Shown piece after piece: positions 1 through 40,063 of a DNA stretch of 40,063 bases. A program made the position numbers and the translations under genes. The notes beneath the pieces were generated by a model. It was given only the letters and a program-made list of their open reading frames with translations, was not told the origin of the DNA and searched no databases. The stretch comes from a virus, in the IMG/VR virus record IMGVR_UViG_3300010158_000149, positions 1 to 40,063 of that record. The stretch is one strand, 5' to 3'. Positions within the stretch are counted from its first letter, which is position 1. The number at the start of each line of letters is the position of its first letter.

Positions 1-1080
1 GGCGATGAAACAGTACAAGACAAGAAACTTCCCGAACCTAATCTAGCACAAAATGCCGCTACAACTAATGAAGCCGCACAAGACAAAAAAGTTCCTATTG
101 CTGAACCTAATCTAGCACAAAATGCCGCTACAACTAATGAAGCCGCACAAGACAAAAAGGTAGTAAGTGGCGATCCGCCGTATGATCGTAAGATGGCTGA
201 TGCAGAGTATACTAATAATTTAATTCCTACTTCAGGAGAACGCGGCCCACAAGGATTGACAGCACCAAAATTAGACGCACAATCACAAAAGACACAACAA
301 GATGCTGCGAACACAGCATCTGCTGATGATTGGCGTGTAAGATTAAGTTTAGCGCCAAAAGCAACTTATCTTTATAAAAACAAAGGTAAAGAAGGTATAC
401 TATTGCCATTAGCAGCAACTGATGGAGTTATATTCCCGTATACTCCGTCAATACAAGTTCAATATGTGGCTAGTTATGATCCAACTGAAGTAACACATAG
501 CAATTACAAATTCTTCTCTTATAGAGGCAGTGCGGTTGATTCGATTAACATAACATGTGAATTTACTGCTCAAGATACTAAAGAGGCAGAATATCTATTA
601 GCGGTAATACATTTTTTCAGATCCGTAACAAAAATGTTCTATGGAAAAGATCAAAATCCTAAAAACGGCACACCTCCACCATTATGTTATTTGAGTGGGT
701 TGGGCACATACCAATTTGATAAGCATCCATTGGCAATAACTGGATTCACTTATTCATTACCAACAGATGTAGATTATATTAGGGCACAAAGTGCTAGTCC
801 ACCGCCTGGAGTAAGTACTGCCCCTTCAAATGTTCCGTCTAGTAATAGTAATAGTGTATCAGGTAATCGTGCTCAGGCTGCTGGACTATCGCCGGGAGCA
901 CTTGCTAATCCGCCAGTTTTTGATTCAACCAAAGCACAAAAAAATAAACCTACGTATGTACCTACAAAAATAAGTATTACTGTAACGGCAGTACCAATTG
1001 TAACAAGAAATGATATTAGCAATAATTTTAGTTTAGCAGAATATGGCACAGGCGCATTGTCAGGTGGAGGAATTTGGTAA
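1..1080 (+). CDS. Baseplate tail-tube cap-like protein (gp48-like), 5' partial
   Basis: The frame is open from base 1, so the gene begins upstream and the ATG at 193 is internal; 359 residues are visible. The first ~55 residues are a low-complexity Gln/Asn/Ala/Lys linker built from a 23-residue direct repeat. A compact domain follows (about 107-265), with FPYTPSIQVQY, a YKFFSYRG stretch and an aromatic helix (LLAVIHFFRSVTKMFYG). After a Pro/Ser-rich linker, the C-terminus carries PIVTRNDISNNFSL and ends GGGIW. From memory this tail resembles gp48-type tail-tube caps of T4-like cyanophages, which join the baseplate to the first tube ring. Lying directly before gp53 fits. The stop overlaps the next start (TAATG). 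A gp54-like tube initiator is the main alternative. Confidence 0.55.
   Translation, partial: GDETVQDKKLPEPNLAQNAATTNEAAQDKKVPIAEPNLAQNAATTNEAAQDKKVVSGDPPYDRKMADAEYTNNLIPTSGERGPQGLTAPKLDAQSQKTQQDAANTASADDWRVRLSLAPKATYLYKNKGKEGILLPLAATDGVIFPYTPSIQVQYVASYDPTEVTHSNYKFFSYRGSAVDSINITCEFTAQDTKEAEYLLAVIHFFRSVTKMFYGKDQNPKNGTPPPLCYLSGLGTYQFDKHPLAITGFTYSLPTDVDYIRAQSASPPPGVSTAPSNVPSSNSNSVSGNRAQAAGLSPGALANPPVFDSTKAQKNKPTYVPTKISITVTAVPIVTRNDISNNFSLAEYGTGALSGGGIW
34..158 (+). repeat. Direct repeat, 69-bp period, in an N-terminal linker
   Basis: Bases 34-89 and 103-158 are identical over 56 bp and in frame, encoding two copies of EPNLAQNAATTNEAAQDKK 23 residues apart. A degenerate third copy (DETVQDKK) precedes them. 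The linker is therefore a short tandem array that may continue upstream of the window. Confidence 0.9.
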
Positions 1081-1391
1081 TGGCAACAAACAGTATATAC
1101 CCACAATCAAGCCCGTACTATAGTACCGGGGTAGTAACTAATCAATTTTTAGATGTGATGCAGAATCGTCCAATACCCATGCAAACAAGTGATATATATT
1201 GGGAGATAAAACAAGTATATGAATATCGTCCAGACTTATTAGCATATGACTTGTATACTGATAGTAGATTGTGGTGGGTATTTGCGAGTAGAAACCCAAA
1301 CACATTAAAAGATCCTTATTTTGATTTTGTTGCTGGGTTGGGTATATACTTGCCTAAGTTAGATGTGATAGTACAAGCGTTGGGTATATAA
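1080..1391 (+). CDS. gp53: Baseplate wedge subunit gp53
   Basis: A 103-residue protein starting at the ATG that shares its A with the upstream TAA (TAATG); a TTG two codons earlier is possible but less likely. It shows the gp53 family pattern: NQFLDVMQNRPIP near the N-terminus, YRPDLLAYDLY, then LWWVFASRNPNTLKDPYFDF, and a C-terminal GIYLP. In T4, gp53 joins adjacent wedges around the hub during baseplate assembly. It is shorter than T4 gp53 (about 196 residues), as is usual in cyanophage-type relatives. Its place between a tube-cap candidate and hub/spike genes fits. Confidence 0.85.
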   Translation: MATNSIYPQSSPYYSTGVVTNQFLDVMQNRPIPMQTSDIYWEIKQVYEYRPDLLAYDLYTDSRLWWVFASRNPNTLKDPYFDFVAGLGIYLPKLDVIVQALGI

Positions 1392-1394
1392 GAT

Positions 1395-4370
1395 ATGTAC
1401 GATGGTCCTAAAGTAACGGTCAATGGATATACATTTGTAGAAACCGGCGGCGGCAATGTCATTATGTATGGGCCCGGCATACGCAGTGCTGGATATGCTG
1501 TTGGCCCAGCTAACAACCTGTCTCCTGCTGATTTTGCTAAATTAATAGATAATCCAAATAATGGACCTGAGGCAACAGCAGCAATTACTGCGTTTTCTAA
1601 TGACGCTCAATCTGTAGGTTCAATCTCGGCAGGTCTTAAAGCTGCGTCACAACCACCTACTCCCAACCCAGACGCACCTAAAGTAGAAACGACAGAACAG
1701 CAAGCCCCAACCCCGCAAACAGAACAGCAAAACAAACAATATGTCAACTCTGGCGGAGCCAATGATGACAAAGGTAATGCTCCGGCCGCCGGACAAAATA
1801 ACAATACAACAAATACAAATGCTTCTACGGGATTACCTGCTCCAGCAATTTCTACACCCACTACACAGGGCGCGGACAAAGAAGTAACCAAATTAAAAGG
1901 TGTAGAAGTCTCTGTTAAAGACACATTTAAATTACCTGGCAGAAGATTACAAAATCCACTAGGTAATTTTAGTAGCTATACATATCAAATATCATTATAC
2001 ATGATAACACCTGACGCATATAAAGCATTTGTGGCATCAGGAAGAACTGATATAAATGCGGTTGATAGTGCAGCTGGAGCAGCTAGAGAAGTAGCAGCAA
2101 ACATAGCAACAAGCAACAACGCCCCAACTAGAACAGGTGAATTAGCCAATGGCAATACAGGAGGCAGCGGATCTCCTCCCCCACCACTAACTGCCAAAGC
2201 GGCCTCTAATTCTACCCCCGTGGGCGGAGCATATTTAATTGCTCAAAGCGGTGGTGTTAACTCAACAGAAAAACGTGCTCCGGGTTTTGATACAGATTTC
2301 TTTATGGATGAGTTAAAGATAACACAATACTTGAATACTTCTTCTGCTGCCAATGCAGCAGATTTTAGTTTTACTATTACTGAACCGTATGGATTTTCTT
2401 TTACTACAAGATTGCGTAAAGCAAATGATGCGCTAGCAGCAATCACCAAAGCAAAAAATGCTACTGATGTAAAGAATCCATCAAGACAATTTTTTGTATT
2501 AGGAATTAGATTTTTGGGATACGACCAAGACGGCAACATAATTGATCCTAAAAAAATACCCGGCGCTGATGGAGACCCTACTGGTAATTCGTCTGGATTA
2601 TATCAACGATATTTTGATATAATGATTAAAGAATTTAAATTTAGTATTACAGGCAAAACAGTAGTATACAACATAAAAGCTGCCCCAGTTAGTGATATAG
2701 CGGCACTCGGAACAAAAAACGGTATTGTTGGACCTGATACAACCGTGTTTGGTAAAACAGTAATGGATGCTTTAATGGGCGCCGACCGAGCAGGAACTAA
2801 ACCGGGTGAACAAGCATCTACTACCCCAGCACAAACAGGCACTCTTGGTTTACTTACTAAATTAAATAGAGAAGAAAAACAAAAAGAAACGAATGGCGAT
2901 ATTGATATAGCAAATGAATATTCTATAAACTTTGTGGGTGCCGAAGAGGGCCCCGATTCCTACGATTCTATTAGGGATGCTGAACTTATAAGCCAAAATG
3001 ATTTAGATAAAAGAAAATGGGCAATGAATCCCAATATCACCAAGACTGATGAATCTAATGAAAGCAACGCAGAAAGTTTAGTACCGGATGATTCAGTAAG
3101 ATCAATAGCAATTAAAAATGGTACCCCAATTATACAAGCAATTAATTCAATCATTTTACAAAGTAGTTTTATAGAAGGTACATTAAGAAGAATCTACACC
3201 TCTACTACTGCGCCTGACGGAACAAAAAAAGAATATGCTGCTAATGGGCAGGGCCCCGATAATAAAGATTCTGAAGTGCCAGCAATACGTTGGTATAACC
3301 TTAGTCCGCAAATTGAAATAAAAGGATGGGATACTAAAAGAGGAGATTGGGCATATAAAATTGTCTATAATATACAACCATATGATACCCCAATTGTAAT
3401 AAGTCCATACGTAAACAAACAACGAAAATATTACGGGCCACATAAACGTTATAGTTATTACTATACTGGTAAGAATTCTGAGGTGTTAGCATACCAACAA
3501 GAAATGAACAATAATTATTTTATTACTGCGACCCCGGGTATTAAACCTACAAGTTCATCACAGGGCGGCGCGACGGACGTGCCAATAAAAATAGGGTTAC
3601 AGCCACAAGAGCAACCTGATCAAGGTAAATTGGGCCCAGGCCTGGAAGCACAAAATTCATATATGACAAGTTTATATGATCCTGGCGCATATGCTATGGC
3701 AAAGGTACAGATATTAGGAGATCCAGATTTCTTAATGCAACCGTCAGCAGTGGGTATAAATGCTTTGTATAAACAATTTTATGGGGTAGACGGGTTTACT
3801 ATAAATCCAAATGGTGGACAAGTTTTTATAGAAATTGATTTCAAAGAACCAGTTGATTATGATAACACCAACGGACAATTAAGTATTAACGAATCAATTT
3901 ACTTTTGGAAATATCCGGCTGATGTACAAAAAGATATTCAAAAACGTGGTGGCGGTGTAAGTTACACTGTTAAAACTGTTACTAGTACTTTTAGTAAAGG
4001 TAAATTTATACAAGATTTAGAATGTAATATCAATACGTTCTCTGATCCAGGCGAACCAGATGAGCAAGGAAGACAAGCAAACGCTGAAGCAGCAGCTAAT
4101 GCCGGATTTGTTCAAGCACCGGGTGAAAGGGCAAGAAGTGGCATTACTGCCGGCCCTGCAACAACGGCAAACGGTACTGCTACTACTTTAAATACAGGGT
4201 TTGCGAGTAGTGCTGCTACATCATTACTTGTTGATGCTAATCAATCGGCTGCCGAGGTCTCACGGCTTACTAATATGGGCACTAATGCTCTAAACAATGT
4301 CGCAGCTGGGACATTGGGAACGATACAGACTAAACTTGGACCAGTAGCAGATAACTTTGGACGAGGATAA
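1395..4370 (+). CDS. Large baseplate hub-like virion structural protein
   Basis: A 991-residue protein starting 4 nt after the gp53 stop. It opens with a small domain (about 1-60), then a Pro/Gln/Asn-rich linker (about 85-165), then a domain beginning with LPGRRLQNPLGNFSSYTYQI (about 177 on). Near residues 675-700 it has a YYGPHKRYSYYYTGKNSEVL pattern, then NNNYFITATP. I associate this with hub-type structural proteins of T4-like aquatic phages, where the domain contacts the spike. The C-terminal ~100 residues are Ala/Gly/Thr-rich. Its position, just before the gp5-like spike, is where a gp27-type hub would sit, but I cannot show homology to T4 gp27. Structural protein is likely; the hub role is inferred. 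Confidence 0.55.
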   Translation: MYDGPKVTVNGYTFVETGGGNVIMYGPGIRSAGYAVGPANNLSPADFAKLIDNPNNGPEATAAITAFSNDAQSVGSISAGLKAASQPPTPNPDAPKVETTEQQAPTPQTEQQNKQYVNSGGANDDKGNAPAAGQNNNTTNTNASTGLPAPAISTPTTQGADKEVTKLKGVEVSVKDTFKLPGRRLQNPLGNFSSYTYQISLYMITPDAYKAFVASGRTDINAVDSAAGAAREVAANIATSNNAPTRTGELANGNTGGSGSPPPPLTAKAASNSTPVGGAYLIAQSGGVNSTEKRAPGFDTDFFMDELKITQYLNTSSAANAADFSFTITEPYGFSFTTRLRKANDALAAITKAKNATDVKNPSRQFFVLGIRFLGYDQDGNIIDPKKIPGADGDPTGNSSGLYQRYFDIMIKEFKFSITGKTVVYNIKAAPVSDIAALGTKNGIVGPDTTVFGKTVMDALMGADRAGTKPGEQASTTPAQTGTLGLLTKLNREEKQKETNGDIDIANEYSINFVGAEEGPDSYDSIRDAELISQNDLDKRKWAMNPNITKTDESNESNAESLVPDDSVRSIAIKNGTPIIQAINSIILQSSFIEGTLRRIYTSTTAPDGTKKEYAANGQGPDNKDSEVPAIRWYNLSPQIEIKGWDTKRGDWAYKIVYNIQPYDTPIVISPYVNKQRKYYGPHKRYSYYYTGKNSEVLAYQQEMNNNYFITATPGIKPTSSSQGGATDVPIKIGLQPQEQPDQGKLGPGLEAQNSYMTSLYDPGAYAMAKVQILGDPDFLMQPSAVGINALYKQFYGVDGFTINPNGGQVFIEIDFKEPVDYDNTNGQLSINESIYFWKYPADVQKDIQKRGGGVSYTVKTVTSTFSKGKFIQDLECNINTFSDPGEPDEQGRQANAEAAANAGFVQAPGERARSGITAGPATTANGTATTLNTGFASSAATSLLVDANQSAAEVSRLTNMGTNALNNVAAGTLGTIQTKLGPVADNFGRG

Positions 4371-4384
4371 CAACTAATTTATAT

Positions 4385-5836
4385 ATGGCAACAAACGAAT
4401 TTAAACCAAGAGGTGAATCAAAATCAACTAAGCCCGGCGCCGGTGGCGGCGTACTGCGTAATACCCCTACCTTAGGTATTGTAAAAAATAATATTGACAC
4501 TACCCGCGCTGGTAGAATACAAGTATATCTAGCAGACTTTGGTTCAATTAATCCAGACGATAGTAGTAGTTGGGTAACAGTAAGTTATCTAAGTCCTTTC
4601 TTTGGCAATACAATGTCACAAGGCGGCACTAAAAAAGATGATTACGGAAGTTATACTAAAAATCCAATGTCATACGGCATGTGGGTTAGTCCACCTGACA
4701 TAGGTAGTACTGTAGTTTGTATTTTTATTAATGGTGATCCAAACTACGGATACTATATAGGTGGAGTTTTACCTCCTGAATTATTACAAATGGTTCCTGC
4801 CATTGGATCATCAGCAGGTGAAGTAACATTTAACAAAGGGGAGTCAAATAGTTATGGCGGAGCAACTAAACTGCCTGTAACTAATATAAACACTAACAAT
4901 AATGATATTACAAATACTTCAAAATATTTAAATGCTGCTAAACCATTACATAGTTATTCGGCTCAAATATATTTTCAACAAGGTTTAATTAGAGATCCAG
5001 TTAGAGGACCAATATCAAGTAGCGCATTACGTGAAAGTCCCTCACGAGTTGGGTGGGGAGTAAGCACCCCAGGCAGACCAATTTATCAAGGTGGCTATAC
5101 AGATTCTACCATACGTCAAAATTTAGATAAACCAGCAGCATCTTTAAAAGTTGTTTCACGTAGATCAGGACACAGTATTGTCATGGACGACGGAGATGTA
5201 GACGGAAAAGATCAGTTGATAAGACTTAGAACATCACTTGGACATCAAATATTGATGAGTGATGATGGTCAAACATTGTTTATTGTTCATGCTAACGGAC
5301 AAAGTTACATTGAGATGGGAAGAGAAGGTACTATTGATATGTACGCTATGAATAGCGTAAACGTTAGAACTCAAGGTGATTTAAACTTACACGCTGATAA
5401 CAATATTAATATTAATGCTAAAAAAGATTTAAACATACAAGCCGACAATATAAAAATAAATGCTGAAACTGATATATCATATCGTTCAGGCGGCAACTTT
5501 AGTGGTTATACAATTGGCAAATATACAATAAAAGTAGATGGGTCAATGAGTATGAGTGCAGGTGGCGAAGGTTCATATGCTGCCGGTCAACTAATGTATA
5601 TTAATGGTAGCAAGATTAATTTAAACACTGGCGCTACATCAGTTACTCCGGCAGTTGTACCTAAAATACCTATTGTAGCACATACTGATACATTGTTTGA
5701 TGCTACTAAAGGATGGGCAGCATCGCCGGGTTATTTGTTATCTATTGTTAGTCGTGCCCCGGCTCACTCACCGTGGGCAAGTGCTGGACAGGGTGTTAAT
5801 GTTACAGTAAATAGTAATAGTAGTGGAGCATTTTAA
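4385..5836 (+). CDS. gp5: Baseplate central spike gp5/VgrG-like, no lysozyme domain
   Basis: A 483-residue spike protein. Residues ~25-135 fit the gp5/VgrG OB-fold: TLGIVKNNIDTTRAGRIQVY, SSWVTVSYLSPFFG, GMWVSPPDIGSTVVCIFING and PNYGYYIGG. Residues ~259-415 form the trimeric beta-helix/needle, recognisable from SGHSIVMDDGD, GHQILMSDDG and alternating hydrophobic repeats (NVRTQGDLNLHADNNININ). The T4-type lysozyme domain between these regions is missing; a ~100-residue linker of unclear fold takes its place, as in many cyanophages. The protein forms the membrane-piercing tip of the contractile tail. The start has only a weak ribosome-binding site; GAGGA lies about 20 nt upstream. The stop overlaps the next ATG. 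Confidence 0.85.
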   Translation: MATNEFKPRGESKSTKPGAGGGVLRNTPTLGIVKNNIDTTRAGRIQVYLADFGSINPDDSSSWVTVSYLSPFFGNTMSQGGTKKDDYGSYTKNPMSYGMWVSPPDIGSTVVCIFINGDPNYGYYIGGVLPPELLQMVPAIGSSAGEVTFNKGESNSYGGATKLPVTNINTNNNDITNTSKYLNAAKPLHSYSAQIYFQQGLIRDPVRGPISSSALRESPSRVGWGVSTPGRPIYQGGYTDSTIRQNLDKPAASLKVVSRRSGHSIVMDDGDVDGKDQLIRLRTSLGHQILMSDDGQTLFIVHANGQSYIEMGREGTIDMYAMNSVNVRTQGDLNLHADNNININAKKDLNIQADNIKINAETDISYRSGGNFSGYTIGKYTIKVDGSMSMSAGGEGSYAAGQLMYINGSKINLNTGATSVTPAVVPKIPIVAHTDTLFDATKGWAASPGYLLSIVSRAPAHSPWASAGQGVNVTVNSNSSGAF

Positions 5837-6534
5837 TGGCAAGAAGCACAGAATTATTAGATAGTCAAAATTATACCAACGCGGTAAAATTGCCACCTCC
5901 TAATCCAGTATCTCCTGCTACACTATCTACAGTGCCTGCTGTAGGAACGGTGAGTGCTTCAATGAATCCTGGAGTATCTGCAGGTATGATTGGGGCAGCG
6001 GCAAGTCAAGCAGCAGGTGCATATCCAAGTGTTACCGGTCTTGGTTCAGCAGTTATAACTGATTCAACCGGTACTATTACTGCTGGTGTTGGTATGTTAG
6101 CAAAGACACCTAAACAAATGGAAGCAGCGGGAATATTAAAGCCGGGGTCAGCTGCATTAATTACCGGATTAATTCAACAAGGAATGCCGGTTACAGCAGC
6201 GATGACAAATAATTTGTTTACTGGTTTACCGGGTGCTGAAACTTTAAAAACATTTGTTAATAATATTCCTGCTCAAGCAGCATGTCAAATAGTTAATTTA
6301 CAGCAAGCACAAACTGCTATGATGATGACCGGAGCAATATCTGGGAAAGAACAACCCGGACTTGTTGCGGGAATAATAAATTCAGCAGCACAACTTGGAG
6401 TTAAAGCCACTAGCGCATTCCTACAGAGTACAGTAAATGTACAATCAGCTCCTCCACCACCTCCCATGACAGGTGGTACGGCCGTCTCAACTGGAAGTAG
6501 TTTGCGTGATTCTGGGTTAGGGAGAGCCGCATAA
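5836..6534 (+). CDS. Ala/Gly/Pro-rich protein downstream of the spike, function unknown
   Basis: A 232-residue protein whose ATG overlaps the gp5 stop (TAATG), implying coupled translation. Both ends are Pro/Ser-rich (LPPPNPVSP near 16, PPPPPMTGG near 208). The middle contains TPKQMEAAGILKPGS (about 90-105), followed by predicted helices. That motif (Q-x-E-x-x-G-x-L-K-P-G) resembles a short helical domain I have seen in hub-associated proteins of T4-like aquatic phages; this is from memory and unproven. No signal peptide, membrane segment or catalytic motif is evident. The position between spike and gp25, and the overlaps on both sides, suggest a baseplate-centre component or assembly factor. 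Confidence 0.6.
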   Translation: MARSTELLDSQNYTNAVKLPPPNPVSPATLSTVPAVGTVSASMNPGVSAGMIGAAASQAAGAYPSVTGLGSAVITDSTGTITAGVGMLAKTPKQMEAAGILKPGSAALITGLIQQGMPVTAAMTNNLFTGLPGAETLKTFVNNIPAQAACQIVNLQQAQTAMMMTGAISGKEQPGLVAGIINSAAQLGVKATSAFLQSTVNVQSAPPPPPMTGGTAVSTGSSLRDSGLGRAA

Positions 6535-8156
6535 TGGATATCCCTTCAGTAACTTCTTTGGCTAATGTAGCATCAACTATATCTGCCGGTAATTTTGCCT
6601 CAAATATGGCAACAACTGTAACCGGTGGATTAGGATCTATTACTAACGGAATAGCAGGCATGCCAAATCCTAATGCGTTGTTGTCAGGCGCTGGTGCTGA
6701 TCTTACTAGTGGAGTAACTGGAGCAGCAGCCAACTTATTAGGCGGAGCAGCAGGCAATTTAACAGGCGCGGCAAGCAACTTATTAGGGGGAGCAGCAGGT
6801 AATTTAACAGGTGCGGCAAGCAACTTATTAGGGGCCGCTGCTGGCAAGTTACCGGGGGGAGCAGGCGGCGCATTAGATTTATTGAAAGGTAAACTCCCCG
6901 GCATAAAGTTACCTGAAATTACAGGATTAGCTGGAGCACTAGACGCTGCCAAAGGAATATCAGGATCAGCATTTGGTGCAATAACAAACTCATTTAAATC
7001 ATTTACTCCCGGAATACCTCAAAACTTAACATCAATCGCTAAAAAGAATGCCGATCTATCAGCAGCAGCAGACGCAGCAAGCGCCGCGGCAGGTGGATTA
7101 ACAAGTGGATTAACAGGCGCAGCAGGGGCACTAGCCGGAGCAGCAGGTGGATTAACAGGCGCAGCAGGGGCAGCATTAGGGTCAGTAACAGGTGGCGCAT
7201 CAGCACTTGCTAGCGGAGTAAGCGCATTAGCCGGCGGACAATCAGCCATAGCTTCAGTAACTAATTTTGCATCCGGCAGCGTAAGTGGGGTCACTGGAAC
7301 ACTAACCAATGTTAGCACATTGGCAAGTACATTATCCACTAGCGCATTGAATCAAGTCAGTACCGCTACTGCTTCATTAGGTGGAGCCGCTGGACTACTG
7401 ACCGGCGGGGCATTAACAGGCGCAGGCGCTGCTTTGGCAGGCAATTTAACAGGAGCAGCAAGCAATTTGTTAGGCGGAGCAGCAGGTAATTTGACAGGCG
7501 CAGCAAGCAAACTATTAGGTGGAGCAGGAGCAAATTTAACAGGCGCGGCAAACAAACTATTAGGTGGGGCAGCTGGCGCTTTGGATGCATTAAAAAACGG
7601 CGCAGGTGGATTGACAGATATGGCAAAAGGTCTTGCCGCAGGAAAATTAGGGTTAGCTTCACTAGCATCAATGGGTTTATCAGGTAGCGCATCAGCCGCT
7701 TTAGCAGCTAGCATGAATTCATTAAGCGCATCAAGTCCCTTTCCAATTAAAATGCCACAAGTTGCTGTTGGTACAGTTGATAGAAGTGAGTTAGTTGCTG
7801 CTGCTTCAGTTGCGTTGGGTAATCCTATAATCCCGGCACCAAATTATGCTGCCCCTAGCAGTGAGGAACTAAAAGCCCAACTAACTCGACTAGAAAATGT
7901 ACAAAAGTTACGAGAAGATTATTCTGCTGCGGTAGAAAAATTTAATGCTGCTTTTGCGATAAGACATCCAGAAGCTAAGGCTGCGACGGCCGAGTATAGA
8001 GAAGCCAAAGCTAACTTACCTGAGGGTGATCCGGAACGTGAAGCAATATATGCCCGTAACAAACCTATTATTAATAGTTTTGTTATATGGGAAAAAGACG
8101 AACGTGCCAAACTTGAGGTAATGAGAAAAGCATGGTTAGATGCTCCTACACGTTAA
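6534..8156 (+). CDS. Repetitive Ala/Gly/Leu-rich structural protein, function unknown
   Basis: A 540-residue protein translationally coupled to the previous gene (TAATG). Residues ~60-410 are very low complexity, dominated by Ala, Gly, Leu, Thr and Ser. They include near-perfect 15-residue repeats of the form GGAAGNLTGAASNLL (63-106 and 303-349) and looser GGLTGAAGAL units between. Residues ~440-540 are different: a charged helical domain (SSEELKAQLTRLENVQKLRE) that could form a coiled coil. The repeats alternate small and hydrophobic residues, which would suit amphipathic helices packing on a partner or membrane. It is not a recognisable tape measure and no enzyme motif is visible. Reverse-strand ORFs across it are products of its biased composition. 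Confidence 0.6.
   Translation: MDIPSVTSLANVASTISAGNFASNMATTVTGGLGSITNGIAGMPNPNALLSGAGADLTSGVTGAAANLLGGAAGNLTGAASNLLGGAAGNLTGAASNLLGAAAGKLPGGAGGALDLLKGKLPGIKLPEITGLAGALDAAKGISGSAFGAITNSFKSFTPGIPQNLTSIAKKNADLSAAADAASAAAGGLTSGLTGAAGALAGAAGGLTGAAGAALGSVTGGASALASGVSALAGGQSAIASVTNFASGSVSGVTGTLTNVSTLASTLSTSALNQVSTATASLGGAAGLLTGGALTGAGAALAGNLTGAASNLLGGAAGNLTGAASKLLGGAGANLTGAANKLLGGAAGALDALKNGAGGLTDMAKGLAAGKLGLASLASMGLSGSASAALAASMNSLSASSPFPIKMPQVAVGTVDRSELVAAASVALGNPIIPAPNYAAPSSEELKAQLTRLENVQKLREDYSAAVEKFNAAFAIRHPEAKAATAEYREAKANLPEGDPEREAIYARNKPIINSFVIWEKDERAKLEVMRKAWLDAPTR
6720..6851 (+). repeat. 15-residue (45-bp) tandem repeats, first cluster
   Basis: In-frame units encoding GGAAGNLTGAASNLL repeat about three times (residues 63-106 of the 6534-8156 protein), with a few synonymous changes between copies. 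Confidence 0.85.
7440..7580 (+). repeat. 15-residue (45-bp) tandem repeats, second cluster
   Basis: The same unit recurs about three times (residues 303-349), with substitutions such as ASKLLGG and ANKLLGG. The separation from the first cluster (~590 bp) suggests internal duplication or gene conversion. Confidence 0.85.
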
Positions 8157-8161
8157 CCAAA

Positions 8162-8169
8162 CATAAATA
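8162..8169 (+). promoter_or_regulatory. Putative T4-type late promoter before gp25
   Basis: CATAAATA matches NATAAATA, the late -10 element of T4-like cyanophages. It lies 17 nt upstream of the gp25 start, which would give a leader of about ten nucleotides. Only the motif and its position support it. Confidence 0.45.
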
Positions 8170-8185
8170 TTATATAGGATAAATC

Positions 8186-8635
8186 ATGCCATCATATATT
8201 GGATTCAGCACACTACACGCAAATAAACCAAAATCTACTAACCTGCCTGCGTCTCCGCAGGGAGGGGTTGGATCAACAATTGGACCAGTTAATGTTGGTA
8301 ATAAATTTGCTTTATATGATACACCATTGGTTATACAAGACTTTATCAACGCATTAAATATTCAACAAGGGCAAAAAGTAGGTAATCCTGGCTATGGAAC
8401 AACACTTTGGAGTTTCGTATTTGAACCAAACACTTTGGATACTCAGTTTCAATTAGAAAACGAAATTCGTAGAGTAGCAAATCAAGACCCTAGAATGGTA
8501 GTAAATTCAGTGAATGCTTATCCTCAAGAAAATGGAATATTAATTGAAGTTGAAATGGCTATCAGCCCGTTTAATCAAGCACAAATGTTAAGCGTGTTCT
8601 TCAATAACGCTACTAATAGCGCAGTACTACAATAA
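8186..8635 (+). CDS. gp25: Baseplate wedge subunit gp25 (GPW/gp25 family)
   Basis: A 149-residue protein of the gp25/lysozyme-like baseplate family found in contractile tails and type VI secretion (TssE). Diagnostic parts are NKFALYDTPLVIQDFINAL (about 47-66), GNPGYGTTLWSFVFEPN (about 72-88), and the core ENEIRRVANQDPRM, where the conserved Glu and the Pro-Arg pair sit. The C-terminal strands (EVEMAISPFNQAQM) are typical. T4 gp25 is 132 residues. It forms part of the wedge core with gp6 and gp53 and helps link wedge to sheath. An AGGA sequence sits just upstream of the ATG. Confidence 0.88.
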   Translation: MPSYIGFSTLHANKPKSTNLPASPQGGVGSTIGPVNVGNKFALYDTPLVIQDFINALNIQQGQKVGNPGYGTTLWSFVFEPNTLDTQFQLENEIRRVANQDPRMVVNSVNAYPQENGILIEVEMAISPFNQAQMLSVFFNNATNSAVLQ

Positions 8636-8662
8636 AGCTAAAAAACCCTGGTTCTCAGGTAT

Positions 8663-8670
8663 GATAAATA
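8663..8670 (+). promoter_or_regulatory. Putative T4-type late promoter before gp6
   Basis: GATAAATA lies 17 nt before the gp6 ATG in the 52-nt gap, followed by a purine-rich AAAAGAG that can serve as ribosome-binding site. It has the same spacing as the gp25 copy. An 8-bp direct repeat (AATACTTA, 8667-8674 and 8681-8688) overlaps it. Confidence 0.5.
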
Positions 8671-8687
8671 CTTAAAAGAGAATACTT

Positions 8688-11600
8688 ATGGCTACAAGTT
8701 CAAGACAATCAGCATTATTTGGGGTAAATGACTGGAAAGCCATTTACCAAACTTTCCGTGAGGCAGATTTTAGAAGCTATGATTATGAAACCCTACGCAA
8801 AAGTTTCATAGATTATTTGCGTCAATACTACCCTGAAACATTCAATGACTATATTGAATCCTCAGAATTTATCGCTCTACTTGATGTTATGGCGTTTATG
8901 GGACAAGGTCTTGCATTCCGTAACGACCTAAACACCCGCGAAAACTTTATTGATACTGCTGAACGTAGAGACAGTGTTATCAAATTAGCTAATTTGGTAA
9001 GCTATACCCCTAAGCGTAATTTAGAATCACAGGGTTATTTAAAAGTAACTAGCCTTCAAACTACACAAAACATTTCAGATTTGAATGGATTCAATCTAAG
9101 CAATACACCGGTATTATGGAATGATCCAGCTAACCCATCTTGGTTAGAACAGTTTAACACAATTATTAATGCAGCACTAATCAATACGCAACGTGTTGGG
9201 TTACCGGGAAATTCAGCACAAATTCTTGGTGTAAAAACTGACGAATATACTTTACAAATTCCAGCCGGCAGCTTGCCAGTCATACCGTTTAATTCAATTG
9301 TTAGTGGATTAAACATGAATTTTGAATTATGTAGCGTAACTACAGTTGGTGAAAATTATGTTTATGAAATACCACCTGCGCCTACAAACAGATTCAATAT
9401 GCTATATCGCAATGATAAATTAGGATATGGTAGTCCAAACACAGGATTTTTCTTTTACTTTAAACAAGGTTCATTGACTAACTTTGATTTTACATTACAA
9501 CAACAAATAGCTAATCAAGCAATTGATATTGATATTCAAGGTATTAATAATTCTGATACATGGTTATATGAAATAAGCAGAACAAACGGTGCGTTTGGAC
9601 CATGGACAAAAGTAGATAATATATATGCGGATGCATATCTTCAAACTGAAAATAGTGTTAAGAAAATCTTTTCAGTTAACAGTAGATTTAACGACCAAGT
9701 AACTTATATATTTGGTGATGGTGTGTTTAGTGAGATACCAGTTGGTAACTTTAGAGCATATGTTCGTGCTGGCAATGCATTAACCTATACTATACAGCCT
9801 ACTGAAATGCAAGGACTATCAATATCATTTAATTATGTAAGCAGAGTTGGTCGTCAAGAAACATTAACGTTTGGTTTATCTTTACAAGTTCCAGTATCAA
9901 ATGCTCAAGTACGTGAATCACTTGCTGATATTAAACAACGTGCGCCAAGTCGTTACTATACACAAAATCGTATGGTTAATGGAGAAGATTATAATAACTT
10001 CCCGTATACACTGTATAGTTCAATTATCAAATCAAAGGCTATTAATCGTAGTAGTGTTGGTGTAAGTAAAAATTTAGATTTACTTGATCCAACTGGTAAG
10101 TATAGTAGCAGTAATAGCTATGCCAATGACGGTGGAGTTTGGTTAAATGATACTGAAGGCTACGCCCTACTTACAATAAACAGTTTAAGTGACATCACAA
10201 CATTTTTGAATAGCACGTTGTCTGCTATATTAGAAGATAATAGGTCTTTACAATATTATATTCAAAATTATCCTAGATATGCTATTGGCCCAACAATTAC
10301 TGAACAGAGTACAGCAGTAACTGATCCAAATGAATCTGAAGTCTATTGGCAAACAAGTACAGTCGATGCTAATAGTTCTACTGGATATTTTTATGATATT
10401 CTTAATTTAGCAGATACTCCAATTCCAGTTGGTACTTATTCAACGTATAATACAAAATATATAACAAAAGGTGCTCTATTAAAATTCATAGCACCATCGG
10501 GTTATTATTTTGATACCAACAATAGATTAGTAAGTGGCGTTGCTACAGCATCTAATAAATCATATATGTGGACCACTGTGTTAAATGTAATTGGTGATGG
10601 ATATAATAATGGATTAGGTCAATTTGCAAACGGCACCGGCCCAATAACAGTTAATGGATATGTTCCATCTGCTGCTCAGTTAATAGTTGTAATCCCTTCA
10701 TTTGATAACGCATTGCCAAATACTGTTATTAATGAAGCTACAGTTAGATTAGATTTACAACAAAACTTTTCACTAGTGTTTAATAACTCATTAACTATCG
10801 CACAGCAACGCTGGAGTGTACAAGCATATAATAACTCTGCTTATTTTGTTAATTTTGAAAGTGTAGGGTACAACAGATATACCGTAACATATAGGTCATT
10901 GGCTTATTATTTTGGTAGTGTAGCAGATACTAGATTTACATACGAAGCAGGTAAACTAGTATATGATCCGTTTTCGGGAATAATTTTACAAGATTTTGTA
11001 AATGTTTTGGCTACTAATACGCAACCCGGCTCAAATTATCCATTAACTCAGCCAGTGAAGGCAAGTATAATTGGTCAAACTATTGAAACTGATGGCTACG
11101 TAAATGATTTTGAAGTTGAAATTGCTAGTATAGATGTTAATAACAGAACAGTAATAGAAAATCCAGACTTCTTTAATGAGGTTACAGGATATGTGACCGG
11201 TAATACTAATATTGGTATATACACTTTCTTTGAACAGATACAAGATGCGGTTAATTTAACTAGAGCAGAATTAATATCATCATCCACTGTGATATATCAA
11301 TATGCCACAGCTAGCCAAATTGAGATTGTAAAATATGAATATCCAGAAGGACAATTATTTTACGCATACAATGAGACAGATGCTGCTGGACTACATAATG
11401 TATTTTACATTACAGTACAAGATCCAATGATTAATACTCCATATTATACTTTAGTTGTACAACCGCAATATAGTATGAGACCAGGTCGCCAAGGCTTACA
11501 ATTCCAATATCGTCACAATAGCAATAATACTACACGAATTGATCCTGCTACAACAAATATTATTGATTTATATGTAGTAGAGCAAGCATATTATACTGCT

Positions 11601-12110
11601 TATCAAAATTGGATACAAGACATAACCAATACTGTTCCTATGCCAGCACGACCAACTATTAGTGATTTAACAACTGAATATAGTCAACTACAAGATTTTA
11701 AAATGTTAAGTGATAGTGTAATTGTTAATAGTGTAGTGTTCAAACCATTGTTTGGTCCTAAGGCAGCAGCAGCATTACGTGGCACAATTAAAGTTATTAA
11801 AAATTCTAATACCAATGCTAGTGATAGTGAGATTCGTAGTGCTGTACTAACACAAATGGATAATTATTTTAGCATTAATAATTGGAATTTTGGTGATACA
11901 TTCTATTTCAGTGAATTGAGTGCTTATATACATAATCAAATTGGTGAATACGTTAGTTCTTGCGTATTAGTACCAAACGACCCGACACTACATTTTGGAG
12001 ATTTGTATGAAATCAAATGTATGCCTTACGAAATATTCGCTAACGCAGCAACATCTAATGATGTAATTGTTATTGCGGCATTAACACCCGCCGAATTACA
12101 GATAGCATAA
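8688..12110 (+). CDS. gp6: Baseplate wedge subunit gp6 (enlarged)
   Basis: A 1140-residue protein with the gp6 signature at its N-terminus: FREADFRSYDYETLRKSFID, YPETFNDYIESSEFIALLD and AFRNDLNTRENFIDTAERRD. A baseplate-J-like middle follows (YIFGDGVFSEIPVGNFRAYV; PSRYYTQNRMVNGEDYNNFP), then a conserved C-terminus (WNFGDTFYFSELSAYIHNQI). gp6 dimers tie neighbouring wedges into the inner baseplate ring and move in sheath contraction. T4 gp6 is 660 residues; the extra ~480 lie in a beta-rich, Tyr/Asn-rich stretch (about 480-960). It follows gp25, as in other contractile systems. Confidence 0.87.
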   Translation: MATSSRQSALFGVNDWKAIYQTFREADFRSYDYETLRKSFIDYLRQYYPETFNDYIESSEFIALLDVMAFMGQGLAFRNDLNTRENFIDTAERRDSVIKLANLVSYTPKRNLESQGYLKVTSLQTTQNISDLNGFNLSNTPVLWNDPANPSWLEQFNTIINAALINTQRVGLPGNSAQILGVKTDEYTLQIPAGSLPVIPFNSIVSGLNMNFELCSVTTVGENYVYEIPPAPTNRFNMLYRNDKLGYGSPNTGFFFYFKQGSLTNFDFTLQQQIANQAIDIDIQGINNSDTWLYEISRTNGAFGPWTKVDNIYADAYLQTENSVKKIFSVNSRFNDQVTYIFGDGVFSEIPVGNFRAYVRAGNALTYTIQPTEMQGLSISFNYVSRVGRQETLTFGLSLQVPVSNAQVRESLADIKQRAPSRYYTQNRMVNGEDYNNFPYTLYSSIIKSKAINRSSVGVSKNLDLLDPTGKYSSSNSYANDGGVWLNDTEGYALLTINSLSDITTFLNSTLSAILEDNRSLQYYIQNYPRYAIGPTITEQSTAVTDPNESEVYWQTSTVDANSSTGYFYDILNLADTPIPVGTYSTYNTKYITKGALLKFIAPSGYYFDTNNRLVSGVATASNKSYMWTTVLNVIGDGYNNGLGQFANGTGPITVNGYVPSAAQLIVVIPSFDNALPNTVINEATVRLDLQQNFSLVFNNSLTIAQQRWSVQAYNNSAYFVNFESVGYNRYTVTYRSLAYYFGSVADTRFTYEAGKLVYDPFSGIILQDFVNVLATNTQPGSNYPLTQPVKASIIGQTIETDGYVNDFEVEIASIDVNNRTVIENPDFFNEVTGYVTGNTNIGIYTFFEQIQDAVNLTRAELISSSTVIYQYATASQIEIVKYEYPEGQLFYAYNETDAAGLHNVFYITVQDPMINTPYYTLVVQPQYSMRPGRQGLQFQYRHNSNNTTRIDPATTNIIDLYVVEQAYYTAYQNWIQDITNTVPMPARPTISDLTTEYSQLQDFKMLSDSVIVNSVVFKPLFGPKAAAALRGTIKVIKNSNTNASDSEIRSAVLTQMDNYFSINNWNFGDTFYFSELSAYIHNQIGEYVSSCVLVPNDPTLHFGDLYEIKCMPYEIFANAATSNDVIVIAALTPAELQIA

Positions 12111-12138
12111 GTAATATATAACATAAAGATTTTCAAAG

Positions 12139-15100
12139 ATGGCAACAAGAATTAGAACATTAAATTTTCTTCCAGATATATTTAAAACCGAAACCAATGC
12201 TCAGTTTTTAGCAGCAACACTAGACCAACTAGTTGCTCAACCTAATACTAAAAAGATTGAGGGTTATGTAGGGAGTAAATTTGGATATGGAGTTAATGCC
12301 AAAGACTATTATGTTACTGAACCAACTAAAACTAGAACAGATTACCAATTAGATCCGGGTGTTGTTTTCTTAAAAGAAAATGAATCTGTTGCTAAAGATT
12401 TTATTAGTTATCCTGGGATAGTTGATGCTTTGACGATTCAGGGTGGTATAACTGCTGATAACAATAGATTATTCAATAGTCAATTTTATTCATGGGATTC
12501 GTTTACTAATTTAGATCCAATAATCAATTTTAATCAATACTATTGGATACCAGAAGGTCCGGAACGTGTAGTAGTAGCAGCTAATGTTATCTATAACACT
12601 TCAAATTATATTATACAAGATGAATCAACATATTACTTGATATCATCAGAGACTAATCCAACCCCGTCGATTAATCCATCATTGACATTATTACGCGGTG
12701 GCACATATACATTTACTGTAAATCAACCTACTCAATTTTGGATACAGGGTGAGCCAGGTATAACTGGTTTTAGTAGTACACAACATAATGTACAAACTAG
12801 AGATGTTTACGGAGTTGAAAATAACGGGGCAGCACAGGGTGTTATAACATTTACTGTACCTGAAAAGAACGCATTATCTGATATTAACTTCCCAGGAAAC
12901 AACACCGTTGATGTTGTGTCTACATTGGCATTTGATGAAGTTAATGGGGCTTTTGTAAATGATATTGGTGGTATAGATGGTGTAACTGCGTTAAACGGGT
13001 TAACGGTAATGTTTTACAATACCGGAGTGCCAAACGAATCTGGATTTGTACATAAATTTTTTAGTCAAACTGAATACGATACCAATGACAATGTTATTGT
13101 ACCTCCTGCTACAATTACTGTTACCGCAACTAGTTCAACCAACAATACAGTAACATGTGATTCAACTAGTAGTCTTATTGAAGGACAAACTATAACATTT
13201 ACTGGCACAGCATTTGGAGGATTAACTGCTTATTCAACCACAAGCGGCCCATGTATATACACAGTAACTTCAATCCTTAATCCTACTCAATTTACAATAG
13301 CAATACCGGGCTCATCAAATGAAATTGGTGGCATTCCTCTATTAGCACTTAGTAATGCTGCTGGAACAATGATTGGTAATATAAATGAAGGTTTATATGA
13401 AGAAGGGTTTTATACTCCGGTCGCTGGAACGTTTTATATAATAAACCTATTAGGAAGTGATGATAATCCGTTTATACAATTAACAAAATTATCAAATATT
13501 CCTACTACTGAAAGAATTACTGCTTCATTTGGAACACAATGGGCTGGAAGAAATTTCTATAGAAGTACCACTGGCATAATAACAGTATATCCATATAATA
13601 GCGCAATCTTAGATGTTTTGTATTATCAAGATGGAACTAATCCAAATAAAGTAGGTGTTTTAAATATTGTTGATAACAATATTACAAATCAAATTAATGT
13701 AAATGCCGATATACTAGGAAAAACAAATTATACTGCCCCAAATGGAGTGGTGTTTACTAACGGCTTAAAAATATTATTTCAAGGCAATATCTATCCAGCA
13801 AGTTATAACAACGTAGAATATTACGTTGAGGGCGTTGGTACAGCAATTGAGTTAATACCAGTTACCACATTAGTTTCACCGGGATTGTTTTCTGCTGGTG
13901 AATATATTCCATATGATACTATACCATATGATATTGGTAATTATGATTCTAGTTTATACATCCCAGTAGATCCTGATTATATTACAATTGCTAGAAATTC
14001 AATTAACAGAAACCCATGGTCAAGAAGTAATCGTTGGTTCCACATTGACGTTATTAATGCTTCTGCTACATATAACAACAATCCTGATTTGATTACTGCT
14101 TATACTCAAATTGACAATAAAGCAAAACGTCCAATCATTGAATTTTATCCTAATATTAAATTATTTGATGCCGGTGTAGTTGGTAAAGATCCTATTGATT
14201 TTATTGATACTAGAACACCTGACGCATTTACCACAGTGTCCGGTGAACCTAACTATTATCCTGACGTAGCTGGCTGGACAACTGCAACTGCTATAATTGC
14301 TCCGGTCACAGGAGCAATAACCTCTAGAACAGCATCATATACTTACGCATTGATTAATCAAGTTACATTGAGTAGCACAGTTGGATTACATGTAAATGAT
14401 ACTATAAGTTTTGGATCATCATTTGGTGGAATTACTTCTGGTACTACTTATACAATTTCTTCAATTGTAGGTAGTAATATTACGTTAAATGATAGCTATG
14501 GAAATTTAGTTATACTGAATAATTCAGGTCCGGTTTCTGTAAGTACATCCATATATCCATATAGTACTACTATCACAATACCAACAGTTGGTGTGTCTGG
14601 TCTATTTGAAATTGGACAGTACATTAGTGATTCAACTGTATTATTGCCTAGTGTAACTTTCATTACTGATATAACTACAGCTGGATCCAACACAATATTA
14701 ACTATTTCATGGTATGAACAAACCACTATTGCTGCTACCAGTGTTGCCGCATTAGTAACCGCTGATACCCCATTGGATAATTATGCGTTGTTTGATGGAG
14801 CAAGAGTAGTATTTTCTGTTGATACTAATTTAGAAGTAAGAAACAAGATTTTTATTTCTAGATTTTCTACAATTGTTCCCGGAACTACTCCGGTAATTAC
14901 TTTAACCGAAGCGGAAGATGGATTGGTATTGGCAGACGAACAAACTGCGGTGTACAGAGGATACAATTATATAGGTAAAGATTTTTATTTTACAGGTACT
15001 ACTTGGATAGAAGGTCAACAAAAAACCACACTCAATCAAGCACCTAGATTTGATGTGTTTGATAAGAATGAAATTAGTTTTGGAAATCCTGACATATATG

Positions 15101-18100
15101 TTGGTACTTCATTTACTGGATGTACATTATTTTCATATGGGTTGGGAGTTGGAGCAAACGATACAGTATTGGGTTTTCCAGTAAGATATAGTTCTGTTAA
15201 CAACATTGGAGATATTAGTTTTGATGTCACATTGAATTCTCTCACGTTCAATTATGTTAGTGGAACAACATCTGTAACTCAAAAAGTCAATACTGGATAT
15301 GTGTATAACTATACACTATCTAGTAACAATACCACGACTGTTGTTAGACAATTGGGCTGGCAAACTGCGGTATCACCTAGTGTACAATATCAAATTTTTG
15401 AATTTGATTGGAATACTATCACTACCGGAAATGTATTTACATGCGACATAGCACCTATAGTTAGTACCCCAACTAAATGGCCGTTAATTCAAGTTTATAT
15501 TAACAATGTATATCTATCAAGTAATGATTGGACAAGTATATTTACTGACACGACTACTACAATAACCATACCAAACATTGGTACTGTAGATACTGTTGTA
15601 CAGATTTTAATATTAAGTGATCAAGTAAGCGCAACTGCTTATTTCCAGACACCCATTAACTTAAATAACAATCCTTTAAATCAAGACCTAACTAGTGTTA
15701 ATATTGGTGATATTCGTGGACAATATCAAAGTATATTCTTTAACAATCCTGACACAACTGGTGAAGTTTTTGGACCAAATAATTATCATAACTTAGGCAA
15801 TTTGGTTCCATGGGGCAATCGAATAATTCAAAATAGCGCAGGATTACCTGCTGTTGGTACTTTCTTACGTAATCAAGCACATGATCTTTTTAACGCACTA
15901 CTATTCAATAGTAGAGAATATACAACGTTTAAAGCATTGTTGGTAGATACTGTTAATAATTCAGATTATAGTAGAATCCTAACTCCTTCTGAAATGTTAG
16001 ATTTAGCATTAGATACCATAAACTCAACACATACTAATGACCAATCTTTCTTTTGGAGTGATATGTTGCCATCAAAGGCACCGTACATTGTTAACACATA
16101 CAGTTTTGCCAATTCATTAGATGTTAGTATCTATCCTCTAAGTCATATCTATAATTTTGCTACAGCAAACTACAATGGAGTATTAGTATACCTACTACGC
16201 AACGGCATCCAAACTCAATTAGTTAAGGGTGTTGATTATACAATTAGTATAGATAGTCCTTCACTAACTATTACTACTGATTTGATACCTAATGATCAAA
16301 TTACAATAAAAGAATATAATCAAACATACGGAAGTTATGTTCCAAATACTCCTACAAAGTTAGGATTGTATCCTGCGACTATTCCAAGTGTAGTGCTAGA
16401 TACAGCATATAATCCAGAAACATATTTTATTGTAGGACATGACGGATCATTTAATAAATTATACGGAAACTATAATACCACTACTAGCACATTAACTGAC
16501 TTTAGAGATCAAGTATTACTTGAGTATGAAACTCGTGTATATAATAACTTAAAATTAAGTGAAACAGTTCCGGCCGGTTCATATCAGGGTGTTATAATTC
16601 CGGGCTTCTTTAGAAGTACAGATTATTCATATGATGAATTTTTACAAATTTATAGCGAATCATTTTTAAACTGGGTTGGTCAAAATAGAATTAATTATAA
16701 GACTCAATTCTATAATACTACTAATCAATTCTCTTACAACTATAGAAATAGCGGTAATAAAATAAACAAGGATCCTATTGATCAGGGATATTTTAGAGGA
16801 GCATATTTGTATTTCTATGACACCTCTACTCCAAACGAAACTCCATGGGAAATGTTAGGGTTAGCCAACGAACCAACTTGGTGGACAACTCGTTATGGAC
16901 CAGCACCATATACAAGTGATAACTTAGTGCTGTGGGAAGATTTAGCAGCAGGTTTAGTTTGGAATAATGGGGACCCATTTATTAAACCTAGCTATGTACG
17001 TAACGGGCTATTAGATATAATACCAGTAGATAGTAATGGAGATTTATTATCTCCACTTGATTCAATTGTAGGTAATTATGACCAGAATATATTCAGAAAA
17101 GATTGGATAGTCGGAGATGTAGGTCCCGCGGAGTTTAGTTATCGTAGAAGCAGCACCTGGGCATTTGATTTAATGCGTATTTTAGCATTGACCAAACCTG
17201 CTGATTTCTTCAATCTAGGTATTGATGTAGATAATTACAAATACAATACAGAATTTAATCAATATCTAGTGAAAGATAGAAGTCATTTAGTATTATCTGA
17301 AATTCCAATTTACGGCAATGGAACCCCTGCGACTAGTTATATCAACTGGATTGTTGATTATGAAAAACAAGTTGGGGTAGATGCTACTACAAATATCACC
17401 ACTTTACTGAACAACCTGGATGTTCGTTTAGTTTATCGTTTAGCTGGTTTTAGTGATAAAACATTGTTAAAGTTCTATGTTGAAAAGAGTTCAGCAAACA
17501 GTAATAACAGTTCATTATTAATACCTGACGAAAGTTATCAAGTATTATTATATGAAAATCAACCATTTGATAAAATTGTATATAGTGGAGTTGTTGTACA
17601 GATAAGCGAAAATGGTTATAAAGTATATGGTAATTCACAAACAAATGCGTACTTTACCGTATTAGTTCCTACGTTTGGTGGAAATTCAGAAAAAATAACA
17701 GTAGAAAAAGCAACTGTTAGTGTAACTAGCACCTTTACTAATAAAACAGAAGTAATACCCTACGGTACTGAGTTTTACAATATACAACAAGTATCTCAAT
17801 TTTTAATTAGCTATGGCGAATACTTAAAAAGCCATGGCATGGTATACGAACAAATAGAAAATGGCATACCAATTAATTGGCAACAAATGGTTGCTGAATT
17901 CTTATATTGGTCTCAAGTAGGATGGGAAATAGGTAGTATTACTACAATAAACCCATCTGCTACTTTATTGGCTATTGATAAAGAAAGTCGCATTGTTCAA
18001 CCATTAACATTACAAAGACATAATTTTGTATTAAATCAGAATCTATATCCTATACAGAATGTAGATTTATCAATTGTGCGGGATGGTACAGCATTTACAG

Positions 18101-21100
18101 CACAACCATTAAACTCAGGGGATGCTATAAGTTATGGTCAATTCAATATTAGCAATATTGAGCATGGCATCGTATTTGATAACACTACTTTATTCAATGA
18201 TATAATTTATAATTTAATTACTGGATTGCGTCAGAATAGAATTTATGTACGCGGTACAAAAACTGCTGATTGGAACGGCAATGTTGACGCATTTGGTTTT
18301 ATACTTAATCAAGATAATATTGCGGAGTGGACTAAAGAAATCAAGTACACCGCTGGATCTATTGTCAAATATAAAAACAAATATTGGACTGCACTAACAA
18401 TCATCCAAGCAAAAGAAATATTTGATGAACGTGATTGGAAAGAAACTAGTTATAACGAAATACAAAAAGGTTTATTGCCTAATAGCCAAACTCGTTCATA
18501 TGAAAGCACATTATACTATGATGTAAACAAAGCTAATTTAGAAAATGATGCTGACTTGTTAAGTTTTAGTTTGATTGGTTATCGCCCAAGAGATTATATG
18601 GCTTTGGCTGACCTTACTGACATAACACAAGTTAATGTTTATCAAAACATGATTAAATCAAAGGGAACACCTAATGCTGCTAAAGCCTTCAAAGGTGCTA
18701 ATCTTCCACAGGGCGGGATTAATTATGATATATACGAAAATTGGGCTATTAAGTCAGGTGAGTTTGGCGGTATACTAAACAATAACTTTATTGAATTTAG
18801 ATTAAGTCAACCAGATTTAACCGGTAATCCTTCTATTGTTGGATTAACAAATGGTAATTACACCGCCGGTGTTCAGCAAGAAGTCTCATTAAGCAACGTG
18901 TTTAACTATGGTAGACCAATCACATCGCCTAATATTTTATCTACAATATCTAGCGTAACTCCTTCTACATTATATCCTACAGCAGGATATGTTAACTATA
19001 ACGATGTTAAGTTAGCAAGTTATTATTATTCTGGTCTTACAACCGGACAAAATTCAGTAGGTACTGTTATACCTATTAATGAATTTTATGTAAGAGATTA
19101 TGCTTGGTTGGCAAGCTATCTTGGTACATGGCAAGTATATACCCCTAGTAGTTTAGGTTCAATTATTAATGCTAAAAACAATTTAAATGGTACAGTAACT
19201 ATTACATTTAGTCAAGCACATAATTTAAAACGTTATCAACCATTTGCGATTGTGAATTTTAATGTAGCAATTAATAATTATTATATTGTTTCAGCAATCG
19301 TAGATCCATTCAATGTTATGATTAACTTATCGTTGAATCCGCAAATAACTAGCATTAATGGGCAAGGTATTGGCTTCAAACTTCAAAGTCAACGTGTAGC
19401 TACCGCTCCTGAAATAGTTGATTTACCTTCACTATTAGAGAATGAGTTTAACAAATTAAAAGTATGGGTTGATACAAACAACGACGGCGGCTGGGCAGTA
19501 TTACGCAAGAGTTTAAACTATCAATATACTAAAGAGATATTAAAAACAGCTAGTCAAACTTTAGGTAGTGCGGTAGCATATACCACTGCTTTGGGTTATA
19601 TGGTTGGTGATAGTGGCGCCGGGGAAGTGTATAGATATGCGTATGACAATGTAACTGATAGCTACTTAGAGAAACAAACTATTAGTCACGGCGCTTCATT
19701 TGGATCAAACATAACATATATTGATGATTTGTTTGTAATCTCTGAACCAACCGGTTCACCAAATGTATATATCTATCAATTAATAACTACCACGTTGTTG
19801 AATACATTGTTGCTATATCAAACTATAGCAGCTCCTGGTGGGGTTACTAATTGGGGCTCATCAACTGCGTTGTCTGGCGATCAAAACTGGTTGTACATAT
19901 CAGACATGGGTCATGCTCTTGTATATGTTTATCGTAGATCAGCAGTAACTAATCAATATGTAAATGTTGGAACATTGAGTGTAGCCGGACTAACTTCTGC
20001 TGATAGTTTTGGTTATTCAATCTCTACTGATTATTACGGAGGCACAGTAGTTATTGGTACGCCTCAACAAGATTATGACATCACTGCTCAAAATTACGGA
20101 TATACATACGTTTTTAATAGAACAGTAGAAAATTTTGAAGCACGTTCTAGCAGTCAATCATATACTCCGGTATTGTTTAATTTAGCCTGGACTCCCGGTA
20201 ATGTGCCAACTGTCGCAAATACTATCTCAAGTAATGCTATCACATTGGGCAGTGTTACTGGATTACAAGACGGTGCCAATGGTACGCCAATAGTCTTTAC
20301 TGGCACCCCATACGGCGGTATATCAGCTAATACAGTTTATTACGTAAAACTAATTTCTGGTTCAACAATCACATTATCATTAACTAGAAATGGTACTACA
20401 TTAGCATTAACTAATAGTACAGGCACAATGACTGCCAATGGACAAACATCACCGTTGTACGTAACAGTTAATGGTACCACTTTAGCAGATAACTTGTATG
20501 CAGTGGTTGGATCAACGTTTAATGTATATAGTACTGCTACTCCAACATTAAACGCAGGTGATATAATTAATGTTAGTGGTACTAATTTTGTATTAACACA
20601 AACATTAACCAATGAAGAAACACCAAGAGTTGGTGTACAGTTTGGTACCAGCACATCTACTAACCGATTTGCTAATGAAATTTTAATTGGCGCACCGTTT
20701 GAGTTATCAGAACAAAACTACGAAGGTGCTGTTCATAGATATACCAATGGTGGTGAAAAATACGGTACTATCATTGGTACTAATACTTGTAATATAACTA
20801 CTCCTAGAACTATATTGCTAAATGGGTTTGCTGTCACATTACCAATTGGTAATGCTACAACCGCAGCAAACGCAATTAATTCAAATTCAATTACCAATGT
20901 AACTGCTTCAGCAGTAGCCGGAAAATTAGTAATATCATTAGTTGATGTAGCATTAGCAGTAGCCGGTAATAAATTATCATTATCTGTATTAGATACTGCT
21001 ACACTAGCTGAAATGGGCGTGACTATTTATAAGCAAACACAAAAAATTGCTTGCCCGCACTTAACAGGAAGAACACAATTTGGTACTGTAGTTAAATTCA

Positions 21101-24100
21101 ATAGTTCAGGATCATTTGTGGCCAGCGCCCCAGTTGGAGCAAGATACTCTGCTACAACATTTGATTTCACTGATGATGAATTAGACAACGATACTGTATT
21201 TGACAACAATGCTACTCAATGGGTTGACACATTTAACAATGCTGGCGCAGTATACATGTTTGATTACTTGTCTACGTATAATGAAAACATAAATGCTCCG
21301 GGAAAATTTGTATACGCACAAAGTATCAACGCACAAGATTTAGATTACGGAGCACAACCACACTACGGTACTGCGTTGGACTTTAATGATAACGTAGTAA
21401 CAGTAGGTACTCCGGGATTTAACCCAAACAACAACCCACAAGAAACGAACGGACAAGTGGTAACGTATGTGAGTAACATTAGCGAACCAGATTGGGCAGT
21501 ATATAGAAGTTCATCTGAAATTGTAGATATAAATGGAGTATTCAATGTTCAACTTTTCAGCGCAAACACCAATGAAACATTAGAAAATTTAGATTACATT
21601 GATCCATTGCAAGGTAAACTATTAGGAGCAGTAGCAGAAAACATTGATGTTGTATCTAATGCTGATCCGGCATCATATAATTCTATAGCAAATCAGGGTG
21701 GATTAGTTTGGGGAGCAGAGAAAATAGGCACATTGTGGTTTAATACTAGCACTACTCGTTTTATGAATTACCATCAAAATGATGTTAGTTATAACAGTCA
21801 ATGGTGGGGTAGAGTATTTCCGGGAAGTGATGTAGTTGTTTATTCTTGGGTGGCAAGTAATCAACCACCGGTGTCATATCCTGGCCCGGGTATCCCGTAT
21901 AATACGGATAATTATACCGTTCGCGGTATAATAAATCCTGAAGGATTAATAACTCCAGTATATTATTTCTGGGCCAGAAATACAAACATTGTGTTTAATC
22001 AAATAGGAAAAACATTAGCTGATTCTACATTAGAATTGTATATTGGTAACCCCCAAGGAACTGGTATTAGTTATCTTGCTCCGTTCTTGCCTAGTGTATT
22101 TGGATTATATAATTGTTTCCCTTATATAAACGCAAAAGATACGGTATTACATCTTGGTTATTCTACCGGAGCAAACGATGATGCTACTCACAATCAATAT
22201 AGTTTGATACGTTCAAATTATGCTGATGACTTTTTGCCGGGAGTACCTGGCTCAGGAGCAGCATACCAAAATCACGCAGCAGTGGGTATAACAGAACCCA
22301 TTGGATTATATAATAGAATGTTAGACAGCATGTGTGGTGTAGATAATGCAGGCGGCGTTGTACCCGATCCACTACTACCAAAAGCAGTACAAACAGGCGT
22401 ATTAGCTAGACCAAGACAAGGTTTCTTCTATAATAGATTTGGAGCATTGAAAAACTATTTACAATATGCCAATGTTGTATTAGCGCAGTTCCCAATCGTA
22501 GAATTAAGAAATCCGCAACTGCTATACAAGGCAGGTGAAATAAATCCTTCTACAGTTAACAACTCACAGTGGCAAGGTTCTTCAACATTATTCTATGATA
22601 CTACTAAGTATTGGAATTTTGTAAATTGGTGGGCAACTGGATATGACAATAATACTAAATCATCATTACAAGTTCCTATCTATGCAGATTTATCTACATT
22701 AAATGTTCCTGCGGGAACAATTGTTACTGTAGCATCTAATGGTGCCGGTAGTTCGGAAACATACATATTGGCTGACACTGGGGTATGGGTTAGAATTGGG
22801 TTAGCAAACGGAACCATCGAATTCAGTAGCGTACTTTGGGATTATACAGAAGCTAGATTGGGATTTGGCGATAACTTCTTTGACACTACCCCTTACGATG
22901 AATATCCAAGCACAGAAACTAGGTATATTGTTCGTGCGTTGAATGAAGAAATTTATACAAATGAATTGTTGATTTTTAGAAACAAGAGTTTAATATTGCT
23001 GTTTGAGTACATACAAAGTGAAACAATTGAAAGTCAAAATTATTTAGATTGGTTAAATAAAACTTCATTTATTGATGTATCTCACACTATTCGTGAATTG
23101 CTTCCTTTAGAAGTATTTAAGTCAGATAATCAGTTATTTTTAGAAGGGTACTTAAATGAAGTTAAGCCTTATCATGTTGTTATTAAAGAGTTTATATTCA
23201 AGTATACCAAAACTGATATATTTGAAGGTGACATTACTGATTTTGATTTGCCGGCACAATATAATTCAACAATAGAACAATTTGTTAGCCCTGAGTTAGT
23301 TTATGCTAACCCAAGTGGTGATAACCAATATTTACCGTCTGATCCAATATGGCAAACTGCTCCGTACAGCCAATGGTTCAGTAACTATGGTTTAGGTATA
23401 ACAGGACAAAATGGGTATAAGATATCATTATTGGATTCATATCTATCATTAAATTCAAGTTCTTGTTACGTAGATAACATTAACGGATTCCCAGTAACCG
23501 GTACCATAATCATTGGTGAAGAAAAAATCGCATATTCTGCTAAAAACTTAGCTACTAATCAATTAATTGGATTATCACGTGGAATAAACGGTACAACAAT
23601 TACAGTACATTTCCCTGGAGATTCTATCCATATAGATTTGCCAGCGGTAGTAGTTCTACATGAAGGTAGAGGTTATGCCAATCCACCAACTGTTACTGCT
23701 TACATAGATACAACTATATACCCTGCTCCTAGAGTGCCGGCACAATTAGAACCAATAATGAGTTTAGATTCTGTCATTGGAGTAAATGTTATAAATCCGG
23801 GTGAAGGTTATGTTGTATTGCCAACTATTAAAATTGATCCGGCAATAACAATCTCAATTAATAGTTCTCGTGTTAATATACTAACAAACACAATCGAGTT
23901 ACCTACCTTATTATTACAAACCGGAGACCTTGTTGTTTACAGTATTCCAGCTGGCTCAACTGAGATTGATGGGTTAGTAATAGGGCAGCAATATTATGTA
24001 AATGTATTAGAATTTACTCCGGTGCCAATATTTGCTCTTTATAGCAATTATTTGGATGCTATTAATGACCATGATAGAATAGTATTATATACAACCGGAT

Positions 24101-27100
24101 CCGGAACTCAATATTTTAGTCAAGGCGCAACTGCGACTAGTGTAACCAGTGCTATACCAGTAAGAGAAAATAGTATAGCATTAAGATTCGATAGAACAAG
24201 TTATAACTCACAGGTAACGCCGTGGCAGGGCAATGGATATTATGGCTCATTCTATGCTGGAACATTGTCTAATAGTAATAAAATAGCATCATCTGCTATA
24301 ACAGTACAAAGCACACAGCCACCAATTAGTTCTATTTTAGCTAGTGCTGAAGGCGCCGCCTTTGAAATATTAGATGTACAAAATGAACAAAGTATTACTT
24401 GGTCATCAAGAACTAGAATTACAGTACAAACATATGGCTCTACGTACCCAACAACGGCTTACCGCAATGCTATAAGAATTAATCCAAGCGAAGGTGGCGC
24501 CGACGTTGTGGGCTATATTGGTTCTACTATTGGTTTTTATATTGGAATGCCAATAAAATTTGTAGGATCAACAAGTGGTACACTATTAACTAGTACAAAA
24601 ACTTATTATGTAAAATCATTAGTTCAATTACCTAAAATAATAAATGCAGGTTCTTTTGTGCCCGGGACTAGTTATACTATTGTTTCTGTTGGTAATACTA
24701 ATTTTATGGCAATAGGTGCTAGTTCTAATGCAGTGGATGTTACTTTTACTGCGACCGGTATAGGTTCTGGCACAGGCACAGCATCAGACAACTTATTATT
24801 AGAAGATACTGGTTTTACAATTTCAGATACAGTAGATGAGAACGGAGTTCCGGGTACTGTAGTTAATCCAAATACCCCAAGTTCAAATAGTGTTCCCGTA
24901 TCAACCAATCTTATATCATATGTAGGTGAAGAAACTAATCTTGCTATAATGACTATTAACTATGATGGTATCAGAACCGCAACTAATACTACTCCGGCAA
25001 CTAATACTATTACGGTTCAGTTGACTCCTACTGGGCAAAACGGTACAACTAATTTTTACACAGGTCTTCCTATATTCTTTACTGGAAAGGTATTTGGTGG
25101 TATAGAAGAAAATCAAACTTATTATGTTACAACAGTAGTTGATAATCAACAATTCACAATGTCAGTTAATGACAATCCAACAACATTTAGTATTACAGCA
25201 ACTAGTGCGAGTAATAACTCTATTACATGTGAAACAACCATTAATTTGTTATCAATTAATGATCCAATAATTTTTACTGGAAATGTATTTGGTGGAATAG
25301 TAGCAGGAAAAACATATTATGTAAGAGAATTGTTTACTAATAATACATCATTCTCTATTTCTAGCACCATTAACGGTAGCGCAGTTGCTTTAACTGATTC
25401 TCCCGCTGATTCTTCTTGTACATTAACAAGTCAGAAAAATGTATTACAATTAACTACCGGTACAGGTTCAATGACATTGAACGTTGGATTACCAGTAAGC
25501 CCGGGACAAGTCAATGGGCAAGAGTTTACATTGTATGAGACATCTACCCAATACAACGGGGTAACCGGGACAGTTTCAAACTTATTGACCAGAAATGTTT
25601 CTGCCACGTTGACTACTTTAGGAAGAATTTGTTTAGTTTCCGGCAGCACTTTGTCTAATATATATGATAGTTTAGAATTTACTATTGGGTCTGGTATTGG
25701 CGGACTAGTAACTGCTACCCCTTACAGTATTACTGGATATGATAACACAAATGTTACTGTAAGCAGCACTACTAGTACCGGAAATTGGTTAATAGTAAAC
25801 ACCTCGACAAGTCCAGATTCTACTAATCCGTTATATGTTGGCATGCCATTATATTTCACTGGAACATCATTGGGTGGGGTATTGTTAGATGTAGTTTATT
25901 ATGTGTATGCAATAGATGCTAGCCCGCCATCTGGACAAGGTAGATTTAAGATTTCTGAAAATATAAATCTTACCAGTGTATTTGCCGTTACTAACGCCAA
26001 TGGCGAAATGGTTGGTGCCGGTGACCCATATATTACTATAGCAGATAGCTTATTAAATTCAAGTCAGACTGCTTCTAGCATTACCGTAGCGGATCCAGCA
26101 GTAGTTACAGTTTCAAATGGTGCTGCTTTCCCTAACGGAACCGCAATTAAATTTACCACAACAGGAACATTACCTACCCCGTTGACAACTGATTTAACAT
26201 ATTACGTTAGAAATAAGAGTGGAAATACATTTAATGTATCATACACTCCAACCAGTAGTTTGATTAAAACCACCGTAGCAGGGACCGGCACATTCAATGT
26301 AATACAAACCCCAGTAAAATTAACACAATACTTTGATACAGCAAATCATGCTATATTTGATGTAAGTTATATATTAGGTGGATATAGTTCTATCATTACT
26401 GATGCTGGCAGCGGATATGCTGTAAACAATACAATAGTTATACTTGGGGAGGATCTAGGAGGTTCTACTCCTACAAATAATTTAACATTAACTATAACAG
26501 AAGTTAACACTAGTACTGGCGCAATACAATCTGCTATTTCTAGTGGAACACCTGCAGGCGTAGTTGAACAATATTACTTAAACGTTATATCAGGAAATCA
26601 AGTAGGTGTTTATAGTGATCCTAACCTTACAGTAGCTGTAAGTGGACAAAATTTTGCCTACAACGGAATAACTTCAACTACAGTAACATCTGTGGTTGCT
26701 TCTACTAATGTATTGAATGTAACAAGTTCTAGTAATTTCTCAGTTAATGATCCAGTGGTGTTCACTAACACAGTAAGTGCTACCGCAATAAGAGCCGGAC
26801 AAACTTATCAGATTCTTACGTTGGGAAATACTGACTTTAGATTATTGGGAGCATTGACCAATACTATTGGACAAGTATTTGTTGCTACTACAACAGGATC
26901 GGGTACTGGAACTGTTATCGCCTCAGTATACGGTGGAATAACGGCTGGGGAAACATATTATATTAAGAGTACGCCTACTACAACTTCAATTACTATTTCT
27001 GAAACTATAGGTGGAACAGTATTTGATATAACAGTTAATCTTACTGGTTCTATGACGATGGCTAAGTCAGGTGACTATGCTTTATTACCAGAGCCGTTCT

Positions 27101-30100
27101 TCTTTAACCCAAGTATTGTAAAATACAATAATCAAGTATATCAATGTGTTATCAGTAATAATGATACAGATTTTATATTTGGTAAATGGGAATTGTTAAA
27201 TTCAGGTGACTTCAGACTAAACGCACTAGACAGAATAGAAGGTTATTATCGCCCAACGGTCAATATGCCGGGTATGGATATGACACAGTTAGTAACTGGA
27301 ATTACATATCCAAATAGTACATATTTAGGTAATGCGTTTGCTCCAGCAGATGAATATACAGTGGATGCTATAATACAAGATCAACCGTTTTATGCGACTG
27401 GATTGAATTTAAAAGCAATAGTGTGGAACGGGCTTACTTATGTAGCCGGATCCGATACTACAGACTATTCATCGATCAACATAAGTGAAACTGCTACCAG
27501 CTGGACTATTAATACGTTAGCTAATCAAGTAATTAATATTACTGATATGATCTATACTGGTGAAAATTATATCATAACAACTAATAATTCCGCTACCCCG
27601 ATCTTATACAGCACAAACGGGTTTGACTGGAGTGTAATTTATGATTATGCGCCTATCGTCAACGTTTCAGCATTATCATTAAATGGCGTAGTGTATCACA
27701 ATGGAATATATGTTGCTGTTGGTGATAATATACTTACATCAGCAGGATTAACTGCTTGGACAGAAACGTATAGCTTCACAAGTACTGTAACAACTAATGT
27801 ATTGAATGGTGTTACTTATGTTAGTACCGGCGGCTTCACTGGATTTGTGGCAGTTGGTGCCGGGCAAAGAATAGTTAATGGTATCATTGTTAATGTGGGT
27901 ATCATATTTACAAGTACCAATGGTTATATTTGGAATCAAGTACCATTTACTAGTACAGTGTATGGATTTAATTCTATCGCAGCAAATAGTCAAACTATTA
28001 CAGCAGTGGGTGACAATGGCATAATCTATACTAGCTTTAATTGTATTAATTGGTTTGTTCAATCATCTGGAACATCTAATAATTTAAACAATATTATATG
28101 GGATAATTATAATAGTAAATTTGTTGTTGTGGGCGATACTGGCAAAATATTAACCAGTACAACTGCCGGTATAACCTGGACAGTTCAAACATCAGGCACA
28201 ACTGAAACATTAGAAAGTATAGTTTACAATAACATCGCAGGTAAGTATGTTGTTGTGGGATTGAATAATACTGTACTAACTAGTTCAAACGCAAGCACAT
28301 GGATATCAACTGGAACGTTTGAAACTTCTAATGCTGTTTATAATATTCAAGGTGAACAATTTGAATATGGTTACGGCCCAGAAGAATTGGTTCCGGGTGT
28401 GGTTTTAGATAGCCTAACTATGGTAGTAGCAACTCGCCCTGGCACAAACTGGGAAGATACAGTATACCAACATGTTGGGTACAACGTTGTTTCTACAGAA
28501 ATAACATCAACTTCAGGATCACAAACTTCTTATAGTTTTGACAATTTAGTAATCACCCCGGCACAATTGGCAGTGTTTGTAATTCACTACAACACTGGTC
28601 TTAGCACATCTTTATATGAGGGAGCAGACTATACAGTAGATTGGATTACTAATGATATTATATTAAATTCTCCTTTAACTAACTATCTATATCCTGGCAC
28701 TGACACATTGAGAATTGACGTATATGAAGTTGGAAACGGAGATCAATTAGTTAAGGCAAACACAAAAACTGACCCTATAAGAATAAATTCTACGACAGGA
28801 TTCCAAGAAATATATGTGAATGCTAATTATAGCGCAGATATATACCAGGGGTCTGGTGTAATGAGACCAACATCATCTCCAATATATGTAAATGCTATTG
28901 CAACAGATGATGCGTACAATACTATAACCTGTGATGGAGTTAATGACTTTATATTAAATAGTCCAATAACATTCTCTGGTGCTGTGTTTGGTGGAATAGT
29001 TGAAGACCAAGTTTATTATGTAAAATCTATAGGTGGGATTTCAAATAGGATTACTATATCTGAAACATACAATGCTGGCACGGGCACAGCAGGAGAGACT
29101 TTTGCTGTAACAACTGCCACTGGTTTAATGGAAGTTATTATTAGGACAGGTACCGGAGCAGTTTGGACGACCCCGGCAGTATATCATAATGGAATTGGTA
29201 TGGTTTTAGGTACTACTGCTCCGGTTACAAGAACAAGAGCAAGCACAAATACTATAACAACAATCACAACCGGTAGTTTAATTCCAGATACTACAATTGT
29301 ATTCAGCGATACTATGTTTGGAGATGTGATTATTCCACAACAAGTATATTATGTAAAAACAATATATGACGCTAATGAATTTAGTATTTCTGAAACATTG
29401 GGCGGAGCAGTGCTAGCACTTTCTGACGCTACAGGCGGAGCAGATTTTGTTACTAATGATTATGCGATAGGGTTTGCTAGTAACGGAATTGATGCTGCGA
29501 TTGTATTAGCAGGACAATATGATGCTACAGTAGATTATATTTCTTATTCATTATTTGGCCAAACATTGCCAATACAATATGGTTATACAATACCGCAAGT
29601 ACAGCTATTTACAGGTAACGGATCATCAGCATCTTTTGCTTTGACAAATTATATCGGGGATGATAATGTAACTAATGCTATTGTTGAAATTGATGGATTG
29701 CGTCAAAATCAATCTTCATACACAATAAATGCTAATACTAATACAATAGTGTTTACCCCTCCGCCAGCAAATGGTGCAACTATTGCGGTTACTTCATATA
29801 ATTTAACTGATAGACAATATTTTAATACCCAATACAATATTACTGGAAGCGGAACACTATCTTCTATCACAGTAACAAGTACCACTCACTCAGTAGGAAC
29901 ATATGATCAAAATACTCCGGCCGCTCAAACATACGATCAAAATACCCCGTCCGTTGTATTGTTTGATCAGGTATTAAATTACTTGTCAACATCAAGTACT
30001 AGTAACTTAACAGTTGATTACCCTATTACATTCAATAGTCCAACATTGGGTGGATTAGTAGCCGGACAAACATACTTTGTAACAGCAATATTGAATTCAA

Positions 30101-32160
30101 CAGATTTCCAAATCTCTACCCAGGTGGGAGGATCTCCCGTTACAGTAACAACTGCTAGTGGAACAATGACAGGTATTATTAATGGACTTACTGTTTCTAA
30201 TATAACAAATATAAACAATGCGATTACACCATATGCAACTAGTGTTGTGGTTACTGGAACCATTGATGCTGGTGATTATGTAGTATGTAATGATACTACT
30301 AAATTGATCTCTGGCCAACAGATTATCTTTAAGGCTCCAGTCTTTGATGCTGGATCATTTGTTAATGGATCAATCTATCAAATAACAGTATTGGGAACTA
30401 CAAATTGGAACGCAATTGGATTTATTGGTACTCCGGTTGTGGGAGGGTTGTTCACTTGTAATAATGTAGCACAAACTGGTTCTGGTAAAGCCTTGCTTGC
30501 TAATGCAGGTGGCATAATTACAACTGGACAAGTTTATTTTGTGGGTACAATCGCTTCATCAACTGATTTTACTATAGTAGATCAATTTAATACTCTAGTC
30601 CCTCTAACTACTGCCACTAATACTTTAGTTGGCTATATGGGTGGGGTCCCTGCGATACGAGTTACTACCGGGATAAACAATCGTTTAACTGAAAATCAAT
30701 TAGTTCGTATCGACGGGGTAACCGGCGCTACTCAATTAAACAACAATGTTTATTATGTTCATATAATAACGAACACAATATTTGATTTATATCTACAACC
30801 GTATAATCCTGCGTTGAATGCTACCAACTATCCAGTTACATTCTCCTCATCATATATATCAGGTGGATATGTTTGGATAGATGAATTATTTACAGTAGCA
30901 GATACTACTGCTATATCTACATCTTCTGTAGGTAACAGAATTACTGTTTCTAGTACTGCTGGATTAATAAATGGAACTCCAGTGTTGTTTACTGCGACGG
31001 GAACATCAGTGGGTGAAAACATACTAGGTGGAATATTGTCAAAAACAACTTACTACATATTACAAGTATCGCCTGAAGTTGATGCAGGTAAATTTATTAC
31101 TAGTAATCAGTATCAAATAACATATCTTGGAACTACTAATTGGAATACTGCTGCAGGAACATCTGCTATTACATATGCAGTCGGAGATACTTTTACTGCT
31201 GCTGCGTTAGGCACCGGCACTGGTGTGGCTAAAGGATTAAAAGAGATTACAATTACTGCTAACAGATATCCAAACGAGTTAGAAGTTGTACTGACCGATG
31301 CTACTGTAGCAAACGGAACAACCGTCAATGTATCACAATTTGAACAAGTTAATGTTGATAGATTATGGGTAACAGTAAATGGTGCTAGAGTTCCATCAAG
31401 TTCATTAAGATTAAATCCATACAATGACTTGAGTATTTTAACTACTATCAATACAGGTGATGTTGTTATTGTAACAAGTATGATGCCAACAGCTACACCA
31501 AATGAAGAAGTTTATGTATTAAATGTTGGGCAGACTGGATCTTCATCGATTTACAGAGCAAATACTCAAACCAGAACATGGTTAGTACACGAATTAAAAT
31601 ATTCTGATGATATGATTTATTTCAATGATGTAACACGTATCACTGATACTATCATACAAGATGTTACTTGCCCGGCAGCAGTAGACGGAAAATACAATAT
31701 TGGATTAACGTCTAATAAGAATGTGATATGTCACATTGTAGTTTACAATAATACTACTTCTATAGCAGTTGCTCCTGAAAATTATAAGATAGTTATTGTA
31801 AATTCTGCTCCAATATTACAGATTTCAGCACAAGTTTCTGTTGGCAATTCATTGACAATTACCTCAGTTGAGGGAAGATTAGTATGGATGGACAATGGAG
31901 AATTGATTGGATTTGCTGAATGTGATTTAGCAAACAATACTGTATCTAAATTGACTCGCGGCGCAGGCGGAACAGGTGTTCAGCCGTATACTCCAATCTA
32001 TTCTGAAGGGTACGGCTTGACCCCAAATAACAGAATGACAGACGTATTATATTCTGAAACCTGGAACCCAATTCCTGGAGTTTATAACACCGCAGAAGGG
32101 GATCCGTTACAGATTGCTGACACAGACGGCGCAAGATTCTTGCGAGGTGATACAAATTAA
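12139..32160 (+). CDS. Giant 6673-residue modular tail/baseplate protein in the gp7 position
   Basis: One uninterrupted ORF, half the window. The N-terminus (LNFLPDIFKTETNAQFLAAT; about 1-170) resembles conserved starts of large structural proteins in T4-like aquatic phages. Residues ~1230-2250 form a Trp/Tyr-rich conserved region. An FG-GAP-like propeller spans ~2480-3112. ~3634-3709 is another conserved block (FLEGYLNEVKPYHVVIKEF). Two dense arrays of a ~60-residue FGGI/TYYV module (~4115-4975 and ~5587-6381) flank a seven-blade Asp-box propeller (~5092-5404). The last ~70 residues (GVQPYTPIYSEGYGL to EGDPLQIADTDGARFLR) look like a conserved C-terminal cap. Following gp6 places it where T4 has gp7 (1032 residues). 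No peptidase, intein or catalytic motif is evident. I infer a baseplate-periphery/adhesion protein. The ribosome-binding site is weak. Confidence 0.75.
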   Translation: MATRIRTLNFLPDIFKTETNAQFLAATLDQLVAQPNTKKIEGYVGSKFGYGVNAKDYYVTEPTKTRTDYQLDPGVVFLKENESVAKDFISYPGIVDALTIQGGITADNNRLFNSQFYSWDSFTNLDPIINFNQYYWIPEGPERVVVAANVIYNTSNYIIQDESTYYLISSETNPTPSINPSLTLLRGGTYTFTVNQPTQFWIQGEPGITGFSSTQHNVQTRDVYGVENNGAAQGVITFTVPEKNALSDINFPGNNTVDVVSTLAFDEVNGAFVNDIGGIDGVTALNGLTVMFYNTGVPNESGFVHKFFSQTEYDTNDNVIVPPATITVTATSSTNNTVTCDSTSSLIEGQTITFTGTAFGGLTAYSTTSGPCIYTVTSILNPTQFTIAIPGSSNEIGGIPLLALSNAAGTMIGNINEGLYEEGFYTPVAGTFYIINLLGSDDNPFIQLTKLSNIPTTERITASFGTQWAGRNFYRSTTGIITVYPYNSAILDVLYYQDGTNPNKVGVLNIVDNNITNQINVNADILGKTNYTAPNGVVFTNGLKILFQGNIYPASYNNVEYYVEGVGTAIELIPVTTLVSPGLFSAGEYIPYDTIPYDIGNYDSSLYIPVDPDYITIARNSINRNPWSRSNRWFHIDVINASATYNNNPDLITAYTQIDNKAKRPIIEFYPNIKLFDAGVVGKDPIDFIDTRTPDAFTTVSGEPNYYPDVAGWTTATAIIAPVTGAITSRTASYTYALINQVTLSSTVGLHVNDTISFGSSFGGITSGTTYTISSIVGSNITLNDSYGNLVILNNSGPVSVSTSIYPYSTTITIPTVGVSGLFEIGQYISDSTVLLPSVTFITDITTAGSNTILTISWYEQTTIAATSVAALVTADTPLDNYALFDGARVVFSVDTNLEVRNKIFISRFSTIVPGTTPVITLTEAEDGLVLADEQTAVYRGYNYIGKDFYFTGTTWIEGQQKTTLNQAPRFDVFDKNEISFGNPDIYVGTSFTGCTLFSYGLGVGANDTVLGFPVRYSSVNNIGDISFDVTLNSLTFNYVSGTTSVTQKVNTGYVYNYTLSSNNTTTVVRQLGWQTAVSPSVQYQIFEFDWNTITTGNVFTCDIAPIVSTPTKWPLIQVYINNVYLSSNDWTSIFTDTTTTITIPNIGTVDTVVQILILSDQVSATAYFQTPINLNNNPLNQDLTSVNIGDIRGQYQSIFFNNPDTTGEVFGPNNYHNLGNLVPWGNRIIQNSAGLPAVGTFLRNQAHDLFNALLFNSREYTTFKALLVDTVNNSDYSRILTPSEMLDLALDTINSTHTNDQSFFWSDMLPSKAPYIVNTYSFANSLDVSIYPLSHIYNFATANYNGVLVYLLRNGIQTQLVKGVDYTISIDSPSLTITTDLIPNDQITIKEYNQTYGSYVPNTPTKLGLYPATIPSVVLDTAYNPETYFIVGHDGSFNKLYGNYNTTTSTLTDFRDQVLLEYETRVYNNLKLSETVPAGSYQGVIIPGFFRSTDYSYDEFLQIYSESFLNWVGQNRINYKTQFYNTTNQFSYNYRNSGNKINKDPIDQGYFRGAYLYFYDTSTPNETPWEMLGLANEPTWWTTRYGPAPYTSDNLVLWEDLAAGLVWNNGDPFIKPSYVRNGLLDIIPVDSNGDLLSPLDSIVGNYDQNIFRKDWIVGDVGPAEFSYRRSSTWAFDLMRILALTKPADFFNLGIDVDNYKYNTEFNQYLVKDRSHLVLSEIPIYGNGTPATSYINWIVDYEKQVGVDATTNITTLLNNLDVRLVYRLAGFSDKTLLKFYVEKSSANSNNSSLLIPDESYQVLLYENQPFDKIVYSGVVVQISENGYKVYGNSQTNAYFTVLVPTFGGNSEKITVEKATVSVTSTFTNKTEVIPYGTEFYNIQQVSQFLISYGEYLKSHGMVYEQIENGIPINWQQMVAEFLYWSQVGWEIGSITTINPSATLLAIDKESRIVQPLTLQRHNFVLNQNLYPIQNVDLSIVRDGTAFTAQPLNSGDAISYGQFNISNIEHGIVFDNTTLFNDIIYNLITGLRQNRIYVRGTKTADWNGNVDAFGFILNQDNIAEWTKEIKYTAGSIVKYKNKYWTALTIIQAKEIFDERDWKETSYNEIQKGLLPNSQTRSYESTLYYDVNKANLENDADLLSFSLIGYRPRDYMALADLTDITQVNVYQNMIKSKGTPNAAKAFKGANLPQGGINYDIYENWAIKSGEFGGILNNNFIEFRLSQPDLTGNPSIVGLTNGNYTAGVQQEVSLSNVFNYGRPITSPNILSTISSVTPSTLYPTAGYVNYNDVKLASYYYSGLTTGQNSVGTVIPINEFYVRDYAWLASYLGTWQVYTPSSLGSIINAKNNLNGTVTITFSQAHNLKRYQPFAIVNFNVAINNYYIVSAIVDPFNVMINLSLNPQITSINGQGIGFKLQSQRVATAPEIVDLPSLLENEFNKLKVWVDTNNDGGWAVLRKSLNYQYTKEILKTASQTLGSAVAYTTALGYMVGDSGAGEVYRYAYDNVTDSYLEKQTISHGASFGSNITYIDDLFVISEPTGSPNVYIYQLITTTLLNTLLLYQTIAAPGGVTNWGSSTALSGDQNWLYISDMGHALVYVYRRSAVTNQYVNVGTLSVAGLTSADSFGYSISTDYYGGTVVIGTPQQDYDITAQNYGYTYVFNRTVENFEARSSSQSYTPVLFNLAWTPGNVPTVANTISSNAITLGSVTGLQDGANGTPIVFTGTPYGGISANTVYYVKLISGSTITLSLTRNGTTLALTNSTGTMTANGQTSPLYVTVNGTTLADNLYAVVGSTFNVYSTATPTLNAGDIINVSGTNFVLTQTLTNEETPRVGVQFGTSTSTNRFANEILIGAPFELSEQNYEGAVHRYTNGGEKYGTIIGTNTCNITTPRTILLNGFAVTLPIGNATTAANAINSNSITNVTASAVAGKLVISLVDVALAVAGNKLSLSVLDTATLAEMGVTIYKQTQKIACPHLTGRTQFGTVVKFNSSGSFVASAPVGARYSATTFDFTDDELDNDTVFDNNATQWVDTFNNAGAVYMFDYLSTYNENINAPGKFVYAQSINAQDLDYGAQPHYGTALDFNDNVVTVGTPGFNPNNNPQETNGQVVTYVSNISEPDWAVYRSSSEIVDINGVFNVQLFSANTNETLENLDYIDPLQGKLLGAVAENIDVVSNADPASYNSIANQGGLVWGAEKIGTLWFNTSTTRFMNYHQNDVSYNSQWWGRVFPGSDVVVYSWVASNQPPVSYPGPGIPYNTDNYTVRGIINPEGLITPVYYFWARNTNIVFNQIGKTLADSTLELYIGNPQGTGISYLAPFLPSVFGLYNCFPYINAKDTVLHLGYSTGANDDATHNQYSLIRSNYADDFLPGVPGSGAAYQNHAAVGITEPIGLYNRMLDSMCGVDNAGGVVPDPLLPKAVQTGVLARPRQGFFYNRFGALKNYLQYANVVLAQFPIVELRNPQLLYKAGEINPSTVNNSQWQGSSTLFYDTTKYWNFVNWWATGYDNNTKSSLQVPIYADLSTLNVPAGTIVTVASNGAGSSETYILADTGVWVRIGLANGTIEFSSVLWDYTEARLGFGDNFFDTTPYDEYPSTETRYIVRALNEEIYTNELLIFRNKSLILLFEYIQSETIESQNYLDWLNKTSFIDVSHTIRELLPLEVFKSDNQLFLEGYLNEVKPYHVVIKEFIFKYTKTDIFEGDITDFDLPAQYNSTIEQFVSPELVYANPSGDNQYLPSDPIWQTAPYSQWFSNYGLGITGQNGYKISLLDSYLSLNSSSCYVDNINGFPVTGTIIIGEEKIAYSAKNLATNQLIGLSRGINGTTITVHFPGDSIHIDLPAVVVLHEGRGYANPPTVTAYIDTTIYPAPRVPAQLEPIMSLDSVIGVNVINPGEGYVVLPTIKIDPAITISINSSRVNILTNTIELPTLLLQTGDLVVYSIPAGSTEIDGLVIGQQYYVNVLEFTPVPIFALYSNYLDAINDHDRIVLYTTGSGTQYFSQGATATSVTSAIPVRENSIALRFDRTSYNSQVTPWQGNGYYGSFYAGTLSNSNKIASSAITVQSTQPPISSILASAEGAAFEILDVQNEQSITWSSRTRITVQTYGSTYPTTAYRNAIRINPSEGGADVVGYIGSTIGFYIGMPIKFVGSTSGTLLTSTKTYYVKSLVQLPKIINAGSFVPGTSYTIVSVGNTNFMAIGASSNAVDVTFTATGIGSGTGTASDNLLLEDTGFTISDTVDENGVPGTVVNPNTPSSNSVPVSTNLISYVGEETNLAIMTINYDGIRTATNTTPATNTITVQLTPTGQNGTTNFYTGLPIFFTGKVFGGIEENQTYYVTTVVDNQQFTMSVNDNPTTFSITATSASNNSITCETTINLLSINDPIIFTGNVFGGIVAGKTYYVRELFTNNTSFSISSTINGSAVALTDSPADSSCTLTSQKNVLQLTTGTGSMTLNVGLPVSPGQVNGQEFTLYETSTQYNGVTGTVSNLLTRNVSATLTTLGRICLVSGSTLSNIYDSLEFTIGSGIGGLVTATPYSITGYDNTNVTVSSTTSTGNWLIVNTSTSPDSTNPLYVGMPLYFTGTSLGGVLLDVVYYVYAIDASPPSGQGRFKISENINLTSVFAVTNANGEMVGAGDPYITIADSLLNSSQTASSITVADPAVVTVSNGAAFPNGTAIKFTTTGTLPTPLTTDLTYYVRNKSGNTFNVSYTPTSSLIKTTVAGTGTFNVIQTPVKLTQYFDTANHAIFDVSYILGGYSSIITDAGSGYAVNNTIVILGEDLGGSTPTNNLTLTITEVNTSTGAIQSAISSGTPAGVVEQYYLNVISGNQVGVYSDPNLTVAVSGQNFAYNGITSTTVTSVVASTNVLNVTSSSNFSVNDPVVFTNTVSATAIRAGQTYQILTLGNTDFRLLGALTNTIGQVFVATTTGSGTGTVIASVYGGITAGETYYIKSTPTTTSITISETIGGTVFDITVNLTGSMTMAKSGDYALLPEPFFFNPSIVKYNNQVYQCVISNNDTDFIFGKWELLNSGDFRLNALDRIEGYYRPTVNMPGMDMTQLVTGITYPNSTYLGNAFAPADEYTVDAIIQDQPFYATGLNLKAIVWNGLTYVAGSDTTDYSSINISETATSWTINTLANQVINITDMIYTGENYIITTNNSATPILYSTNGFDWSVIYDYAPIVNVSALSLNGVVYHNGIYVAVGDNILTSAGLTAWTETYSFTSTVTTNVLNGVTYVSTGGFTGFVAVGAGQRIVNGIIVNVGIIFTSTNGYIWNQVPFTSTVYGFNSIAANSQTITAVGDNGIIYTSFNCINWFVQSSGTSNNLNNIIWDNYNSKFVVVGDTGKILTSTTAGITWTVQTSGTTETLESIVYNNIAGKYVVVGLNNTVLTSSNASTWISTGTFETSNAVYNIQGEQFEYGYGPEELVPGVVLDSLTMVVATRPGTNWEDTVYQHVGYNVVSTEITSTSGSQTSYSFDNLVITPAQLAVFVIHYNTGLSTSLYEGADYTVDWITNDIILNSPLTNYLYPGTDTLRIDVYEVGNGDQLVKANTKTDPIRINSTTGFQEIYVNANYSADIYQGSGVMRPTSSPIYVNAIATDDAYNTITCDGVNDFILNSPITFSGAVFGGIVEDQVYYVKSIGGISNRITISETYNAGTGTAGETFAVTTATGLMEVIIRTGTGAVWTTPAVYHNGIGMVLGTTAPVTRTRASTNTITTITTGSLIPDTTIVFSDTMFGDVIIPQQVYYVKTIYDANEFSISETLGGAVLALSDATGGADFVTNDYAIGFASNGIDAAIVLAGQYDATVDYISYSLFGQTLPIQYGYTIPQVQLFTGNGSSASFALTNYIGDDNVTNAIVEIDGLRQNQSSYTINANTNTIVFTPPPANGATIAVTSYNLTDRQYFNTQYNITGSGTLSSITVTSTTHSVGTYDQNTPAAQTYDQNTPSVVLFDQVLNYLSTSSTSNLTVDYPITFNSPTLGGLVAGQTYFVTAILNSTDFQISTQVGGSPVTVTTASGTMTGIINGLTVSNITNINNAITPYATSVVVTGTIDAGDYVVCNDTTKLISGQQIIFKAPVFDAGSFVNGSIYQITVLGTTNWNAIGFIGTPVVGGLFTCNNVAQTGSGKALLANAGGIITTGQVYFVGTIASSTDFTIVDQFNTLVPLTTATNTLVGYMGGVPAIRVTTGINNRLTENQLVRIDGVTGATQLNNNVYYVHIITNTIFDLYLQPYNPALNATNYPVTFSSSYISGGYVWIDELFTVADTTAISTSSVGNRITVSSTAGLINGTPVLFTATGTSVGENILGGILSKTTYYILQVSPEVDAGKFITSNQYQITYLGTTNWNTAAGTSAITYAVGDTFTAAALGTGTGVAKGLKEITITANRYPNELEVVLTDATVANGTTVNVSQFEQVNVDRLWVTVNGARVPSSSLRLNPYNDLSILTTINTGDVVIVTSMMPTATPNEEVYVLNVGQTGSSSIYRANTQTRTWLVHELKYSDDMIYFNDVTRITDTIIQDVTCPAAVDGKYNIGLTSNKNVICHIVVYNNTTSIAVAPENYKIVIVNSAPILQISAQVSVGNSLTITSVEGRLVWMDNGELIGFAECDLANNTVSKLTRGAGGTGVQPYTPIYSEGYGLTPNNRMTDVLYSETWNPIPGVYNTAEGDPLQIADTDGARFLRGDTN
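13121..13311 (+). repeat. FGGI/TYYV beta module, isolated N-terminal copy
   Basis: Encodes a diverged copy around TITFTGTAFGGLTAYS with a following FTIA strand. It is preceded by the S-N-N-T-V-T-C-D segment also seen before later copies (TITCD at ~28920, SITCE at ~25210). Confidence 0.6.
14344..14511 (+). repeat. FGGI/TYYV beta module, second isolated copy
   Basis: Encodes NDTISFGSSFGGITSGTTYT followed by a beta strand (SNITLNDS). It matches the module core F-G-G-I-x-x-G-x-T-Y. Confidence 0.6.
18361..18444 (+). other. CBM5/12-like short aromatic motif in the giant protein
   Basis: Residues 2075-2102 read IVKYKNKYWTALTIIQ followed by a conserved W. The V-x-Y-x-N-x-x-Y/W-x-A...W spacing is that of small chitin-binding-type (CBM5/12) modules in phage fibres. 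A second instance lies at 27112-27198. Carbohydrate binding is inferred. Confidence 0.35.
19575..21475 (+). other. FG-GAP-like beta-propeller region, interrupted by inserts
   Basis: Residues ~2480-3112 contain repeated blades of the form FG...(V/L)(V/I)(I/A)(G/S)AP...GAVY.F. Examples are SFGYSISTDYYGGTVVIGTP, NEILIGAPFEL then GAVHRY, QFGTVVKFNSSGSFVASAP then AGAVYMFDY, and HYGTALDFNDNVVTVGTP. FG-GAP repeats build integrin-type propellers that bind ligands. Two foreign segments interrupt the blades: an FGGI/TYYV module at 20206-20445, and a segment at about 20770-21045 resembling flagellin-IN-type motifs. Confidence 0.55.
20206..20445 (+). repeat. FGGI/TYYV beta module inserted in the FG-GAP-like region
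   Basis: Encodes TPIVFTGTPYGGISANTVYY, then a Thr/Leu-rich strand pair ending STGTMTA. It sits between two propeller blades. Confidence 0.65.
24643..24792 (+). repeat. Second-type module (GTTNW/GSGTGT), copy 1
   Basis: Encodes AGSFVPGTSYTIVSVGNTNF, then an IGASSN turn, FTATG and GSGTGTA. It interrupts an FGGI/TYYV module after its TYYV strand. Confidence 0.7.
26785..26925 (+). repeat. Second-type module (GTTNW/GSGTGT), copy 2
   Basis: Encodes IRAGQTYQILTLGNTDFRLL, then IGQVFVATT and GSGTGTV. It is inserted between VVFTNTVS and VYGGITAGETYYI, that is, within the core of an FGGI/TYYV module. Confidence 0.7.
27112..27198 (+). other. Second CBM5/12-like motif in the giant protein
   Basis: Residues 4992-5020 read SIVKYNNQVYQCV...GKWELL, the same V-x-Y-x-N-x-x-Y-x-x...W spacing as at 18361-18444. 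It sits between module array A and the Asp-box propeller. Confidence 0.35.
27412..28350 (+). other. Seven-blade Asp-box (BNR/Ycf48-like) beta-propeller
   Basis: Residues ~5092-5404 hold seven Asp-box-like turns ending in Trp: SETATSW (~27484), STNGFDW (~27610), SAGLTAW (~27737), STNGYIW (~27913), SFNCINW (~28033), TTAGITW (~28159) and SSNASTW (~28282). Later blades carry VVVGDTGKILTS just before the box, and spacing is about 42 residues apart from one longer blade. This is the S-x-D/N-x-G-x-x-W pattern of sialidase-type and Ycf48-like propellers. The catalytic residues of sialidases are not evident, so binding is more likely than hydrolysis. Confidence 0.65.
29899..29958 (+). repeat. Two 30-bp units encoding TYDQNTP
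   Basis: Adjacent in-frame units encode TYDQNTPAAQ and TYDQNTPSVV, then a partial LFDQ. They differ at synonymous positions (tat/tac, act/acc), so the protein repeat seems maintained. Confidence 0.75.
30346..30507 (+). repeat. Second-type module (GTTNW/GSGTGT), copy 3
   Basis: Encodes DAGSFVNGSIYQITVLGTTN, then WNAIGF and TGSGKA. It splits an FGGI/TYYV core between IIFKAPVF and GGIITTGQVYF. Its DNA is visibly similar to copy 4 around TATCAAATAACA. Confidence 0.75.
31081..31236 (+). repeat. Second-type module (GTTNW/GSGTGT), copy 4
   Basis: Encodes DAGKFITSNQYQITYLGTTN, then WNTAAG and GTGTGVAKG. It sits after the TYYI strand of the preceding FGGI module, the same place as copy 1. Confidence 0.75.
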
Positions 32161-32162
32161 AT

Positions 32163-32170
32163 GATAAATA
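32163..32170 (+). promoter_or_regulatory. Putative T4-type late promoter after the giant gene
   Basis: GATAAATA begins 3 nt after the giant gene's stop. Initiation a few bases downstream would fall at or just inside the start of the 48-codon gene, so it may serve the 32322 gene, or give an almost leaderless message. Confidence 0.4.
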
Positions 32171-32174
32171 AAAC

Positions 32175-32321
32175 ATGAACGAAAAACTGGAAGAAAACAA
32201 GCAGCAAACTACGCAAGAGAAAAAGCCTAACGAACAAGTAGGGTTTTATTTTTCGTCCGGAATAAAGATAACCGATCCAAATACCAAAGAAGTATTGGTT
32301 CAAATGCGAGGCGATAATTAA
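32175..32321 (+). CDS. Small 48-residue protein with an IKITDPN motif
   Basis: A short gene fills the gap after the giant ORF. ATG at 32175 is the first start after an in-frame TAA, and its TAA ends one base before the next ATG. The first ~20 residues are charged and Gln/Lys-rich (MNEKLEENKQQ). The rest, GIKITDPNTKEVLVQMRGDN, matches the N-terminus of the next protein (FIKIHDPNNGEVFVEKKNA) in the pattern I-K-I-x-D-P-N-x-x-E-V-x-V. I recall small proteins with this ending next to structural genes in T4-like aquatic phages, but no function. There is no clear ribosome-binding site; reinitiation from the upstream stop is possible. Confidence 0.7.
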   Translation: MNEKLEENKQQTTQEKKPNEQVGFYFSSGIKITDPNTKEVLVQMRGDN

Positions 32322-32942
32322 ATGTCAGTAATAACACTATCATATAAAGTAGAAGGATTTATCAAAATTCATGACCCTAACAACGGGGAAGTATTTGTAG
32401 AGAAGAAAAATGCTATAAATTATGAAACCATGTCTGAGGCCATTGCTGATACATTAAGCAGCCGAGGTTACGGGGAAATCTATGAAATGGCATTTGGGAA
32501 TGGCGGCGCAAGTGTTTCTGATACTGGGGTTATTACGTATTTGCCACCAAACGTAACTGGACAAAACGCAGCATTATATAACCAAACTTACGCAAAAATC
32601 GTAGACGATACTAGCGTTTTTAACTTGGATCCTACACGTAACAAGATGACAGTTACACATACAACGGGCAAATATTATACTGATATTTTGGTACAATGTT
32701 TGCTAGATTACGGCGAGCCTGCCGGACAGGCAGCATTTGATAATAGTACCCAAACTGATAGTTCTTATATTTTTGATGAATTGGGTTTATTAGCTAGATA
32801 CGGGACGGATGCCACCGGGAATGTAATCACTAGATTATTGACACACGTAATATTTCACCCAGTACAAAAGAGTTTAAACAGACAGATTCAAATTGATTAT
32901 ACGGTTAGAATTCAAAGTTTAACGAATCTAGTAACAATTTAA
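32322..32942 (+). CDS. Conserved virion structural protein
   Basis: A 206-residue protein starting one base after the 48-codon gene, with GAGG about 10 nt upstream. The N-terminal strand pair (FIKIHDPNNGEVFVEKKNAI) is followed by NYETMSEAIADTLSSRG and EMAFGNGG, then beta-rich sequence with a C-terminal QIQIDYTVRIQSL. The K-N-A-I-N/H-x-x-x-M-S and M-A-F-G-N-G-G motifs recur in structural proteins of T4-like and related myoviruses, generally annotated only as virion proteins. Its position between the giant tail protein and the fibre-like genes supports a baseplate-periphery or fibre-attachment role. No enzyme motif is seen. Confidence 0.65.
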   Translation: MSVITLSYKVEGFIKIHDPNNGEVFVEKKNAINYETMSEAIADTLSSRGYGEIYEMAFGNGGASVSDTGVITYLPPNVTGQNAALYNQTYAKIVDDTSVFNLDPTRNKMTVTHTTGKYYTDILVQCLLDYGEPAGQAAFDNSTQTDSSYIFDELGLLARYGTDATGNVITRLLTHVIFHPVQKSLNRQIQIDYTVRIQSLTNLVTI

Positions 32943-32950
32943 GATAAATA
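32943..32950 (+). promoter_or_regulatory. Putative T4-type late promoter before the fibre-like genes
   Basis: GATAAATA right after the 32322 gene's stop, 23 nt before the next ATG. A good Shine-Dalgarno (GGAG, 32960-32963) lies between. This is the best-arranged of the NATAAATA copies. Confidence 0.55.
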
Positions 32951-32973
32951 ATAGATATCGGAGTAATTTCAAA

Positions 32974-34227
32974 ATGGCATATACAATTGTAAAAACTAAT
33001 GGTCAAGTATTAACGACCATTGCTGACGGAACTATTAATACTAATAGCACCTCATTAGCATTACCTGGCAGGAACTATGCCGGTTACGGACAATATTTAG
33101 ACACAAACTTTGTTCATGTGTTGGAAAGTTTTGCTAATACTAGTCCTCCTGCTAATCCGCTACAGGGTCAATTGTGGTTCAATACCAATGCTAACACATT
33201 ATGCGTTTGCCCAGCAGATGGCACCACAACAGCAAGTTCATGGATTACTCTAGCACAATCAGGAAGTGGCGGAACTACAACGTTTGGAACAGTAACTGTC
33301 ACCGGTAGTCTTACTGCTAATAATATCACTGCTACTAATAATTCAAACGCCGATGTTATAACAACTAGAATGTTGACAGTTAATGCAAATGCTAACATCA
33401 CTAACGCATTCATCACAACTGCCAACGTTACTACATTTAATACTCAAGTTATCTCAACTGGATCACAAAGCACAACTGGTGTTCAAACAGGTGTTTGGAC
33501 ACAAAACGGAGCAGGAACTGCTAACGGTATTGCTGGTACTAGTATGTGGGTTACCGGTGGTAATCTTGTAATTTCTGGCGGCGGCTCAATTGGATTGAAA
33601 CTCAATCCAAACTATTTCTATGATTTAACTGGTAATGTTATTAGTTTTGCAGGTAGTTATAATAACGGTAATGTATCAGAATACTTATCCAACGCAAGTG
33701 TATCTGGTGGACGTTTTGCAGGAGCAATTTTCCCTGCTAGTGTAACAACAGGTAACATCACAACAGGCGGATCTGGTACAGGTGGGCAAATTACTGGTAC
33801 ATGGACATTAACTGCTAATTCTAGATTAAATGCTACTTATGCTGACTTGGCAGAACGTTTTGAAGCAGATGCTTACTACGATGCAGGTACAGTTGTTGAA
33901 TTAGGCGGAGAAAAAGAAATCACTAGTTCCAAATATGAATTAAGTGAAGATATATTTGGTGTCATCTCTGATACTGCTGCTTACTTAATGAATTCAGGCG
34001 CAGGTGATAATACAACTCACCCGCCGGTAGCTATGACAGGACGTGTTCAAGTTAAAGCAACCGGTGTAGTTAAAAAGGGTGATCGTTTAGTCAGCGCAGG
34101 TAACGGTATAGCACGAGCAGCACAACACGGCGAGGCAACTGCTTTCAATGTCATTGGACGAGCATTAGAAAACAAAACAACTAATAATATTGGAACAGTT
34201 TTAGCAATTGTTACGGTATCTAAATAA
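32974..34227 (+). CDS. Tail fibre-like protein with a C-terminal Peptidase_G2-like domain
   Basis: A 417-residue protein. The N-terminal ~75 residues (MAYTIVKTNGQVLTTIADGT, then YGQYLDTNFVHVLESFA and PLQGQLWFN) form a head found on many fibre-like proteins of T4-like aquatic phages, probably the virion-attachment end. The middle (about 100-280) is a Thr/Asn/Gly-rich beta stalk. From about residue 288 a compact domain begins with YADLAERFEADAYYDAGTVV and contains GVISDTAAYLMNSG, HPPVAMTGRVQVKATG, VKKGDRLVS and IGRALE. This resembles C-terminal Peptidase_G2-type (intramolecular chaperone) domains of phage appendages, which can fold trimers and then cleave; self-cleavage here is unproven. It sits behind a good promoter and GGAG. 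Confidence 0.65.
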   Translation: MAYTIVKTNGQVLTTIADGTINTNSTSLALPGRNYAGYGQYLDTNFVHVLESFANTSPPANPLQGQLWFNTNANTLCVCPADGTTTASSWITLAQSGSGGTTTFGTVTVTGSLTANNITATNNSNADVITTRMLTVNANANITNAFITTANVTTFNTQVISTGSQSTTGVQTGVWTQNGAGTANGIAGTSMWVTGGNLVISGGGSIGLKLNPNYFYDLTGNVISFAGSYNNGNVSEYLSNASVSGGRFAGAIFPASVTTGNITTGGSGTGGQITGTWTLTANSRLNATYADLAERFEADAYYDAGTVVELGGEKEITSSKYELSEDIFGVISDTAAYLMNSGAGDNTTHPPVAMTGRVQVKATGVVKKGDRLVSAGNGIARAAQHGEATAFNVIGRALENKTTNNIGTVLAIVTVSK

Positions 34228-34236
34228 GGATTAAAA

Positions 34237-35196
34237 ATGGCAAATTACGGCGTCGGCAATACAATACTAGCAACGGATTTTAACTCACTAGTAGGTACTA
34301 ATCCAAATACTACTTCTGGTACATTAAACACAGTGTGGTCTACTGGTGGAACAACTGCGGGATATGGACAAACTGCTGTACCAACTGTATCAGCTGGAAA
34401 TTTAGTCTATGCTGCAGATTGGGCTAACTTAATCAATAAAACAGCAAACGCAAACTTACATCAAGGTACTTCAATAACGGGTGTTACTGCTCCGCCAGCA
34501 GGGAACACAATTCAATATAATGCTAATATACCCACTAACTTAACATCAATTTATACAGGTAGATTAAACGCAGCAAGCCAGGGTAGTACAACAGCTAACA
34601 CAGTAACTACAGCAAGTACATGGAGTAACATAGCAACATTTACACATACTGTATCTTTTGCTAATGGTGACGCAGCAAGATATTTCTTTAACGCAGGTGG
34701 ACAATTAAAAGTAACTTGTAGTCACCCAAACACAGCAGCTGGTATCAATTTACTATTAAATGGTTTGGCATCTAACGTGGGAACATTAGTTACTAGCGCC
34801 CCGTCATCCGGCACAATAACAATTATATCTCCTACTACTTATACTGGGTTTCAAAAGGTAGGCGGCGGTGGCAGTGCTCCTAGTCCATATCTTACTAATA
34901 CTGGATACTATGCGCTGACTACTTCAAATGCTACTGTGTTTTCACAGGTAGCAGGAGGCGGAACAGCATATTTGAATACGTTTATTAGTCTTACTACTAA
35001 AAGTAGTGGAACCCAAGGATCAAACGGAGACGTTGGTAATGTAATTACATTATACACCGTCTGGGATGAAGTTCCAAACAACTTAACAGTGGGTACAGGT
35101 TCAACTGTTACTGTAACTGCCCAAGCCCCAGAAACAACATATTTGGCTAATACTTGGGGAACAATTACTATTGCTGGATCAGTCGTAGTAGCATAA
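34237..35196 (+). CDS. Fibre-like virion structural protein
   Basis: A 319-residue protein with AAGGA seven bases before its ATG. Opening MANYGVGNTILATDFNSLVG, then YGQTAVPTVSAGNLVYAADW, marks an attachment-like N-terminal domain. The rest is Thr/Ser/Asn/Gly-rich beta sequence with a shared aromatic core (GDAARYFFNAGGQLKVTCSH; ITLYTVWDEVPNNLTVG) and a strand at the C-terminus (TITIAGSVVV). The composition matches a trimeric fibre or tip protein. Similar genes accompany fibre genes in T4-like aquatic phages, usually as unspecified structural proteins. A receptor-binding role is plausible but not shown. Confidence 0.6.
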   Translation: MANYGVGNTILATDFNSLVGTNPNTTSGTLNTVWSTGGTTAGYGQTAVPTVSAGNLVYAADWANLINKTANANLHQGTSITGVTAPPAGNTIQYNANIPTNLTSIYTGRLNAASQGSTTANTVTTASTWSNIATFTHTVSFANGDAARYFFNAGGQLKVTCSHPNTAAGINLLLNGLASNVGTLVTSAPSSGTITIISPTTYTGFQKVGGGGSAPSPYLTNTGYYALTTSNATVFSQVAGGGTAYLNTFISLTTKSSGTQGSNGDVGNVITLYTVWDEVPNNLTVGTGSTVTVTAQAPETTYLANTWGTITIAGSVVVA

Positions 35197-35206
35197 TTTT
35201 TTATCA

Positions 35207-35254
35207 TCTTTGTATCCATCTAAATACTCATAGGAGTACACATGGATACAAAGA
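35207..35254 (+). promoter_or_regulatory. Two-tier hairpin enclosing the ribosome-binding site and start codon
   Basis: Bases 35207-35219 pair perfectly with 35242-35254 (13 bp; CTTTGTATCCAT against ATGGATACAAAG plus one pair), so the ATG at 35242 is in the 3' arm. Inside the 22-nt loop, TACTC (35225-35229) pairs with GAGTA (35234-35238), covering most of the AGGAG Shine-Dalgarno (35232-35236). No U-tract follows, so it is not a terminator. Read-through RNA should hide the start; RNA begun inside the loop would not. Confidence 0.8.
35219..35226 (+). promoter_or_regulatory. Possible variant late promoter inside the hairpin loop
   Basis: TCTAAATA differs from NATAAATA at one position and lies 16 nt before the ATG, the spacing seen upstream of gp25 and gp6. 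Transcripts starting a few bases downstream would lack the hairpin's 5' arm. The one-base mismatch keeps this tentative. Confidence 0.3.
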
Positions 35255-35547
35255 CAATAATTGCCGAAGCTAGAGCCCGCTTCAATCATAACTCAGCCAA
35301 AGCATATCTAAAAGACAAATATGACAGCAAATTTATCATTGCTGATCAAGGTGGACTTTGGCGCGCAAAATTAGAAATTATTAATTTCTTAACTAACTCA
35401 ACAGAAGAACATGTTATCTTAATGGATAACTTTGATAATCCTGTTAAAGTAGATAGAATCTCATTGCTAGACAAACTAAGCACCACTTATCATACCGTTA
35501 TGGAAGAATGGTATAGTGAATGGGTAGAACTAGAGAAGAAAAGATGA
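35242..35547 (+). CDS. Conserved hypothetical protein, first gene of the modification cassette
   Basis: A 101-residue, charged, mostly helical protein: MDTKTIIAEARARFNHNSAK at the start, a central strand pair (KFIIADQGGLWRAKLEII; HVILMDNFDNPVKVDR), and a helical, Trp-rich end (MEEWYSEWVELEKKR). I recall relatives in T4-like aquatic phages near fibre genes but no known function. There is no signal peptide or membrane segment. It has a strong AGGAG, but both this and the ATG are inside the hairpin at 35207-35254, so translation is probably controlled. Its stop overlaps the next ATG (ATGA), coupling the glycosyltransferase to it. Control of this start may therefore affect the genes behind it. 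Confidence 0.7.
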   Translation: MDTKTIIAEARARFNHNSAKAYLKDKYDSKFIIADQGGLWRAKLEIINFLTNSTEEHVILMDNFDNPVKVDRISLLDKLSTTYHTVMEEWYSEWVELEKKR

Positions 35548-36350
35548 GTAAAGGCGCATTGTTATTTGCGTTTAACTCGCCCAAATTCAATTACTATACA
35601 ATGGCTGTGGCGACAGCTAAACGTATTAATCATTTCTTAAACTTGCCTGTTACCATAGTTACGGATGAGGACTCGATTCCTTCATCTATTGATTACAAAT
35701 TTGATAACACTATCAAAGTAATAGCAGATAAATCAAACACAAGAGATTGGGGAATGTGGATCAATAAAGGGAGATATCAAGCATATGAACTTAGTCCATA
35801 TGACGAAACACTTTTGTTGGACACCGATTATATGGTTAATTCGGATAAGTTATTAACAACATTTGATTTACCAACAGACTTTTGCTGCCATGATAGAACT
35901 AGTTACTTGATGCAACCAACTATGTCACAGGAAGTGTTAAGTGTGTATAGCGTTAATACATTGTGGGCTACTGTCATTAACTTTAAAAAAACAAAAAGAG
36001 CAAAATCTATATTTGAATGTTTAAAAATGGTTCAAAACAATTTTCAACATTATGGAAATATTCACGGCTTTATTGACTCAACGTTCCGTAATGATTATGG
36101 ATTAACAATAGCTACAAGAATAACAAACGGACATACAACCCCAATTAATGATTATATCCCATGGAATTTATTACATGCCGGAACAAACACTAAAGTATAT
36201 AGAAACAATGACAATGAGTTTAATACAGAATATACTGTAATGTTTGACCACTGGAATAGAGGTAAGATTCGTAAAGAATATATGACAATAAAAGATACTG
36301 ATTTTCATATGATGTTTAAAGATAACTTTATGGAGCTAATACGTGAATAA
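35544..36350 (+). CDS. GT-A-like glycosyltransferase, paralogue 1
   Basis: A 268-residue protein. I chose the ATG at 35544 because it overlaps the preceding TGA (ATGA) and gives MSKGALLFAF as the first strand; an upstream in-frame start would only add residues from the previous gene. The N-terminal half looks like a nucleotide-sugar-binding Rossmann-type fold: PVTIVTDED (about 35-43), then LSPYDETLLLDTDYMV with a DTD at 93-95, the place of the metal-binding DxD. The C-terminal half has conserved aromatic and His residues (IPWNLLHAG, VMFDHWNRGK). Donor and acceptor are unknown. The next gene has the same layout, so the two look like a tandem duplication. Confidence 0.6.
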   Translation: MSKGALLFAFNSPKFNYYTMAVATAKRINHFLNLPVTIVTDEDSIPSSIDYKFDNTIKVIADKSNTRDWGMWINKGRYQAYELSPYDETLLLDTDYMVNSDKLLTTFDLPTDFCCHDRTSYLMQPTMSQEVLSVYSVNTLWATVINFKKTKRAKSIFECLKMVQNNFQHYGNIHGFIDSTFRNDYGLTIATRITNGHTTPINDYIPWNLLHAGTNTKVYRNNDNEFNTEYTVMFDHWNRGKIRKEYMTIKDTDFHMMFKDNFMELIRE

Positions 36351-37131
36351 AGGTTTTGTAATAATGGCTCAGAATACTGAGAAAACAAATTATACTAATT
36401 GTGCTGAAAAACTAGCAATGAGTATCAAACGAGTTATGCCCTCAGCTAGTGTTTCTATTGTAACTAATGATCGTTGTGATTGGTCTGTGTTTGATCATGT
36501 CATTGATTTACCACACGGTGACTTAGCCAAGAACAGTGATTGGAAACTAATTAATGATTGGCAAGTATATGAAGCAAGCCCATATGATTACACAATCAAA
36601 TTAGAAGCCGATATGTATATCCCACGTAACATAGATCATTGGTGGGATGTGTTAAAAGAACGAGATGTAGTTATTTCTAGTACTATTAGAAATGTTAAAC
36701 AAGAAATTTCAGATGTAAGAGTATATCGCAGGTTCATTGACGATAATAACTTGCCTGATGTGTACAATGCTATAACTTATTTTAAAAAATCAGATACTGC
36801 TAAAAAATTCTTTGAGTTAGTTAAAGAAATTTTTAATAATTGGGAAGAATATAAGAGAATATTAAAATGTAATCCAGCTGAGATAGCAACAACTGACTGG
36901 GTTTATTCCCTAGCTTCTCATATACTTGGAATAGAAAAAACCACGCTACCCACATTCACTGAAATGAGTATGATACATATGAAACAGTTTATAAACAATC
37001 ATCCTACTGAAAATTGGACTGATACGTTTATATATGAATGTCTACCTGATCAGATACGAATACAAACAATTCCGCAATTGTATCCGCTACACTATCATGT
37101 AAAGAATTTTTGTGATAAAATAATTGTATGA
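36343..37131 (+). CDS. GT-A-like glycosyltransferase, paralogue 2
   Basis: A 262-residue protein starting with GTG and overlapping the previous gene by 8 nt. GTG is favoured over the ATG at 36364 because it restores the first strand (NKGFVIMAQNTEKTNYTNCA), which aligns with the start of paralogue 1. SVSIVTNDR and ASPYDYTIKLEADMYIPRN align with its PVTIVTDED and SPYDETLLLDTDYMV. The DxD is replaced by EAD (88-90), so metal binding may be altered. The C-terminal half keeps aromatic and His residues (TEMSMIHMKQF; YPLHYHVKNF). A sugar transfer next to that of paralogue 1 is a reasonable guess. It is coupled to the next gene by ATGA. Confidence 0.55.
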   Translation: MNKGFVIMAQNTEKTNYTNCAEKLAMSIKRVMPSASVSIVTNDRCDWSVFDHVIDLPHGDLAKNSDWKLINDWQVYEASPYDYTIKLEADMYIPRNIDHWWDVLKERDVVISSTIRNVKQEISDVRVYRRFIDDNNLPDVYNAITYFKKSDTAKKFFELVKEIFNNWEEYKRILKCNPAEIATTDWVYSLASHILGIEKTTLPTFTEMSMIHMKQFINNHPTENWTDTFIYECLPDQIRIQTIPQLYPLHYHVKNFCDKIIV

Positions 37132-37472
37132 GTGAACAAGAAGATGTAATTATTCTTTGGGGAGCACCCAAAGCCGAGAAGCCTGAATTCAGATTATACT
37201 ACGATGAGAATGGAAAAGTTCTTTCTTATTGTGGTGACAGGTCTATGCCGGGAGACAACTATATTGTAATTGACGCACAAACGTTTGCCGAAGGAAGACA
37301 TGACCTACAAATCATCGACGGTAAAATTTCAAAAGCACAACCTAATCAAGTTGTATATAAATTGATGCCTAACTCTAGGGAAGGGGTCACATGTCATCCA
37401 GAAGATATTAGCATTATAGTGAATGATACTGAAGAAAACATTAAATGGAAGCTAAACATATATGAACTCTGA
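37128..37472 (+). CDS. Small hypothetical protein of T4-like phages
   Basis: A 114-residue beta-rich protein starting in an ATGA overlap. The readable pattern is PEFRLYYDENGKVLSYCGD (about 19-37), DNYIVIDAQTFAEGRHDLQI and IDGKISK, then a C-terminal strand with the last residues KWKLNIYEL. I recall small proteins with this F-R-L-Y-Y-D-E-x-G-K-V and V-I-D-x-x-T-F order in many T4-like aquatic phages, but no function. It overlaps the next gene by 11 nt. No catalytic or membrane feature is visible. In this context it might be an accessory factor, or a peptide acted on by the radical SAM protein; that is speculation. Confidence 0.6.
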   Translation: MSEQEDVIILWGAPKAEKPEFRLYYDENGKVLSYCGDRSMPGDNYIVIDAQTFAEGRHDLQIIDGKISKAQPNQVVYKLMPNSREGVTCHPEDISIIVNDTEENIKWKLNIYEL

Positions 37473-38412
37473 TATAGTAGATGTAGCTGATTTAGATTGT
37501 ATCTATCTAAGTTATGATGAGCCACAGAAAGAAGAATTCTGGCTTAAGATAAAGAACATGGTGCCATGGGCCAAGCGTGTTGATAGTGTTAAGGGAAGTG
37601 ATGCGGCACACAAAGCAGCGGGAGAAGCTAGCGACACAGAACGATTCATTCTAATTGATGGCGATAATATGCCAGATGAAAGTTTCTTTAACATTCAATT
37701 GGACTTTACTGATAAGACCCCTGAATTCAAACTAGCACAGTTTCGTTGGAAAGCAGTTAACAGTATCAACGGATTACGTTATGGTAACGGTGGTATGAGT
37801 AGCTGGACTAAAACATACGTGCGTGATATGAAAACTCATGAAAATCAAAAAGAGGGTGATGTTTCACGTATTGCTGATTTCTGTATGGACAGTAAAGATA
37901 ATTTATACTGGGCAATGCATGACTGCTATTCTACTACTTATCCTAATTATACTCCGTTTCAAGCGTGGCGTGCTGGATTCCGTGAAGGAGTAAAAATGGT
38001 GCTTGATAAAGGAGCAAGACCTGATATCGATACCTTCAAAGAAACTGTTGCTAGTCGCAACCTAAATAACTTAACTATTTGGCACAATGTAGGAAGTGAT
38101 GTTGAGAATGGAATGTGGGCTATATATGGTGCTAGACTTGGCACATATATGACTATGCTAACTGATTGGGACCATGCAAACGTACAATGGTTTGATAACT
38201 ATATAGTATTGTGGGAAGAACAAGAATATAGAGATCCAGAACGTGAAGCGACACTATTAGGTGCCGCATTAAGTGATAAACTTGGGTTACCTATGTGTAC
38301 ACTAGGAAAAGAACAAAGCAAGTTCTTCAAGCGTCATTATAACGCCGATAAATATAACATCGGCCCATTAGTAACAGAAATGGACGTAATAAGAAAAGTT
38401 GAAGGCTGGTAA
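37462..38412 (+). CDS. Glycosyltransferase-like protein with a DGD motif
   Basis: A 316-residue protein starting 11 nt before the previous stop. The N-terminus (CIYLSYDEPQKEEFW, then KRVDSVKGSDAAHKAAGE) leads to RFILIDGDNMPDESF, where D66-G67-D68 occupies the DxD position of a GT-A fold. NSINGLRYGNGGMSSW and FQAWRAGFREGVKM follow. I recall this motif set in a widespread, uncharacterised phage family (SYDEP, VKG, DGDN, NGLxYGNGG, AWRAGFREG). The order supports a nucleotide-diphosphosugar transferase-like fold, but no activity is known to me. It is not close to the two preceding glycosyltransferases. Its stop overlaps the radical SAM start (TAATG). Confidence 0.6.
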   Translation: MNSDIVDVADLDCIYLSYDEPQKEEFWLKIKNMVPWAKRVDSVKGSDAAHKAAGEASDTERFILIDGDNMPDESFFNIQLDFTDKTPEFKLAQFRWKAVNSINGLRYGNGGMSSWTKTYVRDMKTHENQKEGDVSRIADFCMDSKDNLYWAMHDCYSTTYPNYTPFQAWRAGFREGVKMVLDKGARPDIDTFKETVASRNLNNLTIWHNVGSDVENGMWAIYGARLGTYMTMLTDWDHANVQWFDNYIVLWEEQEYRDPEREATLLGAALSDKLGLPMCTLGKEQSKFFKRHYNADKYNIGPLVTEMDVIRKVEGW

Positions 38413-39365
38413 TGGAACAAAAATATATTAAATTAGAACACTTAAACCCTGATCACAAAAATTGGTTTGTAGTTAATTGGTGCTTGGGAAATACTTGTAA
38501 TTTCGCTTGCTCATACTGCCCTTCACATTTACATGATGGCTCTATCAAATGGCCAACTGTAGAAACTATCAAAAAATTTATTCTTAAGATAAAGAACCAT
38601 TACTCTGATAAGAATCTATACTTTGAATTCACAGGCGGTGAAGTTACTATGTATAGACATTTTACGGAAATATGTCAATACTGTACAGATTTGGGAATTA
38701 AAGTAGGTCTCATTTCCAATGGGTCACGTACAATCAGATACTGGGAAGATAACATGCAATACTTTGACCATGTATGTTTAAGTTTTCACCCTGAGTACAG
38801 TGAAGAACAACATTTTATTGATGTTGTTAAATTGCTTCATAATGATGTAAGAACTCACGTTAATATAATGATGAGTCCTGAAAAGTTTGATTTCTGCTAT
38901 GCTATAGCAAACAAGATAAAAAACATTGGTAATATCTCAATGGCATTACAACCATTAATATATGATTTTGGAGATACGTTGTATGATTACAATGATTTTC
39001 AAAAGAAAATATTTGACAAGCAGCACGAACTAATTGTTAAGCACATTAAGTACACCAAGTCTTTTGATTACTACAGGGGAGCAATGAGTAAAGTATATGC
39101 TGACGGAACAACTGAACCATCTAGCGCACATAGATTTATTAATGAAAAAACAAATGATTGGTCTGGTTGGAAATGTAATGTTGGGGTAGAGCAATTGATT
39201 GTGGATATGTATGGAACCATTCAACGCGGTTGGTGTTTAGTTGGTGGACCAATTGGTAACATAGCTGACGATGATATTGAATTCCCATCTGCTCCTATAA
39301 TTTGTAATAAAACAATGTGTCATTGTAACTTTGACATAATGAGTACAAAAGAATATAATGTTTAG
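38412..39365 (+). CDS. Radical SAM protein with C-terminal SPASM/twitch-like cysteines
   Basis: A 317-residue protein with the radical SAM cluster motif CxxxCxxC at C29, C33 and C36 (NTCNFACSYCP), preceded by an extra Cys at 24. FEFTGGEVTM (GGE at 75-77) is the SAM-binding GGE motif; KVGLISNGS and HVCLSFHPE are later barrel strands. A C-terminal set (C255, C275, C298, C303, C305) with a DMYGTIQRGWC segment fits a SPASM/twitch auxiliary cluster. Such enzymes use SAM and reduced iron-sulfur clusters to start radical chemistry, often on peptides or sugars. In this cassette, modification of a sugar or virion peptide is plausible. The start overlaps the upstream stop. Confidence 0.8.
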   Translation: MEQKYIKLEHLNPDHKNWFVVNWCLGNTCNFACSYCPSHLHDGSIKWPTVETIKKFILKIKNHYSDKNLYFEFTGGEVTMYRHFTEICQYCTDLGIKVGLISNGSRTIRYWEDNMQYFDHVCLSFHPEYSEEQHFIDVVKLLHNDVRTHVNIMMSPEKFDFCYAIANKIKNIGNISMALQPLIYDFGDTLYDYNDFQKKIFDKQHELIVKHIKYTKSFDYYRGAMSKVYADGTTEPSSAHRFINEKTNDWSGWKCNVGVEQLIVDMYGTIQRGWCLVGGPIGNIADDDIEFPSAPIICNKTMCHCNFDIMSTKEYNV

Positions 39366-40063
39366 ATATTGTGTATTATCGACCCCTAGAACCGGCAGCA
39401 CCTGGTTAAATACTGGGATTGGCCATTCTTATTGTACAATAAAAAACTACATTAATTTAAATGAATTTTTTATTCCATTTTCAAATGAATGTGCAAGATA
39501 TGAATTAAACAAAGATCAAATAATAATTAGAGTCAATGAAGATAAACCAATAGAAATGTCTGATGTTAACCAATTTATAAATGATAGGACAAATATATTA
39601 CTTTCTGGTGATAATCGTCAACCGTTGGTTTTAAAATATATGTATTGGCCATTTCGTGGTTACGAAATAGAACACCTAAAACTTCTTGAAAAAATACAAG
39701 CGCATAGAATTACTGTTGTCAATATAAACAGAGATACTTTTGATAGTACAATAAGTTATATCACCGCGGAGCTCACCGGAATTACTCATCGATGGATCAC
39801 ATCGCCTAAGGTTGAGTGGTGGAGTACAGCGGAAGGGAGAAAGCCTGCTATTACTATTCCCAACATTACTATATCGGGACAGGATTTTGAAGCAGTATAT
39901 ATACAAGCATTAATTGCAAACCAAGAAAAAGAAAAAATAACAAATTCATTAGGATGTATCACAGTTAACTATAATAGTTTGCGGGTTGACTGTGCTAAAA
40001 ATAAAATTCCATTTCAATTAATATCACATTCTAAAAAATTATATGATATTGATTATGGTAAAA
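39358..40063 (+). CDS. Sulfotransferase, 3' partial
   Basis: The frame from the ATG at 39358 (8-nt overlap with the radical SAM gene) is open to the window end; 235 residues are visible. The N-terminus YCVLSTPRTGSTWLN holds the PAPS 5'-phosphosulfate loop (S-x-P-R-T-G-S-T, residues 8-15). VVNINRDTFDSTISY, with R125 and S130, fits the 3'-phosphate site. These enzymes move sulfate from PAPS to a hydroxyl or amino group of a carbohydrate or other acceptor. No signal peptide is present, so it would act in the cytoplasm. Following three glycosyltransferase-like genes and a radical SAM gene, a glycan target is likely, though the acceptor is unknown. Confidence 0.75.
   Translation, partial: MFRYCVLSTPRTGSTWLNTGIGHSYCTIKNYINLNEFFIPFSNECARYELNKDQIIIRVNEDKPIEMSDVNQFINDRTNILLSGDNRQPLVLKYMYWPFRGYEIEHLKLLEKIQAHRITVVNINRDTFDSTISYITAELTGITHRWITSPKVEWWSTAEGRKPAITIPNITISGQDFEAVYIQALIANQEKEKITNSLGCITVNYNSLRVDCAKNKIPFQLISHSKKLYDIDYGK

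Follow-up and report, generated by a model that had tools for sequence, protein, structure and literature searches.

A fibre-linked glycosyltransferase operon with a swappable 3' end in uncultured jumbo phages, a candidate virion glycosylation cassette

Mycobacteriophage virions are reported to be glycosylated by phage glycosyltransferases, with glycans on capsid and tail-tube subunits (Freeman et al. 2023, as cited in PMC12619734). In the two near-identical Campylobacter phages CP220 and CPt10, five radical SAM genes have been exchanged en bloc, a cluster for which the authors proposed a boost to host metabolism (Timms 2010; PMC2853527). Cyanophages and jumbo phages carry lipopolysaccharide (LPS) or capsule clusters, in which several paralogous glycosyltransferases stand with sugar-modifying enzymes, much as in the cassette described here; that study makes no mention of radical SAM enzymes or sulfotransferases (Iyer 2021; PMC7824862).

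The window analyzed here is a 40,063-nucleotide stretch of viral DNA (IMG/VR record IMGVR_UViG_3300010158_000149). A preliminary description had claimed seven coupled open reading frames (ORFs) at its end, and all seven are indeed present on the + strand, overlapping or abutting from 35242 to 40063, with the overlaps it gave. The fibre-region genes F1 to F3 (32322-35196) lie immediately upstream:

F1, 32322..32942, + strand: virion-region protein (phrog_11259, E=4e-66)
F2, 32974..34227, + strand: fibre/appendage protein with a Peptidase_G2 (intramolecular chaperone) domain (PF11962, E=9e-8)
F3, 34237..35196, + strand: Ser/Thr-rich fibre-like protein (27% Ser+Thr), proposed glycan acceptor
Late-promoter-like box TCTAAATAC, 35219..35227, + strand: T4-like, precedes H1
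H1, 35242..35547, + strand: hypothetical small protein, first gene of the glycosyltransferase operon (27-member alignment A4)
GT1, 35544..36350, + strand: GT8/glycogenin-like glycosyltransferase
GT2, 36343..37131, + strand: GT8/glycogenin-like glycosyltransferase, paralogue of GT1, GTG start
H2, 37128..37472, + strand: variable-length protein with an RLYYDxxG motif (alignment A5)
GT3, 37462..38412, + strand: divergent GT-A-like putative glycosyltransferase with a DGDN motif
rSAM, 38412..39365, + strand: radical SAM enzyme bearing auxiliary cysteines in its C-terminal part
ST, 39358..40063, + strand: PAPS-type sulfotransferase, 3' end missing, cut by the contig end

The ORF of GT1 opens at 35520, and we placed its start at 35544 because its relatives begin at the MxxG found there. 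With this start, H1 and GT1 share an ATGA overlap, followed by an 8 nt overlap (GT1-GT2), ATGA (GT2-H2), an 11 nt overlap (H2-GT3), TAATG (GT3-rSAM), and a second 8 nt overlap (rSAM-ST). Since H1 and GT1 overlap or abut in 51/51 related loci and GT1 and GT2 in 52/52, and since dN/dS between the window and its nearest relative is below 0.4 for all genes (0.02-0.10 for rSAM, GT1, GT2, and GT3), the arrangement goes beyond chance. The co-expression suggested in the preliminary description is backed by the overlapping junctions together with the late-promoter-like box before H1, which most relatives retain in their F3-H1 gaps as TAAATAC or ATAAATAA. Five of the window's eight intergenic gaps contain TAAATA (shuffling test, P=0.004), the gap preceding F1 has a TAAATA box, and a sigma-70 promoter scan did no better than shuffles. 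Homologues of F1 are found in Rak2/121Q/Atu_ph07-like jumbo phages, while those of F2 are annotated as virion structural protein in PA5oct and include 121Q gp577. The phage is probably a T4-like jumbo myophage, with this region as the distal end of its late virion-fibre operon. H1 had no PDB, Pfam, or PHROG match, and searching the PDB with profiles of H1, H2, and GT3 gave no match; longer versions of H2 occupy the equivalent position in divergent loci.

Among 151 non-redundant IMG/VR loci, 145 of which have enough upstream sequence, the cassette is two-part, with a fixed core (F1-F2-F3-H1-GT1-GT2-H2-GT3) and a swappable 3' part. GT1 and GT2 are present in 145/145; F3 is the upstream neighbor of the glycosyltransferase block in 142, which ties the sugar transferase genes to virion genes; H1 is likewise present in 142/145, and the order F3-H1-GT1-GT2 is kept in 139/145 non-redundant loci, or about 140 different uncultured phages. 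With GT3 as the sole bait, F3, GT1, and GT2 lay upstream in 79/79 loci, and with GT1 as bait F3 was upstream in 73/76. On the 3' side, 129/144 loci have a radical SAM gene of some kind no more than three genes from GT3. Where it did not itself serve as the bait, the window-type rSAM was found after GT3 in only 3/77 loci, and a sulfotransferase is present in 16/144. The 3' sets of relatives hold several N-twitch radical SAM genes, SGNH-like proteins, and a methyltransferase or 2OG oxygenase, and in loci L003, L006, and L010 the rSAM/N-twitch part lies away from the fibres. In a 345-kb relative, rSAM is found ~85 kb from the glycosyltransferase block; the block has remained at the fibre genes, where F3 and H1 are separated by a 2OG-Fe(II) oxygenase (E=4e-15). 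Conservation of gene order next to the fibre genes, on which the preliminary description had staked its reading, thus holds for H1-GT1-GT2-GT3 linked to F3, but the exact seven-gene set is rejected as a conserved unit because rSAM and the sulfotransferase are exchangeable.

A mirror-tree test for coevolution with F3 was uninformative, as distance correlations of all pairs, including those with F1, fell at 0.80-0.92, and F3 is not singled out as the partner of the glycosyltransferases. The core enzymes had no tblastn relative in ~50,700 cultured-phage records, and cultured-phage searches with divergent representatives of GT1, GT3, and the fusion proteins described below gave no match.

The enzyme identities first proposed are supported, with the refinement that GT1 and GT2 are paralogues of each other (profile comparison E=1e-29) and GT3 belongs to a separate, divergent family, unrelated to GT1 in profile comparison. 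Both GT1 and GT2 carry a DxD motif and a C-terminal metal-binding His: D101xD103, H263, and K267 of GT1 are invariant in 28 sequences, and in GT2 H250 is invariant in 32 sequences and D90 nearly so. The AlphaFold model of GT1 (pLDDT 91) has glycogenin as its best PDB fold (Foldseek E=2.5e-7, probability 1.00, TM ~0.4), and the GT2 profile matches glycogenin at E=1.3e-5; on these models and profiles, the two are enzymes of the glycogenin-type GT-A fold. We call them GT8-like and not GT8 members because the curated GT8 model is unmatched (0/32 GT2 members), the window proteins having no Pfam match. Glycogenin glycosylates protein Tyr. For GT3, D66, D68, and N69 of the DGDN motif are invariant and mean column identity is 51%; the top fold matches of its model (pLDDT 87) are GT-A or nucleotidyltransferase folds and are weak (best E=1e-3, TM ~0.3), and we regard it as a divergent GT-A-like family and a putative glycosyltransferase. 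The weak matches include the PBCV-1 capsid glycosyltransferase, which, like glycogenin, the best solved fold for GT1, shares only ~12-16% sequence identity and differs from the cassette in host, acceptor, and genome context. In another phage group, four distinct proteins fuse GT3 (E=1e-41 to 1e-46) and rSAM (E <1e-176) domains in a single ORF.

By its motifs, the window rSAM is assigned to the radical SAM superfamily: PF04055 matches over the cut-off (E=1e-10), and C29, C33, and C36 of the CxxxCxxC cluster are invariant in 24 sequences (67% mean column identity), as are auxiliary C255, C275, C298, C303, and C305, with no match to a SPASM model. A viperin-type defence role was rejected, the 59.6-bit match being to the core only and far from the NF038283 cut-off of 180 bits. 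Radical SAM genes number 4-12 per contig in 9/10 related contigs, and N-twitch relatives in the Vibrio phages KVP40 and K566 lie outside any fibre cassette. The sulfotransferase appears to be of the PAPS-dependent type, both binding signatures being present: a PRxGS 5' phosphosulfate loop and R125-x7-S133, invariant or nearly so in 13 sequences, the latter with a spacing equal to that of the SULT Arg130/Ser138 pair. The truncated window copy has no Pfam match, and at most 5 of 13 relatives match any one model (Sulfotransfer_1, Sulfotransfer_3, or Stf0; best E ~4e-6); a complete copy of 261 aa is found in one relative (L002). On the supply side, 5/10 contigs have a PF01583-like (APS kinase) match, reaching at most positions 4-94 of 152 in ORFs of 264-288 aa, which could as likely be general P-loop kinases as APS kinases, and PF01370 epimerases are present far from the cassette.

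We propose that the cassette acts late and on the virion, glycosylating the Ser/Thr-rich fibre proteins encoded next to it, and that rSAM and the sulfotransferase tailor the product; we give this reading a probability of about 0.5. The retention of the F3-sugar transferase order in ~140 phages suggests that these phages put custom sugars on their own virions. The operon, transcribed late from its box upstream of H1, would express H1, GT1, GT2, H2, and GT3, then the exchangeable tailoring set; GT1-GT3 would most likely assemble a short glycan on F3, possibly also on F2, before assembly; rSAM, the sulfotransferase, and related enzymes would diversify the glycan or its peptide anchor; and the altered glycan would change how the virion is presented to hosts or competitors. 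We infer F3 as the acceptor, as we do the sugars, the radical SAM chemistry, and the benefit.

The main rival, which we consider less likely, is that late in infection the cassette alters the polysaccharide of the host surface, O-antigen or capsule, and so prevents superinfection or the re-adsorption of progeny to debris, with the fibre genes as mere neighbors in a late operon; their adjacency may indeed reflect shared late expression alone. Glycosyltransferase clusters of cyanophages and jumbo phages have been read in this way (Iyer 2021; PMC7824862), and the cassettes of relatives hold SGNH-like, sulfotransferase, NTP-transferase, and methyltransferase genes. Bacterial rSAM relatives point the same way, one (L088) lying beside a Wzm/Wzt-like polysaccharide ABC exporter and another (L087) flanked by flagellin genes and accompanied by an SGNH-like gene (genes named by eye); the only such relative in an intact chromosomal setting adjoins a polysaccharide-type ABC exporter, a placement that fits a free or lipid-linked glycan. 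Against this, those clusters are described as sporadic and polymorphic, whereas H1-GT1-GT2-GT3 hardly varies and stays joined to F3, and the window cassette shows no flippase, membrane glycosyltransferase, or sugar-nucleotide supply gene, nor a membrane-spanning stretch in any of its proteins. The sugar nucleotidyltransferase family PF00483 occurs in 0/10 related contigs, though once in the cassette of locus L033. Judged from sequence, the fibre seems a better supported target than the host surface.

An improbable alternative is maturation resembling that of RiPPs: rSAM and N-twitch enzymes would introduce C-C or thioether crosslinks, or an epimerisation, into a virion peptide or into side chains of the fibres, and the glycosyltransferases would then glycosylate the product. 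Consistent with this are the auxiliary cysteines of rSAM, the likeness of its core domain, and of that domain only, to the peptide epimerase YydG (E=6e-6), and the locus of the sister cultured phages Atu_ph07 and Phosso, which we also count in favor of the virion-directed reading. In the equivalent place behind F1-F2, these two phages have a different cassette, with a JmjC/cupin protein and, as a likeness to the window, several radical SAM genes whose products resemble peptide maturases (DynA/PapB-like, E ~1e-11). One of its proteins ends in CHSSCHASCH in Atu_ph07 (gp170) and CHTSCHASCH in Phosso, and gp170 would open the reported virion-protein cluster of Atu_ph07, CDS 170-215 (PMC6102473). 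F3 was considered as a homologue of this protein and gave no match. However, F1-F3, H1, and H2 of the window lack a precursor-like Cys-rich or repeat tail, the CHxxCHxxCH motif is absent from all window-type loci searched, and the two cassettes are non-homologous, with no glycosyltransferases detected in that of Atu_ph07/Phosso and no homology past the generic radical SAM core.

Some phage glycosyltransferases glycosylate DNA, as discussed in PMC12619734. That the glycosyltransferases and rSAM here act on phage DNA bases, shielding them from restriction, is nonetheless very improbable given the late fibre operon, the match of GT1/GT2 to glycogenin, and a cassette in which no base hydroxymethylase or kinase was recognised.

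Returning to virion glycosylation, we also put forward, tentatively, a fuller version: a widespread and previously undescribed maturation pathway for the virions of uncultured jumbo phages, in which a dedicated, nearly invariant GT1-GT2-GT3 operon glycosylates the fibres, exchangeable radical SAM enzymes edit the glycan or peptide, and sulfation follows, with the operon's 3' end serving as a swappable surface-chemistry module of the particle. If the virion-directed reading holds, hundreds of aquatic jumbo phages carry phage-made, radical SAM-edited, and sometimes sulfated fibre glycans, and phage fibre specificity is a matter of chemistry as well as of protein sequence, with consequences for host-range prediction and particle recognition; a large pool of uncharacterized radical SAM enzymes would also gain a plausible biological role. 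The conserved core offers a defined operon for testing virion glycosylation in large phages.

The earlier statement that no phage system with this gene set had been described broadly holds for the precise architecture, which our literature search found in no paper, and needs tempering in view of precedents for the radical SAM-glycosyltransferase pairing in CP220 and for glycosyltransferase clusters in cyanophages. To our knowledge, no radical SAM enzyme or sulfotransferase takes part in mycobacteriophage glycosylation. In CP220, two nucleotide-diphospho-sugar transferase genes adjoin the radical SAM genes, a likeness to our cassette (PMC2853527), and CP220/CPt10 give the best cultured-phage tblastn match of the window rSAM, with only the core domain aligning (31% over 40%); they differ in that the cluster was not seen beside an F3-type fibre gene and has an amidinotransferase in place of the sulfotransferase. 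The LPS and capsule clusters are sporadic and polymorphic and come with sugar-kinase and nucleotidyltransferase genes (Iyer 2021; PMC7824862), whereas the glycosyltransferase core described here is nearly invariant and fibre-linked. Compared with the mycobacteriophage system, in which other virion proteins are reported to bear the glycans, the present cassette is distinguished by its linkage to fibre genes across a large group of uncultured jumbo phages.

The window is one entire IMG/VR contig (40,063 bases), and its gp6-like protein identifies it as part of the genome of a T4-like jumbo myophage. This protein is nearest to those of Sinorhizobium phage Phosso, Agrobacterium phage Atu_ph07 and the Rak2/121Q/GAP32 jumbo phages (~33% identity), and is one of several T4-type baseplate proteins (gp53-, gp5-, gp25- and gp6-like) encoded upstream of the cassette. 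The genes that follow are:

12139-32160: single, uninterrupted 6,673-aa ORF (20 kb, half of the contig; 20% Ser+Thr)
32322-35196, + strand: fibre-region genes F1, F2 and F3, after the 6,673-aa ORF and upstream of the cassette
35242-40063, + strand: cassette genes H1, GT1, GT2, H2, GT3, rSAM (radical SAM) and ST (sulfotransferase)

In 121Q and Atu_ph07 the position of this ORF is taken by a giant virion structural protein, which is smaller than the window's. The seven cassette ORFs and their overlaps are present as the preliminary description stated, with the start of GT1 placed from relatives at 35544, where it forms an ATGA overlap with the stop of H1, rather than at 35520, and with the ST gene running off the contig end, its 3' end missing. 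In the nearest relative (L002, a 229,851-bp contig with a 98% identical rSAM), the first ST is followed in the operon by another sulfotransferase, five N-twitch radical SAM genes (four above the curated cut-off of NF033640, one slightly under) and two SGNH-like genes recognised by eye from a GCS motif; the window thus showed just the first half of the operon. By codon comparison of the two, every gene is under purifying selection (dN/dS: rSAM 0.02, GT2 0.08, GT3 0.08, GT1 0.10, ST 0.39).

The order F1-F2-F3-H1-GT1-GT2-H2-GT3-rSAM recurs among 80 loci retrieved with rSAM as bait, down to 50% rSAM identity. To remove the bias of that bait, GT3 and then GT1 were used, taking the closest 80 of at least ~600 candidates each: F3, GT1 and GT2 lie upstream of GT3 in 79/79 testable loci, and F3 upstream of GT1 in 73/76. 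Pooling gave 151 non-redundant loci (145 testable) drawn from those closest to each query, to which the following frequencies apply, as remoter members may differ: GT1 and GT2 145/145, F3 142/145, H1 142/145, full order 139/145. Conserved linkage to fibre genes is supported for the core, and the rSAM and sulfotransferase are exchangeable. While some radical SAM gene lies within three genes downstream in 129/144 of these loci, a sulfotransferase lies within five in only 16/144. In the closest loci of the GT3 and GT1 scans, the window-type rSAM is within three genes of GT3 in just 3/77, and an N-twitch rSAM is the first gene 3' of GT3 in 46/77. Where a radical SAM-type gene directly follows GT3 in the pooled loci, the two overlap or nearly touch in 84/90.

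The modules appear separable but coupled. In a 345-kb relative (L089), F2-F2-F3-(2OG-Fe(II) oxygenase)-H1-GT1-GT2-x-GT3-GT3' is intact with the rSAM ~85 kb distant; by position, the fibres and the GT core remain together. The inserted gene is:

L089:6865-7434: 2OG-Fe(II) oxygenase (PF13640), between F3 and H1

In another phage group GT3 and rSAM form a single protein, which indicates that they act together at least there; an F3-like gene lies upstream of the fusion in several loci (L014, L017/L019, L033). Repeats of WYxDPxxNPxxDKVWxxxxxxxGxKDMGYxxP occur N-terminal to the GT3-like domain, in fusion proteins or a neighbouring 611-aa protein (L013, L014, L017, L025, L033).

Co-expression, previously proposed from the junctions, is also suggested by promoter motifs. 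TAAATA boxes are what T4-like late promoters would show, and one, kept in most relatives, lies in the F3-H1 gap. They occur in 5/8 intergenic gaps before virion genes of the window, always on the coding strand (against an expectation of 1.1; P=0.004), and at none of its internal cassette junctions, so the cassette is probably a single late transcript.

GT1 and GT2 are paralogues by profile comparison (E=1e-29). Glycogenin is the best Foldseek match of the GT1 model (E=2.5e-7; pLDDT 91) and is matched by the GT2 profile at sequence level (E=1e-5); the DxD and C-terminal His of GT1 are both invariant. GT3 has an invariant DGDN motif and, despite a confident model (pLDDT 87), matches GT-A/nucleotidyltransferase folds weakly, making it a putative GT-A-like enzyme. 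ST keeps both PAPS signatures, and its relatives match Pfam sulfotransferase models. The rSAM combines CxxxCxxC with five more invariant Cys (67% mean column identity, 24 diverse members) and may edit either a sugar or a peptide anchor, both being candidates. A pattern scan found relatives in 2/84,980 bacterial and archaeal species genomes, and the subfamily looks nearly exclusively viral. A rare bacterial home is an Oligoflexia MAG contig (L088:9953-14719), where rSAM-Ntwitch-rSAM2-Ntwitch adjoins a Wzm/Wzt-like polysaccharide ABC exporter; in a Bdellovibrionaceae MAG (L087), a relative with an apparently disrupted reading frame in that assembly is flanked by two flagellin genes and adjoins an SGNH-like gene. 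Nine of ten related contigs carry 4-12 radical SAM matches (12 in two) and the tenth carries 2, many clustered with the cassette. A conserved, convergent ~860-aa protein closes the N-twitch run at L003:16961-19546, L013:10892-13471 and many further loci, and is a B12-binding radical SAM where examined (L003).

Behind equivalent F1-F2 genes, the cultured sister phages Phosso and Atu_ph07 carry a different rSAM cassette, with a JmjC/cupin protein, peptide maturase-like rSAMs and a 296-306-aa protein with a CHxSCHxSCH tail, a candidate rSAM-matured virion protein:

L084:17062-17952 (Atu_ph07): C-terminal end CHSSCHASCHNSRSRR; rSAM and JmjC/cupin genes on either side
L083:16297-17217 (Phosso): C-terminal end CHTSCHASCHSSRSRR; rSAM and JmjC/cupin genes on either side

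In Atu_ph07 the tailed protein is gp170, putatively the first member of the virion-protein cluster that is reported as CDS 170-215 (PMC6102473). No such cassette is present at F1-F2 of 121Q. The cassettes at this site, for protein or glycan modification, thus appear to differ from branch to branch, a pattern that speaks for a virion target.

We give roughly even odds (about 0.5) to virion-directed glycosylation, in which the GT core would glycosylate the fibres and exchangeable tailoring genes would modify the product. This reading draws on the near-invariant linkage to the Ser/Thr-rich F3, the late box, the soluble enzymes, the glycogenin fold, the 2OG oxygenase within the operon and the sister-phage cassettes. 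That the cassette modifies the host surface has a cyanophage precedent (PMC7824862) and would suit the bacterial rSAM relatives, one next to an exporter of polysaccharide type and one flanked by flagellin genes; we consider this main rival the less likely of the two. Mirror-tree correlations did not separate the two.

Searches of cultured phages by tblastn with H1, GT2, GT3, divergent GT1/GT3 and a fusion protein gave no match, although single-sequence tblastn can miss remote homologues. To our knowledge, a fibre-locked GT core as in the window is known neither in Campylobacter phages CP220/CPt10 nor in mycobacteriophage virion glycosylation. Mycobacteriophage virions are reported to be glycosylated (Freeman 2023, as cited in PMC12619734). 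CP220/CPt10 possess an exchangeable five-rSAM-gene cluster, which in CP220 is adjoined by two sugar-transferase genes (PMC2853527).
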